Positions 1 through 64,000 of a stretch of DNA of 64,000 bases are shown piece after piece; the stretch's first letter is position 1, and each line of letters begins with the position of its first letter. The notes under the pieces were generated by a model. The model was not told the DNA's origin and did not search any database. It saw nothing but the letters and a program-made list of their open reading frames with translations. Where the stretch lies: contig CANRJC010000003.1 of assembly GCA_947630795.1 (NCBI GenBank), positions 1 through 64,000 on the forward strand. Reading direction: 5' to 3'. Made by a program: the position numbers and the translations under genes. This stretch comes from an uncultured Phascolarctobacterium sp. Its GTDB lineage: Bacteria; Bacillota; Negativicutes; Acidaminococcales; Acidaminococcaceae.

Positions 1-101
1 GAATGCTTTGCCCTTTGCAGGGTTCTGACTTTGATATTTTGCCGGAGGATTTTGCCAACGATTACTTGACACTGTCTTTTTACCGAAACTTTACGATTTG
101 A
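1..101 (+). CDS. 3' end of an unidentified gene (partial)
   Basis: Frame 3 is open from the window edge to a TGA at 99-101 and reads as a plausible acidic-aromatic C-terminus ending FYRNFTI. A promoter starts directly after the stop, which fits a gene ending here. Only about 33 residues are visible and no family can be named. It could be a chance open frame. Confidence 0.3.
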   Translation, partial: MLCPLQGSDFDILPEDFANDYLTLSFYRNFTI

Positions 102-103
102 AC

Positions 104-133
104 TTGCCAAGAGCACGGGGGCCGTGCTATGAT
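104..133 (+). promoter_or_regulatory. Promoter of the znu leader, with a palindrome in the spacer
   Basis: TTGCCA (104-109), an 18-bp spacer, then TATGAT (128-133) preceded by an extended TG (125-126). The spacer holds a perfect 7-bp inverted repeat, AGCACGG/CCGTGCT (112-118 and 122-128). Its position between the -35 and -10 is typical of a repressor site. It could instead be the tail hairpin of the gene ending at 101, but no T-run follows it. Confidence 0.55.
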
Positions 134-226
134 AATAGAGAGTTAAGCCGCCGGAGGCGGAGATCGCAAGGGAGCGTGTGTGCCAAAACAGTATAACAGA
201 GCGAAGGAACAGTAGGAACGAACAGC

Positions 227-331
227 GTGAAGAAGAGCATCGAGGTGTTTTGTGTGAAGTTCTTATCCTACATCATCGTCCAACTTTTGACCTTGGGCCA
301 AGAGGAACAACAACGTACTTTCCGGTTGTAA
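227..331 (+). CDS. Possible 34-codon small ORF in the znu leader
   Basis: A GTG start at 227 lies 8 nt after a weak AGGA (214-217, in the GTAGGAACG stretch). The frame encodes 34 residues: a basic start (VKKS), a hydrophobic middle (VKFLSYIIVQLLTL) and a charged tail, ending TAA at 329-331. It lies within the putative leader and just before the terminator, so it could be a leader peptide or a small membrane peptide. A 102-nt open frame is not rare by chance, so confidence is low. Confidence 0.2.
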   Translation: MKKSIEVFCVKFLSYIIVQLLTLGQEEQQRTFRL

Positions 332-361
332 AGAGCAGAGGCTCATAAAGAAAGACAGGGG

Positions 362-396
362 CTGCGCAAGAGGTTTTCGCCTCCTGCGCAGTTTTT
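362..396 (+). terminator. Intrinsic terminator 16 nt before znuA
   Basis: Hairpin CTGCGCA (362-368) with GAGG, loop TTTTCG, then CCTC and TGCGCAG (385-391), followed by TTTTT. It sits immediately before the znuA ribosome-binding site. It therefore either ends an independent small RNA or acts as an attenuator for znuACB. Confidence 0.8.
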
Positions 397-411
397 GTAA
401 ATAGAGGGAAA

Positions 412-1281
412 ATGAAAAAAACGCTATTATTGCTGCTGTTGCCGGCCGTTGTCCTGCTGTGCTGGGGCTGCGGGGGGCCGCAAAAAAAAGAGACGGCCAA
501 ACTTTCGGTCACCGCTTCCTTTTATCCCATGGGCGAACTGGCCAAGGGCGTAGGCGGCGAGCTGATCGAGCTGCGGGTGCTGGTGCCGGCGGGGGTAGAG
601 GCTCACGACTTCGAACCTTCCCCTCGAGCCGTGACCGCCTTGGGCCAAAGCAAAGTTTTTGTCTATAACGGCTTGTTGGAACCCTGGGCACAGGGAGCTC
701 TGCGGGCAGTGGCTGAGCAGCCGGTGCTGGCCTGCCGCGCCGGGGAAGGGCTCTACCGCTTGCCCGACGGCACCGAAGACCCTCACGTGTGGCTGGACCT
801 CGGCAAAGCGCAGCTGGAGACAGAGAGGATCTGCGCCGCCTTTTGCGAGGCAGATCCGGCTCACGCCGATCTTTATCGCCGCAATGCGGCGCTTTATACG
901 GCAAAGCTGGCGGAGTTGGATGCGGCCTATAAAGAGCTGGGCCGCAGCAGCCGGCGCAAGACCATCGTCTCGAGCCACGCCGCCTTCGGACATTTGGCGG
1001 CAGCCTACGGCTTAAAGCAAGAAGCGGTGCTGGGCCTCTCACCTGAAGCAGAACCTACTGCGGCGGCACTGGGCGCTTTGACGAAAACGGTGCGGCGGGA
1101 AGGGCTCGCTTATATTTTTATGGAGAGCGGCGCATCGGAGCGGGTGGCCCGAACTTTGGCGAAAGAAGCAGGAGTGAAGGTGCTGCCTCTTGATGCGGCG
1201 GAAGGCTCCGGCAGCGGCGGCCGCAGTTTTCTTCAAATAGCGGAAGAAAATTTGCGCAATTTGAAAAAGGCTTTGCAATGA
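412..1281 (+). CDS. znuA: Metal ABC transporter substrate-binding lipoprotein (ZnuA/MntC type)
   Basis: A 289-residue cluster A-I solute-binding protein. It captures Zn2+ or Mn2+ outside the membrane and delivers it to the ZnuB permease. The N-terminus is a lipoprotein signal (MKKTLLLLLLPAVVLLCWGC) with the likely lipidated Cys at residue 20. Family landmarks are present: HDFEPSP near residue 65, DPHVWLD near 123, SSHAAFGHLA near 188 and FMESGAS near 238. The conserved His residues would be the metal ligands. The His-rich loop of many zinc-specific ZnuA proteins is absent, so Mn2+ cannot be excluded. An SD-like AGAGGG precedes the ATG. The stop overlaps znuC (ATGA), showing an operon with znuC, znuB and the PHP gene. 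Confidence 0.88.
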   Translation: MKKTLLLLLLPAVVLLCWGCGGPQKKETAKLSVTASFYPMGELAKGVGGELIELRVLVPAGVEAHDFEPSPRAVTALGQSKVFVYNGLLEPWAQGALRAVAEQPVLACRAGEGLYRLPDGTEDPHVWLDLGKAQLETERICAAFCEADPAHADLYRRNAALYTAKLAELDAAYKELGRSSRRKTIVSSHAAFGHLAAAYGLKQEAVLGLSPEAEPTAAALGALTKTVRREGLAYIFMESGASERVARTLAKEAGVKVLPLDAAEGSGSGGRSFLQIAEENLRNLKKALQ

Positions 1282-1994
1282 TGGACAAGATCATAAACGT
1301 GGAAAATTTGGGCTTTGACTACGGCGAGGGCTGGGTCTTTCATGATCTGAGCCTGTATATAGAAGCCGGCGATTTTGTGGCGGTAGTGGGAGCCAACGGC
1401 GCCGGCAAGTCTACCTTGCTGAAATTGCTGGCAGGCATCCTTGCCCCCGCTAGAGGCCGCATCCTCTTTTACGGTCGGCCCCTGAGCGAATTCAAAGAGT
1501 GGGAACGGGTCGGCTATGTGCCGCAAAATCCGGCCAGGCAGCAAAAAGGCTTCCCCATCAGCGTGGAAGAAGTGGTGGCCTTGGGGCTTTTGAGCCCGCA
1601 GCGGCTGCGGGGGCCCCTTACGGCCGCAGAGGGCCGCCAAGTGGCAGCCTGCCTGGATCAATTCGGCCTGCGGGAACTGGCCGGACGGCGGCTGGGGGAA
1701 CTCAGCGGCGGGCAGCAGCAGCGGGCTTTTTTGGCTCGAGCCATGGTGAAAAAACCTTCGATCTTGCTGTTGGACGAACCGGCCAGCGGCGTCGATGCCC
1801 GGGCCAAAGCGGCTCTTTATCAACTCTTGCGGCAGGTGAACGAGGACGGAGTCACCATCGTCATGGTCTCTCACGATCTGGAACTGGCGGCTCAGGCGGC
1901 GCGGCACGCCCTCTGCCTGGACCACGGCATCTGCTTCTGGGGTCCGGCAGTTTCGGCCCTCACCCATCATCACCGCCACGGAACTTTTTTATAA
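1278..1994 (+). CDS. znuC: Metal ABC transporter ATP-binding protein
   Basis: A 238-residue ATPase that energises the zinc/manganese importer at the inner face of the membrane. It shows Walker A (GANGAGKST), Q-loop (PQNPA), signature LSGGQQQR, Walker B (ILLLDEPASGVD) and the switch His in VSHDLE. Length is normal for ZnuC/MntB ATPases. The start overlaps the znuA stop by 4 nt, and znuB follows after a 58-nt gap. The C-terminus ends in a short His-rich stretch (HHHRHG) that could bind metal. Confidence 0.9.
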   Translation: MMDKIINVENLGFDYGEGWVFHDLSLYIEAGDFVAVVGANGAGKSTLLKLLAGILAPARGRILFYGRPLSEFKEWERVGYVPQNPARQQKGFPISVEEVVALGLLSPQRLRGPLTAAEGRQVAACLDQFGLRELAGRRLGELSGGQQQRAFLARAMVKKPSILLLDEPASGVDARAKAALYQLLRQVNEDGVTIVMVSHDLELAAQAARHALCLDHGICFWGPAVSALTHHHRHGTFL

Positions 1995-2052
1995 GAGAAA
2001 TACCGACGAGAGCAAAAAATTCGCGCTCGTTACGCTAAAGGAGCAACTTTCG

Positions 2053-2925
2053 ATGCCGATACCCGAACTGTGGGCCATGGATTTTATGCGCCGGGCTTTC
2101 CTAGCCGGCCTGATAATGGGAGCGGTGTGCCCGCTTATAGGAACGTTTTTGGTTTTGCGCCGCCAGTCTCTCATCGGGGACGGGCTGGGGCACCTTGCCT
2201 TTGCGGGGGTGGCTGCCGGCGCTTTGGCCGGTGTCAACGGGGTGCTCAGCGCCGCCGCAGCCTGCATAGCGGGGGCGTTGGCTATCGAAGCGGTGCGGAG
2301 AAAGCTGCCCGAGGCGGCCGATATGGTGCTGGCGGTCTTTTTTTACAGCGGCATGGGTCTGGCCGCCGTCTTTTTGAGTTTGAACAGAGCTGGGGGCTTC
2401 AGCCTCAGCGGACTCCTCTTCGGCAGTCTGCTGACCGTCGGCCCCGAGGATCTGTGGCTGATAGGGGCGCTGGCTCTGGCCATAGTGCTTTTCATCGCTC
2501 TCTTTTACCGGCCGCTGCAATATTTGGCTTTCGACGAAGTTTGCGCTCAGGTGGCGGGGTTGCCGGTGGGCAAGCTCAATTTGCTGCTGGCCTTTTTGAC
2601 GGCTTTGACGGTGGCTTTGTCCATGCGCATCGTCGGCCTCCTTTTGGTGGCGGCCATGCTGGTGCTGCCGGTAGCTGCCGCTTTGCAGACGGCCAAAAGT
2701 TTTGCCGCCACCTTGAAGCAGAGCGTAGCCTACGGGCTGGCGGCGGTCAGTTTGGGACTGACGGTCAGCTATTATACCGATCTGGCGCCGGGAGGCAGCA
2801 TCGTTTTGACCGGAGGTCTCTTTTTTGCTCTCAGTTTCGTTCTCAATCGTATGCGGCGCAAAGGACGGACCGTAGAACAGCGCTGCTCCGTGTGCGGCGA
2901 AGAAGTTAAAGAGGAGCGAGGATGA
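2053..2925 (+). CDS. znuB: Metal ABC transporter permease
   Basis: A 290-residue ABC-3 family permease with eight or nine predicted hydrophobic segments. It is the membrane channel of the znu importer. Typical motifs are RRQSLIGDGLGHLAFAG near residue 36 and the long run around MRIVGLLLVAAMLVLPVAAA. An AAGGAGC SD sits at 2038-2044. The cytoplasmic tail carries a CSVC pair (RCSVCGEE), unusual for this family and possibly metal-binding. The stop overlaps the next gene (ATGA). Confidence 0.9.
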   Translation: MPIPELWAMDFMRRAFLAGLIMGAVCPLIGTFLVLRRQSLIGDGLGHLAFAGVAAGALAGVNGVLSAAAACIAGALAIEAVRRKLPEAADMVLAVFFYSGMGLAAVFLSLNRAGGFSLSGLLFGSLLTVGPEDLWLIGALALAIVLFIALFYRPLQYLAFDEVCAQVAGLPVGKLNLLLAFLTALTVALSMRIVGLLLVAAMLVLPVAAALQTAKSFAATLKQSVAYGLAAVSLGLTVSYYTDLAPGGSIVLTGGLFFALSFVLNRMRRKGRTVEQRCSVCGEEVKEERG

Positions 2926-3758
2926 GCAAGTTCGCTGAAAGAGAAAGAGTCGATCTGCACATCCACAGCTGCGCCAGCGACGGCACCTGGACGCCGGCGG
3001 AAGTGGTGCGAGAGGCAAAACAGTTGGGCTTGGCCGCCATCGCTTTGTGCGATCACGACAGTGTGGCCAATGTAGCGGAGACGATGGAACTGGCGGAAGC
3101 GGCGGGGCTGCGCTGCCTGGCGGCCAGCGAGATCTGCGCTACCAAAGCCGGCCGCATGTTCCACATCCTCGGCTACGGCATAGATATCACCAACGGACCC
3201 CTGTTGGCGTTGCTGCGGCACAATTGGGATCTGCTGCTGGACAAAGATGTGGAAAGCATCAAGATCTTGGCCGAGGCCGGCTGGGCGGTGGACGAAGAAG
3301 AATTCGCCCGTTACGAGTACGATCGGCGGCGAGGCGGCTGGAAAGCGCTGGCCTATTTGATCGACAAAGGTTTTTGTACCGATGTGAACGATTATTTCCG
3401 AAACATTTTTACGGAAGAGAATCACTTGGGCTTCCCGCCCTTTCCGCCCATTTCCCGGGTAATAGAAACGATCCATCAAGCGGGAGGAGTGGCTCTGTGC
3501 GCCCACGCCGCCAGCGCTTTTCACGGGCCCGGGCTGGCTGCGGAGTTAGAACTTTTGGCCGAAGAAAATTTAGACGGCTTTGAATGTTATCACAGCGGCC
3601 ACAGTCCCGAGGACACCGCAAAATTGCTGTCCTATTGCCGCGAGCGAGGCCTTTTGATCAGCGGCGGCAGCGATTGCCACGGAACTTTTGTGCCGGGACG
3701 TTTTTTGGGCGAACCGAAAGTCTACGCCGAAGACCTGTATTTGCCCGGGCTGCTCTGA
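2922..3758 (+). CDS. PHP-domain phosphoesterase (RNase AM/YciV-like)
   Basis: A 278-residue PHP metallo-phosphoesterase. Metal-binding motifs are DLHIHS (residues 11-16), the CDHDSV segment near 43, the E in AASEIC, and GGSDCHG near the C-terminus. Length and motif spacing fit the YciV/TrpH group: 5'-3' exoribonuclease AM or 3',5'-nucleotide bisphosphate phosphatase. They do not fit the HisJ/HisK histidinol-phosphatase group. It is translationally coupled to znuB. Its metal dependence would give a loose link to the importer, but the exact substrate is unknown. Confidence 0.8.
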   Translation: MSKFAERERVDLHIHSCASDGTWTPAEVVREAKQLGLAAIALCDHDSVANVAETMELAEAAGLRCLAASEICATKAGRMFHILGYGIDITNGPLLALLRHNWDLLLDKDVESIKILAEAGWAVDEEEFARYEYDRRRGGWKALAYLIDKGFCTDVNDYFRNIFTEENHLGFPPFPPISRVIETIHQAGGVALCAHAASAFHGPGLAAELELLAEENLDGFECYHSGHSPEDTAKLLSYCRERGLLISGGSDCHGTFVPGRFLGEPKVYAEDLYLPGLL

Positions 3759-3771
3759 AAAAATAAGCAAT

Positions 3772-3802
3772 AAAAAAACGCAGACTTCGAAAAAAGTCTG
3801 CG
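3772..3802 (-). terminator. Intrinsic terminator for the minus-strand small membrane protein
   Basis: Inverted repeat CGCAGACTT/AAGTCTGCG (3779-3787 and 3794-3802). On the minus strand it is followed by TTTTTTT. It lies between the convergent PHP gene and the small membrane protein gene. Confidence 0.75.
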
Positions 3803-3909
3803 GCAAAAAAATGAGCGGTCGATCCATCCGAGCGAGCGACGAAAGACAACGCTTTTGTTCGTTGCTTTCTCATCGTTTCGGGAGGGCCGGCCGCTTTTTT
3901 GTTTTGCTC

Positions 3910-4128
3910 TTATCTGTATTTGTTTTTGTGTTTGGTCTTGATCTTTTTGTTGGCTTCGTCGATCTTGGCATATTGCTGCCAGCAATAGAAGGCGCAGAGG
4001 GGCAGTCCTACGAAGATCAGGCCCAGCCAGCGGTTGTCCAGATAGTAGTGGCCGGCCATACCGGCGATGATGGTGAGGATGATGATGACGAAAAGATTGA
4101 GTTTGATATTCAAGAGTTTTTCGCGCAT
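3910..4128 (-). CDS. Small two-helix membrane protein of unknown function
   Basis: A 72-residue protein with two hydrophobic segments (about residues 12-30 and 34-50), a short loop NRWLG between them and a strongly basic tail (KKIKTKHKNKYR). A good SD (AAAGGAG) precedes the ATG, and a terminator follows the stop, so it looks like a real gene. No family is recognised. It stands downstream of gluQ on the same strand with a 42-nt gap. Confidence 0.65.
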   Translation of the reverse strand: MREKLLNIKLNLFVIIILTIIAGMAGHYYLDNRWLGLIFVGLPLCAFYCWQQYAKIDEANKKIKTKHKNKYR

Positions 4129-4170
4129 GGGAGGGGCTCCTTTCTTATGAGCAGATATTAAAACCTGTTT

Positions 4171-5130
4171 CTAACGACATAGAAGTTCAGGCGGGACCAC
4201 GATGTTGTGACGGGGGATCTTTTTCGGGTCGAAGAGGGGCAGAAGTTCGGCCGGGGTGATGGGTTCGGGTCTGGGCAGCTGACCTGCCAGCCAGGCCAGT
4301 TGGCCGATGAGGGCTTCGGCGCTGCCCAAGCGTTTTTTCAGCGCCGCCAGCTCCAAGTCACCGTCTCTTTTGGCCAGCCGCCGTCCGTCGGGCGCCACCA
4401 AAAGGGGGATGTGGCAGTACTCTTTGGGAGCGGGCAGGTCCAGCAAACGGAAAAGATAGAGCTGCAGGGGAGTGGAGCTCAAAAGATCCGCCCCGCGCAC
4501 GACTTGCGTGACCCCCATCAGACCGTCGTCTACAGTTACGGCCAGTTGATAGGCGAAGACGCCGTCGCTGCGCCGCACGATGCAGTCGCCGTTTTCTTTG
4601 GCCAAAGCAAAACTGCACTCGCCGTAAAGTTCGTCGTGAAAAGAGATCGTTTCGTCGGCTGTTTTGAGGCGATAAGCAGGAGGTCGCAGCTTGGCCTTGG
4701 CCGCTCGCTCTTCTTCGGATAAGCGGCGGCAGGTGCCGGGGTAGATCACCCGGCCGTCGCTGAAGTGGGGGGCCATAGCCGCATGCACTTCGTTGCGGCT
4801 GCAAAAACAGGGATAAAGAAGGCCTTGCTGCTGCAGGCGGCGGAAAAATTTTTCGTAGACGGCGCTGCGGTTGCTTTGAAAATAATTTTCGCTGTCAACA
4901 CTGCGATAGGCTCCCTCGTCCCAGTCCAGGCCCAACCACTCAAGATCGCGGGCGAGAGCGTCGGCGTTCTCTCGAGGGCAGCGGCGGGCATCTAAGTCTT
5001 CGATGCGCAAAAGGACGGAGCCCCCAGCTTTTTTGGCCCACAGCCAAGCCAAGAGACTGCAAAATACGTTGCCTAAGTGCAGGAAGCCGCTGGGCGTGGG
5101 TGCGAAGCGGCCCTTTACGGTTTCATGCAT
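4171..5130 (-). CDS. gluQ: Glutamyl-Q tRNA(Asp) synthetase
   Basis: A 319-residue truncated GluRS paralogue that glutamylates queuosine at position 34 of tRNA-Asp. It has the class I signature FAPTPSGFLHLGN near residue 9, LLRIEDLDARR, a zinc site formed by CFC, a Tyr and the Cys of PGTCR, and a KMSKS-like LAKRDGD. It lacks the anticodon-binding C-terminal domain of full GluRS, which defines the family. The start overlaps the end of pth by 8 nt. A short non-discriminating GluRS is less likely given the zinc motif and length. Confidence 0.88.
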   Translation of the reverse strand: MHETVKGRFAPTPSGFLHLGNVFCSLLAWLWAKKAGGSVLLRIEDLDARRCPRENADALARDLEWLGLDWDEGAYRSVDSENYFQSNRSAVYEKFFRRLQQQGLLYPCFCSRNEVHAAMAPHFSDGRVIYPGTCRRLSEEERAAKAKLRPPAYRLKTADETISFHDELYGECSFALAKENGDCIVRRSDGVFAYQLAVTVDDGLMGVTQVVRGADLLSSTPLQLYLFRLLDLPAPKEYCHIPLLVAPDGRRLAKRDGDLELAALKKRLGSAEALIGQLAWLAGQLPRPEPITPAELLPLFDPKKIPRHNIVVPPELLCR

Positions 5131-5725
5131 CGGCCTTGGCCTCCTCGGCGGGAGCTGCGATCTTTTTGGCGTTGTACTTTTGCATGGCGGCCTCGATGCC
5201 TTCGCTCAGATAAAGTTCCAGCGCATCGGCCAATTCGGCCACGGCTTTTTCGATGAGCTTTTTATCTTCCCCTTGAAAAGGATGAAGAACATGATCGATG
5301 ACCGCCGCCTCTTGGTGTTGCGGGTGGCCTATGCCGATCTTGAAACGGGGAAAGTCGCCGCTGCCCAAATGTTCGATGACAGATTCCACACCGCGATGGC
5401 CGCCGGCACTGCCTTTACGCCGCACCCGCAGGCGGCCTACCGGCAGATCCATATCGTCTTGGATCACGGCGATGTCTTCGGGGAGCAGGTGATAAAAAGC
5501 GGCCCACTCTCCCACGGCCACACCGCTGAGATTCATGTAGGTGGTGGGTTTGATGAGAAGCACTCGGTGAGGGAGAAAGCTTTCGGCATAATAAGCGTGG
5601 CGGGCCTGCTGGTCAAAAGAGAGCTGCCAGCGGCGGGCCAGTTCGTCCGCCACCATGAAGCCGATATTGTGGCGGGTAGCGGCATAATCTTTGCCGATGT
5701 TGCCTAAGCCTACGATCAGTTTCAT
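5123..5725 (-). CDS. pth: Peptidyl-tRNA hydrolase
   Basis: A 200-residue enzyme that frees tRNA from peptidyl-tRNA drop-off products. It has LIVGLGNIGKDYAATRHNIG at the N-terminus with the catalytic His in TRHNIG, KPTTYMNLSG, QDDMDLPVGRLR and GGHRGVESV. The frame is open further upstream, but the ATG at 5725 matches the family start and has a purine-rich SD (GAAGGGA). Overlap with gluQ indicates co-transcription. Confidence 0.93.
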   Translation of the reverse strand: MKLIVGLGNIGKDYAATRHNIGFMVADELARRWQLSFDQQARHAYYAESFLPHRVLLIKPTTYMNLSGVAVGEWAAFYHLLPEDIAVIQDDMDLPVGRLRVRRKGSAGGHRGVESVIEHLGSGDFPRFKIGIGHPQHQEAAVIDHVLHPFQGEDKKLIEKAVAELADALELYLSEGIEAAMQKYNAKKIAAPAEEAKADA

Positions 5726-5782
5726 AGCATCGATCCCTTCGGGCAGTAGCTGCTCCTTCTTAAAGAGAGAGATAAGCATAAA

Positions 5783-5813
5783 AGGCTGCCGCACCTAAAC
5801 GGTACGACAGCCT
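5783..5813 (-). terminator. Intrinsic terminator after prs
   Basis: A 13-bp stem, AGGCTGTCGTACC with GGTGCGGCAGCCT (two G-T pairs), separated by a 5-nt loop. On the minus strand it is followed by TTTTA. Confidence 0.8.
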
Positions 5814-5830
5814 CGATCAAGCCGGACCAT

Positions 5831-6787
5831 TTAAATGGTCTTGAAAAGCTGGCTCACGGACCAATCGTTGTAGATCCGCAGGATAGTTTCGGCCAAGATA
5901 GGCGCGATGCTCAGCACCTTGATCTTGGGATGTTGCTTGGTGGGGGGCAGCGGGATGGTGTTGGTCACTACCAGCTCGCTGATGGGGGATTGGATGATGC
6001 GGCTCAGGGCCGGGTCCGTCAGGATGGCGTGAGTGCAGCAGGCGTAGATGTCTTTGGCACCCAAATTTTTCAAAGCTCTGGCCCCTTCCGTGAGGGAACC
6101 GGCAGTGTCTACCATGTCGTCCACCAGGATGCAGGTCTTGCCTTCCACGGAGCCGATGATGTTCATCACTTCGCACTGGCCCGGTTCGGGACGGCGTTTG
6201 TCGATGATGGCCATGGGGCACTGCAAGATCTCCGCGAAACCCCGGGCGCGGCTGACACCGCCTAAGTCCGGAGAGATGACCGTCATATCCTCCAGCTGTT
6301 TTGCTTTGATATATTCGGCCAAGAGAGGACCGCCGGGCATGTGGTCGAAGGGGATATTGAAGAAGCCCTGGATCTGAGCGGCGTGGAGGTCGATGGTGAC
6401 CACGCGGGTGATGCCGGCGGCTTCCATCAGATCGGCCATCAATTTGGCGGTGATGGGCTCACGGCCTCTGGCCTTGCGATCTTGCCGGGCGTAACCGTAG
6501 TAAGGCACCACGGCGGTGATGTGGGCGGCGCTGGCCCGTTTGAAGGCGTCGGCCATGATCAGCAGTTCCATGACGTTGTCGTTGACAATGGGGCCGCAGG
6601 TGGGTTGGACGATGAAGATGTCCTTGCCGCGGACGCTTTCATTGACCATTACCTGGATCTCCCCGTTATTGAAACGGTTGATGATGGCATCGCCTACGGT
6701 AGTGCCCAGATAGGCGGCTATCTCTCGGGCCAAGCCGGGATTGGCATTCCCCGCAAAAATTCTGAATCGATTTTCGTCAGACAGCAT
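5831..6787 (-). CDS. prs: Ribose-phosphate pyrophosphokinase
   Basis: A 318-residue PRPP synthetase that makes PRPP from ribose-5-phosphate and ATP for nucleotide and histidine synthesis. It shows FNNGEIQVMVNESVRG, the DLHAAQIQGFF metal/catalytic motif and the PRPP loop VDDMVDTAGSL. Length is typical of class I enzymes. It lies downstream of glmU, the common Firmicutes pairing, but a terminator and its own promoter separate them here. PRPP is also the HisG substrate in the his operon of this window. Confidence 0.95.
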   Translation of the reverse strand: MLSDENRFRIFAGNANPGLAREIAAYLGTTVGDAIINRFNNGEIQVMVNESVRGKDIFIVQPTCGPIVNDNVMELLIMADAFKRASAAHITAVVPYYGYARQDRKARGREPITAKLMADLMEAAGITRVVTIDLHAAQIQGFFNIPFDHMPGGPLLAEYIKAKQLEDMTVISPDLGGVSRARGFAEILQCPMAIIDKRRPEPGQCEVMNIIGSVEGKTCILVDDMVDTAGSLTEGARALKNLGAKDIYACCTHAILTDPALSRIIQSPISELVVTNTIPLPPTKQHPKIKVLSIAPILAETILRIYNDWSVSQLFKTI

Positions 6788-6834
6788 CTGCTTTCCCTCC
6801 GCAATTTTGGCCCGCCGGGGCCGCTTACGCCCTA

Positions 6835-6864
6835 ATTATAATACAAAAAGAAAGGCCTGCGCAA
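6835..6864 (-). promoter_or_regulatory. Promoter of prs
   Basis: On the minus strand TTGCGC (6859-6864), an 18-bp spacer and a perfect TATAAT (6835-6840). It overlaps the glmU terminator hairpin, so termination and initiation are packed together. Confidence 0.6.
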
Positions 6865-6871
6865 GGCCTTT
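6844..6871 (-). terminator. Intrinsic terminator after glmU
   Basis: Minus-strand hairpin GAAAGGCC/GGCCTTTC with loop TTGCGCA, followed by TTTTTGT. Confidence 0.8.
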
Positions 6872-6876
6872 CCTAT

Positions 6877-8247
6877 TTATTTGGAACGGTATTTTTCCGC
6901 CCAGCCTTCGATATTCTGCTGCTTGGCGCGGGCGATGCCCAAAGCTGCGGCAGGCACTTCTTTGGTGATGGTGCTGCCGGCGCCGACATAGCAGTCGTCG
7001 CCCACTTTGACAGGGGCGATGAGATTGGTGTTGCAGCCGATGAAAGCGTTGTCGCCGATGACGGTGCGGTGTTTGTTTTTGCCGTCGTAATTGACGGTGA
7101 TGCAGCCGCAGCCCATGTTCACGCCGCTGCCGATGTCGCTGTCGCCGATGTAGGTGAGGTGAGGCAGTTTGGTGCCCCGGCCCACGGAAGAATTTTTCAC
7201 TTCTACGAAGTTACCGATCTTCACGTTATCGTGCAAAACGGTGTCGGGCCGAAGATGCACGTAAGGACCGGCGGTGATGTTGTTGCCTATCCGGCAGTCG
7301 TGGCCGTATAAAAATTGCAGATGACAGCCGTCGCCCACCTGCACGTTCGAGAGGCGGACGTTGGGACCGATCTCGCAATCTTCGCCGATACGAGAGCCGC
7401 TCTCCAACCAAGTGTAGGGATAGATGACGGTGTCGGGGCCGATGCTGACATCGGCGTCGATGAAAGTAGAAGCGGGGTCCATCACGGTCACCCCTGCGTC
7501 CATCAATTTGTACAAAATGCGGCGGCGCATGAGAGCTTCCGCTTCCGCCAATTGACGGCGGCTGTTGATGCCCAGCACCATGTCGCTGTCGGGGCAGACC
7601 ACGCCCCCTACGCTTTTGCCTGCAGCCGTCAGTTTGGCCAGCACGTCCGTAAGATAATATTCACCCTGGGCATTATCGCAGGTCAAAGTGGCGAGGGTCT
7701 CAAAAAGCAGGGGACAGTCCAAACAGTAGATGCCGGTGTTGACTTCCCGGATCTTCTTTTCTTCCGCTGTGGCATCTTTTTCTTCCACGATGGCCCGCAC
7801 CCGGCCTTCTTCATCCCGCAGGATACGGCCGTAGCCCGTGGGGTCGTCCATCATGGTGGTGAGGACGGTAGCCGCATTGCCGCTGTCCTTGTGGACTTGG
7901 CAGAAACGGGCCAACTCAGCACCGTCCAAAAGGGGAGTATCGCCGCAGAGGATGAGGGCAGTGCCTCGAAAGTCCGCCAAAGCTGCTTTGGTCTGCAAAA
8001 CGGCGTGGCCGGTGCCCAACTGCTGTTCTTGCAGCACCGTGCGGCCTCGATCGCCTACCAAACGGCTCACGGCTTCGGCGCCGTGGCCCACAACTACCAA
8101 TTTTTCTTCGGCGCCGGCGGCAGCGGCGGCTTCCAGCACATGCTCCAGCATGGCCTTGCCGCCCACTTTGTGGAGCACCTTCGGCAATTTGCTGCGCATG
8201 CGGGTGCCTTTGCCGGCGGCCAAAATGATAGCGACCATATTTTTCAT
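6877..8247 (-). CDS. glmU: Bifunctional UDP-GlcNAc pyrophosphorylase / GlcN-1-P acetyltransferase
   Basis: A 456-residue enzyme making UDP-GlcNAc for peptidoglycan (and LPS in diderms). The N-terminal half is a nucleotidyltransferase with LAAGKGTRMRS near residue 10, GHAVLQT and CGDTPLL. The C-terminal half is a left-handed beta-helix of hexapeptide repeats (GPYVHLRPDTVL, VGRGTKLPHLTYIGD, VNYDGKNKHRT). The acetyltransferase His is in HLTYIGD. A strong SD (AAGGAG) precedes the ATG. Confidence 0.96.
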   Translation of the reverse strand: MKNMVAIILAAGKGTRMRSKLPKVLHKVGGKAMLEHVLEAAAAAGAEEKLVVVGHGAEAVSRLVGDRGRTVLQEQQLGTGHAVLQTKAALADFRGTALILCGDTPLLDGAELARFCQVHKDSGNAATVLTTMMDDPTGYGRILRDEEGRVRAIVEEKDATAEEKKIREVNTGIYCLDCPLLFETLATLTCDNAQGEYYLTDVLAKLTAAGKSVGGVVCPDSDMVLGINSRRQLAEAEALMRRRILYKLMDAGVTVMDPASTFIDADVSIGPDTVIYPYTWLESGSRIGEDCEIGPNVRLSNVQVGDGCHLQFLYGHDCRIGNNITAGPYVHLRPDTVLHDNVKIGNFVEVKNSSVGRGTKLPHLTYIGDSDIGSGVNMGCGCITVNYDGKNKHRTVIGDNAFIGCNTNLIAPVKVGDDCYVGAGSTITKEVPAAALGIARAKQQNIEGWAEKYRSK

Positions 8248-8587
8248 GGGAACTCTCCTTCTTTAGACCCGTTATCGAAGCTTTGACTTTTTCAAAAAGG
8301 CCGGCTGTTTAAAAAAGGCAAAGTTTTTCAAAGCGATCGAATTAAAAAAGATCTTTAACAATGAGCCGGATATTTCGCAACGTGCTCGATCTTCACAACG
8401 AGAAAAATTTTTATGATAGGTCATATCTTAACGATAAGCCGATCTTTGCAACACGCCGGATATTCACAATAAGATATATCCTCAGAATAAGCTAGATCTT
8501 CAAAACAGGCTAGATATTCATAACGAGGCAGATATTCACAATAAGCTGAATTTTTATAAGGGGCTGAATTTTTCACAAATGAGCTCG
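8248..8587. repeat. Degenerate 18-bp tandem repeat array between two minus-strand genes
   Basis: No gene is seen in this 340-bp gap. From about 8345 to 8590 the sequence is built of roughly a dozen diverged units of about 18 bp. The + strand consensus is near GCTGGATATTCACAATAAG. Clear units include GATATTCACAATAAG (two copies), GATATTCATAACGAG, GATCTTCACAACGAG and GAATTTTTCACAAATGAG. The minus strand reads like TTATTGTGAATATC repeated. All frames contain stops, so it is not coding. The unit recurs in two copies near 13.87-13.94 kb. Confidence 0.6.
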
Positions 8588-9361
8588 TCAACGAGAAACG
8601 ATAATTTTTTGCAAAAGCGCCCAGTCTGTCACTTTGTCCACGTCTACGCCTATTTCGGGATAGGGAGAAAAGATAAGGCGGCTGTCCATTTTCATCAGGC
8701 TGCTCATCCGTTCTTCGGCTTGGGCGGCCGTTAGGGTGCAGAAAAGGAGCTTAAAAATAAAATCCCAGCCCAACCAGCGGCAGAAGCGCCACGGTTTTTT
8801 GCGCAGGGCGAAAAGTTCTTTCGCTTTGGCTTGGCCTCGGGGAATGACGGAGGAAGCCACCAACATCATGTTGCCGCCGGTGAAGCAGCCTTCTTTGATG
8901 CGGATATAAGTGCGCCGGGTCTCGGGGTAAGCTGCCTCGCAGGCGGCTTTGGGGATGGCCGGATAATAGAGCTCGCCGGTGGGCAGGGCTTCGCAACGCT
9001 CTAAAAAATCCCGAACGGCGGCGCCGCTGATGAGAGGTATATCCTGACAGACGAAAAGGATCTTTTCTTCGGGCTCGTTTAAATAAGCGGCGGCCTTCAG
9101 GCAAGTGTCGGGCAAAGTAGTGCCGGCGCTTATCGCCTTCACCTCTGGGGGCAACGGTCCCGCTTTGCTCAGCGCCTCTTTTTCTATGGCCAACACGATC
9201 TTTTTCACACGGCCGCTTTGCTCGAGGGCTGCTACTTGCAGATCCAACAAACGCCGTCCTCCCACTTCGGCCAAGCAGAGCACGTCGGTGCCCGCCAGAG
9301 GCAAAAGCCAGGGGGAGCGGCCTCCCCCTAAGATCACGGCGTTATAAATTTTGGCGGTCAT
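8588..9361 (-). CDS. MobA-like nucleotidyltransferase family protein
   Basis: A 257-residue GT-A fold protein. It has AVILGGGRSPWLLPLAG at the N-terminus (loop resembling GlmU/MobA), VCQDIPLISG as the metal-binding Asp region, and FTGGNMMLV plus GVDVDKVTDW near the C-terminus. It probably transfers a nucleotide to a phosphorylated substrate, but the substrate is unknown. The frame is open upstream, but the ATG at 9361 overlaps the GntR stop (ATGA), so translation is coupled. It is the last gene of ispE-GntR-nucleotidyltransferase. Confidence 0.7.
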   Translation of the reverse strand: MTAKIYNAVILGGGRSPWLLPLAGTDVLCLAEVGGRRLLDLQVAALEQSGRVKKIVLAIEKEALSKAGPLPPEVKAISAGTTLPDTCLKAAAYLNEPEEKILFVCQDIPLISGAAVRDFLERCEALPTGELYYPAIPKAACEAAYPETRRTYIRIKEGCFTGGNMMLVASSVIPRGQAKAKELFALRKKPWRFCRWLGWDFIFKLLFCTLTAAQAEERMSSLMKMDSRLIFSPYPEIGVDVDKVTDWALLQKIIVSR

Positions 9362-10041
9362 TTCGTTTTCTTCGGTTTCATAGACAGCAGCAAAGTGTGC
9401 TCCGCATTTTCGATGTGGCTGCGGGCGGCGGTGCGGGCTTTGCGCACGTCCCGGGCGGCGATGCACTCTACCAGATGGCGGTGCTCGGCTATGGTCTCGG
9501 CCAGACGGCCGGGATAACTCATGCTGCGGCCCCTGATGGTGGTGAGCTGAGTGCGCAGATTGTTGATGATGTCCCGCAGGCGGGCATTGCGGCTGGCGTT
9601 GTAGAGAAGATCGTGAAAGGCGGTGTCCAGTTCTACGATCTTGGGCATATCATCGACCGCCGCATATTTATCGATATCCAATAAATATTGCTGCAATTGC
9701 TCCAATTCTTCATCGGTGATCCGCTCGGCGGCCAGACCGGCGGCCAGTTCATCCAAAGCCACGCGTATCTCGTAAATGGCGCTGATGTCTTTGATGGAGA
9801 TGTCGGCCACATAGGTGCCTCTTCTGGGCACCATCACCACAAAGCCTTCCAGCTCCAATTTGCGGATGGCCTCCCGCACGGGGGTGCGGCTCACCCCCAT
9901 CTCGTCGGCCAGCTGGATCTCCATCAAACGTTCACCGGGGCTGAAGACGCCGGCGGTGATGGCTTGCTTGATAGTTTCGCAGACCAATTCCCGCAGAGAT
10001 TTATAACTATCCAGTCGAATGGGCTTAAGGTGTCCTGCCAT
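9358..10041 (-). CDS. GntR-family transcriptional regulator, FCD (FadR-type) subgroup
   Basis: A 227-residue protein. The N-terminal winged helix-turn-helix contains ADEMGVSRTPVREAIRKLE (about residues 48-66). The C-terminal all-helical FCD ligand domain has the metal-ligand pattern D..FH (ELDTAFHDLLY) and late His residues (AEHRHLV, AARSHIENAEHT). FCD proteins usually sense small carboxylates. Its target is not evident. It is coupled to ispE (TGATG) and to the downstream nucleotidyltransferase, an unusual place for a metabolite-responsive regulator. Confidence 0.85.
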   Translation of the reverse strand: MAGHLKPIRLDSYKSLRELVCETIKQAITAGVFSPGERLMEIQLADEMGVSRTPVREAIRKLELEGFVVMVPRRGTYVADISIKDISAIYEIRVALDELAAGLAAERITDEELEQLQQYLLDIDKYAAVDDMPKIVELDTAFHDLLYNASRNARLRDIINNLRTQLTTIRGRSMSYPGRLAETIAEHRHLVECIAARDVRKARTAARSHIENAEHTLLLSMKPKKTK

Positions 10042-10916
10042 CAGCCTTGCCTCCTTCCCACCGTAGTGGTCACTGCAATGTCTACATCGAAATCCCGTAA
10101 GGCCGCCGCTGCCGCTTCGGCCTGTTCTTTATCGGCGGCGAGGGCGAAGACTGTGGGACCGCTGCCGCTCATCATGGCGAAATAGGCGCCGGCACCCACC
10201 ATGGCTGCTTTGATCTGAGCGATGAGGGGATAGGCGGGGATGGTGACGGTCTCCAGTTCGTTGGCCATGTAGGGGACCAAGGCCCTGGCGCCGAAACGCA
10301 AGCGGTCTACGATGGCCCAGATCTTCGGGTGATTGATGACGCGGCCGCTGCGGAAATTTTTATAAGCCCAGCCGGTGCTGATGCTGAGCCCTTTGGGACG
10401 GGCCAGCACCACGTGGGCAGTGGGCAGATCTTTCAAATGATCGATGATCTCGCCGCGGCCGGTGGCTAAAGCGGTACCTCCTTCCAAACAGAAGGGCACG
10501 TCGCTGCCTAAACGGGCCGCCAAACTTTTCATGATATCGGGGTCCAGATGCAGGTCCCACAATTTGTTCAGACCTCTCAGCACTGCAGCCGCATCGGTGC
10601 TGCCGCCGGCCAAGCCGGCGCCCACAAAAATATTTTTGTGCAGCCGGATGCGAAGGTCCGGTTTTCTTCCCGCTTCGGCGGCAACTAAAGTTGCAGCCTG
10701 ACAGACCAAATTATCTGCACCGCAGCTGAGGCCCGGAAGATCGCAGGTCAATTCCAGACCGTTGTCTCCGTTTTGCAAAGTAATTTCGTCGGTGAGGCCT
10801 ACGCTTTGCATGATGAGGCTCACCTCGTGGTAGCCGTCTTCCCGCAAGCCGATGATCTGCAGGCCCAAATTTATTTTCGCATAAGCTGTTTCGACGATCG
10901 TAGTTTTGCTTGCCAT
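10041..10916 (-). CDS. ispE: 4-diphosphocytidyl-2-C-methyl-D-erythritol kinase
   Basis: A 291-residue GHMP kinase of the MEP isoprenoid pathway. It shows AYAKINLGLQIIGLREDGYH near the N-terminus and the ATP loop VGAGLAGGSTDAAAVLRGL. MSGSGPTVFAL lies in the C-terminal part. The ATG at 10916 is preceded by AAAAGGAAG. A longer open frame upstream has no family similarity. It is the first gene of a three-gene coupled unit. Confidence 0.94.
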   Translation of the reverse strand: MASKTTIVETAYAKINLGLQIIGLREDGYHEVSLIMQSVGLTDEITLQNGDNGLELTCDLPGLSCGADNLVCQAATLVAAEAGRKPDLRIRLHKNIFVGAGLAGGSTDAAAVLRGLNKLWDLHLDPDIMKSLAARLGSDVPFCLEGGTALATGRGEIIDHLKDLPTAHVVLARPKGLSISTGWAYKNFRSGRVINHPKIWAIVDRLRFGARALVPYMANELETVTIPAYPLIAQIKAAMVGAGAYFAMMSGSGPTVFALAADKEQAEAAAAALRDFDVDIAVTTTVGRRQG

Positions 10917-11086
10917 GTTACCACTTCCTTTTGAGGAGCATCGGGAGAGCACCGGCATGAAAAGGCCGGGGCCCCGCAAAAAAGCTTCCTTACTTTCTAC
11001 AGACAATTATATGTATACAGTATTATTTTATCCTGCTATGGCGCAATGCGCAAGGATTTTCTGCTGAGCGGCGGAAATCAGAGCCT

Positions 11087-12193
11087 TCATTGCGGGGGCA
11101 GCACGAAATAATTCGATTCCCAAGCGGGGATATAGGGATGTTGGCGCAGATAGAAGCGATAGCCGGGCACCAAAGTGCGCAGCAAGAGAGGGAGGCGGAA
11201 GACATCGTCGTTATAATGATAGGCAGCTAAGAGCAGCTTGGGCCGATATTTTTTTATGGCCGCGGCTCCTCCTTGCAGAGTTTCGTATTCCGCTCCTTCC
11301 ACATCCAACTTGATATAAGTGGGAGCATGCTCTTCGCTCAAGCGATCCAGCGTGGTCACCGGCACCGGGGTCTTGGCCCGAGTGCGAAAACTGCCCTGCC
11401 TACCTCCCGTGTCGGAAAAGGGAAGAAGAGCCTCTTCGCACCACAGCCCCTTTTCTAAAATCGTCACATTTTGCAAGCGCCGCTGTTCGGTAAAAGCGCG
11501 AAGGCGGCGGCAGTTGCGCCTATCAGGTTCCGCTGCCGTGATGTGCCGGTAGCTGCCGCCGGTGAGCTGTAAAAATTCTTTGATAGTGTCGCCGTCATAG
11601 GCTCCCAGATCGAAATAATTTTCCTGCGGGCCCAAGTGCAGCAGTTCTTCCATATCCTGCCGCCGCCGACTGTAAACTTCCCGCAGGCAAGAGAGCTTCC
11701 CGCTCAATTTAAAATCAAGGATGCCGCTCAATACGGCCCGGGAGCGGTCATCGGCCAAAAGAGCGTAGGTCTCTTGCAATTCTTCCGCGTGGCGGGCCAA
11801 ATAGGCCGGGCCGAACTCTTCTTTTTCTTCATAGAGAGGAAGATGAGGGGCCAGCACGCCGCCCGGATGTTTTTGCTCCAGCCGGGCGAAAAGCTCCAGC
11901 ACCTCCGGCTTTTCGCTGGCGAAGGCGATGAGGATGAGGCAGTCGCTTCCCAGACGGGCCGTCACTTCTTCGTAACTTTCTACCGTCAGCTCGTGAAATT
12001 TTTGGTGGCGGACGAAACCGGGGCTGGCGAAGAGGGCGGCGATCTTTGCTCCCAAGCGGTCGCAAAGAGAAAAAAGTTTGTCGGCTCCGTCGCCCATGCC
12101 GTAAAGGACCAGGGGCCGGCCTTTGCGGGCAGCTTCTTCGATGCGCTGCCGATAAGAGACGGTCTCCTTCATGAAAGGCAGCGGGGGCTTCAT
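11087..12193 (-). CDS. FkbM-family methyltransferase with N-terminal Rossmann-like domain
   Basis: A 368-residue protein. The C-terminal half carries the FkbM SAM-methyltransferase pattern: NYFDLGAYDGDTIKEF near residue 195, the acidic AAEPDRRNCRRL, and YIKLDVEGAEYETLQGG. FkbM enzymes O-methylate sugars or polyketides. The N-terminal part (LVLYGMGDGADKL) looks like a second nucleotide-binding fold, as in some glycan-modifying fusions. It is coupled to the upstream hypothetical gene by a 4-nt overlap. Substrate is unknown; a surface glycan is plausible. Confidence 0.75.
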   Translation of the reverse strand: MKPPLPFMKETVSYRQRIEEAARKGRPLVLYGMGDGADKLFSLCDRLGAKIAALFASPGFVRHQKFHELTVESYEEVTARLGSDCLILIAFASEKPEVLELFARLEQKHPGGVLAPHLPLYEEKEEFGPAYLARHAEELQETYALLADDRSRAVLSGILDFKLSGKLSCLREVYSRRRQDMEELLHLGPQENYFDLGAYDGDTIKEFLQLTGGSYRHITAAEPDRRNCRRLRAFTEQRRLQNVTILEKGLWCEEALLPFSDTGGRQGSFRTRAKTPVPVTTLDRLSEEHAPTYIKLDVEGAEYETLQGGAAAIKKYRPKLLLAAYHYNDDVFRLPLLLRTLVPGYRFYLRQHPYIPAWESNYFVLPPQ

Positions 12194-13743
12194 AGCAGGC
12201 CTCGCTCTTCTTGCTGCCCGCTCTTATTGTAAGCAGGCTCGAACATGGAGAGCAGGCCCATGATCTGATGCTGCAGGAGGGGGCTGTAGCTCAATTCGCC
12301 GGCCCTCTTCAAAGCTTGCAGGAGGGCGGCGGTCAGGCAGTCGGCTCCCCAGCGGTAAAGAACGTCCACCGCCAAGCTGCGGGGCCAGTCGTACATGCCG
12401 GTGAGGGCGCCGCACACGAGGGCTTCGCCCTGACCGGGCCTGTCCTTCAGATAAAAGAGGATGTCCCCGAAGGCTTCCTGACTGCCCATATAAAAGGCCA
12501 AATTTTCTTCCGCTATGCTGAGAGCAGAGGCGGCCACCTCTTCTTCTCCGCTCAAAAGATAGGGTAGCAACCGATATTCGTCGGGCTTTTTTTCAAAATA
12601 GTCCAAAAGACAGAGGCCGGGGTCCCAGCCCAACTCGAAGGCAAAATCGAGCAACGTGTAATTCAAAGTGCCGTCGACGCAGAGATATTTATCGATGGCT
12701 TCTTCCCAATTTTGCGTGAAGACCAGAGCATCGCAGCGGCCGATCAGTTCCTGCACTTGCCGTTCGCTCAAGAGGTAGCGCTCTTCGGCTTCACCGAGAG
12801 CCCGCAGCCGATCGGCCAGGACGGCGGCCGGCAGATAGTCCAGAGGCGAGCGGGCAGTTTGCTCAAGATGGCGCAAAAGATCGTCGAGCATGGTTTCAAG
12901 AGGAATATCCGCTTTTTCGAGGAGCTCTTCCAAAAAGGCGCCGGGATATTCCGCCAGCAATAAAAGCAAAGAAGTCAAAAGGGCGGCGGCGCAGTCTGTA
13001 AGTTCCCGCTGGAGCTTTTTTTCTGCCAAAAGCTTCGCCAATTCGCTCTCTTCGACGAGCCTCACGGCCAAAGGAGGATATTCCACTTCCAAGCACAGCC
13101 ACTGCCGCAGCAGCAGGCGGCGCTGCAAGGCATCGAAGCAGCGGGCTTCGTTCAAGGCGCAGACCTTGCCCCAGCCCCGGGTGCACTCTGCCAGCACCCA
13201 CACGTCGTGCTGAGGCATAAAACCGCTCAAACGGCAGGCGTAGAAAAAGAAGAAAGTGAATTCTTCACAGCGGGCCGCATTCAAAAGATCCCGCCACAGC
13301 ACCGGGTTGTGCTCCTTCAATTTTTCCATGCCGTAAAGGCCGCAGAGGATGAAGGCCAGCTTCAAAGGATTGCGATGGACCGCCGTATAAAAAAATTCCT
13401 GAGCCAAAGCCAGCAGGGCCTCCCGGGGGAGGTCGCTTTTTTCTTGCAGCTTTTTTGCGAGAGGATCGCAGACGGCGCAGATGGGCATTTGCCGGCACAG
13501 ATCGTACAGGTAGCGGCGGTGGGGGGCGTCGTTGTTTTTCAAACAAAGGAGCAGGGCCCGCTGCAGTCTTTGCGCTCCTTTCTCATCGGAAGGCAAGCGG
13601 CTGCCGTAAAAGGCAGCGTCCTCCGTGCCCAAAGGCTGGGGCAGCAGGGGCTGAGGCTCGTCGGGGAGCACGGGCAGCGTGTAACGGCCGTTTTCATCCA
13701 AATGTTTGCTTATATAAAAGTAAAGACCGGTCTCTTTCATTTC
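12190..13743 (-). CDS. Large alpha-helical protein of unknown function
   Basis: About 517 residues from the ATG at 13743 (MKETGLYFYISKH). The protein is Leu/Ala/Glu-rich and almost wholly helical, with repeated amphipathic pairs suggesting a HEAT/TPR-like solenoid. No catalytic motif is seen and no signal peptide or membrane helix is obvious. The start is chosen because the frame upstream overlaps a good promoter. It precedes the FkbM gene with a 4-nt overlap, so the two probably act together, perhaps in glycan modification. I do not recognise a family. Confidence 0.65.
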   Translation of the reverse strand, partial: EMKETGLYFYISKHLDENGRYTLPVLPDEPQPLLPQPLGTEDAAFYGSRLPSDEKGAQRLQRALLLCLKNNDAPHRRYLYDLCRQMPICAVCDPLAKKLQEKSDLPREALLALAQEFFYTAVHRNPLKLAFILCGLYGMEKLKEHNPVLWRDLLNAARCEEFTFFFFYACRLSGFMPQHDVWVLAECTRGWGKVCALNEARCFDALQRRLLLRQWLCLEVEYPPLAVRLVEESELAKLLAEKKLQRELTDCAAALLTSLLLLLAEYPGAFLEELLEKADIPLETMLDDLLRHLEQTARSPLDYLPAAVLADRLRALGEAEERYLLSERQVQELIGRCDALVFTQNWEEAIDKYLCVDGTLNYTLLDFAFELGWDPGLCLLDYFEKKPDEYRLLPYLLSGEEEVAASALSIAEENLAFYMGSQEAFGDILFYLKDRPGQGEALVCGALTGMYDWPRSLAVDVLYRWGADCLTAALLQALKRAGELSYSPLLQHQIMGLLSMFEPAYNKSGQQEERGLL

Positions 13744-13790
13744 GTTAAAAAAATCCTCGCTCGTCGCAACGGCCCTCGTTGCGTAGCTAT

Positions 13791-13819
13791 ATTTTAGCAT
13801 TAAGCGCAGTCTGCCGCAA
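13791..13819 (-). promoter_or_regulatory. Promoter of the hypothetical/FkbM pair
   Basis: Minus-strand TTGCGG (13814-13819), 17-bp spacer, TAAAAT (13791-13796), placing the transcript start about 40 nt before the ATG at 13743. This supports the shorter start. Confidence 0.6.
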
Positions 13820-14159
13820 GAGCAGTGCAAAGCGTCGGCCGAGCTCCCTCAGCTCGATCGTATAAATCTGCTGAATGTTCAAGAGCGTGCGGACGCTCCC
13901 TCAAGAGAGCCATTTAGATCGGCTGAATGTTCAAGAGAGAGGAGCGAGAAAATTTTTCGCGCAGACAGTTCGACAGAGGCAGCGAACGCAAGAGAAGGGC
14001 GAAATGAAAAGAGCGAAAGCTCAAACGAAAAAGCTCGCAAAGAAAAGCTCGAAGTGAAAGCTCAAAGAAGAAAGCAAAACGAAAAAGCAAACGAAAAAAA
14101 ACACCGGCTCGTAAGAGTCGGTGTCTGCGAGTTACGAAAAATATTTCGGCGTTGCCGTT
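13820..14159. repeat. Non-coding purine-rich gap with two copies of a 16-bp repeat
   Basis: GCTGAATGTTCAAGAG occurs exactly at 13870-13885 and 13922-13937, each preceded by a similar A/T-rich decamer. It resembles the 18-bp units upstream of glmU. From about 13960 to 14100 the + strand is a run of GAAA/AAGCTC words without a convincing gene. An open frame there is low complexity and has no SD. The merR terminator closes the gap. Confidence 0.5.
14091..14124 (-). terminator. Intrinsic terminator after the MerR gene
   Basis: Minus-strand stem ACACCGACTC/GAGCCGGTGT (one mismatch) with a 4-nt loop at 14101-14124, followed by a run of eight T. Confidence 0.75.
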
Positions 14160-14612
14160 TTATTTTTTGCGGCGCTGCAGCAGCTCCCTGCCCTTGCGGA
14201 CTGCAGGTGGCACTTCAGAGAGGGGCAGCTCTTTCAGACCTTCGACGGTGCCCCGGGCCTCCGCTTGGCGATAGAACCATTCTTTGTAAGAAAGGATGGC
14301 CAGCACGTCCTGCAGGGAGCGCAGCTGTTCCAGCACCGTTTCTTTGCGCCGGCAGATCAGAGCCAGCCGTTCTTTGATGCCGGCATCTCCCTGCATGGCC
14401 AGAAGGATGAAGCGGCGGATGTCTTTTAAGGGCATGCCGGTCTGCTTTAGGCAGTCGATGAGGTTCAGCGTTTCCAAGTCGCTGTCTTTAAAGAGGCGGA
14501 TGCCGCTCTCCGAGCGTTCCAAAAAGGGGAACAGGCCTTTTTTGTCGTAATAGCGTAAAGTGGAAGGCGGCAGGTCTATCAGCGCCGCCAATTCGCCGAT
14601 GGTGTAATACAT
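14160..14612 (-). CDS. MerR-family transcriptional regulator
   Basis: A 150-residue protein. The N-terminal MerR helix-turn-helix is clear (YYTIGELAALIDLPPSTLRYYDKKGL) and is followed by the wing segment GIRLFKDSDLETL, a long dimerisation helix and a basic tail. No Cys pair for metals is present in the ligand region, so it is more like the effector- or stress-type MerR proteins. The ATG at 14612 has SD GGGAGGG. An upstream ATG is less well placed. It is monocistronic; its target is unknown, though DUF401 lies next to it on the same strand. Confidence 0.82.
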   Translation of the reverse strand: MYYTIGELAALIDLPPSTLRYYDKKGLFPFLERSESGIRLFKDSDLETLNLIDCLKQTGMPLKDIRRFILLAMQGDAGIKERLALICRRKETVLEQLRSLQDVLAILSYKEWFYRQAEARGTVEGLKELPLSEVPPAVRKGRELLQRRKK

Positions 14613-14757
14613 GAGCGTCCCTCCCATGAAGCAGCGCAGCCGCAAAACTCAGGCCTTTTAAGCGCGCTTTGAGTTGCTGCAAATGATTGAAGCTGCTTTA
14701 AGCAGTCGTTTCGAAAAAGCGGCCCGCCGGGGGGCAGACCGCGGTTTCCTCGTTTTC

Positions 14758-14786
14758 ATTATAGTGAAGGGAAAAGAAAAAGACAA
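14758..14786 (-). promoter_or_regulatory. Promoter of the MerR gene
   Basis: Minus-strand TTGTCT (14781-14786), 17-bp spacer, TATAAT (14758-14763). The normal spacer shows this is not a MerR-activated 19-20-bp promoter, so autoactivation is not suggested. Confidence 0.55.
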
Positions 14787-14835
14787 ATACTTTCGACGTA
14801 TCGAAGTTATGCTTTGCCTGTATCCGGAGGCGGCT

Positions 14836-16056
14836 CTACCAAGTAAGGTAAGAGACGACGGTGAAGACGGTGAGGACGATGACTTCGATAACGAAAACAG
14901 ACTTCAAGGTGGCGAAGAAGTCGGCCTTGAAATAATCCAAGGTGACGATGAGGCACATATGGGTGGGGGTGAGCATCTGCCCCGCCACGCCGAAGGCCAT
15001 GGCCACGCCCACCAAGTTCAGATCGCCGGTCGAGAGCGCCGCCACCACCGGCATGACGATGGCCACGTGGCCTTGGCTCATGCCTGTGAGGACGCCGATG
15101 ATGAAGGAGATGACGGCGACGAGGACGGGGATGGGCAGCGTGCTGTCTTTAAAGGCGGCCACCACCTGACTGAGGACGTGCGTGTCGGTGAGGAGCTGGA
15201 TGAAGTAGAGGATGCAGAGGACATTGCAGAACATCTTCCAGTCCAGCGCATCTATCACCATGTTTTTGGCTTGACAGCGGCGGCCGCTGAAGTTGAGGAC
15301 GAAGAAGAGGGCCAAGGCCACCAGGCCCATGCCCAAAGAGGCGTTGAGACCGAAAAAGACCACCAAGATGAAAGTGACTACCACCGGGGAAAGGGAGAGG
15401 AGCAGATCTGCCAGTTCTTTGTTTTTATTTTGCGGGGCGGCCAAAATGAGAGCCTTGCTGCGGCTCATGTCCAAGTCTCTGATCAGCACCAGCCAGCCGG
15501 CGGCGAGGGCCACGGGGGTGAGCCAGCAGATGTGGCTGATGAAATCTTTATAGGGGACGCCTACGATGCTGCAGGCGATGATCATCCCCGGGATGATGGG
15601 GTTGGAGAATTCGAAGATGTGGCGGAACCAAAAATTGATGGCCGCTTTGCGATGATCGGTCATCCTTTCGCCTTTGCTGGCTTCGTCTACGATGGGAGCT
15701 GAAAAACGGGCGCCTCCCAAACTGGGCAGCAGGCCCAAAAAGGCGGGCATCACCACCAAAGTGACTTTGGGACTGGAGAAGAGGCGCTGCAGGGCATGGA
15801 CCATCCCCTCCATGGTGCCTGAGGTGCGCAACTCGATCTCCAAACACATGACGAAATAGAGGGCCAGGATGATATCGTAAGTGCGGCTCAAAGAAAGGGT
15901 GTTGACCGCAGCCTGTAAAAGAACGAGCGGCGAGCTGCTCTTAACCAGCCAGATCAAAAGACCGCCCAGCAGCATGCTGGGGCCGATGGGGCAGTGGCGG
16001 CGCAGCAGAAAGACGATGAGGCCCATGGCCAGCGCCAAAAGCAGAAAGATGTTCAT
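14836..16056 (-). CDS. DUF401-family integral membrane protein
   Basis: A 406-residue protein with about ten to twelve hydrophobic segments. Conserved features of the DUF401 family are the segment FLGLLPSLGGARFSAPIVDEA (about residues 106-126), the FRHIFEFSNPIIPGMI stretch and the C-terminal TGMSQGHVAIVMPV and MLTPTHMC. The family resembles ion or carboxylate permeases, but its substrate is not established. It is monocistronic between the MerR gene and the iron importer. Confidence 0.75.
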   Translation of the reverse strand: MNIFLLLALAMGLIVFLLRRHCPIGPSMLLGGLLIWLVKSSSPLVLLQAAVNTLSLSRTYDIILALYFVMCLEIELRTSGTMEGMVHALQRLFSSPKVTLVVMPAFLGLLPSLGGARFSAPIVDEASKGERMTDHRKAAINFWFRHIFEFSNPIIPGMIIACSIVGVPYKDFISHICWLTPVALAAGWLVLIRDLDMSRSKALILAAPQNKNKELADLLLSLSPVVVTFILVVFFGLNASLGMGLVALALFFVLNFSGRRCQAKNMVIDALDWKMFCNVLCILYFIQLLTDTHVLSQVVAAFKDSTLPIPVLVAVISFIIGVLTGMSQGHVAIVMPVVAALSTGDLNLVGVAMAFGVAGQMLTPTHMCLIVTLDYFKADFFATLKSVFVIEVIVLTVFTVVSYLTW

Positions 16057-16268
16057 GTGAGAAAAGAGACCTTTCTTAACGGTTATAAATCATTTTATGC
16101 TTTTTCTCCAACGAACGCAAGGGGCGAAGGCCGTCTTTGCGGAAAGTTCTCTTTTTTGTCACAGGCCGGCGCAAAAGATCTCGAGAAAAAATTTTTCTCA
16201 CCGCCAAAGGGCGAGGTCAACAGCTTCCTACGCTCGGCAAAAAATTTCGCTCTTTGAAGACAAAAGAA

Positions 16269-16296
16269 AAAGGCGCCGGCGATAGCCGGCGCCTTT
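16269..16296 (-). terminator. Intrinsic terminator after the iron ABC operon
   Basis: A perfect 12-bp inverted repeat, AAAGGCGCCGGC/GCCGGCGCCTTT with a 4-nt loop, followed on the minus strand by TTCTTTT. Confidence 0.85.
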
Positions 16297-16311
16297 GCGG
16301 TGAACAGCCGT

Positions 16312-17361
16312 TCAATTGCGTTTGAAGAACATGACCTGATCGAAGTCCAGATAAACGGTGCTGCCGTCGGGGAAGGCTTCGATGTCGGAACCTTTTTTGA
16401 TGACACGGACGATGTGGCCGTTGACATCGACTCTGAAATCCACGGAGTCGCCCAAGTAGAAACGATGGGTGACCACGCCGCAGAACTCGCCGCCGTCGGC
16501 GGACATGGTGATGCTCTCGGGGCGCACGGCCACGGTAACTTCTCCTTCCAAGCCGTTCTTGTTGGCCCAAGAATGAGAGTCGTTGCCCACGAGGAAGATG
16601 CGGTCGCCCTTCACTTCTCCGTCTAGGAAGTTGATGAGGCCGATGAAGTCGGCCACCATCTTGTTGGCGGGGGAGGTGTAGATCTCATGAGGCGCGCCGA
16701 TCTGCTGCACCACGCCCATGCTCATCACCACTACCCGGTCGGACATGGCCATGGCTTCGCTCTGATCGTGAGTAACATAGACCACGGTGATGCCGGTCTT
16801 CTTCTGGATCTCCAAGATCTCGAAGCGCATGCTCTCTCTCAGTTTGGCGTCCAAGTTGCTCAAAGGTTCGTCCAAGAGCAGCAGCCCCGGCTCGGCCACC
16901 AGTGCCCGGGCCAGAGAGACGCGCTGCTGTTGGCCGCCGGAGAGCTGATTGGGATAACGCTTGCCGTATTCTCCCAAATGGACCAAGTCCAGCATGGCCT
17001 GCACTCTTCTTTCCCGCTCTTCTTTGGGAACTTTTTTTATTTTCAGAGGATAGCCCACGTTTTCGGCCACAGTCATGTGGGGCCATACAGCGTAAGATTG
17101 GAACACCATGCCGATGTCTCTGTCTTCCGGGGGCACGAAGGTGCCGGTCTCGGAAGAAGAGACTACGTGCTCGCCGATGCTGATGGTTCCTTCGGTGGCC
17201 CGTTCGAAGCCGGCGATCATCCTCAAAGTGGTGGTCTTGCCGCAGCCGGAAGGCCCCAAGATGGAGACGAACTCGCCGTCTTTCACTACCAGATTGAAAT
17301 CGTCTACGGCGGTCACGGCGCCGAAACGTTTGAATACATGCTCGATCCTTACCTCAGCCAT
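16312..17361 (-). CDS. fbpC: Iron(III)-type ABC transporter ATP-binding protein
   Basis: A 349-residue ATPase of the FbpC/PotA class. It has Walker A GPSGCGKTTT near residue 36, Q-loop VFQSYAVWPHM, signature LSGGQQQR, Walker B LLLLDEPLSNLD and switch VTHDQSEAM. The C-terminal TOBE region holds VRPESITM. Together with the downstream-strand permease and lipoprotein it forms a ferric-ion type importer. Polyamine or phosphonate uptake is the main alternative for this ATPase class. Confidence 0.85.
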   Translation of the reverse strand: MAEVRIEHVFKRFGAVTAVDDFNLVVKDGEFVSILGPSGCGKTTTLRMIAGFERATEGTISIGEHVVSSSETGTFVPPEDRDIGMVFQSYAVWPHMTVAENVGYPLKIKKVPKEERERRVQAMLDLVHLGEYGKRYPNQLSGGQQQRVSLARALVAEPGLLLLDEPLSNLDAKLRESMRFEILEIQKKTGITVVYVTHDQSEAMAMSDRVVVMSMGVVQQIGAPHEIYTSPANKMVADFIGLINFLDGEVKGDRIFLVGNDSHSWANKNGLEGEVTVAVRPESITMSADGGEFCGVVTHRFYLGDSVDFRVDVNGHIVRVIKKGSDIEAFPDGSTVYLDFDQVMFFKRN

Positions 17362-17382
17362 TTATTTCACTCCTTGTCCGTA

Positions 17383-19053
17383 TCAAATACCTACGTTGCC
17401 CTTGGATACTTTGTTCAAGATCAGGTTGCCGATGAGGACGATGGCCAAGATGATGACAGAGAGCACCGAAGCGTTCTGAGTGTCGGCATAGGTCTGCAGC
17501 TCGTAAAGGAGCACGCCTATGGTCTTGCTATCGCTGCCGTACAGCAACAGGGACATGGTCAATTCATAGAAGGACGGCATGAAGATGAGGAACCAGCCGG
17601 CCACTACGCTGGGGGCGATGAGGGGGATGATGATGTCCTTGCACACCCGCAGCCAGTTGGCGCCCGCATTCTGCGCCGCTTCTTCCAAAGAGATGTGCAC
17701 CTGACTCAAGGCGGCGGCGATGGTGCGCACCGACATGGTGAGGTACTTGACCAAGTAGCTGACTATGATGATCCACATAGTGGAGTAAAGGTTGAGGCCG
17801 AAGTTTCCGCTGAAGGTGATGATGAGAGCCAGGGCGATAACGATGGAGGGGGTGGAGCCGCCGATGACCGTCAAAAGATCGGGGAGGCTGCGGCCTTTGA
17901 TGTTGGTCTTCACCGCCAGATAGGCTACGAAGAGGGCCAAGGCCGTGCCGATGGTGGCGGCCACTACGCCGTAGACCACGGAGTTCCAGACGCTCTCCAT
18001 ATATTGAGCGCTGGTGACAACCGGTATCCAGGGCTCGAAGCTGAAATTATCGAAGCCGATGTCTTTGGACATAGACTTGATGAAGCTGGTCATCACGATG
18101 GAACCCAGGGGGATCACCACGGCGATGGCGCCGTAAAGGCTGACGCCCAAAACAGCGGGTATCTTCCACTTGCCCAGCTCTACGATATTGGGCCGGGTAG
18201 ATTTGCCGGAGATGGTGGTGTAATCTTTGCGGCCCATCATCCAAGTCATGCCGAAGAGCAGGGCGTTGGCGATGAACATCAGTGAGGCGGCCAGCGCGGT
18301 CGAGTCTCTCACGCCGGCATCGTCACCCATATAGATATAGGTAACGATACGGGTGGTCATAACTTCTACGTTGCCGGGCATGCCCACGATGGAGGGGATG
18401 CCGAAGCAGGAGCCGGCTGCGATGAACACCAAAAGACCGCCGGCCAAAATAGAGGGAGCCATCAAAGGCAGGGTCACGTCTAGCACGGTCCTCAGGGGTG
18501 AAGCGCCGGCCACCCGGGCCGCTTCTTCCAAGGTGGGGTCCATCTTCTCCATGGCGCGGGAGATGGTGATGAAGGCAAAGGGCGAATAGAAGAGGGTGAG
18601 CACCCAAGCCAGGCCCCAAAAAGTGTAGATGTCGAAGGGCGCGGTCTCCAAGCCGAAGAGCCAGCGAAGGATGCTGTTGATGTAACCGACGCTGGGGTTC
18701 AAGAGTTGTACCCAGGCGATAGCTCCCACGTAGGGAGGGATCATGTAACTGGAGACCAAAAGGGTGCGGAAGCCTTTTTTGCCGGGCAGATCCGTGCGGC
18801 CCACCAGCCAAGCCAGCGGGAAGGTGATGATGACGCTGACGATCATCACTACCAGAGAAAGCTGCACCGTATTGGTGAGGGCCTTCCAGTTGACGTCCTG
18901 ACTGTAGACGTTGGCATAATTTTGAAAATTGATGTGTCCGTCCAACATGATGCTGTCGTAGAGCAAGATGATCATGGGGAAGACCACGAAATAGAGCAAC
19001 AACAGCACGGAAACGGAGATGACGATGGTTTTGCTATTTATCCTGCTGCGCAT
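17383..19053 (-). CDS. fbpB: Iron(III)-type ABC transporter permease (fused double domain)
   Basis: About 556 residues with two successive binding-protein-dependent permease domains, each with about six helices. The EAA loops are present as LEEAARVAGASPLRTVLDVTLPL and LEEAAQNAGANWLRVCKDIIIPL. This duplicated layout is usual for FbpB. The frame also opens at a TTG at 19089, but the ATG at 19053 follows an AAAGGGG SD (14 nt away) and starts close to the first helix. It is followed by fbpC after 21 nt. Confidence 0.85.
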   Translation of the reverse strand: MRSRINSKTIVISVSVLLLLYFVVFPMIILLYDSIMLDGHINFQNYANVYSQDVNWKALTNTVQLSLVVMIVSVIITFPLAWLVGRTDLPGKKGFRTLLVSSYMIPPYVGAIAWVQLLNPSVGYINSILRWLFGLETAPFDIYTFWGLAWVLTLFYSPFAFITISRAMEKMDPTLEEAARVAGASPLRTVLDVTLPLMAPSILAGGLLVFIAAGSCFGIPSIVGMPGNVEVMTTRIVTYIYMGDDAGVRDSTALAASLMFIANALLFGMTWMMGRKDYTTISGKSTRPNIVELGKWKIPAVLGVSLYGAIAVVIPLGSIVMTSFIKSMSKDIGFDNFSFEPWIPVVTSAQYMESVWNSVVYGVVAATIGTALALFVAYLAVKTNIKGRSLPDLLTVIGGSTPSIVIALALIITFSGNFGLNLYSTMWIIIVSYLVKYLTMSVRTIAAALSQVHISLEEAAQNAGANWLRVCKDIIIPLIAPSVVAGWFLIFMPSFYELTMSLLLYGSDSKTIGVLLYELQTYADTQNASVLSVIILAIVLIGNLILNKVSKGNVGI

Positions 19054-19141
19054 AAGAAAGTAACGAGCCCCTTTCTTATCAAGTTTCAAAAGAGCCTACG
19101 GGGCCGGCGGGGGCCCCGCGGCCTTTTATGCGGGAAAGAGC

Positions 19142-20173
19142 TTATTTATCCATTACCCTCTTGCGGAACTCTTCCTTGATCTGGGCATTGTTGTCGGCCA
19201 GCATCTGCCAATTTACTTTCAACTTGTTGTCGTTGATCTGCTTGGTGGGGATGGCGCCGATAGGCTCCTTCACGTCGCCTCTTACAGAATGCATCCAGCC
19301 TTTGACCACGGCCTCCTGGCCTTCCTTGCTCAGCCACCAATCGACGATGGCTTTGGCGCCTTCGGGGTTCTTGGTGGTGTTGAGGATGGCGATGGGGCTG
19401 GGCACCATCAAAGTGCCGTCTTTGGGATAGATCACCTTCAAGGGCTCTTTCTTGGTGGCGGCCAGCTTCAAAATATTTTCTTCCAAGATCATGGCGGCGG
19501 CATATTCGCCGGTGAGCAGTTTGTTTTGGATGGCAGAGTTGCCTTCTTCTACTCTGAGGCCGTTATCCCGCAGTTTTTCGAAATACTCCCAGCCGTATTT
19601 GTCGGCCAAAACGCCGGCGGCCACATAGGCGGTGCCGCTCAAAAGGGGGCTGGGCATGGCGATCTTGCCCTTCCACTTGGGGTCGGTAAGATCCAGCCAA
19701 GTCTGCGGAGCTTCTTCCGCTTTCAACTTGTCGGAGTTATAGGCGATGATCATGTTGGAAACGCGCACGCCGTACCAAGCGCCGTCTGCGGCCTTATCGG
19801 TGATGACGGCGGCATCCTCTTTGGATTTATAAGGCAGCAACAATTTCTGCTCGTTCAGTTTCAGGTAGTAGGAAGGATCGGCCACCATCAGCACGTCGGC
19901 GCCGATCTTTTTGGCTTTGATCTCGCCGGTGATCTTGGTGACGACTTTCTCGGTGCCGCCCTGGAACCAGTTGACCTTCATATCGGGGAAGGCTTTGGCT
20001 ACATTAGGCTTGCACATGCTGTCGATGATATCGGGGTAAATGGAGGTATAGATCATCAATTCTCCTTTTACACCGGCGCTTTTCTTGGCGTTGTCGCCGC
20101 CGCCGCAGCCGGCGAGGGCTACGGAAAGAGCCAAAAGGGCCGCAGAGCCCAGCATCCATTTGGACAGTTTCAT
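19142..20173 (-). CDS. fbpA: Iron(III)-type ABC transporter substrate-binding lipoprotein
   Basis: A 343-residue family 1 extracellular solute-binding protein. The lipoprotein signal MKLSKWMLGSAALLALSVALA is followed by the lipobox Cys (AGC, residue 23). The mature chain shows LMIYTSIYPDI, VNWFQGGTEKVVTKI and DVLMVADPSYYLKL, as in AfuA/FbpA-type proteins. AAAGGAG lies 8 nt before the ATG. It is the first gene of the three-gene importer. Ferric ion is likely, but 2-aminoethylphosphonate-binding proteins look similar. Confidence 0.82.
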   Translation of the reverse strand: MKLSKWMLGSAALLALSVALAGCGGGDNAKKSAGVKGELMIYTSIYPDIIDSMCKPNVAKAFPDMKVNWFQGGTEKVVTKITGEIKAKKIGADVLMVADPSYYLKLNEQKLLLPYKSKEDAAVITDKAADGAWYGVRVSNMIIAYNSDKLKAEEAPQTWLDLTDPKWKGKIAMPSPLLSGTAYVAAGVLADKYGWEYFEKLRDNGLRVEEGNSAIQNKLLTGEYAAAMILEENILKLAATKKEPLKVIYPKDGTLMVPSPIAILNTTKNPEGAKAIVDWWLSKEGQEAVVKGWMHSVRGDVKEPIGAIPTKQINDNKLKVNWQMLADNNAQIKEEFRKRVMDK

Positions 20174-20276
20174 ATCACAACACTCCTTTCGAATCGATCA
20201 CGCATCGATTGCGTTGATTGCATTTTGAAGAGACAGAAACGGAGAGAGCAAAAGCAACGTAGCCTCTCCCTTTTAT

Positions 20277-20305
20277 AGTTTACACAATTTCGCCACATTT
20301 AGCAA
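20277..20305 (-). promoter_or_regulatory. Possible promoter of the iron importer operon
   Basis: Minus-strand TTGCTA (20300-20305), 17-bp spacer, TAAACT (20277-20282), about 100 nt before the fbpA ATG. Confidence 0.45.
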
Positions 20306-20534
20306 TAATTTTGTAGCAGATTTCCCTGCAGTCGCAGAAATTTTACCTTGCGGCCGAGGCGCCGCCCCTTTTGACGCAAAAATTTTCTGCGCCAGAGAGC
20401 TGTTCGCTCCTCGGGCCGCGGCAAAAAAGGCGCCGATCGAAACAGATAGAGCCAGCCGAAAGAGCGGCGCAAAAAAATATCAAGCAAAAACAGGCGGCGG
20501 CCGCTCAAAGCGCCTCGTGCAAGAAGCCGCAAGG

Positions 20535-20644
20535 CCAAGTCAAAACAGTAAGGAGCCATTCGGAAAGAGTTTCGCAAAAAATCGTGACCCCAAGTCAAAA
20601 AAGGAAGGGGTCATTCGAAAAGATATTTTCAAAAAGATCGCCGG
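20535..20644. repeat. Two-copy 55-bp tandem duplication
   Basis: Copies at 20535-20589 and 20590-20644 both begin CCAAGTCAAAA and share AAGGNGNCATTCGNAAAGA at the same offset. The copies have diverged at roughly a third of positions. Confidence 0.6.
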
Positions 20645-20679
20645 CCGAAAGAGAGCGAGCCGTTAAAAAATAGCTCGAC

Positions 20680-20708
20680 AAAAAAAGATCGGCCCCTAAG
20701 GACCGATC
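20680..20708 (-). terminator. Intrinsic terminator after the hydroxyacid dehydrogenase gene
   Basis: Minus-strand stem GATCGGTCC/GGGCCGATC with loop TTAG (one G-T pair), followed by TTTTTTT. Confidence 0.8.
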
Positions 20709-20734
20709 ATGGAAGAAAATTTTCGGCTGCTTTT

Positions 20735-21688
20735 TTATTTTACCAAGTTGACGGGCCGACCCTTTAAATAAGCGTCGATATTTTTGAAAACGATGCGGGC
20801 CCGCTCTTTCAGCGCTTCTTGGGAAGCGAAGGCCACGTGGGGGGTGAGGACGGTGTTTTTAGCCGAGCAGAGAGGGTGGTCTAAAGCCAGAGGCGGTTCT
20901 TTTTCGAAAACGTCGATGCCGGCTCCGCTCAAGCGGCCGGCGTTGAGAGCGGCGGCCAGCGCAGCATTGTCCACCACGCCGCCCCGAGCGGTGTTGATGA
21001 GCACTGCCGTAGGTTTCATCAAAGCCAAACGCCGGGCATCGATGAGGCCGGCAGTGGCGGCGGTCAGGGGCACGTGCAGGCTGAGGAAGTCGGCTTTTCG
21101 CAGCACTTCTTCCAAAGAAACGAAGTCTACGCCGGCTGCTTCCAGCTCGGGCTTGACGGTGCGGCTGTAGGCCAGCACTTTGCAGCCGAAGGCCAAGGCC
21201 AGCGAGGCCACTTTGCTGCCGATGGCGCCGGTACCGATGATGCCGAAAGTTTTGCCGCAGAGTTCAAAGCCGATCAAACCGTCTTTGCTGCCGCCGCTGC
21301 GGGCGCGGCCGTCTAAAGGCACGATGTTGCGGCAGACGGCGATGGCCAAGCCGAAGGTCAGCTCCGCCACCGCATTGGTGGAATAGCCCGCCGCATTGCA
21401 CACGGTGAGGCCTCTTTCCCGGGCGGCCTCTAAGCCTACGTGATCGGTGCCGGTGAAGGCGATGTCCAGCATCTTCAGCCCGGGGCAGCGGCGGATGAGC
21501 CCGGCGCTCAAAGGCTGATTGGCCAGCATAAGGATGTTCGCATCCTTGATGCGCTCTGAAAGTTTTTCTTCATCGGTCTCTTTGCTCTCGTGATAGGTGA
21601 AACTGTGACCGGCGGCCACTAAAGGCGCAGCCAGCTCATCGATATAAGAGCGGGGCACTCCCAAAGGTTCCATGCAGACGATGTTCAC
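20735..21688 (-). CDS. D-isomer-specific 2-hydroxyacid dehydrogenase
   Basis: A 317-residue NAD-dependent reductase. The nucleotide-binding loop is GIIGTGAIGSKVASLAL, followed by the family motifs LINTARGGVVDNAAL (catalytic Arg region), GAGIDVFEKEP (Glu) and TPHVAFAS (His). Substrate could be glycerate, hydroxypyruvate, phosphoglycerate or lactate; the family does not tell. The GTG at 21688 is chosen because AAGGAGG sits 8 nt upstream and the protein then begins at the usual place (NIVCMEPLG). It is divergent from purC. Confidence 0.82.
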   Translation of the reverse strand: MNIVCMEPLGVPRSYIDELAAPLVAAGHSFTYHESKETDEEKLSERIKDANILMLANQPLSAGLIRRCPGLKMLDIAFTGTDHVGLEAARERGLTVCNAAGYSTNAVAELTFGLAIAVCRNIVPLDGRARSGGSKDGLIGFELCGKTFGIIGTGAIGSKVASLALAFGCKVLAYSRTVKPELEAAGVDFVSLEEVLRKADFLSLHVPLTAATAGLIDARRLALMKPTAVLINTARGGVVDNAALAAALNAGRLSGAGIDVFEKEPPLALDHPLCSAKNTVLTPHVAFASQEALKERARIVFKNIDAYLKGRPVNLVK

Positions 21689-21732
21689 GGTGACAGCCTC
21701 CTTGTTTTGCAAAATGAAAAATTTTCTGTAGT

Positions 21733-21762
21733 TATGATAGCATAGGCGGCGGGGAAAGTAAA
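21733..21762 (-). promoter_or_regulatory. Promoter of the hydroxyacid dehydrogenase gene
   Basis: Minus-strand TTTACT, 17-bp spacer and TATCAT, about 45 nt before the GTG start. Back to back with the purC promoter. Confidence 0.45.
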
Positions 21763-21795
21763 GGCGGGCGGGGCCGGGCGGCGGGCCAAAAAACA

Positions 21796-21824
21796 TTGAC
21801 AAGGAGAGGCAAAAAAAGTAAACT
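21796..21824 (+). promoter_or_regulatory. Promoter of purC
   Basis: TTGACA (21796-21801), 17-bp spacer, TAAACT (21819-21824). The short leader holds a small hairpin GTAGGC/GCCTAC (21831-21852) and no recognisable purine riboswitch. Confidence 0.65.
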
Positions 21825-21898
21825 ATGAGAGTAGGCGAAAAGGCTTGCCTACGAACGATGAAAGCGAAAGCAGCTCAGAGCAGGAAAGAGGTAGCGCA

Positions 21899-22603
21899 AT
21901 GGCAGAACTGTTATACGAAGGCAAGGCCAAAAAGGTCTTCGCCACCGCCGATCCCGACAAGGTCATCATGTATTATAAGGATGATGCCACCGCCTTCAAC
22001 GGTTTGAAGAAGGGCACCATCATGGACAAGGGCGTGATGAACAACACCATCACCAGTTTCTTCTTCGATCTTTTGGCCAAGGCCGGCATCCCTCATCATC
22101 AGCTGGAAAAACTGTCGGAGCGGGAAGCCCTCTGCGTCAAAGTGAAGATCATCCCCTTAGAAGTCATCACCCGCAATATCGCCGCAGGCAGTTTGGCTAA
22201 GAAGATGGGCGTGGCCGAAGGCCTCGTTTTGCAAAAACCCATCATCGAGCTGTGCTATAAAAACGACGAATTGGGCGATCCCATGATCAACGACGATTAT
22301 CCCGCCGCCTTCGGCTTCGCCACGGATGAGCAAGTTCAGCAGTGCAAGGCTCTGGCGTTGAAGATCGATCGGATCTTGACAGACTTTTTGGCAGAAAGAA
22401 AGATCCGTTTGGTGGATTTCAAATTGGAATTCGGCGTCGATAAGGAAGGCAGAGTGCTTTTGGCCGACGAGATCACCCCGGACACCTGCCGCTTCTGGGA
22501 CTGGGACACCAACGAGAAATTGGACAAAGACCGCTTCCGCCGCGACTTGGGCAACGTAGAAGAAGCTTATCAGGAGATCATTCGCCGCATCACCGGCAAA
22601 TAA
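21899..22603 (+). CDS. purC: Phosphoribosylaminoimidazole-succinocarboxamide synthase
   Basis: A 234-residue SAICAR synthetase of de novo purine synthesis. It has LYEGKAKKVF at residues 5-14, VKIIPLEVITRNIAAGSL, DDYPAAFGFA and LLADEITPDTCRFWD. Length is normal for the short bacterial form. The ATG at 21899 has GAAAGAGG upstream. It is monocistronic here, without the other pur genes. Confidence 0.95.
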   Translation: MAELLYEGKAKKVFATADPDKVIMYYKDDATAFNGLKKGTIMDKGVMNNTITSFFFDLLAKAGIPHHQLEKLSEREALCVKVKIIPLEVITRNIAAGSLAKKMGVAEGLVLQKPIIELCYKNDELGDPMINDDYPAAFGFATDEQVQQCKALALKIDRILTDFLAERKIRLVDFKLEFGVDKEGRVLLADEITPDTCRFWDWDTNEKLDKDRFRRDLGNVEEAYQEIIRRITGK

Positions 22604-22627
22604 AAAAATTCCGGCGCCATAGGAAAA

Positions 22628-22662
22628 GGCCGCTCTGTTATCGGAGCGGTCTCGATTTTTTT
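22628..22662. terminator. Bidirectional terminator between purC and selD
   Basis: Stem CCGCTC (22630-22635)/GAGCGG (22644-22649). T-runs follow on the + strand (ATTTTTTT) and, more weakly, on the minus strand (CCTTTTCC). It serves both convergent transcripts. Confidence 0.75.
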
Positions 22663-23716
22663 ATGAAAAGTTTTTCTGCTTTAGATAGATGTATTTTTCC
22701 CGGCGGTCGACGACGCGGCCGATGAGGGCAGCCTCGGCGGTCTCGGGATGAAGGTGAAGTTCTTTTAAGCAGGCCTCGGCTTCTTTTTCGGGGAGAGCAC
22801 AGCACAGGCCGCCGCCGGTCTGAGGGTCGTAGCAGATATCTTTGAGAGCCCTATCGATGTCCGCCGCTTCTACGTGAGAGGCGGCGAAGTCGCGGTTGCG
22901 GTAGGCACCGGCGGGGATGAAGCCCATCCGAGCAAAGTCCAAAGCTTCTGCTTGAAAGGGAATGGCTGCCGCATCCAACAACACAGAGCAGCCGCCTGCT
23001 CTGGCCAATTCCAAAGTGTGGCCCAAAAGACCGAAGCCGGTGATGTCGGTGCAGGCGTGAACGCCGTGATTTTGCAAAACGTCCCGGGCGGTCTTATTGA
23101 GCCGAGCCATGCGGCCGTAAACTTTTTTTAAAACGTCGGGCTCCACCAGCTCTCCTTGGGCGGCAACAGTGATGATGCCGCTGCCCAGAGCCTTGGTGAG
23201 GATGAGGGCATCTCCCGGCCGGGCACCGCCGTTGGTCCACAAATTTTCTTTTTTTACGCAGCCCCACACCGCTAAACCGTAAAGAGGCGTCTCGGCGAAA
23301 ACCGTGTGGCCTCCCGCCAAGAGAGCGCCTGCTGCTTGCACTCTCTCCGCTCCGCCGGCAACGATGGCCCGCACCGTTTCTTTGGAGAGGCTCTCGGGCA
23401 CGGCCAAAATGTTCAAAGCCAGCCGCGGTTCCCCGCCCATGGCGTAGATATCGCTCAAAGCATTGGCGGCGGCTATCTGACCGTATAGATAAGGATCGGC
23501 CACCGGAGGCGGAAAGAAATCGGTGGTGGCCACCAGCACTTCTTCGCCGCATAACTCATAGGCGGCGGCGTCGTCGCTATGGTCAAAACCCACCAAGAGG
23601 CGAGGGTCGCTTTGCTTTTTTAGGCCCGCCAAAATTTCTCTGAGAGCAGTTGCCCCCATTTTGGCGGCGCAGCCGGCGCAGGCGGAAAAAGAAGAAAGCT
23701 CGGTTTTTTTCATCAT
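22661..23716 (-). CDS. selD: Selenophosphate synthetase
   Basis: A 351-residue SelD, which makes selenophosphate from selenide and ATP for selenocysteine, selenouridine or Se-cofactor synthesis. The catalytic pair is seen as Cys16 and Lys19 in CAGCAAK, so this SelD uses Cys, not Sec. Further motifs are HSDDAAAYEL, ATTDFFPP, ANALSDIYAMGG, GGHTVFAETPLYGLAV, TDITGFGLLGHTLELA and YDPQTGGGLC. It is the last gene of yedE-yedF-DUF3343-selD, joined by start/stop overlaps. Confidence 0.95.
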   Translation of the reverse strand: MMKKTELSSFSACAGCAAKMGATALREILAGLKKQSDPRLLVGFDHSDDAAAYELCGEEVLVATTDFFPPPVADPYLYGQIAAANALSDIYAMGGEPRLALNILAVPESLSKETVRAIVAGGAERVQAAGALLAGGHTVFAETPLYGLAVWGCVKKENLWTNGGARPGDALILTKALGSGIITVAAQGELVEPDVLKKVYGRMARLNKTARDVLQNHGVHACTDITGFGLLGHTLELARAGGCSVLLDAAAIPFQAEALDFARMGFIPAGAYRNRDFAASHVEAADIDRALKDICYDPQTGGGLCCALPEKEAEACLKELHLHPETAEAALIGRVVDRREKYIYLKQKNFS

Positions 23717-23973
23717 CAGGTCTCCTCGTGCTCGTCGCGATCGTAGATAAGGTGATATTTTTCCCCTTCTATTTTATAGATCGATTCTACTCCCTCGGGG
23801 AGCGGACCGGGATAAAAGAACTTTTCTTCTCCTTCATAATAGGCGCAGGTGCCGCAGCCGGAAGAGAGAGAGCGGGGCACCGGAGCCAATCTCACCGGCC
23901 ACTTTTTTTGAGCGCAGGCTTTGGCGCAGGCGAGGGCGGCGAAGTGAGATTCGAAAGTGGCGAGATATTTCAT
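23716..23973 (-). CDS. DUF3343 protein, putative Se/S carrier
   Basis: An 85-residue protein starting MKYLATFESHFAALACAKAC. It has a conserved CGTC motif (SSGCGTCAYY) that could carry sulfur or selenium as a persulfide-type adduct. DUF3343 proteins commonly accompany SelD and YedF. The ATG at 23973 overlaps the yedF stop (ATGA). The frame also opens at a TTG 24 nt upstream, which is less likely. The stop overlaps the selD start. Confidence 0.78.
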   Translation of the reverse strand: MKYLATFESHFAALACAKACAQKKWPVRLAPVPRSLSSGCGTCAYYEGEEKFFYPGPLPEGVESIYKIEGEKYHLIYDRDEHEET

Positions 23974-24182
23974 GCTTTTTTCTTTAAGTGCAAGCAAAAA
24001 TCGTCGCCGCCGGCTTCGATCTCGACTTTATAACCCTGATATTCCCCAAAACGCAGACAATTTTCTTTGGCTGCCCCGTTATCTACGAGGATGACATATT
24101 CATCTTCGCCTTTTTGAAGGGCCCGGCGCAGCAAGAGCACCGGTTCGGGGCAGGAGAGGCCCCGGGCGTCTATCTTTTTCAC
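23970..24182 (-). CDS. yedF: YedF-type TusA/SirA-like protein
   Basis: A 70-residue protein of the TusA fold. The signature DARGLSCPEPVL places the reactive Cys at residue 11 with the CPxP motif. The relatives carry sulfur or, in selenium clusters, probably selenium. It starts at GTG overlapping the yedE stop (GTGA). A second Cys-containing stretch, KENCLRFG, is also present. Confidence 0.85.
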   Translation of the reverse strand: MKKIDARGLSCPEPVLLLRRALQKGEDEYVILVDNGAAKENCLRFGEYQGYKVEIEAGGDDFCLHLKKKA

Positions 24183-25258
24183 AGCGATCGATCCTTTCCG
24201 TAAGTGTTGAAGCAGGCGATGGCGAAAGTTATCGCCAGACCTATGAGTACCGCTGCCTTGCCGTTTAAAGTGGGGCCGGCGGCAGAGGCGGCCAAACCGA
24301 AATTATGAGCGCAGGCGGCGCCGACGGCCAAGCCTAAAACAGCGGCGGCGCTGTCGGCTGCTCCTTCCCCGGCCAGCACCAGCTGGCGCAGAGGGCAGCC
24401 GCCCAAGAGCAGGCAGGCAAAGCCGGCCAAGCCGAGGCCCAAAGCATTCCAAAGGGCGTCGTTGTGAGCGATGGGCTGACCTTCAAAGCCCAAGTGAAAG
24501 AAAATTTTGCCGGTGAAGGCGCCCAAGAACAAGTTGCTCAGCAGAGCCCCCAAGAAAATGGCGCAGAATGCTTTCAGCAAACGGCCGTCTTTAAAAAGCA
24601 GCCAGTCTCTGATGCCGCCTACGAAGCAGAGACGGCCCCTCTGTGCCGCTGCCCCGGCCGCAAGACCCAAGGCCAAACTTGCAACGACGGGAGCATGCAG
24701 GGAGCCGGGCCCGTCGGTGCTGAAGCGGATAAAAGCCGGGTGCAGAAAAAGAAGAACCAGCAGGCCCACCTGGACGAGGCTCAGCCAACTTCCCTCCAAA
24801 AAATTTGCTTTATACGCCCGCTGGAGGCTGTAGCCTCTGTTCAAAAAGAAAACGCCGGCCGCGATGCCTAAAGCAAAACCCGCCAAGCCTGCCACGGCGT
24901 TGAGATCGCCGCCTGCCAGCCGCAGCACCATGCGCAGAGGGCAGCCCAAAAACATCAGGCAGCCGATCATGGCCCAAAAGCCCAGCACGAAGCGGGTGAG
25001 AGGAGCGCTGCCTCCTTTGGGCCTGAATTCTCCCCGATAAAGAGCCAGAAGAAAACTGCCTAAGACGATGCCGCACACTTCGGGGCGGATGTAGCTCGTG
25101 GCAGCCGCGCCGTGAAGGCCCAGAGCGCCCACGGTGTCGCGGATGAAGCAGGCCAAACAAAGGCCCATGTTGCTCGGATTGCCCAAAGCGGTCAGGATGC
25201 CGGCCCCTGCGCCCAAGCAACCCGCCGCCAAGGTGAAGGGAAATTTATCTTTGTCCAT
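24179..25258 (-). CDS. yedE: YedE-family selenium/sulfur transporter
   Basis: A 359-residue membrane protein with about ten hydrophobic segments. It shows the YeeE/YedE duplicated Cys motif GCPLR twice (MFLGCPLRMVLR and LLGGCPLRQLVL), plus RGRLCFVGGIRDW. In the company of SelD and YedF it is most likely a selenium-related importer. The ATG at 25258 has AGAGGA upstream. An upstream open stretch is Lys/Arg-rich and probably not translated. Confidence 0.85.
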   Translation of the reverse strand: MDKDKFPFTLAAGCLGAGAGILTALGNPSNMGLCLACFIRDTVGALGLHGAAATSYIRPEVCGIVLGSFLLALYRGEFRPKGGSAPLTRFVLGFWAMIGCLMFLGCPLRMVLRLAGGDLNAVAGLAGFALGIAAGVFFLNRGYSLQRAYKANFLEGSWLSLVQVGLLVLLFLHPAFIRFSTDGPGSLHAPVVASLALGLAAGAAAQRGRLCFVGGIRDWLLFKDGRLLKAFCAIFLGALLSNLFLGAFTGKIFFHLGFEGQPIAHNDALWNALGLGLAGFACLLLGGCPLRQLVLAGEGAADSAAAVLGLAVGAACAHNFGLAASAAGPTLNGKAAVLIGLAITFAIACFNTYGKDRSL

Positions 25259-25334
25259 TGTGCGAGTCCTCTTTCTTTTTTGTTTGTCGTCAAAAAATTT
25301 TTTATCACTCGAAAAAGCGCTGCCTTCTTTTTTC

Positions 25335-25363
25335 ATTATAACAAGTAAAAGCGTTCATCGCAA
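25335..25363 (-). promoter_or_regulatory. Promoter of the yedE-selD operon
   Basis: Minus-strand TTGCGA (25358-25363), 17-bp spacer, TATAAT (25335-25340) with an extended TG (TGTTATAAT). The divergent class-V aminotransferase gene has the same TGTTATAAT at 25391-25399. Confidence 0.65.
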
Positions 25364-25390
25364 TCGGGATGTACGCTCTGCGGGCCGCTG

Positions 25391-25399
25391 TGTTATAAT
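25391..25399 (+). promoter_or_regulatory. Extended -10 promoter of the class-V aminotransferase gene
   Basis: TGTTATAAT with only a poor -35 (GTACGC at 25371-25376). The same nonamer is used by the divergent yedE promoter. Confidence 0.55.
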
Positions 25400-25431
25400 T
25401 TATAGGAAGAAAAAGAAAGAGAGGAAGAGCT

Positions 25432-26583
25432 GTGGCCATCTATTTAGACAACGCCAGCACCACTTTCCCCAAACCGGCCTGCGTGGCCGAAGCGGTCTAT
25501 CGCTATCTCACGGAAGTGGGAGGCAACGGCCAAAGAGGCGATCATGCCGCCGCTTATGCTGCCGATGAGCTCCTCTATGACTTGCGCTGCCGTTTGGCAA
25601 AATTTTTTCACGCGGAAGCTCCTCAGCAGGTCATCTTCACCAAAAACGTGACCGAAGCTTTGAATTTATTTCTCTTCGGCCTTTTAAAGCCGAATGATCA
25701 CGTTTTGCTCTCGCCTTTAGAGCACAATGCGGTGATGAGGCCGCTGGAGCTGCTGCGAATGCGGGGCGTCACTTACAGCTTTTTGCCCTGCGCCCCCGAC
25801 GGTCTTATCTCGCCGGATGGATTGGACGCTCTCGTGCAAGAAAACACGGTGCTCCTTTTGGTCAATCACGCCAGCAATGTGTGCGGGACAGTGCAGCCTT
25901 TAGAAGAACTGGCCGCTTTTTGCCGCCGCCACCGTTTGCTTTTTGCTGTGGACGCCGCTCAAAGCGCCGGCCTCGTGCCCATCGACATGAAAAGATCACA
26001 CTTGGCGGCTCTCGCCTTCACCGGCCACAAAGCTCTCTTGGGGCCCATGGGCACCGGCGGTCTCATCCTAACAGATGAGATCGGCCGCCGTGTGCGGCCT
26101 CTCATCGCCGGCGGCACCGGCAGCAAGAGCCACCTCTACAGCATGCCGGATTTTCTTCCCGATCGTTTGGAGGCGGGGACTCTCAATCTGCCGGGGCTGG
26201 CAGGGCTGTATGCCGCCCTCGGTTGGCTGGAGGAAGCGGGGTTAGACGCGATCAGAGAAAAAGAACTCGCCCTCACTCAACTTTTTTTAGAAGGCTTACG
26301 GCCCTTAGAAGAAGAAAAAAAGCTCGTCATCTTGGGACGAAAAGATCGCAGCAAACGTTTAGGCGTGGTGTCGGTCCGTCTTTTAAAAAAAGATCAAGCT
26401 TTAGTCGCCCAAGCTTTGGCTCAAGACTACGGCATCTATACCCGAGTGGGCCTGCACTGCGCCCCCGCCGCCCACAAAGCTTTGGGCAGTTTTCCCGAAG
26501 GGAGCATCCGTTTTTCTTTCGGTCATTTCAACACGCCGGCCGATGCGGACGCCGCACTGCGGGCTTTGCATGAACTTTGCTGA
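25432..26583 (+). CDS. Cysteine desulfurase / selenocysteine lyase-like aminotransferase class V
   Basis: A 383-residue PLP enzyme. It has YLDNASTTFPKP at the N-terminus, the PLP Lys in FTGHKALLGPMGTGG, and the active-site Cys in GLHCAPAAHKALG near residue 343. It belongs to the group often found beside selD and may deliver selenium or sulfur (from Sec or Cys) to SelD/YedF/DUF3343. GTG start with GAGGAA upstream. It is divergent from the yedE operon and ends in a strong terminator. Whether Se or S is the real substrate cannot be seen. Confidence 0.82.
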   Translation: MAIYLDNASTTFPKPACVAEAVYRYLTEVGGNGQRGDHAAAYAADELLYDLRCRLAKFFHAEAPQQVIFTKNVTEALNLFLFGLLKPNDHVLLSPLEHNAVMRPLELLRMRGVTYSFLPCAPDGLISPDGLDALVQENTVLLLVNHASNVCGTVQPLEELAAFCRRHRLLFAVDAAQSAGLVPIDMKRSHLAALAFTGHKALLGPMGTGGLILTDEIGRRVRPLIAGGTGSKSHLYSMPDFLPDRLEAGTLNLPGLAGLYAALGWLEEAGLDAIREKELALTQLFLEGLRPLEEEKKLVILGRKDRSKRLGVVSVRLLKKDQALVAQALAQDYGIYTRVGLHCAPAAHKALGSFPEGSIRFSFGHFNTPADADAALRALHELC

Positions 26584-26619
26584 AGGGAGCCTCTTTCTTT
26601 TCGACCGAGATAAAAAATC

Positions 26620-26654
26620 AAAACTGCCTCGAGCCCTGCGGCCGAGGCAGTTTT
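26620..26654. terminator. Bidirectional terminator
   Basis: A perfect 12-bp repeat AAAACTGCCTCG/CGAGGCAGTTTT with an 11-nt loop. It ends the aminotransferase gene (+) and the MFS gene (-). Confidence 0.85.
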
Positions 26655-26682
26655 AGCATGCGCGAAAATTTTTCGAAGAAGA

Positions 26683-27897
26683 TCAAAGGTTGCGTATCTT
26701 CAAATGATGGCGGCTCCACACCAAGACGCTGATCAAAGCCAGCACCGCCCCGCTGAAGAAGTAAAGGCTGCGGAGGGGGAGCCAAGTGCCGATCGCTCCG
26801 CCCAAAAGAGGGCCGATCATGGAGCCGAACTGTTGGGCGCTGAACATGTAGCCGAAGCAGCGGCCCCGCTCGAAAGAGGCGGAATTTTGCGCCAGCACTG
26901 CGCTCAAAGAAGGGTTGATGCCGGCGAAGCACATGCCGTAGCAGAAATTGGCGCAGGCAAAAAGCCACAAAGTGTCGGGCAAAGCTACCACACAGGCCAG
27001 CAGGCCGGAGAGAGCGGTGGCCAGACCCAAACTGAGATAAAAGCCCCGCCGCTGACCGAAGCGGCCCCAAAAAGGAGCGGTGAGGGCGCTGGCCAGCCCC
27101 ATCAAAGAGAAAACGGCGCCGGAGAGGAACATGATGTTCTCCGAGCTGTGGTTCAATTCTTCCACATAAAGAGCCAGCACCGGCTGGATGAGCAGGATGA
27201 CCATCTGCACCATGGCCACATAGAGCAGCATCTCTCTCACCAGCGGCCGTTTCAACAGAGGCACGTCGGTGTCGATGCTCTCCTTGTAATTTTTGGAAGG
27301 CTCGTTGGACCTGGCCGGCTGCTTGGGCGGCTCGGGCACGAAGAGGAAGAAGATGAGAGTGATGAGAAAGAGGAGGGAGCCGGCCACGAAGAAAGAAGTC
27401 CTCATCCCCACCAAAGTGGCCAAAGTGCCGCCGATGAGGGGACCGATGATGCTGCCGGTGATGTTGGCCGCCTGCATGATGCCCAAGCTCTGGCCCAATT
27501 TATCCATGGGCACGGTGGAAGTGCAGATAGTGAGGCACACGGACCACAGCCCTGCGGCGAAGCCCTGCAGGGCCCGCACCAAAAACATTTGCAAGGGAGA
27601 GGCCACCAAGCCGCCTAAAAAATAAGAAAGGGCCAGCCCTAAACTGGAGCGGATGGCCATCAGTTTTTTGCCCCGGGTATCGGCCATCTTGCCCCAGACG
27701 GGCGCCATGATGCTGCCGATGAGGAAGGTGACGGAAAAGACCAGGCCGGTCCAAAGCTTTACATCTTCCGCCGCCACTCCCAGCTCCCGCAGCAAATACA
27801 TGGGGAGAAAGGGGATGAGCATGGTGTAGCCGGCGCTCATCATCACCACATTGGCGGTAAGGATGGTCAAAATAACTTTCCAATTTTTGCTGTGCAT
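26683..27897 (-). CDS. MFS multidrug efflux transporter (MdtG/NorA-like)
   Basis: A 404-residue major-facilitator protein with twelve helices. Motif A appears as GKMADTRGKKL (residues near 69-79). The motif C-like region is NITGSIIGPLIGG, and a second motif A-like loop is WGRFGQRRGFYL. It probably exports drugs or toxic compounds by proton antiport. It lies downstream of an ArsR repressor gene on the same strand, about 170 bp away, with a weak terminator between them, so ArsR control is possible. Confidence 0.8.
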   Translation of the reverse strand: MHSKNWKVILTILTANVVMMSAGYTMLIPFLPMYLLRELGVAAEDVKLWTGLVFSVTFLIGSIMAPVWGKMADTRGKKLMAIRSSLGLALSYFLGGLVASPLQMFLVRALQGFAAGLWSVCLTICTSTVPMDKLGQSLGIMQAANITGSIIGPLIGGTLATLVGMRTSFFVAGSLLFLITLIFFLFVPEPPKQPARSNEPSKNYKESIDTDVPLLKRPLVREMLLYVAMVQMVILLIQPVLALYVEELNHSSENIMFLSGAVFSLMGLASALTAPFWGRFGQRRGFYLSLGLATALSGLLACVVALPDTLWLFACANFCYGMCFAGINPSLSAVLAQNSASFERGRCFGYMFSAQQFGSMIGPLLGGAIGTWLPLRSLYFFSGAVLALISVLVWSRHHLKIRNL

Positions 27898-28013
27898 AGC
27901 CCCACGAACTTTCCGAGAGCGAAAAAATTTTCGTTGCTCTTTTTATTTTCTCAGCGACGGTTTGTCAAAAGGTTGCGGCGAAAGTCGAAACGAAAAACGG
28001 CTCTGCCGCCGGG

Positions 28014-28043
28014 AAAAACCGAGGACCGCAGCGAAAGCTGCGG
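28014..28043 (-). terminator. Probable terminator after arsR
   Basis: Stem CCGCAGC (28026-28032)/GCTGCGG (28037-28043) with loop GAAA, followed on the minus strand by TCCTCGGTTTTT. Moderate strength. Confidence 0.5.
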
Positions 28044-28070
28044 CCGAAAAAAAGATATCCGCAAAAACAG

Positions 28071-28349
28071 TCAGAGAGACTTGCTCAAAGGCTTCAGCCA
28101 CTTGCGGGCGGCTTTGATGTTCTCTTTGCTCAAACTGTAGAGCATGTTGCGCCCCTGTTTGCGGCAACTCACCAAGTTGGCCCGGCAGAGGATAGTCATA
28201 TGATAGGAGAGAGTGGACTGGCCGATGCCCGTCTTGCTCTGCAGAGCTCCCGCATGCAGAGGCCCCGCAGCCAAAAGCTCCACGATCTTCAACCTGCTGC
28301 CGTCGCCCAAGGCTTTGAACAGAGCGGCCGCTTCTTCACGCTCGCACAT
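28071..28349 (-). CDS. ArsR-family transcriptional repressor
   Basis: A 92-residue winged-helix repressor with FKALGDGSRLKIVELL and the recognition helix GIGQSTLSYHMTILCRANLV. The classical arsenic motif (ELCVCDL) is replaced by LHAGALQSKTG, so the ligand is not the usual As/Cd site. Cys residues in LCRANLVSCRK could form another site. The internal ATG at 28349 has AAAGGATGA at the right distance, unlike the ATG at 28361. An inverted repeat at its promoter suggests autorepression. Confidence 0.82.
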   Translation of the reverse strand: MCEREEAAALFKALGDGSRLKIVELLAAGPLHAGALQSKTGIGQSTLSYHMTILCRANLVSCRKQGRNMLYSLSKENIKAARKWLKPLSKSL

Positions 28350-28387
28350 AGGGGAAGTCATCCTTTCGCAAGTTCGGTCGTATCGTA

Positions 28388-28417
28388 ATTATAAGGCCGC
28401 TGACCTGTTGCGGTCAA
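28388..28417 (-). promoter_or_regulatory. Promoter and possible operator of arsR
   Basis: Minus-strand TTGACC (28412-28417), 18-bp spacer, TATAAT (28388-28393). The inverted repeat TGACC-N6-GGTCA (28401-28416) overlaps the -35 and spacer, fitting an ArsR operator. The promoter begins only 4 bp past the hisIE stop codon. Confidence 0.65.
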
Positions 28418-28420
28418 GGC

Positions 28421-29083
28421 TCAATACTTGCTGTTGTTTTCTTTCGCCCGGCGGCTGCTCAGCTCGGCCAGCAGGTCGGCGGGGCTGATGTTGTGGTAGG
28501 CCAGCAGCACCAAGCAGTGATACCACAGGTCGCTCATCTCGTACACGACTTCGGAGGGGCTGTTGTTTTTGGAAGCGATGATGGTCTCGGCGCTCTCTTC
28601 GCCCACTTTTTTGAGGATCTTGTCTTGGCCCGCACTGAAAAGATATTTCGTATAACTTTTTTCTCCGCCGTGCTGCCGCTTCCACTGAATGACGCTGTAG
28701 AGATCGGCCAGCACCTGAGGCAGGGCCGTCTCTTGCTGAACGGGGAGATTGGGAAGATGATAGAGGTCGTTGAAGAAACAACTGTATGCCCCGGTATGGC
28801 AGGCCACCCCCTTTTGCTCCACTTGCACCAAGAGAGCGTCGGCGTCGCAGTCGTATTTGATGCTCAAAACTTTTTGAGTGTTGCCGCTGGTGGCGCCTTT
28901 GTTCCACAATTCTTGCCGGCTGCGGCTGAAAAACCAAGTGTAGCCGCTCTCCAAAGTTTTTTGCAAAGATTCTTCGTTCATGTAGGCCAGCATCAGCACC
29001 GCCTTGGTCTTTGCGTCTTGAACTACGGCGGGGAGCAAGCCTTTTTCGTCGAATTTCAACTTACTAAGATCGATATCCATCAT
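28421..29083 (-). CDS. hisIE: Phosphoribosyl-AMP cyclohydrolase / phosphoribosyl-ATP pyrophosphatase
   Basis: A 220-residue fusion doing histidine steps 2 and 3. The HisI half (to about residue 115) has [39 protein letters not shown] (metal site) and [12 protein letters not shown]. The HisE half (from about 120) has [25 protein letters not shown] and [13 protein letters not shown]. The ATG overlaps the hisF stop. It is the last gene of the operon. Confidence 0.95.
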
Positions 29084-29838
29084 AATCTCACCTCAATGCC
29101 TCTTTGCCGCAGGTATTCTTTCACCTGACGGATGGTAAATGTTTTGTAGTGAAAAACGGAAGCGGCCAGCACCGCATCGGCGCCGCCTTCCTTCAACACA
29201 TCGTAAAAAGAAGCCAAACTGCCGGCCCCGCCGCTGGCGATGATGGGCACATTGACGGAACTGCTCACGGCCTTGGTGAGAGGGATGTCGTAACCGGCCT
29301 GAGTGCCGTCGCTGTCCATGCTGGTGAGCAAGATCTCGCCGGCGCCCAAGGCCGCGGCTTCTTTGGCCCAGGCTAAAGCGTCGATGCCTGTGGGCTTGCG
29401 GCCTCCCTCTACATAAACTTCCCAGCTGCCGGGGCCGCAGCGTTTGGCATCGATGGCCACCACTATGCATTGGCGGCCGAAGAGACGGGCACCCTCGGCG
29501 ATGAGGCGAGGCTCTCTTACGGCGGCGCTGTTCAAAGAGATCTTATCGGCCCCCGCCCGCAAAGCAGCACGAATATCTTCGATGCTGCTCAAGCCGCCGC
29601 CCACGGTGAGGGGCATGAAAACTTCACCGGCGGTGGCTCTTATCACGTCCAGCATGGCTTGCCGTCCTTCGTGAGTGGCGGTGATGTCCAAAAACACCAG
29701 TTCGTCGGCGCCTTCTTTATCGTAGGCGGCCGCTCTTTCCACCGGGTCGCCGGCGTCCCTCAGGCCCACGAAATTGGTGCCCTTCACTACTCGGCCCGCT
29801 TTTACGTCCAAACAGGGGATGATCCTCTTGGTCAACAT
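29080..29838 (-). CDS. hisF: Imidazole glycerol phosphate synthase, cyclase subunit
   Basis: A 252-residue TIM barrel that joins HisH-derived ammonia to PRFAR. It has [18 protein letters not shown] (catalytic Asp11 region), [55 protein letters not shown] (Asp130 region) and [12 protein letters not shown]. It overlaps hisA by 7 nt and hisIE by 4 nt. Confidence 0.96.
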
Positions 29839-30605
29839 GGGCCTTCACCTTTTTCTTCGGAAATTTTTTCTTCGGAATTTTCACCGGCAGCACACAAAGC
29901 CAAAGCAGCTTTAAGATCGACGGCGCCGCTGTATAAAGCTTTGCCGATGATGCAGCCGGCGATAGAGGGGCCATAGGTCAGCAAAGTTTTGATATCTTCC
30001 AAAGAAGCCACGCCGCCGCTGGCGATGACAGGGAGTTTTGAGGCCCGGGCCACGGCGGCAGTGGCTGCGGCATTGACACCGCTGAGGCGGCCGTCGCGGC
30101 TGATATCGGTGTAGATCAAAGCGGCGACTCCAAAAGCGGCCATTTTTTTCGCAAGTTCTGTAGATGACACATCGCTCACTTTTTCCCAACCGGCGATGGC
30201 CACTCGTCCTGCTTTGGCATCGATGCCCACGGCGATACGGCCGGGGTAAAGACGGCAAGCCTCACGAACTAAAGTCGGGTCTTCTACAGCGGCGCTGCCG
30301 ATGATGAGGCGCCGGGCCCCCAAGGCAAAAAGTTTTTCCATGGCCGCAAGGCTGCGGAGGCCCCCGCCTATCTGTACCGGTATATCTACCTGTTCTAAAA
30401 TGCGGCGCAAGACCGGCAGATTGCGGCTCTCACCGGCCAGAGCTCCGTCCAGATCCACCACGTGGAGAAAAGAAGCTCCCATGCTCTGCCATTTCAAGGC
30501 CACTTCCGCCGGGTCGTCAAAGTAGACCGTTTCCCGATCGAAGCGGCCTTCGGTGAGGCGGACGCAGCGGCCCTTGCGGATATCGACGGCTGGATAAATG
30601 ATCAT
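29832..30605 (-). CDS. hisA: ProFAR isomerase
   Basis: A 257-residue TIM barrel for step 4 of histidine synthesis. It has [18 protein letters not shown] (catalytic Asp), [37 protein letters not shown] and [13 protein letters not shown]. The ATG at 30605 overlaps the hisH stop (ATGA). A GTG 9 nt upstream is in frame but coincides with the SD. Confidence 0.95.
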
Positions 30606-31213
30606 GGCTGCCACTCCTTAAAGGCCCGCAACAAGCTCAGGCCCGTGCTGCTCGATTTTTCCGGATGGAACTGAAAGGCTTGGATGCTGCCTCTTCCCAC
30701 GGCGGCGGTGACGGTGCAGCCGTAGTCGCAGGTGGCGGTGATCAGGCTCTTATCTTCCGGTTCGGCATGAAAACTGTGAACGAAATAAACGTAGCTGTCC
30801 TTCGTTGCAGGTAAAAGAGGGGAGGGAGAAGCCGGCTCCAAGCGGTTCCACCCCATGTGGGGGATCTTTTCTTTTGTGGGCAAGAGACGCACCTGCCCTT
30901 TGAACACGCCGAGGCCCGCAACACCCGGGGCTTCCTCGCTGCTTTCGAAGAGGACCTGCATGCCCAGACAGATGCCGAGGAAGGGAGTGCCCTTGGCAAA
31001 GTGGCTGTGCAGGATGGGGATGAGCCCCTCCTCAGTCAAATTGGCCATGCAATCGCCGAAGGCGCCCACGCCCGGCAGTATTATTTTTTTCGCGGCGGCG
31101 ATGAGAGCCGGGTCGCCGGTGACCACCGGTTCTGCTCCCACCTGAGCCAGAGCCTTGGCTACACTGTGGAGATTCCCCATGCCGTAATCGATGACGATGA
31201 TCTCTTCTCGCAC
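30602..31213 (-). CDS. hisH: Imidazole glycerol phosphate synthase, glutamine amidotransferase subunit
   Basis: A 203-residue class I glutaminase. The nucleophile Cys lies in FLGICLGMQVLFE, the His/Glu pair in FQFHPEKS, and the oxyanion region in ILPGVGAFGDCM. It supplies ammonia to HisF. The start codon shares a base with the hisB stop. Confidence 0.95.
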   Translation of the reverse strand: MREEIIVIDYGMGNLHSVAKALAQVGAEPVVTGDPALIAAAKKIILPGVGAFGDCMANLTEEGLIPILHSHFAKGTPFLGICLGMQVLFESSEEAPGVAGLGVFKGQVRLLPTKEKIPHMGWNRLEPASPSPLLPATKDSYVYFVHSFHAEPEDKSLITATCDYGCTVTAAVGRGSIQAFQFHPEKSSSTGLSLLRAFKEWQP

Positions 31214-31818
31214 TAGAGGGCTCCTTTGCTGCTCATGACGCCCTGCACTCGAGGGTCGACGGCCGTTGCTTCGGCCAAGGCCCGAGCGAAAGCTTTGAAG
31301 ATGGCTTCGATGCTGTGGTGAGTGTTGCTGCCGCCGAGCAAACGGATGTGGAGAGTGAGGCCCGCCTCTGTGGCCAAGGCTCGGAAAAATTCTTCCGTCA
31401 TCTCCGCATCGTAAATGCCCAATTGCACTTTGGGTATGTCTGCCTGAAAGACGAGGTAGGGGCGGCCGGAAAGATCCAGCGCCACTTGGGCCAAAGCTTC
31501 ATCCATGGGCAGGAGACAGGAGCCGTAGCGATGCAGGCCGATCTTGTCGCCTATTGCCTGCTTCAGAGCCCGGCCCAGCACAAGACCGCAGTCTTCTACG
31601 GTGTGATGACTGTCTACGTCTAAGTCGCCCACGGCGTTAAGGGTGAGATCGCAGAAACTGTGCTTGGCCAACAGGGTCAGCATGTGATCGAAAAAGCCGA
31701 TGCCGGTGTTGATGTCGGCCAGGCCTTCCCCATCCAAACGCAATTCGCAGGTGACGCCGGTCTCGGCTGTTTGTCTTTGTACGGCGGCACAACGAGGTCG
31801 CTCATCGGTAACGATCAT
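31213..31818 (-). CDS. hisB: Imidazoleglycerol-phosphate dehydratase
   Basis: A 201-residue monofunctional Mn-dependent dehydratase. It has GIGFFDHMLTLLAKHSFCDL, DVDSHHTVEDCGLVLG and LLGGSNTHHSIEAIFKAFAR with the His-rich metal sites. There is no N-terminal phosphatase domain, so it does not supply the histidinol-phosphate phosphatase step. Coupled to hisC and hisH. Confidence 0.95.
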   Translation of the reverse strand: MIVTDERPRCAAVQRQTAETGVTCELRLDGEGLADINTGIGFFDHMLTLLAKHSFCDLTLNAVGDLDVDSHHTVEDCGLVLGRALKQAIGDKIGLHRYGSCLLPMDEALAQVALDLSGRPYLVFQADIPKVQLGIYDAEMTEEFFRALATEAGLTLHIRLLGGSNTHHSIEAIFKAFARALAEATAVDPRVQGVMSSKGAL

Positions 31819-33020
31819 GACAATACCTCCTCACAAAGGTCGGTCAAATGCCGTAAGATATTTTCGTTTTCTTCCGGCAGGCCCACGCTGATGCGAATAG
31901 CGCCGTTCAAAGCAGGGTGATCGCTATAATCGCGCACCAACACGCCGTGCTCTAAAAAATATTTATAGAGCAATTTGCCTGCCGCAGCTTCCGGCCTATT
32001 GACGGCCTGCAGACGATCATAACGGCGGCCGTAGATGCGGGCAAAAGCCGCAACTTGCTGGCCTTTTGGGCAAAAAGTCACGAAGTTGGCAGAAGAAGGC
32101 CACACTTTAAAGCCCAAAGCGGCGATCTTTTCTGCCATTTTGTCTCTTTCGGCTTTGATCTGCGCCACCCGGGGACGATAAAGTTCTTTGTGCTGATAAA
32201 CGGTCAAGGCCACGGAAAGAGTGAAGGCGTTGACGTGATAGGGGAGCAGTGCCTTGCTCAGTCCCCTTATGAGGCCCACGCTGCCCAGGGCATAACCGCA
32301 GCGCAGCCCGGCCAGACCGTAAGCCTTGGAGAAAGTGCGGAACACCATCAAGTTGCTGTATTTGTGAAGGATGCTGAGACAGGAGCCGGCCACCTGCCAC
32401 AATTTTTCCAGCGGGCGGTGATCCTGAGGGTCTACTTCGCTGCTTGAGGCGAATTCCATGTAAGCTTCGTCGGCGATGACGGGGCAGGTCACATTGGCGA
32501 CGATCTTCTCCATCACAGCCAAGCTGTTATAGTTGCCGGTAGGATTGTTGGGATTGCACAAGATCAGCAAAGCCGGCTCTTCTTTGCGGCAAAAAGCTAT
32601 CACTTGCTCTGCGTCGAGATAACCTTCGGGGGTGAGAGCAAAGGGAGCGGGCTGACTGTCGCTGAGGGCGGCATATTCTCCGTACATGGAGAAGGAGGGA
32701 TAGGGGAAGGCCAGTTTTTTGCCCGGCCCCCCGAAAGCATAGCAGGCTCTTTCCAACAGTTCGCTGCTGCCGTTGCCGATGACGACACAGTTGGGGGCCA
32801 CACCGAGATCTGCGGCGATGACCTCGCTCAAAGTTTCTGCTTTGAGGGGAGGATAACGATTAAAGGGAAAAGCGGGAATGGCTTCGGTCACTGCAGCGAC
32901 CACCGCTTCCGGCAGAGGATAGTTGCTCTCGTTGGCGTTGACGATGACGGAAGCGGGAACATGCTCCACCTGATAGTCTTCCAAAGCAGCCAGATTGCGG
33001 CGCAGTTTTATTTCTTCCAT
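31815..33020 (-). CDS. hisC: Histidinol-phosphate aminotransferase
   Basis: A 401-residue PLP class I/II aminotransferase, somewhat longer than the usual 350-370. It has NANESNYPLPEAV, NRYPP, GNGSSELLERACYAF, CNPNNPTGNYNSL, ADEAYMEFA and FRTFSKAYGLAGLRCGYALG with the PLP Lys. The end of hisD overlaps its start by 13 nt. Confidence 0.92.
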   Translation of the reverse strand: MEEIKLRRNLAALEDYQVEHVPASVIVNANESNYPLPEAVVAAVTEAIPAFPFNRYPPLKAETLSEVIAADLGVAPNCVVIGNGSSELLERACYAFGGPGKKLAFPYPSFSMYGEYAALSDSQPAPFALTPEGYLDAEQVIAFCRKEEPALLILCNPNNPTGNYNSLAVMEKIVANVTCPVIADEAYMEFASSSEVDPQDHRPLEKLWQVAGSCLSILHKYSNLMVFRTFSKAYGLAGLRCGYALGSVGLIRGLSKALLPYHVNAFTLSVALTVYQHKELYRPRVAQIKAERDKMAEKIAALGFKVWPSSANFVTFCPKGQQVAAFARIYGRRYDRLQAVNRPEAAAGKLLYKYFLEHGVLVRDYSDHPALNGAIRISVGLPEENENILRHLTDLCEEVLS

Positions 33021-34369
33021 AATTTATCTCCTTGCAGCCGCTGCCTGATGGCGGCGGCGTGGGCTCCCAGCCCCTCGGCTTCGGCCAGCGTGATGATGTC
33101 TTTTGCCGCTTCGGCCAAAGCCGGGGCGGTATAAGAGATGATGCTGGTCTTTTTCATAAAAGTCTCCACGTTCAGCACCGAATAAAATTTGGCGGTGCCG
33201 CCGGTGGGAAGGACATGATTGGGGCCGGCATAGTAATCGCCTAAGGGTTCGGGGGAATAGCGGCCCAGAAAAACTGCTCCGGCATTGCGGATATAGGGGA
33301 GGAGGGCGAAGGGATCGGCCGTCATGAGCTCTAAATGTTCGGGAGCCGAGAGGTTGGCCAGTTCCAGCATGGCCTTTTGATCGGCAGCCAAAATGATCTT
33401 GCCCTGCCCTTCGATGGCAGTGTCGGCTATAGCTCGGCGGGGAAGGCGGGCCAGTTGCTCTTCGATCTCGGTCGCCACGGCGGCGGCGATCTTGGCACTA
33501 TCGGTGATGAGGATAGCGCTGGCCAGAGGATCGTGCTCCGCCTGGCTCAACAGATCCGCCGCCAAATATGCGGGTTCGGCGCTGTCGTCGGCGAGGATGA
33601 GGATCTCGCTGGGGCCGGCCAGCATATCGATGTCGACGCTGCCGTAAACTGCTTTCTTGGCCAAAGTTACGAAAATGTTGCCGGGGCCGCTGATCTTTTC
33701 CACCTTGGGCACCGTTTCGGTGCCGTAGGCCAAAGCTGCGACGGCCTGAGCGCCGCCCATCTTGTAAATTTCCTTTAGCCCCAGCAGTTTGGCGGTGACC
33801 AAAACGTAGGGATTGATCTTCCCGTTGTTGCCGGGGGGCACGGCCATGGCGATGCGGGGCACTCCGGCCACCTGTGCCGGGCAGGCGTTCATGATGACGC
33901 TGGAAGGATAGGCGGCAGTGCCGCCGGGCACGTAGATGCCCACTGAATCGACCGGCGTCACTTTTTGTCCCAAAAGAGAGCCGTGGGGACGGGCGGTCAG
34001 CCACGTCTTCGGCAGTTGCTCTTCATGAAAGGCCCTCACGTTGGCGATGGCCCGTTTTAAAGCGGCCACTACTTCCGGTCTTGCCACAGCCTCCGCCTCG
34101 GCGAATTCTTCGGGGCCTACTCTGATATTGGCGGGTGTAAGATCGGCTTTATCGATGAGTTTGCTGTAACGAAAGAGAGCGGCGTCTCCTTCTTTGCGGA
34201 TGGCGGTCACTATTTGTTCTACGACTTGGGCGGCGCTCAAGGGAGCGCCGAACATGGCGGTGACTCCTTCCTGCACCTTGGGGCTGAGCTCCCACTGATC
34301 GAAGGCAGGCTTCGCCATCAAAGAAATTTTTTCTTTCGCCGTCATGGTCCTACTATCTATTATCTTCAT
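33008..34369 (-). CDS. hisD: Histidinol dehydrogenase
   Basis: A 453-residue zinc-dependent dehydrogenase catalysing the last two oxidations of histidine synthesis. It has TPVDSVGIYVPGGTAAYPSSV, GPGNIFVTLAKKAVYG, DMLAGPSEILILADDS, LLSQAEHDPLASA, NLSAPEHLELM and GPNHVLPTGGTAKF. The N-terminus has about 20 extra residues over the usual start because the ATG lies inside the hisZG end (17-nt overlap). An internal start (MTAKEK or MAKPAF) is possible. Confidence 0.94.
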   Translation of the reverse strand: MKIIDSRTMTAKEKISLMAKPAFDQWELSPKVQEGVTAMFGAPLSAAQVVEQIVTAIRKEGDAALFRYSKLIDKADLTPANIRVGPEEFAEAEAVARPEVVAALKRAIANVRAFHEEQLPKTWLTARPHGSLLGQKVTPVDSVGIYVPGGTAAYPSSVIMNACPAQVAGVPRIAMAVPPGNNGKINPYVLVTAKLLGLKEIYKMGGAQAVAALAYGTETVPKVEKISGPGNIFVTLAKKAVYGSVDIDMLAGPSEILILADDSAEPAYLAADLLSQAEHDPLASAILITDSAKIAAAVATEIEEQLARLPRRAIADTAIEGQGKIILAADQKAMLELANLSAPEHLELMTADPFALLPYIRNAGAVFLGRYSPEPLGDYYAGPNHVLPTGGTAKFYSVLNVETFMKKTSIISYTAPALAEAAKDIITLAEAEGLGAHAAAIRQRLQGDKLWKK

Positions 34370-36017
34370 CTTTTGCTTTTTCCTCCTCCAAGATGGCCCG
34401 TAGGTCCTGCACCAAGCTCAGCAGCCGCCGAAATTTCAGCCGCAGGCTGGCTCGATTGGCGATGAGCCGGGCGGTGGCGGTGAAGATGGTGGCCACTTCA
34501 GTCAGTTTATTTTCCCGCAGAGTGCGGCCCGACTCGGCTATATCTACGATCATCTCGCTGAGACCGATGAGGGGGCCCAGCTCGATGCTGCCGTTAAGAT
34601 CCACTGTCTCCGCCTGTATGCCTATTTGATTGAAGAAGCGGCGGGCGCAATGAGGATATTTGGTGGCGGCCCTAAGGTGAGCGTAGTCGGTGAGGCGGGG
34701 CCGCACCTGTCCTTCCGGCACCGCCAGCATCAAACGGCAGCGGCCGAAGCCCAAGTCCAAAAGTTCCACTACATCTTTTTCTTGTTCCAGCAGCACGTCT
34801 TTGCCGATGATGCCCAAGTCGGCGGCACCGTATTCCACATAGGTGGGCACATCTATGGTCTTGGCGATGATGAAGCGCACCTTGCTCGTAGGATTAGTGA
34901 TGACCAATTTGCGGGAATCGTCGGAAAGATTTTCGCCGCTGCAGCCGGCCTTGGCTAAAAGAGCCGCTGCTTGATGAAAAAGTTTTCCCTTGGGCAGGGC
35001 GATGGTCAAATATTCTTCGGCTCTGTTCACGGCGGCCTTGCCGCTGCGTTCTAAGGCCAGCATGATGCGGTCGACGCCCAGAGCAAAACCGGTGGCCGGG
35101 CAGTCGCTGCCGAAAGAGCGCATCATCGTGTCGTAACGGCCGCCGCCGGCGATGGTGTAGCCCATTTCCGGCAAATAGATCTCAAAGAGCATGCCCGTGT
35201 AATAATCAAAAGAGCGGTAAAGGCCCAGGTCCAATTCCACATGGCCGGCGGCCTCGGGGCAGAGCGTCTCCAAGTGAGCCATGATGGCTTTCAGATCGGC
35301 CAGAGCCTGCAGGCAGAGAGGTTCCGTCAAAGTTTGACCGAGCGCTTCGGCCAAGCGAGGGCCTCCCTTCAAAAAGAGAAGATCGGCCAAAAGCTGCCGT
35401 ACCTCATTAGGAGCAGTCTCTAAACTGTCCGCCAATTCCTGCAGACCTACCGCATCTCTTCTGCGCAGGCAGTCTTTCAAAACAGCCGTTTGCTCCGAAG
35501 TGAGAGCGCAGGCTGCGGCGATGCCGGTGATGAATTGCACCTGACCGAGGCTGATGGTGAATTTAAAAAGACCGGCAGCCAAAAGAGCTTCGATGGCCAG
35601 CCCTATCACTTCGGCGTCGGCGGCGGGGCCCGAAGCCCCCAACAATTCCAAGCCCGCCTGTTCGAATTCGCACTGTCGGCCTTCTTGGATCTCTTCGTAA
35701 CGATAAAGATTGGCCAAATAGCAGAGCCGTTTTATCGCCGGGCCGTCCTGCAAACGAGTGGAGGCCAAACGGGCGATGGCCCCGGTCATATCGTTGCGTA
35801 AAACGAGAAGATTGTTGCGCCGATCGAAGAGGCGGAAGTCTCTTTTGTCGCCGGGGCCGCCGTAGGTGTCGGCATATTCGAAGACGGGAGTGCGCACCTG
35901 ACTGTAGCCGGCTTTTTCGAAAACGGCGAGGATGGAATTTTCTACCTGCCGCCGCTGCCGCATCTCTTCCGGCAAAATGTCTTTAGTGCCGTAGGGCACC
36001 CGAAAGACTTTCTTCAT
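34353..36017 (-). CDS. hisZG: HisZ-HisG fusion: ATP phosphoribosyltransferase regulatory plus catalytic subunit
   Basis: One uninterrupted 554-residue frame. Residues 1 to about 325 are HisZ, a class II tRNA-synthetase-like regulatory subunit, with VPYGTKDILPEE, LRNDMTGAIARL, LANLYRYEEIQEGR, YYTGMLFEIY and AGGGRYDTMM. From about 335 to the end is short-form HisG, with LTIALPKGKLF, the DDSRKLV segment, YVEYGAADLGIIGKDVL and the PRPP loop DIAESGRTLRE. The linker is only about ten residues. Short HisG normally needs HisZ as a separate protein in an octamer. The 1:1 fusion catalyses and feedback-controls the first step of histidine synthesis. Coupled to yerC by ATGA. Confidence 0.93.
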   Translation of the reverse strand: MKKVFRVPYGTKDILPEEMRQRRQVENSILAVFEKAGYSQVRTPVFEYADTYGGPGDKRDFRLFDRRNNLLVLRNDMTGAIARLASTRLQDGPAIKRLCYLANLYRYEEIQEGRQCEFEQAGLELLGASGPAADAEVIGLAIEALLAAGLFKFTISLGQVQFITGIAAACALTSEQTAVLKDCLRRRDAVGLQELADSLETAPNEVRQLLADLLFLKGGPRLAEALGQTLTEPLCLQALADLKAIMAHLETLCPEAAGHVELDLGLYRSFDYYTGMLFEIYLPEMGYTIAGGGRYDTMMRSFGSDCPATGFALGVDRIMLALERSGKAAVNRAEEYLTIALPKGKLFHQAAALLAKAGCSGENLSDDSRKLVITNPTSKVRFIIAKTIDVPTYVEYGAADLGIIGKDVLLEQEKDVVELLDLGFGRCRLMLAVPEGQVRPRLTDYAHLRAATKYPHCARRFFNQIGIQAETVDLNGSIELGPLIGLSEMIVDIAESGRTLRENKLTEVATIFTATARLIANRASLRLKFRRLLSLVQDLRAILEEEKAKDEDNR

Positions 36018-36307
36018 TCTTTCCTCCTGATGCCGGGCATCACCAGTTTATAGCCGTCGGCTCCGTACACCAGACTGCGCTTTACCCGGGAGATGGTGGC
36101 GGTGCTGGCCCCGGTGGCGGCTACGATGTCTTCGTAAATGAGGCCGGCATCCAGCATGCGGGCCACTTCCAGCCGTTGGGCCATGGCTTTCAGTTCGCTG
36201 ATGGTGCAGACATCGGCAAAGAAACGGTAGCAGTCCTCGCGACTCTTTAAGCTGAGAATGGCGTTAAAAAGTTGATCGCAGAGAGGATCGTGTAATTTAT
36301 CGACCAT
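36014..36307 (-). CDS. yerC: YerC/YecD-family TrpR-like transcriptional regulator
   Basis: A 97-residue protein related to the Trp repressor. It has LFNAILSLKSREDCYRFF, the TCTISELKAMAQRLEVARML-type region and the helix-turn-helix IVAATGASTATISRVKRSL. It heads the his operon and is coupled to hisZG, so it is the likely local repressor, possibly sensing histidine. A good SD (AAGGAG) precedes the ATG. An 18-bp palindrome between its -35 and -10 is the obvious operator candidate. Confidence 0.9.
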   Translation of the reverse strand: MVDKLHDPLCDQLFNAILSLKSREDCYRFFADVCTISELKAMAQRLEVARMLDAGLIYEDIVAATGASTATISRVKRSLVYGADGYKLVMPGIRRKE

Positions 36308-36340
36308 GATACTTCTCCTTACCCAAAACCTATGCTACCC

Positions 36341-36369
36341 ACTTTAACACTTTAGTTTAATAAAGTCAA
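36341..36369 (-). promoter_or_regulatory. his operon promoter with palindromic operator
   Basis: Minus-strand TTGACT (36364-36369), 17-bp spacer, TAAAGT (36341-36346). The spacer region holds ACTTTA-N6-TAAAGT (36349-36366), and a further ACTTTA at 36341-36346 forms the -10. Binding there would block polymerase directly. Confidence 0.7.
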
Positions 36370-36426
36370 GCTCTTTTTGCCGTCCCTGCGAGAAGAGGTC
36401 TTTTATTTCTCAAAGGCATAAGAAAA

Positions 36427-36450
36427 AGCTGTCACCCGCAGGTGACAGCT
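36427..36450 (-). terminator. Intrinsic terminator after the tautomerase gene
   Basis: A perfect 10-bp repeat, AGCTGTCACC/GGTGACAGCT with a 4-nt loop, followed on the minus strand by TTTTTCTT. Confidence 0.85.
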
Positions 36451-36471
36451 CAAAATTTTAAAGGTAGGCGT

Positions 36472-36681
36472 TTATTCGGCAGGGCGTTTGCGAAGCTCTG
36501 TCACGGGCACGCCGCCGATGCCCCAATTATCCGTGTCCACTTCGTCGATGACCACTACGGTGGTGGCAGTATTTTTGTTCAGCACTCTATGGAGGAGCTC
36601 GGTGGCCCCTTCGATGAGCTGTTGTTTTTGTGCGGCGGTCACGTTGCCTTCTTTGGTGATCTTGATGTTGACGTAGGGCAT
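36472..36681 (-). CDS. 4-oxalocrotonate tautomerase-family protein
   Basis: A 69-residue small tautomerase. After Met removal the catalytic Pro is N-terminal (PYVNIKITKEG). The middle and end (VVVIDEVDTDNWGIGGVPV) match the family. These enzymes interconvert keto and enol acids. Substrate is unknown, but its neighbours point to sugar acids or hydroxyacids. Good SD (GAAAGGAG). It is 30 nt after glycerate kinase in the same direction. Confidence 0.85.
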   Translation of the reverse strand: MPYVNIKITKEGNVTAAQKQQLIEGATELLHRVLNKNTATTVVVIDEVDTDNWGIGGVPVTELRKRPAE

Positions 36682-36711
36682 GAGGCTCTCCTTTCTGCCA
36701 AAGAAACGGCT

Positions 36712-37845
36712 TCAGCGGCCCAAAGCTTTCATGAAGCGGGCCAAATTGTCCGCCGTGAGGGACAGGTCGGAGAGGGCCCTTTCTTTGGCTATCGCATAGG
36801 GCACGGCTACTCGGTTGATGCTGAAGATACCGATGAGCCCTTCGTCGTAGGCCGGCAGCACACCGTCGCCGATGTCGCCTACCAGCGCCACAGTGGGCAC
36901 GCCGGCAGCTTTGGCTGCTCGAGCCACGCCGATGACTACTTTGCCCCGCAGGGACTGGGTGTCGATCTTGCCTTCGCCGGTGATGACCAAGTCGGCATCC
37001 TTCAGCAGTTCATCGAAACGGACCGCTTCCAAAACGGTGGTGATGCCCGGTTGCAGGCGGCTGTGAAAGAAAGCGGCCATGCCTCCTCCCATGCCGCCGG
37101 CAGCGCCGGCTCCCGAAAGTTCGCGGATCTCTTTGCCCAGATCTTTTTTCACGACTTCGGCTAAATGTTCCAGCCCCGCATCCAACATGGCCACACAAGC
37201 GGGCGAGGCACCTTTTTGCGGACCGAAGACAGCGGCGGCTCCCTGAGGACCGCAAAGAGGATTGTCGATGTCGCACATGGTGACGAGCTCTATCTTTTTT
37301 AACGAGGGGTCGAGCCCTTCGTCGTCGATCTTTGCGATCTCGGCCAAAGTTTCGCCCACGGGAACGAAGGCAACGCCGTTTTTATCGTAAAATTTTACGC
37401 CGCAGGCACAAGCAGCACCGCAGCCGCCGTCGTTGGTGGCGCTGCCCCCGAGGCCCACGATCAATTTCTTGCAGCCGCTTTTGGCTGCGGCAAGCATCAA
37501 CTGGCCCACACCGAAGGTGGTGGTCTTTTCTGCTTGTTTGTTGTCGCCAACCAGAGGCAGACCTGCGGCCGCCGCCATTTCCACCACGGCGGTGCCGTCG
37601 GAGAGCAGACCGTAATAACTTTCTAAAACTTCACCGTAAGGTCCCTTTACTTCGACAAAGATCTTTTCGCCGCCCAAGGCTTCGAGAAAGGCATCGACAC
37701 TGCCTTCTCCGCCGTCGGCTACCGGGATGGTCGTTATCTTGGCGTCAGGCCAGTGCCGCAGGAAAGTGTCCTTCACCTCTCGGCAGATCCGAGCACTGGA
37801 CATAGTGCCCTTAAAGGAATCGGGGATGATGATGATGTTGCGCAT
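36712..37845 (-). CDS. Glycerate kinase (GarK/GlxK family)
   Basis: A 377-residue enzyme that phosphorylates D-glycerate, usually to 2-phosphoglycerate. It has IIIPDSFKGTMSS at the N-terminus, PVADGGEGSVDAFL, GLGGSATNDGGCGAACACG, TGEGKIDTQSLRGKVVIGVA and ALVGDIGDG. It sits between a GntP permease and a tautomerase, suggesting a small uptake-and-phosphorylation route for glycerate or a related sugar acid. Confidence 0.9.
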   Translation of the reverse strand: MRNIIIIPDSFKGTMSSARICREVKDTFLRHWPDAKITTIPVADGGEGSVDAFLEALGGEKIFVEVKGPYGEVLESYYGLLSDGTAVVEMAAAAGLPLVGDNKQAEKTTTFGVGQLMLAAAKSGCKKLIVGLGGSATNDGGCGAACACGVKFYDKNGVAFVPVGETLAEIAKIDDEGLDPSLKKIELVTMCDIDNPLCGPQGAAAVFGPQKGASPACVAMLDAGLEHLAEVVKKDLGKEIRELSGAGAAGGMGGGMAAFFHSRLQPGITTVLEAVRFDELLKDADLVITGEGKIDTQSLRGKVVIGVARAAKAAGVPTVALVGDIGDGVLPAYDEGLIGIFSINRVAVPYAIAKERALSDLSLTADNLARFMKALGR

Positions 37846-37905
37846 AGCAGACTTCCTCAGTTTAAAGACCGTAGGCAGAGAAGGCGGCCGGGCTGTGATC
37901 GGCGT

Positions 37906-39291
37906 TTAGCAGAAGAGAGAGATGATGAAGATCTCCGCCATGGAGGCGATGCCCAACACCAAGGTGCAGGCAGTCTGAGTACGATAACCCTGTTCTGCGC
38001 TCATCTCGCCGAAGTTGGTGACTACCCAGAAGTAGGAGTCGTTGGCGTGAGATACGGTCATGGCGCCGGCACCGATAGCCATAACGGTGAGGGCTGCCAA
38101 CACCGGCGTGCTCAGGCCCAAAGCGCCCATCAAGGGAGCCATGATGCCGGCAGTGGTGGTGATGGCCACAGTGGAAGAACCCTGAGCGGTCTTCAGTATG
38201 GCGGCCAAGATGAAGGGGAAGAAAATGCCGATAGTCTGGAGGATAGTGGCATTGGAGGTGATGAAGCCTACCAGACCGGATACGGCGATGACCTTGCCCA
38301 GTACGCCGCCGGCGGCGGTGATGAAGAGGATGGGGCCGGTGACCTTCAAAGTCTCGTTGGTGATGTTGTAGAAGTCACCCAGTTTGCCGGCTGTGTTCAA
38401 TTGGGCGATGCCGAAGAGAGTGCCTACGATCAAGGCCATGACAGGGGTGCCCAAGAAATTCAGCAGGTCGGCGAGGCCGCCCTTCAGGCCGGCCATGGTA
38501 ACGATGGAGGAAACGGCCATCAAGATGATGGGCACTACGATGGGGGCCAAACTGATGAAGGAGCCGGGCAGTTTGCCGTAGGAGGCTACCAATTCTTCGT
38601 AGCTTTGGGCCACAGAGCCGTCGTCATAATCGTCGGCAGCTTTGGTGGTCAGGCCGATGTGTTTAGCATAAAGATAACCTGCGAACAAGGGGAAGATGGA
38701 GACCAAGGCACCCATGCCCATCACCAAGAGCATGTTCTCGCCTACGCCCAGGGTATTGGCAGCGGCGATGGGACCAGGGGTGGGGGGAATGAAGACATGG
38801 GAGATATAAAGACCGGCCGAGAGGGCTACCGACATGGTGACGGAAGAGATCTTGGTGCGTTTGACCAAAGACTTGCGAATGGGATTGAGGATAACGAAGC
38901 CGGAGTCGCAGAAGACGGGGATGGACACTACCCAACCCATCATTTCCATGGCCAGAGCCGGCCGCTTTTGACCTACGATACCGATGACGATGTCGGCCAA
39001 ACGGACTGCGGCACCGGTCTTCTCCAAGATAGAGCCGATCAAGGCGCCAAGGATGATGACGATGCCGATGCTGGTGAAGGTGCCGGAGAAGCCGGCGCCG
39101 ATCACGTTGACCAAACTCTGGACCGTTTTGCCGTTCACCGTGGTGTTCACCAAGGGGATACCGGCCACCAAGCCCAAGATGATGGAAACTCCCATGATGG
39201 ACAAGAAGGGATGGATCTTGTACTTGGAAATGGCAACGATCATGACGATGACGGCGATGACAAAAGCAATAATCAGTGCAAAACCACTCAT
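37906..39291 (-). CDS. GntP-family gluconate/glycerate-type permease
   Basis: A 461-residue membrane protein with about twelve to fourteen hydrophobic segments. It matches the GntP family: IHPFLSIMGVSIILGLVAGIPL, MEMMGWVVSIPVFCDSGFVIL, HVFIPPTPGPIAAANTLGV and AQGSSTVAITTTAGIMAP. GntP proteins import gluconate, glycerate or related hydroxyacids with protons. The partner glycerate kinase makes glycerate likely. The ATG at 39291 has GGAGG 8 nt upstream; a GTG one codon earlier is less likely. Confidence 0.88.
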   Translation of the reverse strand: MSGFALIIAFVIAVIVMIVAISKYKIHPFLSIMGVSIILGLVAGIPLVNTTVNGKTVQSLVNVIGAGFSGTFTSIGIVIILGALIGSILEKTGAAVRLADIVIGIVGQKRPALAMEMMGWVVSIPVFCDSGFVILNPIRKSLVKRTKISSVTMSVALSAGLYISHVFIPPTPGPIAAANTLGVGENMLLVMGMGALVSIFPLFAGYLYAKHIGLTTKAADDYDDGSVAQSYEELVASYGKLPGSFISLAPIVVPIILMAVSSIVTMAGLKGGLADLLNFLGTPVMALIVGTLFGIAQLNTAGKLGDFYNITNETLKVTGPILFITAAGGVLGKVIAVSGLVGFITSNATILQTIGIFFPFILAAILKTAQGSSTVAITTTAGIMAPLMGALGLSTPVLAALTVMAIGAGAMTVSHANDSYFWVVTNFGEMSAEQGYRTQTACTLVLGIASMAEIFIISLFC

Positions 39292-39366
39292 CACTACAAC
39301 CTCCTATACTTAAATTAGATAAAAAGTACACTAAAACGGCCCTTAAAGCCGATTTAGATTAACATA

Positions 39367-39395
39367 ATTGTACTCCAAAGTGAATAAAATGTAAA
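39367..39395 (-). promoter_or_regulatory. Promoter of the GntP-glycerate kinase-tautomerase genes
   Basis: Minus-strand TTTACA (39390-39395), 17-bp spacer, TACAAT (39367-39372). About 70 nt of leader follows, with a CGGC/GCCG hairpin. Confidence 0.55.
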
Positions 39396-39446
39396 TAAGT
39401 AGCCACAGACTTTAAAATCATTTTGCCGTGTTGCTTTAAAAATAGC

Positions 39447-39489
39447 AAAACGCCCCGAGGCAGGACAGGATCTTGCTTCGGGGCGTTTT
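39447..39489 (-). terminator. Intrinsic terminator after ftsH
   Basis: A perfect 12-bp repeat AAAACGCCCCGA/TCGGGGCGTTTT with a 19-nt loop. The last four bases of the repeat form the T-run on the minus strand. Confidence 0.75.
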
Positions 39490-39532
39490 AAAACTTGAGC
39501 GAGCGGTAAAATTCGGAGAAAATTTTTGAAGC

Positions 39533-41434
39533 TTATTGTTGAGCGGCCTCGGCGTTAAGAGAGGGAGCGGGCGATCCTTGCTGAGCGAGAGGAGGAAGAG
39601 AAGGAGCCTTTTCTTCTTCTGCTTGAGCAGCGTGCAGCAACCTCATAAACTCTTCGCCGGTGATGGTCTCTTTTTCCAAAAGATAGGCGGCCAGCTTATC
39701 CAATTTGTCGCGATTATCGGCCAAAAGCTGCCGAGCTTTCTCGTGAGCGCTCTTGATGATAGAGAGAACTTTGGCGTCGATGGCCTGAGCGGTGCCGTCG
39801 GAGCACTGTAAAGAGGCATCGCCGCCTAAATAAACATTGCTTATGACTTCCGTGGCCATCATATCGAATTCTTCCGTCATCCCCAGACGGGTCACCATGC
39901 TGCGGGCGATCTTGGTGGCCTGTTCGATATCGTTGGCGGCGCCGCTGGTGATAGAAGCAAAGACCAGTTCCTCGGCGCTGCGGCCGCCGCAAATGGTGCA
40001 GATCTTGTTGAAGAGCTCTTCTTTCTTCATCAATACCGATTCGTTCTCGGCTATCTGCATGGTGTAGCCCAAGGCCCCGTTGGTGCGGGGGATGATGGTG
40101 ATCTTGTGGACCGGAGCGGAATTTTTTTGCAGAGCGGCCACCAGCGCATGACCGATCTCGTGATAAGCGATCACTTTTTTCTCTTCGGGACTGATAACTG
40201 CTCCTTTACGCTGATACCCGGCGATGACCACTTCGATGGATTCTTCCAGATCGGCTTGCTGTACAGCAGGATGCCCCAGTTTAACGGCCCTCAAGGCACC
40301 TTCATTGATGATGTTGGCCAACTCGGCCCCGCTGGCGCCGGCAGTAGCCCGGGCAAGAGCATTGTAATCCACCGAAGGATCCATCTTCACATCTTTGCCG
40401 TGAACTTGCAGGATGGCTTCGCGGCCCCTCATGTCGGGGAGTTCCACCGGGATACGTCTGTCAAAACGGCCGGGACGCAAAAGCGCCTTGTCCAAAGCTT
40501 CGGGCCTGTTGGTGGCGGCCAAGATCACGACGCCCTTGCCGCCGTCGAAGCCGTCCATCTCCGACAGCAATTGATTTAAAGTTTGCTCTCTTTCATCGTT
40601 GCCGCCCAGTTGGCCGTCTCTCTTTTTGCCGATGGCATCGATCTCGTCGATGAAGACGATACAGGGGGCTTTTTCTGCCGCTTGCTTAAAGAGATCGCGA
40701 ACTCGAGCGGCGCCCATGCCCACGAACATTTCTACGAACTCGCTGCCGCTGATGGAGAAGAAAGGCACTTTGGCTTCACCGGCGATGGCTTTGGCCAAGA
40801 GAGTCTTGCCGGTGCCGGGAGGCCCCACCAAAAGGGCACCTTTGGGCATATTGGCGCCCATGGCCTTGTAGCGCTCGGGGTTGTGGAGAAAATCCACCAG
40901 TTCCATGAGGGCTTCTTTCGCTTCGTCTTGACCGGCTACGTCGGCGAAACTTTTGCCGGTCTGAGCTTCCACGTAGATCTTGGCGTTGCTTTTGCCGAAG
41001 GACATGAAGTTGCCGCCGCCCATGCGGCCGCCCATGTAGCGCATGAAGAGCTGGCCCAAGATGAAGAAGATGGCGATGGGCAGCACCCAGTTGGTGAAGA
41101 AGCTGACGATGGGGTTGGGCTCTTTGGGCACCACCTGAGCAAATTCCACTTTGGCCTGCATCAAACGATTGACCAGATCGGGATCGTCTATACGGCCGGT
41201 GACGTAGATTTCCTGTTCGTCGCCGTCTTTTACCAAAGCGGCCATTCTTTTATCGGTGATCTCCACCTTGCTGAGTTTGTTGTCGTTCAGCATGTCCAAA
41301 AAAGTGGTGTAGCTGATCTCGTGGACTTTGGGACTGAAAAAGGTGGGGACGATGACGGTGTTGATGCACAAAATGATGAGGATGGCCATCACATAATAAT
41401 AAAGCAAAGGCCTTTTCGGTTTATTTTCGGTCAT
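39533..41434 (-). CDS. ftsH: ATP-dependent zinc metalloprotease FtsH
   Basis: A 633-residue membrane protease that degrades misfolded and regulatory membrane proteins. Transmembrane helices are near residues 12-30 and 108-130 with a small external domain between. The AAA module has Walker A GPPGTGKT (204-211), Walker [12 protein letters not shown], and an SRH with LRPGRFDR. The zinc site is YHEIGHALV near residue 425. SD GGAGATG precedes the ATG. It is monocistronic and ends at the edge of the AT-rich island. Confidence 0.96.
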
Positions 41435-41537
41435 GGGGCAACATCTCCTTTGAGCAGAGCGCCGAAACTTAAAAAAGTCGATCGCGATAAAAAGGCAAAG
41501 AAAGTTTCAAAAGGCGGAAGAAAAAGCGACTACGCTT

Positions 41538-41566
41538 ATTTTAACATCGCGGTATGCGGCAGTCAA
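41538..41566 (-). promoter_or_regulatory. Promoter of ftsH
   Basis: Minus-strand TTGACT (41561-41566), 17-bp spacer, TAAAAT (41538-41543). Confidence 0.7.
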
Positions 41567-41810
41567 GGAAAGGGGAGAGCAGGGGGAAGGGGGGGAAGAA
41601 ACATAATCGAGCACAATCAACAGAGATCGTAGTTCTTGACGTTGCACCTAGGGCATATTACTCGTTACGATCAATGCTTTTTCGTTAGAAAGTTTTGTCG
41701 TTATCCACATTCTATTACTTCGACTGTCGTAAGCTGTTTAAAATTTAGCAGCAATTGCAGTAGCAAGACTCCTACACTGGCCCTTTAGATAAGTTTTGAT
41801 TGCTCCCCTA

Positions 41811-41872
41811 GGGAAGTGGTAATTTTGGGACATAGTGAAGTGGCAAATTAAAGTTGGACACTAGGGGGTAAC
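41811..41872. mobile_element. Probable insertion-sequence end remnant
   Basis: The words GAAGTGGTAATTTTGGGAC and GAAGTGGCAAATTAAAG, then AGTTGGACACTAGGGGG, resemble the ends of IS elements (AAAGTTGGACA next to a G-run is common in IS3-type ends). No matching second end was found, so the element is decayed. Confidence 0.4.
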
Positions 41873-41886
41873 TTTCCACAGGAAAC

Positions 41887-42083
41887 ATGGTGATTCGTAC
41901 CGCATTTCCACCGATTCACCAGCCTACAATCGGCGATTTGTCGGCAGAGAAAGAGATAGACGATCACATACTGTTCCTCAACGAGCAGTGCCGGCCTATG
42001 CCATTAACTATCTTACTCCAAAACAATATAGGTATTCCTTTTCAGAATTAACACGTGCTTGCCATCGTTTGCTCAGTGTTTAA
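41887..42083 (+). pseudogene. Frameshifted 3' remnant of a DDE transposase
   Basis: Frame 1 from 41887 reads up to ILFLNEQCRP, and the sequence then continues in frame 3 as PAYAINYLTPKQYRYSF to a stop at 42083. Joined, this gives the pattern FxNEQ-RP-xYAIxYLTPKQYR. That pattern is typical of the C-terminus of integrase-core transposases such as IS3-family OrfB. The rest of the gene is absent and the two frames show at least one indel. Confidence 0.5.
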
Positions 42084-42196
42084 AAAAAGTTGCTTAAAGT
42101 GTGCATTTTTGTTGACTAGTGCACGGGTGCACGACTGTTTATTTTTGTCGATTATTGCAGAGTTGGCCGAAAAAAGAATTGATGGTATCATGATCC

Positions 42197-42221
42197 CCAC
42201 CAGTTTTACTGGTGGTTTTTT
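42197..42221 (+). terminator. Intrinsic terminator downstream of the transposase remnant
   Basis: Stem CCACCAG/CTGGTGG with loop TTTTA followed by TTTTTT. It would insulate the island operon from upstream transcription. Confidence 0.75.
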
Positions 42222-42467
42222 GTTGTGTGTAGATATACTTAGAAATTTTTTATAAACATGCTTAAAAAATGTCAATTTCTAATTTTTAAGAGTTTAGAAT
42301 ACACTAATTAAAGAAGACATAGATGGTATGGACTGACAGGTCTTACTGAATCGAGCTAATTTTCTGCCATCGTATATTCTGTAATGTATTCATTTGCTTT
42401 CCGCTTCGAAAAAGGCTATCGGAACATAGACCTCACAGGTTTGATTTATAGGAAAGGGGCTGGCGTT

Positions 42468-44018
42468 ATGGCCAATATGCGAGAGATCGTTGATAATTTT
42501 TTTGCAAGTGACAGGAAATATGATTTGGGTGGCGGTCAAAAACAAATAGACAAACAACATGAAAAAGGTCGGCTGTTTGTCAGAGAAAGAATAGCGGCGC
42601 TATTCGATCCAGATACTTTTGTAGAGATCGACAGACATGTGGAACATCACTGTAACAACTTCGGGATGGAGAAGAAAGCCGGCCCTGGTGATGGCGTTGT
42701 GACCGGTTATGGCAAGATAAACGGTTCTTTGGTTTATGTTTATGCGGACGATTTTACCGTTTTCGGCGGCACTATGGGGGAAATGCATTCCCGAAAAGTG
42801 TGCAAAGTTTTGGACTTAGCCTTGGCTAATCATCGCCCTGTGATCGGTATACACGATTCCGGCGGAGGTAGGATCCAGGAGGGCGTTGATGCCAAGCATG
42901 CCTATGGCGAAATTTTTTACCGTAACAGCATAATGTCAGGTGTGGTTCCGCAGATATCCGTTATTATGGGACCATGTGCTGGCGGCGCTGTTTATTCGCC
43001 GGCGTTGACCGACTTTATCATCATGGTGGACAAGTCCAGCCATATGTTCGTCACCGGTCCCAAGGTTTGCAAAGCTGCCCTCAATGAAGATGTATCAGAA
43101 GAAGATTTGGGCGGTGCGTTGACACAGAACAAATTCAGCGGTGTGGCCCATTGCCTGGCAAAAGACGAGGAAGATACTTTCCGCCTGATCAAAAGTCTGT
43201 TGAGTTATATGCCAGCCTCGAATTTGGAAGTTGCTCCGCTTTATGAGTATTTCGATGACGGTTGCTCCGGTGATGCACTCCTAGATATTGTGCCGGCTAA
43301 TAAAAATATGGGCTATGATATCAGAAAAGTTATTGGCGTTGTTTTTGACAAAGATTCGTTCTTTGAGATACAGCCCATGTTTGCAGCAAACATAGTTGTC
43401 GGCTTTGCCCGATTGAAAGGCAGGAGCGTAGGCATAATAGCAAATCAACCGCAAAACATGGCAGGTTGCATAGATATCAACGCTTCCGATAAGGCGGCAC
43501 GTTTTATTCGCTTCTGTGATTGCTTTAATATTCCCATAATCTCTCTGGTAGATGTTCCCGGCTATCTTCCCGGCATTTATCAAGAACGCAATGGCATCAT
43601 AAGGCACGGCGCCAAGATGCTTTACGCTTATTCCGAGGCAACTGTGCCGAAATTGACCGTCGTGTTGCGTAAGGCTTACGGTGGCGCCCAAAACGCTATG
43701 TGTTCCAAAGAGCTTCGGGCTGATTATCTATTGCTGTGGCCAACGGCGGAGATAGCCGTCATGGGAGCGGCGGGAGCCGCCAATATCATTTTCCGTAAAG
43801 AGATACAAGCTGCGGCCGATCCAGAGGAAGTAAGGCGTCAGCGCATTACGGAGTATGAAGAGAAGTTCTCGACGCCGTTGGCGGCTGCTCGGAGAGGGTA
43901 TGCTGATAGGATCATTCGCCCCGAGAATACAAGGCAGGAATTGATTGACGCTCTGGAATCTTTGCAGGGCAAAAAACAGCAACTGCCATGGAAAAAGCAC
44001 GGAAATATACCTCTGTGA
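42468..44018 (+). CDS. Acyl-CoA carboxyltransferase (methylmalonyl-/propionyl-CoA carboxyltransferase type)
   Basis: A 516-residue carboxyltransferase with two crotonase-like halves. The N-terminal half has GQKQIDKQHEKGRLFVRERI, HDSGGGRIQEGVDA and MGPCAGGAVYSPALTDF. The C-terminal half has VGFARLKGRSVGIIANQP, LVDVPGYLPGIYQERNG and RKAYGGAQNAMCSK. Length fits MmdA/PccB better than glutaconyl-CoA decarboxylase alpha (about 590). No biotin carrier or membrane decarboxylase subunit lies nearby, so it would have to share those encoded elsewhere. SD AGGAAAGGGG. AT-richer than core genes. First gene of the island operon. Confidence 0.88.
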   Translation: MANMREIVDNFFASDRKYDLGGGQKQIDKQHEKGRLFVRERIAALFDPDTFVEIDRHVEHHCNNFGMEKKAGPGDGVVTGYGKINGSLVYVYADDFTVFGGTMGEMHSRKVCKVLDLALANHRPVIGIHDSGGGRIQEGVDAKHAYGEIFYRNSIMSGVVPQISVIMGPCAGGAVYSPALTDFIIMVDKSSHMFVTGPKVCKAALNEDVSEEDLGGALTQNKFSGVAHCLAKDEEDTFRLIKSLLSYMPASNLEVAPLYEYFDDGCSGDALLDIVPANKNMGYDIRKVIGVVFDKDSFFEIQPMFAANIVVGFARLKGRSVGIIANQPQNMAGCIDINASDKAARFIRFCDCFNIPIISLVDVPGYLPGIYQERNGIIRHGAKMLYAYSEATVPKLTVVLRKAYGGAQNAMCSKELRADYLLLWPTAEIAVMGAAGAANIIFRKEIQAAADPEEVRRQRITEYEEKFSTPLAAARRGYADRIIRPENTRQELIDALESLQGKKQQLPWKKHGNIPL

Positions 44019-44071
44019 TTAGCGGCAAAGAGCTGTCTGTTAATTAAATTTCACTGAAAGGAGCAAACTTT

Positions 44072-45277
44072 ATGGGTATGTTAAGCGGCTACAGGGTTTT
44101 GGACTTTTGCAGTTTCGTTTCCGGCCCGACCTGTACCAGACTGTTAGCTGATATGGGAGCGGAAGTTATAAGGATTGAGCGCCCCGACAAGAAAAAGGGC
44201 AGCGGTCCTTACTGTGGGGGAGAGCGAACGGTGGATCTCGGTCTTATGCGGGGAAAGAAGAGCGTGACTCTCAATGCCAAAGATCCCGAGGATTTTGCCA
44301 TCTTGCAGAAACTTATTAAAACGGCGGATGTTATTGTAGAGAATTTCCGCCCGGGTGTAACGAAGCGAATGGGGATTTCCTACGAAGATGTCACCAAGAT
44401 CAAGCCTGACATCATCTATACTTCCATTTCCGGCTTCGGTCAGGTCAGTCCCTACAAAAATCGCGGCGCTTTTGACATTATAGCAGAAGCAATGAGCGGT
44501 TTTATGAGCATAACCGGCGAAAAAGAAGGCAAGCCTGTACGGGCAGGTGCGTCTATCGCAGATATTTTTTCCGGCTTGGAAGCAGCTTATGGGACAGCTT
44601 GTATGTTGCTGAACCGAGAAAAGACCGGGAAAGGCAATCATCTTGATGTAGCTATGCTGGACGTTATGTTTGCCGTTTGCAATAATCCGGTCACGCAGTA
44701 TTTGAATACCGGTATCGTGGCGCAAAAAATCGGCAACGAACATCCTCAAGATGTACCTTGGAACGATTTCCCGACAGCAGACGGCATCTTTATAATCGCT
44801 TCTGCCCGTACCAACACTTTTGTGAAATTGTGCGAAGTACTGGGGTGCGAACAGTACATCGATGACCCGCGCTTCTGCAATGATGATGTCCGGTTGAAAA
44901 ACAAGGACGCATGCCACGAGATAGTACGCAGTTATACCAGCAAATGGAAGACAGCGGATATTATTGAAGCTCTGAATGAAGCAGGTGTACCTTGTGCGGT
45001 TATCAACAGTATCGACGAAGCTTGCCGTGATGAAAGTATCCTTGCCAGGGGCATGGTAGCTACCGTCAGTCATAAGACGGCCGGTACCTATCAGCTGCCC
45101 GGTTCTCCTATGAAATTTTCTGAAGATCCTATCAAATTGACCAAAGGATCGCCAATCTTGGGAGAAAATAACAGGGAGATTTTCGGCGGACTGGGTATGA
45201 GCAAGGAAGAGATCGATGCGTTGCTGGCTAAACAGGCCAAAGTTAGGACTTTCTTTAAAGAATACGCTTTGGAATAG
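44072..45277 (+). CDS. Family III CoA-transferase (CaiB/BaiF)
   Basis: A 401-residue class III CoA-transferase, which moves CoA between carboxylic acids through an aspartyl-CoA thioester. It has VLDFCSFVSGPTCTRLLADMGAEVIRIE, NFRPGVTKRMGI, SGFGQVSPYKNRGAFD and the catalytic Asp in DVAMLDVMFA. A formyl-CoA-transferase-like glycine loop is not clear. SD AAAGGAG. It lies 53 nt after the carboxyltransferase, suggesting that it loads the acid whose CoA ester is then decarboxylated. Substrate unknown. Confidence 0.87.
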   Translation: MGMLSGYRVLDFCSFVSGPTCTRLLADMGAEVIRIERPDKKKGSGPYCGGERTVDLGLMRGKKSVTLNAKDPEDFAILQKLIKTADVIVENFRPGVTKRMGISYEDVTKIKPDIIYTSISGFGQVSPYKNRGAFDIIAEAMSGFMSITGEKEGKPVRAGASIADIFSGLEAAYGTACMLLNREKTGKGNHLDVAMLDVMFAVCNNPVTQYLNTGIVAQKIGNEHPQDVPWNDFPTADGIFIIASARTNTFVKLCEVLGCEQYIDDPRFCNDDVRLKNKDACHEIVRSYTSKWKTADIIEALNEAGVPCAVINSIDEACRDESILARGMVATVSHKTAGTYQLPGSPMKFSEDPIKLTKGSPILGENNREIFGGLGMSKEEIDALLAKQAKVRTFFKEYALE

Positions 45278-45309
45278 CTGTAAGGCGTAGGCCTTGGAGG
45301 CGGTGCGTG

Positions 45310-46368
45310 ATGCAAGATAGAGAAGTTCGATGGTTCAGTACAGATCATATTGCTAAACGAGCGAGCTTTTATGCTGGAGGAACTTTAAAAACCGACCAAA
45401 AGGGGGAGCACTACTATTCTGGGCAGGTGTTTGTTGAGGCATATATGCCTAAAGCAGTTACTAAAAAGTTCCCTTTGTTAATGATGCATGGCAAAGGACA
45501 GACGAACACAAATTGGTATGGAACTCCTGATGGTAGAGAAGGATGGTTAGATTTTTTCCTAAAGCAAGGCTATATAGTTTATCTTGTAGAACAACCAGCA
45601 CGCGGTAGATCTGCTTGGTATGAAAGTGATGGGCCGGTTACTTATCAGAGCAATGAATTAGTAGAATACCGTTTCACCGGCAATAAGGGGAAATGGGCTC
45701 AATCTAAGTTGCATACGCTGTGGCCCGAAACTGCTAAAGAACCGGGACAGTATGACTATGAGCAATTTATGAAAGCTCAAGTTCAATATCTTAAAAGTGA
45801 CAGCCTAACAGTAAAGTTGGCAGTAGCTGCTATGGATGATGTATTAAAACATACCGGACCGGTTATTCTTTTAGCGCATTCACAGGCCGGTCGTTTTGCA
45901 TGGCCGATTGCCGATAAATATAAGGAACGCGTGGTCGGTATAATTGCCATAGAGCCAAATGGTCCTCCGTTTAGCGGTAATGTTAACATTGCCGAAGCTG
46001 GTAATTATGGTATTACAGATGAACCGCTTACCTTCGATCCACCAATAAAATCATACAAAGATCTTAGACTTAAAATAGTGTCTAAAGATGAAGAGGGGCA
46101 CATTGATGGCCTGCTACAAGGCGAACCGGTGCGTAGATTGCCTAATCTTATGGGCAAACCTATCATGATTATGGTCAGTGAGGCCTCCTATCATGCTGAG
46201 TATGACTATTTGACATCTATGTTTTTAACACAGGCAGGAGTTGAAAACGATTTTTATGATTTGCCCAAAATGGGTATCCATGGTAATGCGCATATGGTAA
46301 TGATGGAGGCTAATTCTTTGGAAATTGCCGCTATCATTGCTGAGTGGCTCAATAAAAATGGGCTATAA
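45310..46368 (+). CDS. Alpha/beta hydrolase, esterase-713-like
   Basis: A 352-residue hydrolase. The N-terminal part (QVFVEAYMP, LLMMHGKGQTNTNWYGTPDG, REGWLDFFLKQGYIVYLVEQ) matches the esterase-713 group. The nucleophile Ser is in LLAHSQAGRFAW, and the late His lies in GIHGNAHMVMME. It is cytoplasmic, with no signal peptide. GGAGG lies 9 nt before the ATG at 45310. It begins a more AT-rich stretch than its neighbours. It could cleave an ester or lactone to release the acid used by the operon, but this is inference. Confidence 0.78.
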   Translation: MQDREVRWFSTDHIAKRASFYAGGTLKTDQKGEHYYSGQVFVEAYMPKAVTKKFPLLMMHGKGQTNTNWYGTPDGREGWLDFFLKQGYIVYLVEQPARGRSAWYESDGPVTYQSNELVEYRFTGNKGKWAQSKLHTLWPETAKEPGQYDYEQFMKAQVQYLKSDSLTVKLAVAAMDDVLKHTGPVILLAHSQAGRFAWPIADKYKERVVGIIAIEPNGPPFSGNVNIAEAGNYGITDEPLTFDPPIKSYKDLRLKIVSKDEEGHIDGLLQGEPVRRLPNLMGKPIMIMVSEASYHAEYDYLTSMFLTQAGVENDFYDLPKMGIHGNAHMVMMEANSLEIAAIIAEWLNKNGL

Positions 46369-46421
46369 CGATTTTTAGGGTCACTGGTTATATTGGCAAA
46401 GTTAAGGAGGAATCACTAACC

Positions 46422-47672
46422 ATGGGACTGGCTGTGATAAGTTTATTGACATTGGTTGTAGCCGTTGCTATAGGTTACTTCCGAAATATCAATACAGGAT
46501 TGATTGGCATATCCTTAGCTATGTTATTTGGAACTTTAGCCGCTGGGCTCAAGGTATCTAAAGTTGTCGGGTTTTGGCCATATTCTCTGTGCTTGACAAT
46601 AATGGGAGTTACGTTTCTATTTGCTATTGCACAGAAAAATGGTACGCTCACAATTTTGGCAAGGTATATGACTAAATTGGCAAATGGGAAGGCTAAATTG
46701 TTACCTTTTATGTTTTTTCTGATCCCAGGCATTTTAGGTTTTGCAGGTGTTACCGGGCCGGTAGTATTAGCTATAGTTGCCCCACTGGTTATGGCAATAG
46801 GTCGTGAAAACAAAATACCCGAGCTTGATATTACCATTTCCGCAGTCTTTGGCTGTCTGGCAGGTAGTTTAAACAGCGTTAATGTATCAGGCGCTATTGC
46901 GAAGAATTTGGGGTCTGAAGCATGGACAGTAGCTGGGCTAGGGGGCAATTTAGATTATAACAAAGTTTTCCTGGGATGTTTATTTATATTCACGTTTGAA
47001 TTTCTTGTGGCCTATTTTCTGCGAGGAATGTATCGCTTTAGAGACGTTACTGTACAAGAAGAAAAACTTGAAATGACATCAGTACATAAAATTACAACGG
47101 CAGTCGTTGTGGCAGCACTGTTCTCTATTTTAGTTTTAAAAACCGATACCGGGTTGACCTCCTTTTTAGCAGGCACTATTCTGTTGCTTTTGAAATGCGG
47201 GAAGCAAAATGAGGCTATATCTGGAATTTCATGGTCAACTGTCATGTTGGTAGGCGGTATGACCATATTAATCAAAGTTGTCGGCGCTGTTGGCGGCATT
47301 CAATTATTGGCTAATAAGCTAGCAACTATTATGAGCGGTAATACTGCACCATCTATTTTGGCGGTAACGGCAGCCTTGATGAGTTCGGTTTCCAGTGCGT
47401 CGGGTGTTGTAATGCCTTCGTTGATACCTACAATACCGGCATTGCTCAAAGAAATAACTGGCGCTAGTTTTGTGCCTATGCTGATAGGTATTGTCTTTGG
47501 TGCCCATGCCGTAACAATTTCACCAATGTCTACTTTAGGAGCTTTATGTTTGGCCTCCAGCAGTGAGGAAAATAAGGGGGGGTTATTTGCTAAGCAGTTA
47601 ATCGCCGCAGTTGTGGCATCAATAGGGACGGCAGTAATTTTATATCTCCTGAGTGTTGGCGATGTTTTTTAA
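46422..47672 (+). CDS. MatC-like dicarboxylate carrier
   Basis: A 416-residue membrane protein with about twelve hydrophobic segments. Its N-terminus (VISLLTLVVAVAIGYFRNINTGLIG) resembles the MatC N-terminal domain of malonate/dicarboxylate carriers. It also has FLIPGILGFAGVTGPVVLAIVAPL and the late SSASGVVMPSLIPTIPAL. SD AAGGAGG. It is markedly AT-rich like the preceding hydrolase gene, which lies 53 nt upstream. Confidence 0.75.
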   Translation: MGLAVISLLTLVVAVAIGYFRNINTGLIGISLAMLFGTLAAGLKVSKVVGFWPYSLCLTIMGVTFLFAIAQKNGTLTILARYMTKLANGKAKLLPFMFFLIPGILGFAGVTGPVVLAIVAPLVMAIGRENKIPELDITISAVFGCLAGSLNSVNVSGAIAKNLGSEAWTVAGLGGNLDYNKVFLGCLFIFTFEFLVAYFLRGMYRFRDVTVQEEKLEMTSVHKITTAVVVAALFSILVLKTDTGLTSFLAGTILLLLKCGKQNEAISGISWSTVMLVGGMTILIKVVGAVGGIQLLANKLATIMSGNTAPSILAVTAALMSSVSSASGVVMPSLIPTIPALLKEITGASFVPMLIGIVFGAHAVTISPMSTLGALCLASSSEENKGGLFAKQLIAAVVASIGTAVILYLLSVGDVF

Positions 47673-47720
47673 GTTTCATCATTTAGTTGCCAGAATTATT
47701 AAATTGTGAGGTGAATGATT

Positions 47721-48995
47721 ATGTATATCATAGGTGCTTTGATAGTATTGGCTGCGATTATCGGCATGGTCAAGCGCTTGGAACCTCGTATGTTGCTGTT
47801 AGTTGCAGGCATACTAATGTGCGTGGTGGTGCTTAATCCTATGGCAGCCTTTAACGCTTTTCGCAAATCGATTGCCGGCCCGGTAATTCAAACCATCGCC
47901 GGTGCTATGGCCTTTGCCTATGTAATGACCTATACGAAGGCCGACCAGCATCTTGTGCACATGCTGTCCAATGTTTTGACTAAACTCAGCCCCGTAGTGT
48001 TAGTGCCGGGCGGTATTTTGATCACAGCCTTTGTGCACATTTCTGTTCCCAGTGCTGCGGGATGCGTTGCCTCTGTAGGTCCGGTGCTTGCCCCCATCTT
48101 ATTAGGCGCTGGCGTAGCTCCTGTCATGGTAGCCTCCATCCTCTTCTGTGGCACCTTCGGCATGACTATGCTGAATCCGGGCTTTCATCAAATCGCTGTG
48201 GTATCACAGGCCACCGGTGACGCCCCTGCTGACATAGTTGCCAATCATTACGTTGTTGTCCTGATAGTTTCGGCTGTAGTCATAGCAGTCGAGACCTTTG
48301 TAGCCTTCTACCTTAAAGAGCAAAAGGGCTACGGCAAACAATTGACGGCGGAAGAGGAGGCTGCCTACAAAAACTTTAAAGTCAATTATCTCTGGGCTCT
48401 CACTCCGTTGTTGCCGCTTGTACTGATCATGTTAGGCTCTACCGGTACGGTAGCTTTTCTTAAACCACTGAAAATACTCGATTGCATGCTGATAGGTGCC
48501 ATTGCGCTGTGCGTGGTCACCAAAACCAATCCGGCTAAGATATCCATAGCTTACTGGGAAGGCTTCGGCAAAGGCATCACCAATATTTACTCCATCATAA
48601 TTTGCTCCGCTGTTTTTGTAGCTGGTATCCAAGTAACTGGTTTGCTGCAAAAGATGTTAGATCTCATGGCTTCTAATCCTGCTCTTGCAAAGCTCAGCGG
48701 TTCGTTGGGGCCTTTCATTCTGGCAGTTGTATGTGGATCCGGAGATGCGGCTTCAGTGGCCTTTAATCAATTAGTTACTCCTCATGCTGCAGAGTTCGGG
48801 ATGATACCGATGAATTTGGGGGCACTGGCAGCCTTCACAGGTTGTCTGGGCAGGACAATGTCTCCTTTTGCCGGTGTGACCTTCGTATGTATGGGGCTTA
48901 CCGGTACTACTTCTCCTATAGAAATGGTGAAGAGGACCGCTCCTGCAATGATCGCTGGCCTGATCGTTACCACCGTACTCTTTGCGTTTAGGTAA
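47721..48995 (+). CDS. DcuC-family C4-dicarboxylate transporter
   Basis: A 424-residue membrane protein with about twelve helices. DcuC-family stretches are MIMYIIGALIVLAAIIGM, GGILITAFVHISVPSAAGC, FGMTMLNPGFHQ and VVCGSGDAASVAFNQLVTPHA. Such carriers exchange succinate, fumarate, malate or aspartate in anaerobes. GAGGTG is best spaced for the ATG at 47721, though an ATG at 47715 is in frame. Less AT-rich than the preceding two genes. Confidence 0.82.
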   Translation: MYIIGALIVLAAIIGMVKRLEPRMLLLVAGILMCVVVLNPMAAFNAFRKSIAGPVIQTIAGAMAFAYVMTYTKADQHLVHMLSNVLTKLSPVVLVPGGILITAFVHISVPSAAGCVASVGPVLAPILLGAGVAPVMVASILFCGTFGMTMLNPGFHQIAVVSQATGDAPADIVANHYVVVLIVSAVVIAVETFVAFYLKEQKGYGKQLTAEEEAAYKNFKVNYLWALTPLLPLVLIMLGSTGTVAFLKPLKILDCMLIGAIALCVVTKTNPAKISIAYWEGFGKGITNIYSIIICSAVFVAGIQVTGLLQKMLDLMASNPALAKLSGSLGPFILAVVCGSGDAASVAFNQLVTPHAAEFGMIPMNLGALAAFTGCLGRTMSPFAGVTFVCMGLTGTTSPIEMVKRTAPAMIAGLIVTTVLFAFR

Positions 48996-49032
48996 AGTAT
49001 CCTCCTTTTTAAAAATTTGGTGTTCAGTTCTT

Positions 49033-49069
49033 AAAGGCACTTTACGTTATTTTGATGTAAGGTGCCTTT
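49033..49069 (+). terminator. Hairpin downstream of the DcuC-like gene
   Basis: Stem AAAGGCACTTTAC/GTAAGGTGCCTTT with an 11-nt loop. The following sequence (AAGACAATTATTT) is a poor T-run, so termination is likely but not certain. Confidence 0.55.
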
Positions 49070-49282
49070 AAGACAATTATTTATCGATAATAAAGGCATT
49101 AAAGGCATTCGCTTATTTCAGAAAGAATATCATATATTGAATCACTGGCATTTATCAACGTCCTGTCTTCCTGAAGGCCGTTCCTTTACCGCAGCGTATT
49201 CGACAGCGGTATTCCATATGCAGTTGCTTTGATTTGCTTGCAAAACACCGTATTAGTAAATAAACAATGGAGGTGTACAATT

Positions 49283-50155
49283 ATGGATAAAATGGATTGG
49301 CTGATTCTGAAAACATTGGCAGTTAATAAAAATCTAACGACTATTGCCGAAAAATTGTTTATTACACAACCGACCCTGACATATCGGATCAAAAATATGG
49401 AAGAAGAGTTGGATGTTACTATTTTAGTCAGACATTCCAAAGGCATATATCTGACGGATCAAGGTAAATTGCTGGTCGATTATGCTGTAGATATGCTGAA
49501 GCGATACGAAAATCTCAAAGATAATTTACACGTCAAGGATCCGGAAGTGAGGGGTTCGGTTCGAATAGCAGTTTCATCGGCTTTTACCCATTCTCCTTTG
49601 GCAGAGGCTCTGTATGCCTTTCGCAAAAGATATCCTCATGTTGGCATTTACATCAATGCACATATGAGTTCTGTCGCTGTCAAACAACTCGATAATGACG
49701 AAGTGCAGGTAGCAATTATCAGAGGCAATCATAGCTTGAAATGCAGGACAGATTTCCTCGGCAGCAAACCAATAAATCTGATTTACAAAAAAGGAATAGA
49801 TTTTAAGGCATTGCCGTCACTGCCATACATAAAATACGCTACTGACCGTACTTTAGAACACGATATAGCAGACTGGTGGAGAGCCAATTACGAGCAACCG
49901 CCACGCACCATAATGAGGCTCAACGATTCCTTCGCATGCAGACAAATGGTAGATATCGGGTTGGGCTTCACGATACTCCCCTCATTGGTTTCTAAAAAGG
50001 ACAGCATGTTCGATCTTTTCGAGGAACCTCTTATCAACAAAGATGGTGAGATACTGCAAAGGTCGGCTTGGATCGCTTATAAAGATTACGCTTTGAAAAG
50101 CAAAGCAGTCAACGTTTTCATAGATTTTATGAAGGTACACCTTAAGGACAGATAA
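49283..50155 (+). CDS. LysR-family transcriptional regulator
   Basis: A 290-residue LTTR. The helix-turn-helix is ILKTLAVNKNLTTIAEKLFITQPTLTYRIKNMEEEL, followed by the linker helix and a substrate-binding-type domain (GSVRIAVSSAF, YINAHMSSVAVKQL, GLGFTILPSLVSK). GGAGGTG sits 8 nt before the ATG. It lies between the DcuC-like gene and the asparaginase gene in the same direction, not divergent. It may activate the island operon or the asparaginase gene in response to a dicarboxylate or amino acid. Confidence 0.85.
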   Translation: MDKMDWLILKTLAVNKNLTTIAEKLFITQPTLTYRIKNMEEELDVTILVRHSKGIYLTDQGKLLVDYAVDMLKRYENLKDNLHVKDPEVRGSVRIAVSSAFTHSPLAEALYAFRKRYPHVGIYINAHMSSVAVKQLDNDEVQVAIIRGNHSLKCRTDFLGSKPINLIYKKGIDFKALPSLPYIKYATDRTLEHDIADWWRANYEQPPRTIMRLNDSFACRQMVDIGLGFTILPSLVSKKDSMFDLFEEPLINKDGEILQRSAWIAYKDYALKSKAVNVFIDFMKVHLKDR

Positions 50156-50196
50156 ACTTTTAAAGCTACATTTATTATTAAAAGGAGTTGATCAGT

Positions 50197-51183
50197 ATGA
50201 AGAAAAACATAGTCATACTGGCTACCGGAGGGACGATAGCAGGTTATGCGGCTTCCAGTACAGAATTCGCCGAATACAAAGCTGGAGCGATGGATATCCA
50301 AAGTATGATCGATGCAGTGCCCATGCTTGCTGAAGTGGCTAATGTGTCTGGGATTCAGGTATGCAACAAAGGCAGTTATGATTTTGAGTGGGATGTAGTA
50401 CTTGATCTCAGCAAAAAAATCAACACCTTGCTTCAAAGAGACGATGTAGATGGCATAGTAGTTACTCACGGAACAGATGTTTTAGAGGAAACGGCCTATT
50501 TTCTCAATCTTACTGTCAAAAGCGAAAAGCCAGTAGTTGTTGTCGGGGCTATGCGTCCCACTTCTGCCGTTGGTGCTGACGGCCCGGTCAACCTATTAAA
50601 TGCCGTAATATTGGCTTCCAGCGATGAAGCGATCGGACAGGGTACCCTGATTGCATTGAATGACCAAATCGGTTGTGCCAGAGATTGTACAAAGACGAAC
50701 ACCACCCATGTGGATACCTTCAGATCTTTCGAATTGGGGTATCTGGGTTATATGCAAAACGGCAAACCGTATTTTTATCGCAAATCTTTGCGTAAGCACG
50801 GGCTCGAAACAGAATTCGACATAATGAATGTTGCCGCTCTGCCAAGAGTAGATATCATTTATACATATCTGGGATATGGCAGCGATCTAGCGGAAGCTGC
50901 CGTTCAATTAGGCGCTAAAGGTATAATTTTGGCAGCTTTCGGGCGCGGCAATATCCGGGATAGAGCTATACCTGGCTTAGCAAAAATTGCGAAACTCGGC
51001 GTTCCCGTAGTTCGCAGTTCACGGACCGGCAACGGTGTGGTAATCAGACATCATCTTGACGATCAATATGGTTTTATAGCAGGCGATAACTTAAATCCTC
51101 AAAAGGCTCGTGTCTTATTGACTCTTGCATTGCTGAAGAGTAATAACATCGACGAAATACGAAGAATGTTTGCCGAATATTAG
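50197..51183 (+). CDS. L-asparaginase (type II-like, without signal peptide)
   Basis: A 328-residue amidohydrolase. The first catalytic Thr is in ILATGGTIAGYA at the N-terminus. The second motif is VVTHGTDVLEETAYFL (Thr, Asp), with further VVVGAMRPTSAVGADGPVNLLNA. It releases ammonia and aspartate (or glutamate). No signal peptide is present, so it acts in the cytoplasm. SD AAAAGGAG with ATG at 50197. Aspartate could feed the dicarboxylate exchange of the DcuC-like carrier. Confidence 0.88.
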   Translation: MKKNIVILATGGTIAGYAASSTEFAEYKAGAMDIQSMIDAVPMLAEVANVSGIQVCNKGSYDFEWDVVLDLSKKINTLLQRDDVDGIVVTHGTDVLEETAYFLNLTVKSEKPVVVVGAMRPTSAVGADGPVNLLNAVILASSDEAIGQGTLIALNDQIGCARDCTKTNTTHVDTFRSFELGYLGYMQNGKPYFYRKSLRKHGLETEFDIMNVAALPRVDIIYTYLGYGSDLAEAAVQLGAKGIILAAFGRGNIRDRAIPGLAKIAKLGVPVVRSSRTGNGVVIRHHLDDQYGFIAGDNLNPQKARVLLTLALLKSNNIDEIRRMFAEY

Positions 51184-51271
51184 CAGTTGCTTCAAACTAA
51201 AGTTTCACGATAATCGTTATTTGCCTAGGCGTTGCTATGCGGGAACATCTAGGTAGCGGACTAACACACAA

Positions 51272-51317
51272 CAAGGAGCAAAACGGAAAGACTTATACCT
51301 TCACATTTAGCTCCTTG
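51272..51317 (+). terminator. Probable terminator after the asparaginase gene
   Basis: Inverted repeat CAAGGAGC/GCTCCTTG with a 30-nt loop, followed by CTCTTTCT. The loop is long and the T-run imperfect. A second hairpin, ACTGCC/GGCAGT, lies near 51367-51384. Confidence 0.45.
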
Positions 51318-51421
51318 CTCTTTCTCAGAAGAATGGATATAGTCAGATAATAGTGGAAAAAGAGACTGCCAAATAAGGCAGTGTCAAGATTTATGCGACC
51401 CAACAAAAAATTTACGTCAGA

Positions 51422-51832
51422 TCACGGCGTTGCCGTCTTTTGCTCCGGCAACTTTTTTGCTAGCTCGGCGATGAGGGTGAGGTCGGCTGGCAGCCAGGGG
51501 ACAGCGTACAATTCATCCTTCGTCAGCCAGCGGGCGGCCTGAGCTTCTTTGAGGCGAAGTTCGCCGCCGGCGATCTTACACCAAAAGCAGGCCATGGACA
51601 GGTGGAAGTCGGGGTAGTCGTATTCTACGGTAGCGAGAAGTTCGCCTACCTCGATGTCGATGTCCAATTCTTCTTTGATCTCCCGCAGCAGTGCCTGCTG
51701 CGGGGTCTCGCCTGCTTCTTGTTTGCCGCCCGGGAATTCCCACAGCCCTTTAAAGGGGCCGTAGCCTCTGGCGGTGGCAAATATTTTGGCGCCGTCGAGG
51801 ATCACTGCGGCGACAACTCTAACGGTCTTCAT
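51422..51832 (-). CDS. MutT-type Nudix hydrolase
   Basis: A 136-residue Nudix protein with the box GGKQEAGETPQQALLREIKEELDI around residues 35-58. Its N-terminus (RVVAAVILDGAKIFATARG) and C-terminal LTKDELYAVPWLPAD match (deoxy)nucleoside triphosphate pyrophosphohydrolases of the 8-oxo-dGTPase type. It marks the return to core-like GC-rich DNA after the island. Confidence 0.85.
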   Translation of the reverse strand: MKTVRVVAAVILDGAKIFATARGYGPFKGLWEFPGGKQEAGETPQQALLREIKEELDIDIEVGELLATVEYDYPDFHLSMACFWCKIAGGELRLKEAQAARWLTKDELYAVPWLPADLTLIAELAKKLPEQKTATP

Positions 51833-51984
51833 CGAATAAAAACTCCTCGGATAAAATAGGAAAAGCGATCTTCAAAAAAGGCGCGAGATATTCGCAAGGG
51901 CCCTGTCGAAAAATATCCGAAACTCAAAGCCTACACAAAAACGGCAACGCTCGAAACAAAAGAGCAACGGGGCCGCTTTTTTCG

Positions 51985-52992
51985 TCACAGCTTCGGCGGC
52001 TCCCTTCTGTACTCGCCGCTGAGGATGGCTTCCCACCACGAGCGGTGAGCGAGGTACCAAGCGACGGTGCTCTTCAGCCCTTGAGCAAAAGGCACGGTCG
52101 GCTGCCAGCCCAATTCTTTTCGCAATTTGTCCGCATTCAGTGCATAGCGCAGATCGTGGCCTTTTCGATCGGCGACGAAGGAGATCAGGTCGCAAGAAGC
52201 GCCCACCTCTTTCACGATGAGCTCTGCCAGTTCGAGGTTGCTCAGTTCGACGCGGGCGCCGATGTTGTAGATCTCGCCCTCTTTGCCCCGGTTGATGATG
52301 AGGTCGAGAGCCCGGCAGTGGTCTTTTACGTGGAGCCAGTCCCGCACGTTCCTGCCGTCGCCGTACAGCGGCAGGGGCCTGCCCCGCAAAGCATTGACCA
52401 CGGTCAAAGGGATCAGTTTTTCCGGGAATTGATAGGGACCGTAGTTGTTGGAGCAGCGGGAGATGCTGACGGGCAGGCCGAAGGTGCGGCGGTAGGCCAG
52501 CACCAAAAGATCGGCGGCGGCTTTGGCGGCGCTGTAAGGAGAAGAGGGGCGAAGGGGAGAAGTTTCGTCGAAGGCGAGATCCGGCCGGTCTAACGGCAGA
52601 TCGCCGTATACTTCGTCGGTGGAGATATGATGAAAGCGTTGCACGCCGAAACTGCAGCAGGCATCCAGCAGCACTTGGACGCCCAGCACATTGGTCTCTA
52701 AAAAAAGGGCGGGTTCGGCGATAGAACGGTCCACGTGGCTCTCTGCGGCGAAATTCACCACGATGTCGGGCCGTTCTTCTGCGAAAAGTTTAAAAACGCC
52801 GGAGCGGTCGCAGATGTCCAACTTGACGAAACGAAAGCCGGGCCGTTTGAGGACGGGCGCCAACGTAGAGAGGTTGCCGGCGTAGGTGAGCTTATCCAAG
52901 CAAACGATGCGGCAGTCGGGATGAGCGGCCAGCAGATAAAAAATAAAATTGGAACCGATGAATCCGGCGCCGCCGGTGACGATGATGTTCAA
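51985..52992 (-). CDS. rfbB: dTDP-glucose 4,6-dehydratase
   Basis: A 335-residue extended SDR enzyme of dTDP-rhamnose-type sugar synthesis. It has VTGGAGFIGSNFIFYLL, AAESHVDRSI, STDEVYGDL, YSAAKAAADLL (catalytic Tyr and Lys) and RCSNNYGPYQFPEKLIPL. The start is TTG at 52992 with AAGGAG 6 nt upstream. The other rml genes are not nearby. Confidence 0.93.
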   Translation of the reverse strand: MNIIVTGGAGFIGSNFIFYLLAAHPDCRIVCLDKLTYAGNLSTLAPVLKRPGFRFVKLDICDRSGVFKLFAEERPDIVVNFAAESHVDRSIAEPALFLETNVLGVQVLLDACCSFGVQRFHHISTDEVYGDLPLDRPDLAFDETSPLRPSSPYSAAKAAADLLVLAYRRTFGLPVSISRCSNNYGPYQFPEKLIPLTVVNALRGRPLPLYGDGRNVRDWLHVKDHCRALDLIINRGKEGEIYNIGARVELSNLELAELIVKEVGASCDLISFVADRKGHDLRYALNADKLRKELGWQPTVPFAQGLKSTVAWYLAHRSWWEAILSGEYRREPPKL

Positions 52993-53403
52993 AATTTGCT
53001 CCTTCGTGTTTTGATGGGGCCCTTTTCTTTATTGTAGAGGCAGTGCAGTCAAGTCGTCAACAATTTTTGCGGTTGCGGCGCAGCCTGAGGCGCCGAGGTT
53101 TTGCTGTTTTGTTTTTGCTTTTTTGCAAAAGCTCGAGGCCTTCGCACCAAAGATTTTTCCCCGGAGCTTTTTTGAAAAAACAGAGCTGCTCGCGCATCTC
53201 ACTTCGAGCCCGCTCCCTTTTTCAAAATGCGAGGGGCCGAGAGGCGCAAGTTTTTTGCGAAGGTGAAGGGGGCTTTAACTGCTGACAGATCTGCGGCGAC
53301 TATGCTATAATATGGAAAAGATAAACGGAGAAGACCGGGGCGCTCATCGTTGCCGCTTCGCGCCTCGAACAAAAAAATTTTTCGGCGGCCCTGCGAGGTA
53401 CCT
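52993..53403. other. Non-coding gap between rfbB and the MATE gene
   Basis: No convincing gene is seen. An 80-codon frame on the + strand is Arg/Ser-rich and lacks an SD. The gap contains the promoter of the MATE gene near its right end and one AAAATTTTT-type palindrome near 53.37-53.39 kb. Confidence 0.45.
53282..53311 (+). promoter_or_regulatory. Promoter of the MATE gene
   Basis: CTGACA (53282-53287), 18-bp spacer, TATAAT (53306-53311). Confidence 0.65.
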
Positions 53404-54750
53404 TTGCTGCAAAACATGACCGAGGGCAGGCCTCTCAGCCTGATCCTGCCCTTCATGGTCCCCCTCTTGATAGGCAATATCTTTCAACAAATGTATAATG
53501 TGGCGGACGTGATCATCGTCGGCCGCACCATCGGCGTGGAAGCCTTGGCTGCGGTGGGCTCGGTCTCGCCTCTTTTCATGTTCGGCATCATGCTCTGCAT
53601 CGGTTCCTGCAACGGCTACACCGTGGTGACGGGGCAGCGCTACGGGGCCGGCGACTTGGACGGGATGCGCCGCAGCATCGCCACCTGCACTTTTTTGGGC
53701 TGTGTCGGCGTGGTCTTGATCATGGTGCTGATGCACCTTTTGATCGAGCCGGTGTTGGCCCTTTTGAACGTGCCGGCTGAATTGTTGAGCGATGCGCGAG
53801 CCTATGTGATGATCATCGTGGACGGCATCGTCGCCATGATGGCCTATAATCTCTTGGCGGCCATCATGCGCTCTTTGGGCGACAGCAAGACCCCGTTGTA
53901 TTTTTTGATCGTCTCCACTATGGTGAACATCGCCCTCGCTCTCGTCTTCATCGTTTATTGCGGCTGGGGAGTGCCGGGCAGTGCCGTGGCTATGGTCATC
54001 GCCCAGGCCGTCTCGGCTCTGCTCTGTCTTTCCTATATTTATCGCCGTTACCCGCAATTACACATCGGCCGTAAAGACTTTCGCATAGATCGGTCGGAAG
54101 TGTGGGCGCATTTGCGGATGGGCCTGCCCATGGCGGTGCAATTTTCCGTGATCGGCTTGGCCATCATGATCCTGCAGTCGGTGTGCAACAGTTTCGGCAC
54201 GGAAGCCATCGCCGGTTTCACCGCCTCTGTGAGGATGGAGCAGATAGCCGTGCAGCCCCTCATCTCCTGCGGCATCGCCATGGCAGTCTTCACAGCTCAA
54301 AATTTCGGGGCCCGCCGCTTCGACCGCATCAGAGAAGGGGTGAAGAAGTGCTCTCTCCTCTCCGGCAGTTTCGGCCTTTTGGCCGCTCTCACAGTTTTTA
54401 CTTTCGGCGATCACATCGTCGCCGTCTTTTTGGACGATCCCCAGCCGCCGGTGATGGAGGCAGCTCGCCTCTACATTTTTCACACCGTGCCCGCCTATCT
54501 TTTTTTGGGGCAGATCTTCATCTACCGCAACAGCTGCCAGGGCATGGGCATCAGCCTCATCCCCATCCTCGCTTCTTCCGTGGAATTTGTGACCCGCTCC
54601 GGAGCTGCCCTGCTTCTGAGCCGCTATTTGGGCTATAGGGGGATATGCATGGCTTCGCCCATCGCTTGGGTGATGAATTCTATTTTTTGTTTTGCCGCCT
54701 ATCACTATTTCATCCGTCTTTTGGAGCGGCACCATAAAGGGCTAAGATAA
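53404..54750 (+). CDS. MATE-family efflux transporter
   Basis: About 448 residues with twelve helices. Family features are PLSLILPFMVPLLIGNIFQQMYNVADVIIVGRTIG at the N-terminus, AAVGSVSPLF, the internal repeat around LRMGLPMAVQFSVIG and ALNF-like AVFTAQNFGARRF. It exports cationic drugs or metabolites with Na+ or H+. The start is uncertain: TTG at 53404 is 5 nt after GAGG, and ATG at 53416 is the first ATG. It is followed by the HD gene after 30 nt. Confidence 0.88.
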   Translation: MLQNMTEGRPLSLILPFMVPLLIGNIFQQMYNVADVIIVGRTIGVEALAAVGSVSPLFMFGIMLCIGSCNGYTVVTGQRYGAGDLDGMRRSIATCTFLGCVGVVLIMVLMHLLIEPVLALLNVPAELLSDARAYVMIIVDGIVAMMAYNLLAAIMRSLGDSKTPLYFLIVSTMVNIALALVFIVYCGWGVPGSAVAMVIAQAVSALLCLSYIYRRYPQLHIGRKDFRIDRSEVWAHLRMGLPMAVQFSVIGLAIMILQSVCNSFGTEAIAGFTASVRMEQIAVQPLISCGIAMAVFTAQNFGARRFDRIREGVKKCSLLSGSFGLLAALTVFTFGDHIVAVFLDDPQPPVMEAARLYIFHTVPAYLFLGQIFIYRNSCQGMGISLIPILASSVEFVTRSGAALLLSRYLGYRGICMASPIAWVMNSIFCFAAYHYFIRLLERHHKGLR

Positions 54751-54780
54751 ATAAAAAAGACGAAAGGAGCCTCCGAAAAA

Positions 54781-55314
54781 ATGGCGCAGGCAAAGATCGA
54801 TGCCTTATATGAAATAATGTTGAAATTTTTCGCCGGCGATGCCAAACGCTGCCAACATTTAATGAAGGTGCACAGTTTGGCGGCCTTTCTGGGGAGAAAA
54901 GAGAAACTCGATCCCCTTACGCAGGAAACTTTGGAACTGGCGGCTCTTTGCCACGATTGCGGCATAAAAGAGGCCGAGGCTCGCTTCGGCTACAACAACG
55001 GCAAATTGCAGGAAGAATTCGGACCTGAGGCGGCCCGAGAACTTTTGGCGCCTCTTTGCCTCTCGCAAGAGCAAAGAGAGCGTATTTTTTATTTGGTGGG
55101 CCATCATCACACTTACGCTCATATCGAAGGCATGGACTATCAAATTTTGGTCGAAGCGGATCTGCTCGTGAATTTTTACGAAGACGCTTTGCCGCAGGAC
55201 AAGATCGAAACGGCTGTGGAAAAAATTTTCGTCAGCGCCGCAGGCAAAGAGTTAGCGAAAAAAATTTACGCTTTAAATAAAAATGAAGAAGAAAGAAGCG
55301 GAGCGCCGATGTAA
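54781..55314 (+). CDS. HD-domain hydrolase
   Basis: A 177-residue protein with the HD pattern: H near residue 26-30 (CQHLMKVHSLA), the HD pair in AALCHDCGIKEAE, and the H in VGHHHTYAHIEG. The final Asp is in LVEADLLVNF. It is probably a metal-dependent phosphohydrolase of unknown substrate. GAAAGGAG precedes the ATG. It may be co-transcribed with the MATE gene. Confidence 0.8.
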   Translation: MAQAKIDALYEIMLKFFAGDAKRCQHLMKVHSLAAFLGRKEKLDPLTQETLELAALCHDCGIKEAEARFGYNNGKLQEEFGPEAARELLAPLCLSQEQRERIFYLVGHHHTYAHIEGMDYQILVEADLLVNFYEDALPQDKIETAVEKIFVSAAGKELAKKIYALNKNEEERSGAPM

Positions 55315-55340
55315 AGAGCTTCGCCTTTCAACAAAAAACA

Positions 55341-55369
55341 TTGACAAAGTGTAACTCTTTTGAGAAAAT
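55341..55369 (+). promoter_or_regulatory. Promoter of ilvN-ilvB
   Basis: TTGACA (55341-55346), 17-bp spacer, GAAAAT (55364-55369). About 90 nt of leader follows. Confidence 0.5.
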
Positions 55370-55380
55370 TGAATCGTAAA

Positions 55381-55436
55381 GCTGTCTCTTGACAGGAGCG
55401 TTCGTGCACGGCCCTATCTGAAGCTTCAGGTAGGGC
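55381..55436 (+). promoter_or_regulatory. Structured leader of the ilvN-ilvB operon
   Basis: Two hairpins: CTGTC-TCTT-GACAG (55382-55395) and an almost perfect 11-bp stem GCCCTATCTGA/TCAGGTAGGGC with loop AGCT (55411-55436). No T-run, T-box motif or leader peptide rich in Leu/Val/Ile was found. It may control stability or translation. Confidence 0.45.
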
Positions 55437-55463
55437 TATCTTATAGGAAAGGCCGGAGGAAAA

Positions 55464-55982
55464 ATGGAACAGATCATCGCCATAGTCGTTCGCAATCAAC
55501 CGGGCGTTTTGATGCGGGTGGCGGGAATGTTTTCTCGCCGCGGCTACAACATCGACAGTTTAGCCGTGGGCACCACGGAAAAACCCGAGTTCAGCCGCAT
55601 GACCGTTACCATGGATGCGGATGAAGCGACCATTCAACAAGTGTGCAAGCAGCTGGAAAAATTGGTGGAGGTGGAGGCGGTGAAGGTGCTGCCCCCCGAC
55701 AGCAGCTCCAAACGCAGCATGATCCTCTTAAAAGTCCACGCCGGCGAAAAAAGGATAGAGCTTTTGCGTTTGGCAGAAGTTTTTCGAGCTCACGCCGTGG
55801 ACGTGAAAGGCAGCTCTCTCACCTTCGTGGCCACCGGCGACGAAGGCAAGCTGCGGGCCCTCATCCAAGTGATGGAACCTTACGGCATTTTGGAAATGGT
55901 GCAGACCGGTTTGGTGGCCCTGGAAAGAGGCGACACCAGCCTGCGGGTGGAGAGCTCACGCTTCTCTTGGCCTCGCGAGTAG
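55464..55982 (+). CDS. ilvN: Acetolactate synthase small (regulatory) subunit
   Basis: A 172-residue ACT-domain protein with IIAIVVRNQPGVLMRVAGMFSRRGYNIDSLAVG at the N-terminus and the C-terminal dimer region (EVFRAHAVDVKGSSLTFVATG). It confers valine-type feedback control on IlvB. GCCGGAGGA precedes the ATG. It lies before ilvB, the reverse of the common ilvB-ilvN order, with a 45-nt gap. Confidence 0.94.
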   Translation: MEQIIAIVVRNQPGVLMRVAGMFSRRGYNIDSLAVGTTEKPEFSRMTVTMDADEATIQQVCKQLEKLVEVEAVKVLPPDSSSKRSMILLKVHAGEKRIELLRLAEVFRAHAVDVKGSSLTFVATGDEGKLRALIQVMEPYGILEMVQTGLVALERGDTSLRVESSRFSWPRE

Positions 55983-56027
55983 AAATAAAAATTTAACGCA
56001 AACGGAAAATAAACGGAGTGATCTATT

Positions 56028-57683
56028 ATGAAACTGACCGGTGCGGAAATAATGGTGCGTTGTTTGGCCGAAGAAGGAGTGAGCACGATCTTCGGTTATC
56101 CCGGCGGCGCTATCTTGCCTTTTTACGATGCCTTGCGCACTTCTAAGATCAAACATATTTTGACGGCTCACGAACAGGGAGCCAGCCACGCCGCCGACGG
56201 CTGGGCCCGGGCCACGGGACAGGTGGGCGTGTGCGTGGCCACCTCCGGCCCCGGGGCCACCAATTTGGTCACCGGCTTGGCCACCGCTTATTTGGATTCC
56301 ATCCCGGTAGTTGCCCTCACCGGGCAGGTGGCCCGGCCCATGATCGGCCACGATGCTTTTCAGGAGGTGGACATCACCGGCATCACCATGCCCTGCACCA
56401 AGCACAATTTTTTGGTGAAAGAGCCGGCGCAATTGGCTCACACTTTAAGATTGGCCTTTCAATTGGCCAAGCACGGCCGACCCGGCCCGGTGTTGGTGGA
56501 CGTACCCAGAGACGTGCAAACAGAATTGATCGAATACGTTCACGATAAATTGCCCGAGGTGGCCCTGCCTCAGCCGGACATGGAGAGAGTGAACAGAGCC
56601 ATCGCCGCCATCAATGAGGCCCAACGGCCGGTGATGTTGGTGGGAGGCGGCGTCATTCGCGCCGATGCGGAATATGATGCCATGCATCTTTGCGAAAAAT
56701 TGCACATGCCGGTGGTCAGCACTTTGATGGGCTTGGGCGCCATCAGCGCCTACCGCAAACTTTTTTTGGGCATGACCGGCCTGCACGGTCACGAGCGGGC
56801 CAACAACGCAGTGAAAGAAGCAGACCTCATCTTGGCAGTGGGCAGCCGCTTCAACGATCGGGTGACGGGCGAGCGCTCCAGCTACGGCGCCAACAAAAAA
56901 GTGGTGCATATCGACATCGACCCGGCAGAATTGGACAAAAATATTTATTCCAACATCGGCATAGCCGGCCCCATGAAGCAAGTTTTGAATCTTTTAGAAC
57001 AGGGCAGCAAGGTGAAAGACCTCAGCCCCTGGTGGCAGCGGATAGAATCGTGGACCAGCATGGAAGAAGATTTCGGCGACGAGCAGGCGCCTCTCTTCCT
57101 CAAAGCGCTGAATGCGGTGATCAAAGACAAAGATTACATCGTGGTCACCGACGTGGGCCAGCACCAAATGTGGGCCGCTCAGCACTTGAAGATCCAATTC
57201 GCCCGCCAGTTCATCACTTCCGGCGGTCTGGGCACCATGGGCTTCAGCCTGCCGGCGGCCATGGGCGCTGCTCTGGCTCGCCCTCAGAGCCGCGTGATCA
57301 GCATCAGCGGCGACGGCGGTTTCAAAATGACCGGCTCTGAGCTCTACACCATCTCTACTCACAAGATACCCGTGACTGCCATCGTCTTCAATAACCACGG
57401 CTTGGGCATGATCAGGCAGCTGCAGACGGTGCAGTTCGAAAAACGCTTCACCTCCTGCGAATTCCCCGGCTACGTAGATTTTGTCCGTTATGCCGAAGCT
57501 TTCGGCGTGAAAGGCGAACACGTAAAAACGCCGGAGCAATTGGCGGAGGCTTTGGCCAAAGCCATGGAGCTGGATGAGCCCTACTTGATCGAAGTGGAGA
57601 TCGACCCCAAGGACATGGTGCTGCCCATGGTGGTGCCGGGCCTGGGCATCGGCGACTTCGTAAAATTCGAGGAGAAAAAATGA
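56028..57683 (+). CDS. ilvB: Acetolactate synthase large subunit
   Basis: A 551-residue TPP enzyme making acetolactate or acetohydroxybutyrate for branched amino acids. It has FGYPGGAILPFYDAL, the TPP Glu in AHEQGASHAADGWARATG, ATSGPGATNLVTG, and QEVDITGITMPCTKHNF. The C-terminal TPP/Mg site is ISGDGGFKMTGSELYTI-NHGLGMIRQLQ. It overlaps rsmI by 4 nt. Confidence 0.95.
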   Translation: MKLTGAEIMVRCLAEEGVSTIFGYPGGAILPFYDALRTSKIKHILTAHEQGASHAADGWARATGQVGVCVATSGPGATNLVTGLATAYLDSIPVVALTGQVARPMIGHDAFQEVDITGITMPCTKHNFLVKEPAQLAHTLRLAFQLAKHGRPGPVLVDVPRDVQTELIEYVHDKLPEVALPQPDMERVNRAIAAINEAQRPVMLVGGGVIRADAEYDAMHLCEKLHMPVVSTLMGLGAISAYRKLFLGMTGLHGHERANNAVKEADLILAVGSRFNDRVTGERSSYGANKKVVHIDIDPAELDKNIYSNIGIAGPMKQVLNLLEQGSKVKDLSPWWQRIESWTSMEEDFGDEQAPLFLKALNAVIKDKDYIVVTDVGQHQMWAAQHLKIQFARQFITSGGLGTMGFSLPAAMGAALARPQSRVISISGDGGFKMTGSELYTISTHKIPVTAIVFNNHGLGMIRQLQTVQFEKRFTSCEFPGYVDFVRYAEAFGVKGEHVKTPEQLAEALAKAMELDEPYLIEVEIDPKDMVLPMVVPGLGIGDFVKFEEKK

Positions 57684-58579
57684 AGGAAGCGGGCTGCCTC
57701 TACCTCTGCGCCACGCCCATAGGCAATTTGCAGGACATCAGTCCCCGTTTGGCCGAGACTCTGAGTAAGGTCGATCTGGTGGCGGCAGAAGATACGCGTC
57801 GCACGCTCGCTCTTTTGAATCATTTGGGTTTGAAAGTCCGCTTGATCCGCTACGATGAACACACCAAAAGCAGCCAGGGTGCCTATCTCATCGAAGAGCT
57901 GAAAATGGGAAAGACGGTCGCCCTCGTGAGCGACGCCGGTTACCCCGGCTTGGCCGACCCCGGTGAAGATCTGGTGAAGCGTTGCGTGCAGGAGAACATC
58001 GGCGTGATACCCATCCCCGGGCCCAATGCCGCTCTTTGTGCTTTGGTGGCTTCGGGGCTGCCCTCTACACCTTTCTTCTTCGGCGGTTTTTTGCCGAAAC
58101 GCAAGAAGCATCGCTTGGAGCAATTGGCGGCTTGGCAGTCGCTGGCGGCTACGACGGTCCTCTACGAAGCTCCTCACCGTTTGCCGGAAGTGTTGAAAGA
58201 TATCTTGGCGGTGTGGGGCGAGCGGCCCTTGGTCTTGGCACGGGAGCTGACAAAAGTCCACGAAGAATTTTATCGAGGCACAATAACAGGGGCCATCGCA
58301 CTTTTGGAAGAGCAGCCGCCGCGAGGAGAGTATTGTTTGGTCATCGGCGGTGCTTTGCCGAAAGCTGAGAAAGAAAATGACGAAGCTTCATCGATGTCGG
58401 CCGCTGAAAAAGAAGCTCGAGCCCTTTTAGAAACGAAAAAATTGTTGGACCGGGGCCTCGCAAAGAAGGAAGCGCTGGCTGAAGCTGCCAAAATTTGCGG
58501 CCTGCCCAAACGGCAGCTGTACAACGCATGGGAAGCACAGTGCTCGAGAGCGCGCTGGGAGGAAGAAGAGAGGGACTGA
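57680..58579 (+). CDS. rsmI: 16S rRNA (cytidine(1402)-2'-O)-methyltransferase
   Basis: A 299-residue tetrapyrrole-methylase-fold enzyme. It has LYLCATPIGNLQDISPRLAETL, AAEDTRRTLALLNHLG, LVSDAGYPGLADPGEDLVKRC, IPGPNAALCALVASGLP and FFFGGFLPKR, all typical of RsmI. The C-terminus is extended with a KEALAEAAKICGLPKRQLYNAW helix-turn-helix-like tail found in many Firmicutes homologues. Coupled to ilvB by ATGA. Confidence 0.93.
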   Translation: MKEAGCLYLCATPIGNLQDISPRLAETLSKVDLVAAEDTRRTLALLNHLGLKVRLIRYDEHTKSSQGAYLIEELKMGKTVALVSDAGYPGLADPGEDLVKRCVQENIGVIPIPGPNAALCALVASGLPSTPFFFGGFLPKRKKHRLEQLAAWQSLAATTVLYEAPHRLPEVLKDILAVWGERPLVLARELTKVHEEFYRGTITGAIALLEEQPPRGEYCLVIGGALPKAEKENDEASSMSAAEKEARALLETKKLLDRGLAKKEALAEAAKICGLPKRQLYNAWEAQCSRARWEEEERD

Positions 58580-58736
58580 GCAAAATAAAAAAGAAAATCA
58601 CGGCCTAAGGTACGAAACTTCACTGAAAAATTCTTCCTATATGATTTTGGCGGAAAATGTGATAAGATAACAAGTTGTGAATAACAGTCAGGGCGGAGGC
58701 TCTGCCTGCGATAAAGCTGCGAGAGAAGGTTTGAAA

Positions 58737-60701
58737 ATGTGTAAAGAATGCCGCAAGGGGAGTTATTACATCACTACCCCTATTTATTATCCCAGCGATA
58801 ACCTGCACATCGGCCACGCATACTGCACTACGGTGGCCGACTGCTTGGCCCGCTTTCACCGCGATCTCGGCGAGGACGTGTTTTTCCTCACCGGCAGCGA
58901 CGAGCACGGACTGAAGATCCAGCGCAAGGCCAACGAGAACGGAGTTACTCCTCAGGCCTATGTGGATAAGATCATCGCCAATTTCAAATTGCTCTGGCGG
59001 CAGTTGAACATCTCCAACGACGACTTCATCCGCACCAGCGAGCCCAGACATCATAAAGTGGTGCAGGATGTCTTGCAGAAGATCTACGAGCAGGGCGATA
59101 TCTACAAAAAAAATTACAAAGGGCTCTACTGTGTGCCCTGCGAAAGCTATTGGTTGGAAAGACAGCTGGTGGACGGCAAGTGCCCGGACTGCGGCCGCCC
59201 CGTGGAAGAGATGGAGGAAGAGAGCTACTTCTTCAAGCTCAGCAAATATGAAGATTGGTGGCTGCAGTTCATCGAAGAGCACCCCGATTTCATCCAACCG
59301 GTGAGCCGCCGCAACGAAATGATCAATTTCGTGAAGCAGGGGCTGGAAGACCTGTGCATCACCCGCACCACCTTCGATTGGGGCATACCGGTGCCTTTCG
59401 ACAAAAAGCATGTGGTGTACGTGTGGTTCGATGCTCTGTTGAATTATCTGACCGGCATCAAATACGGAACGGACGACGCATTCTTTCATAAATTCTGGCC
59501 GGCGGATCTGCACCTGGTGGGCAAAGAGATCGTCCGCTTCCACACCATCATCTGGCCCATCATGCTGCACGCCATGGGCGTGGAGCTGCCGAAAAAAGTT
59601 TACGGCCACGGCTGGCTGATCGTAGAAGGCGACAAGATGAGCAAGTCTAAGGGCAACGTGGTGGATCCTCTTGCCCTCATCGATGAGTTCGGGGCCGACT
59701 CCATCCGCTACTTTTTGCTCAGAGAGATCAATTTGGGCAGCGACGGCAATTTCTCCCGGGATGCTTTGATCAACCGCATCAATGCGGACTTGGCCAATGA
59801 CTTGGGCAATCTGCTGCACCGCACTGTCTCCATGATCAATAAATATCACGGCGGCATCATCACCGCTGCCGGCTACTCGGCCCCTATCGATGAAGAACTC
59901 AAGGGGCTCATCGCCGACACCGCGGCCTCTTACATCCGCTACATGAAAGGGATGGAGCTGAACAGCGCCATCAAAGCCGTGTGGGCCCTGATCTCCCGGG
60001 CCAACAAATATATCGACGAGACCACTCCTTGGCTTTTGGCCAAAGACCCGGCGCAGCAGCCCCGCTTGCAGACAGTTCTTTACAATTTGGCCGAGGTGCT
60101 GAGGATCACCGCCATTTTGATCGAACCCTATATCCCGGCCACCAGCCCCAAGATCTACAGCCAGCTCGGTCTTGCCGTGCCCGAACGTTTTCTTTTAGAA
60201 GAGGCCGTCTTCGGCAAGTTGGCCGACGGCACCAAGGTGGGGCAGCCTCAGCAACTTTATCCCCGCATCGAAGTCACCGAGGAGGGCGATACCCTCATCG
60301 GCGGCAAACGCTACGAGCATAAAGCCGCTCCTGCGGAAAAGAAGGAGGAGCCGGCCTTCGTGCCCGAGCCCATCAAAGAAGAGATAACCATCGACGACTT
60401 CGCCAAGATCGATCTGCGGGTGGCTACCGTAGTGGCAGCGGAAAAAGTGAAGAAGTCGAAAAAACTTTTGAAGTTGCAAGTTCGTATCGGCGAAGAAGAG
60501 CGGACCATAGTCAGCGGTATCGCCGAGCACTGCGAGCCGGTCGAGCTCATCGGCCGCAACATCATCGTAGTGGCCAATCTGGCCCCGGCCAAACTCTTCG
60601 GCATCGAATCCAAGGGGATGCTTTTAGCGGCTAGCGATGGCGAAGGCAACTTGGTGCTGGCAGATGCACCGGGCATAAAAAGCGGCAGCCGGGTGAAATA
60701 G
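58737..60701 (+). CDS. metG: Methionyl-tRNA synthetase
   Basis: A 654-residue enzyme with a C-terminal tRNA-binding (EMAP-like) domain. It has YYITTPIYYPSDNLHIGHAY (HIGH motif), a zinc knuckle CVPC...CPDC near residues 127-147, FDWGIPVPFD, VYVWFDALLNYLTG and EGDKMSKSKGNVV (KMSKS). The tail (DFAKIDLRVATVVAAEKVKKSKKLL, LFGIESKGMLLAA) is the tRNA-binding domain. ATG at 58737 has AGAAGG upstream; the longer frame lacks an SD. Confidence 0.95.
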   Translation: MCKECRKGSYYITTPIYYPSDNLHIGHAYCTTVADCLARFHRDLGEDVFFLTGSDEHGLKIQRKANENGVTPQAYVDKIIANFKLLWRQLNISNDDFIRTSEPRHHKVVQDVLQKIYEQGDIYKKNYKGLYCVPCESYWLERQLVDGKCPDCGRPVEEMEEESYFFKLSKYEDWWLQFIEEHPDFIQPVSRRNEMINFVKQGLEDLCITRTTFDWGIPVPFDKKHVVYVWFDALLNYLTGIKYGTDDAFFHKFWPADLHLVGKEIVRFHTIIWPIMLHAMGVELPKKVYGHGWLIVEGDKMSKSKGNVVDPLALIDEFGADSIRYFLLREINLGSDGNFSRDALINRINADLANDLGNLLHRTVSMINKYHGGIITAAGYSAPIDEELKGLIADTAASYIRYMKGMELNSAIKAVWALISRANKYIDETTPWLLAKDPAQQPRLQTVLYNLAEVLRITAILIEPYIPATSPKIYSQLGLAVPERFLLEEAVFGKLADGTKVGQPQQLYPRIEVTEEGDTLIGGKRYEHKAAPAEKKEEPAFVPEPIKEEITIDDFAKIDLRVATVVAAEKVKKSKKLLKLQVRIGEEERTIVSGIAEHCEPVELIGRNIIVVANLAPAKLFGIESKGMLLAASDGEGNLVLADAPGIKSGSRVK

Positions 60702-60704
60702 ATC

Positions 60705-61496
60705 GTGGGCAGCGGCTTGTGGGACACTCACGCCCACCTAGACGACGAACGCTTCGCCGGCGATCGGGAAGAGGTGCTGGCGGAGATCGGCAGAGAAATG
60801 GCCGGGGTCATCGACTGCGGCTGCGAGGAAAAAAGCAATCTCTTTGCTCTTGATCTGGCGGAAAAATATCCTTTTATCTATGCGGCTGTGGGCTGGCACC
60901 CCGAAAATTTAGACGAGCTGCCTAAAAATTATTTGGAAAAGCTCGCTCTTTGGGCCGCTCAGTCGAAGGTGGTGGCCATCGGCGAAGTGGGTCTGGACTA
61001 TTATTGGCCGGACAATGCTCCCCGAGAAGTGCAGAAAAAAGTTTTCCGAGAGCAGATGGATCTGGCGGCGCAGCTGCAACTGCCTCTCATCATCCACGAT
61101 CGAGAGGCTCACGGGGACATGCTGGAGATCTTTCGAAAAGATGCTCCCCGTCATTTGGAAGCTGTGTTCCACTGCTTCAGCGGCAGCGTGGAGATGGCGG
61201 CCGAATTGGCGAAGAAAGGCTGTTACTTCGGCTTCGGCGGCACGTCCACTTATAAAAACGCCCGCAAGGTGAGAGAGGTCATGCTGAGCCTGCCGAAAGA
61301 GCTGTTGCTTTTGGAGACGGACAGCCCCTATCTTGCGCCCGTGCCCTATCGAGGCAAGCGAAACAAGCCTCTTTACACGAAGCTGACAGCTCAGAACATG
61401 GCCCTGCTGCTGGGGGTCGCTTACGAAGAAGTGGTGGCTTTTACGGAAGAGAACACGCTGCGTCTCTTTCGTAAAATAAAACAGTCCCGCTCTTAG
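60705..61496 (+). CDS. tatD: TatD-family metal-dependent hydrolase
   Basis: A 263-residue TIM-barrel metallo-hydrolase (DNase/exonuclease type). It has WDTHAHLDDERF, the metal Glu in IGEVGLDYYW, LIIHDREAH, FHCFSGS and LLETDSPYLAPVPYRGKRN. Starts at GTG, 3 nt after the metG stop, as in the frequent metG-tatD pairing of Firmicutes. Confidence 0.92.
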   Translation: MGSGLWDTHAHLDDERFAGDREEVLAEIGREMAGVIDCGCEEKSNLFALDLAEKYPFIYAAVGWHPENLDELPKNYLEKLALWAAQSKVVAIGEVGLDYYWPDNAPREVQKKVFREQMDLAAQLQLPLIIHDREAHGDMLEIFRKDAPRHLEAVFHCFSGSVEMAAELAKKGCYFGFGGTSTYKNARKVREVMLSLPKELLLLETDSPYLAPVPYRGKRNKPLYTKLTAQNMALLLGVAYEEVVAFTEENTLRLFRKIKQSRS

Positions 61497-61512
61497 AAAA
61501 AAGTCCGAAAAG

Positions 61513-61544
61513 TTCAAGGCAGAGGTCACAGGCTCTGCCTTGAA
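61513..61544 (+). terminator. Perfect inverted repeat between tatD and lysA
   Basis: A 12-bp perfect repeat TTCAAGGCAGAG/CTCTGCCTTGAA with an 8-nt loop. No T-run follows on the + strand (ATTAAAAAT), so it may be a weak terminator or an mRNA processing or stability structure. Confidence 0.45.
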
Positions 61545-61572
61545 ATTAAAAATATCGATTTGAGGTGAACCG

Positions 61573-62871
61573 ATGTCCGAAAAAATTCCTTTTGTCGGCA
61601 AAGAAGCCTTAGAGGCTATCGCCGCAAAATATCCCACTCCTTTTCACATCTACGACGAAGCGGGCATACGCCGTACGGCCCGGGCCCTTTATAAGGCCTT
61701 TTCTTGGAACAAAGGTTTCAAAGAATATTTCGCCGTGAAGGCCACGCCCAATCCCTATTTATTGGAGATCTTGCGGCAGGAAGGCTGCGGCACCGACTGC
61801 AGTTCTTTCACCGAATTGATCATGAGCGACGCGGTGGGCTTTAAAGGGGAAGAGATCATGTTCTCTTCCAACGCCACGCCGGCGGAAGATATGCGCTTGG
61901 CCAAAGAGCTGGGAGTCATCATCAACTTAGACGACATCAGCCACATCGCTTTTTTGGAAGAAGTGGCCGGACTGCCGGAACTGGTGTGCTGCCGTTACAA
62001 CCCGGGCGGCAAATTCGCCATCGCCAACAGCATCATGGATAACCCCGGGGACGCAAAATACGGCATGACCCACGCCCAATTGTTAGAGGCGTACAAAATA
62101 CTCAAGACTAAAGGCGTCAAACGTTTCGGTCTGCACGCTTTTTTGGCGTCCAACACGGTCACCAACGCTTATTATCCCGAGTTGGCCTCCATCCTTTTCA
62201 AATTGGCGGTGGAGATCAAAGAAGAAACGGGCATCGAGCTGGACTTTGTCAATCTTTCCGGCGGCATAGGCGTGGCCTACAGGCCGGAGCAGACAGACAA
62301 CGATCTGGCAGTGATCGGCGAAGGCGTGCGGCAGGCTTACGAAAATATTTTGGTGCCCGCCGGCCTCGATAAAGTGAAGATCTTCACGGAACTGGGCCGC
62401 TTCATGCTGGCGCCTAACGGAGCTTTGGTCACACGAGTCATCCACATGAAGCACACTTACAAAGATTACGTAGGCTGCGATGCCTGCGCCGCCAATTTGA
62501 TGCGGCCGGCCATCTACGGGGCCTATCATCACATCACCGTTTTAGGCAAAGAGACCGCACCTTGCAATCACAAGTACGACGTGACCGGGGGCTTGTGTGA
62601 AAATAACGATAAATTCGCCGTCGATCGCTCGTTGCCCGAAATAGAGAAGGGCGACCTTCTCTACATCCACGACGCCGGGGCTCACGGCTTTGCCATGGGC
62701 TACAATTATAACGGCAAATTACGCAGCGCCGAGCTTTTGCTGAAAGAAGACGGCAGCGTGCAAATGATCCGCAGGGCGGAGACCCCGGCCGATTATTTCG
62801 CCACTTTCGACACGGGTGCTTACGCGGAGGCCTTGACTGCTTCCACGAAGGCAGCGGAAAAATGCCGCTAG
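61573..62871 (+). CDS. lysA: Diaminopimelate decarboxylase
   Basis: A 432-residue fold-type III PLP decarboxylase, last step of lysine synthesis. The PLP Lys lies in EYFAVKATPNPYLLEIL. Others are FGLHAFLASNTVTNAYYPEL, DFVNLSGGIGVAY, TELGRFMLAPNGAL, GGLCENNDKFAVDRSLPEI and the late YNYNGKLRSAELLL. SD GAGGTG. Carboxynorspermidine decarboxylase (NspC) is a related alternative, but length and C-terminal motif favour LysA. Confidence 0.87.
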   Translation: MSEKIPFVGKEALEAIAAKYPTPFHIYDEAGIRRTARALYKAFSWNKGFKEYFAVKATPNPYLLEILRQEGCGTDCSSFTELIMSDAVGFKGEEIMFSSNATPAEDMRLAKELGVIINLDDISHIAFLEEVAGLPELVCCRYNPGGKFAIANSIMDNPGDAKYGMTHAQLLEAYKILKTKGVKRFGLHAFLASNTVTNAYYPELASILFKLAVEIKEETGIELDFVNLSGGIGVAYRPEQTDNDLAVIGEGVRQAYENILVPAGLDKVKIFTELGRFMLAPNGALVTRVIHMKHTYKDYVGCDACAANLMRPAIYGAYHHITVLGKETAPCNHKYDVTGGLCENNDKFAVDRSLPEIEKGDLLYIHDAGAHGFAMGYNYNGKLRSAELLLKEDGSVQMIRRAETPADYFATFDTGAYAEALTASTKAAEKCR

Positions 62872-62937
62872 CTCTCACAAAAATTTAAGCAGAAAATTGC
62901 CGCCGGCTCTCACAAAAATATAAAAGCAAAAGGCAAA

Positions 62938-62989
62938 AGGCTGTCGCCTCACCGAAAAAGATTTCGGGAAGCGGCAGCCTGCTTTTTTT
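62938..62989. terminator. Bidirectional terminator after lysA
   Basis: Long imperfect stem AGGCTGTCGCC.../...GCGGCAGCCT with internal CCGAAA/TTTCGG, followed by TTTTTTT on the + strand. On the minus strand it is followed by TTTTGCCTTTTG, ending the DUF362 gene. Confidence 0.8.
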
Positions 62990-63004
62990 AATAAGAGAAA
63001 AATT

Positions 63005-64000
63005 TTAAACGATCTTCACTTTGATCAACTCGTAGTCGCGGGAGCCCAGGCCGATCTTTTCGCCGTGAGCCAATTGGGTCTCCCATTCGATGTCGGGATG
63101 GCTGTTGACGAAGTGATCGTGATGATCGACGAAGTCGGGGGCGGCCATGTGCTCGGCCAGCATGCTGCCGGGCAGAGGCGTTGCGGCCAGACAGGCATCG
63201 GCACAGGCCTGATCCAAAGCTACGGGGTCGAAAGAGGCGAACATGCCGATGTTGGGGAGAATGGGTGCATCGTTTTCAGGGTGGCAGTCGCAGTTGGGGG
63301 AAACGTCTACGACGAGGGAGAGATGGAAATTGGGACGGCCGGCGCAAACTGCTTTGCTGTATTCGGCCATCTTGGCGTTGAGCACGGGGATGGCTTGGTT
63401 TTGAGCGAAGTCGATGGCGTCGAAGTTGCAGGCGCCCAAGCAGCGGCCGCAGCCCACGCAGTTTTCTGTCACGACTTGCATTTTACGGGTGGCCTCGTCG
63501 AAGTGAAGGCCGCCGTTGGCGCACTCCCGCTGACAGCGGCGGCAGCCCCGGCACTTGGAAGTTTTGATGAAGGGCTTGCCGTTGGAGTGTTGATCTTTTT
63601 TGCCGGCCCGGGAACCGCTGCCCATGCCCAAATTTTTGATGGTGCCGCCGAAGCCGGTCATCTCGTGGCCTTTGAAGTGAGTGAGCGAGATGATGATGTC
63701 GGCGTCCATGATGGCGCGGCCGATGCGTGCTTCTTTCGTATAAACACAGCCCTCTAAAGGCACGGCCACATCATCGGTGCCCTTTAGACCGTCGGCGATG
63801 ATCACCGGGCAGCCCACGGTGAGGGGAGTGAAGCCGTTTTGCCAGGCGCATTCCAAATGTTCCAGCGCATTTTTGCGAAAACCGGGATACATGGTATTGC
63901 AGTCGGTGAGGAAGGGTTTGCCTCCCAGAGACTTCACCAGATCCACGATGGCCCGGGCATAATTGGGCCGCAGGTAGCTGATGTTGCCCAATTCGCCGAA
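63005..64000 (-). CDS. DUF362 protein with two 4Fe-4S clusters (N-terminus beyond window)
   Basis: At least 331 residues; the frame stays open to the window end (FGELGNISYLRP), so the start is missing. The DUF362 part has KPFLTDCNTMYPG, DADIIISLTHFKGHEMTGFGGTIKNLGMG. Two ferredoxin motifs follow: CRGCRRCQREC and CVGCGRCLGAC, each with the 2+2 spacing of 4Fe-4S centres. The C-terminus (PNIGMFASFDPVALDQACADAC) matches the family. It is probably an electron-transfer or maturation protein; its partner is unknown. Confidence 0.85.
   Translation of the reverse strand, partial: FGELGNISYLRPNYARAIVDLVKSLGGKPFLTDCNTMYPGFRKNALEHLECAWQNGFTPLTVGCPVIIADGLKGTDDVAVPLEGCVYTKEARIGRAIMDADIIISLTHFKGHEMTGFGGTIKNLGMGSGSRAGKKDQHSNGKPFIKTSKCRGCRRCQRECANGGLHFDEATRKMQVVTENCVGCGRCLGACNFDAIDFAQNQAIPVLNAKMAEYSKAVCAGRPNFHLSLVVDVSPNCDCHPENDAPILPNIGMFASFDPVALDQACADACLAATPLPGSMLAEHMAAPDFVDHHDHFVNSHPDIEWETQLAHGEKIGLGSRDYELIKVKIV

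Follow-up and report, generated by a model that had tools for sequence, protein, structure and literature searches.

The hisR-his operon and its promoter

The window, that is the whole stretch of 64,000 nucleotides of Phascolarctobacterium sp. DNA that was analysed, carries on its minus strand a histidine biosynthesis operon in the order hisR(yerC)-hisZG-D-C-B-H-A-F-IE, composed of the following genes:

36014 to 36307, minus strand: hisR (yerC), TrpR-family repressor of 97 aa (TIGR02531, 134 bits for a cut-off of 42 bits; PF01371, 98 bits)
34353 to 36017, minus strand: hisZ-hisG fusion, regulatory and catalytic parts of ATP phosphoribosyltransferase in a single frame (TIGR00443 and TIGR00070, above cut-off)
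33008 to 34369, minus strand: hisD (TIGR00069)
31815 to 33020, minus strand: hisC (top match TIGR01141, slightly below cut-off)
31213 to 31818, minus strand: hisB (NF002111, above cut-off)
30602 to 31213, minus strand: hisH (TIGR01855)
29832 to 30614, minus strand: hisA (TIGR00007)
29080 to 29838, minus strand: hisF (TIGR00735)
28421 to 29083, minus strand: hisIE (NF002747)

The first product of the operon is indeed the YerC/TrpR-like protein named by the initial annotation, and relatives of HisR with known structure include 3frw, 3kor and 3g1c. The promoter had been described as driving yerC-his; hisR overlaps hisZG by ATGA, and the other his genes follow. The hisZ-hisG fusion forms one frame of 554 aa, and the genus's second species has it too. 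It may also exist in two species from another genus, whose HisZ frame (about 500 aa) reaches the end of the locus, whereas among the relatives checked most encode HisZ in a frame of its own, about 400 aa long.

Upstream of the hisR coding sequence, the following elements were recognized:

36315 to 36319, minus strand: ribosome-binding site AGGAG of hisR, read from the sequence
36341 to 36346, minus strand: -10 hexamer TAAAGT, candidate third half-site 8 bp from the downstream half of the dyad, a position conserved in the family
36349 to 36366, no strand: predicted core HisR operator dyad ACTTTA-GTTTAA-TAAAGT, a perfect inverted repeat matching the published HisR consensus
36364 to 36369, minus strand: -35 hexamer TTGACT from the promoter scan, its final three bases common to the dyad
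36426 to 36451, minus strand: terminator-like hairpin on the upstream side of the promoter, with an 11-pair stem followed by a T run

The promoter found by the scan, TTGACT-N17-TAAAGT (36369..36341, minus strand), has 9 of the 12 consensus bases, and the plus strand from 36340 reads CACTTTAACACTTTAGTTTAATAAAGTCAAG. The dyad had been described as lying between the -35 and the -10: it does fill the spacer up to 2 bp from the -10, but it also extends into the -35, the three bases 36364-36366 belonging both to this hexamer and to the upstream half of the dyad. That the -10 is itself another ACTTTA on the plus strand (TAAAGT on the minus strand) was correctly noted. The hairpin at 36426-36451 insulates the hisR-his operon from the preceding gene. 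Control of the operon at the RNA level, by a T-box or a his leader, was rejected since an Rfam search of the window returned zero matches, hence none to a T-box, a his leader or a riboswitch family.

The palindrome as a probable HisR operator

The palindrome ACTTTA-N6-TAAAGT reported in the his promoter is real: it is the sole exact copy in the 1.91-Mb genome and, when any spacer of 4 to 8 nt is allowed, still the single ACTTTA/TAAAGT dyad of the window. Could it have arisen by chance in an AT-rich promoter? Promoter spacers are AT-rich, but none of 100 dinucleotide shuffles contained an ACTTTA-N4-8-TAAAGT dyad, and these shuffles, the uniqueness of the site in the genome and the conservation of the operator geometry across genera led to the rejection of this explanation, which deserves practically no credence. 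Elsewhere in the 1.91-Mb genome there are two dyads with one mismatch: the first precedes an operon for an amino-acid ABC transporter, and the second falls within a coding frame and was attributed to chance.

The operator consensus of HisR (the same protein as YerC) in Firmicutes has been published as cacTTTAnnnnnnTAAAgtg, one 20-bp palindrome (Ashniev et al. 2022, PMC9413887), and the window dyad agrees with it at 13 of the 14 specified positions. According to the main text of the same study, most Selenomonadales and Acidaminococcales have hisR in front of their his operons, and autoregulation was inferred; HisR sites precede both hisR and the his genes of Acidaminococcales, and Ruminococcus gnavus HisR needs histidine to bind DNA in vitro (PMC9413887). 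The arrangement in this genome resembles the Firmicutes HisR operators, as this text presents them, in its regulator family, its dyad consensus and the bacterial orders concerned, and resembles the HisR regulon in its targets, namely the his operon, hisR and a putative hisXYZ*.

Judged from its sequence, the window dyad is very probably the operator of HisR and a member of its regulon. Binding of the dyad by a different regulator is highly improbable, as the motif fits the HisR consensus and accompanies hisR, his and transporter genes. The autorepression of histidine synthesis by YerC, predicted by the initial annotation, gains support from the consensus match and from the autoregulated hisR-his operons that the main text of PMC9413887 describes for Acidaminococcales; the proposed comparison of upstream regions of orthologous yerC-his operons likewise showed that the ACTTTA dyad is conserved in relatives. 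This annotation had nevertheless missed the prior publication of the regulator and its motif: regulator, motif and kind of operator are already known, and the proposed 8-bp lattice considered below is a modest addition to them.

Half-sites repeated at an 8-bp pitch

Unlike the single 20-bp palindrome given in the main text of PMC9413887, the window operator has an extra half-site at an 8-bp pitch. The initial annotation had also overlooked that the ACTTTA of the -10 would add a third half-site, whose distance of exactly 8 bp is conserved. The main text of PMC9413887 makes no mention of extra half-sites at this pitch, nor of any half-site that would at the same time act as -10 or -35, and a search of the accessible literature for 8-bp tandem HisR sites found no paper describing them.

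When half-site offsets were anchored on the best dyad, flanking bases being left out of the choice of anchor, the best right-hand offset was +8 in all four groups of promoters considered. In 48 Acidaminococcaceae hisR promoters, the mean match at +8 was 4.38 of 5 bases, versus 1.67 at other offsets; it reached 3.61 in 31 Selenomonadales promoters (background 1.69), 2.61 in 18 other Bacillota promoters (background 1.44) and 3.10 in 20 promoters drawn phylum-wide (background 1.60). Of the Acidaminococcaceae hisR promoters having the dyad, 94% carry the +8 half-site. The extra half-site weakens beyond Negativicutes, where 39-50% of promoters match it at no fewer than 4 of 5 bases. More distant Acidaminococcaceae species were added in order to remove selection by HisR similarity: in this subset of 19, +16 scored marginally above +8 (4.00 vs 3.79), and several of the added promoters have four or five half-sites.

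The same pitch appears without anchoring: two [TG]AAAG motifs spaced 8 bp apart are present in the hisR upstream regions of Acidaminococcaceae (22 of 29) and of other Negativicutes (26 of 37), for a shuffle expectation of 0.2, although promoters of related species are non-independent samples and shuffles ignore this kinship. Pairs 16 bp apart were found in 11 of the same 37 regions. Across 59 genomes of the family, the exact three-half-site pattern was matched 28 times, versus 5 for a reversed control; 23 matches lie upstream of hisR, 3 upstream of a hisZ located elsewhere (L155, L156 and L158), and 2 are unrelated. Array matches at L146 and L157, away from his genes, were dismissed as chance occurrences.

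A mirrored version of the array is found in the same genome upstream of the amino-acid ABC transporter operon mentioned above, which is complete (binding protein, permease and ATPase). The site there, which holds the one-mismatch dyad, reads CACTTTACAAATTTACTACGCTAAAGTATAAT, and the extra half-site lies 8 bp away on the other side of the dyad, where it overlaps a TTTACA -35; this mirrored three-half-site arrangement is present in 29/29 scorable promoters of the transporter in the family. The family models matched by the operon name amino-acid transporters generally, and for this reason we only infer that it encodes a HisXYZ*-like transporter with histidine as substrate.

Is the third half-site more than a -10? 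It coincides with the -10 in the window and in most of the Acidaminococcaceae, at the ideal spacing of 17 bp in the window, and one may consider that the canonical 20-bp palindrome is the only operator, the third ACTTTA being a weak -10 that resembles a half-site by chance. The published motif is consistent with this, as is the binding of R. gnavus HisR to a 30-bp DNA that contains a single 20-bp site, as described in the main text of PMC9413887. However, among the 100 listed TTGAC-N18-TANNNT matches in the genome, TAAAGT serves as -10 just once, in the his promoter itself, compared with 27 for TATAAT and 20 for TACAAT. The Selenomonadales arrays keep the 8-bp pitch, with as many as four repeats, and their first TAAAG is mostly found 18-29 bp downstream from where a TATAAT-like -10 starts; since the array there is downstream of a separate TATAAT, the third half-site is not merely a -10. 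The transporter promoters, with their extra half-site on the opposite flank, and the existence of +16 repeats also speak against a chance resemblance, which is considered unlikely.

Proposed tandem HisR binding and feedback control

The reading preferred here, to which a probability of roughly 0.8 is assigned as a whole, is a switch operated by histidine-bound HisR through the dyad and the -10 half-site, with occupancy by several dimers. When histidine, the co-repressor, is plentiful, HisR would bind the dyad, covering half of the -35 and nearly the whole spacer, and a further dimer, shifted by 8 bp, would take the third half-site, that is the -10 hexamer. Together, the dimers would exclude RNA polymerase, so that hisR and histidine synthesis would be repressed in this Phascolarctobacterium sp.; when histidine drops, HisR would depart and the operon would be expressed. 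The array at the transporter promoter would extend this feedback repression to histidine uptake. Occupancy by more than one HisR dimer is suggested by the spacing, but the partner half-site of the second dimer, located between the dyad halves, is a poor match, which counts against two-dimer binding.

TrpR dimers bound in tandem are shifted by 8 bp, and work by Kumamoto in 1987 reportedly found multiple sites for TrpR in the operators of aroH and trp. The system proposed here would resemble the Escherichia coli TrpR operators (trp, aroH and trpR) in its TrpR-family repressor, its amino-acid co-repressor and its tandem arrangement, judged for HisR from spacing alone, whereas half-site sequence and co-repressor differ. 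Dimers of TrpR sit in tandem on synthetic operators, and TrpR operators can overlap other sites (PMC8745587).

More broadly, it seems fairly probable that HisR operators in Bacillota are often lattices of 3-5 half-sites at an 8-bp pitch, loading several dimers in tandem, and that in Acidaminococcaceae these are merged with the core promoter, one hexamer serving as both -10 and half-site (hisR-his) and another as both -35 and half-site (transporter). The present comparison lends support to feedback repression of histidine synthesis by HisR in an Acidaminococcaceae genus. If the lattice is real, the published motif of two half-sites under-describes HisR operators, the same bases would set both promoter strength and repressor affinity, and HisR and TrpR would share tandem-dimer binding despite their different co-repressors and half-sites.

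Operators also vary among relatives. The separate hisZ operon of one genus carries a long near-perfect palindrome, TACTTTATCACTTTACTT-TAAAC-AAGTAAAGTGATAAAGTA (L155, 1468-1520; L158, ~1493-1530), with half-sites spaced 8 bp on both arms. At five loci of one genus of the family (genomes G001-G009), HisR is strongly diverged (45-52% identity); the dyad is degenerate in several of its species, and right-hand half-sites at the 8-bp pitch, for example TAAAGTATTAAATCAGTAAAG, are kept. Finally, the hisR upstream region at two Veillonella loci has the variant ACTTTTTCACTTTTTTGTGTGAAAGT, in which the half-sites are ACTTTT/GAAAGT and the 8-bp repeat recurs.
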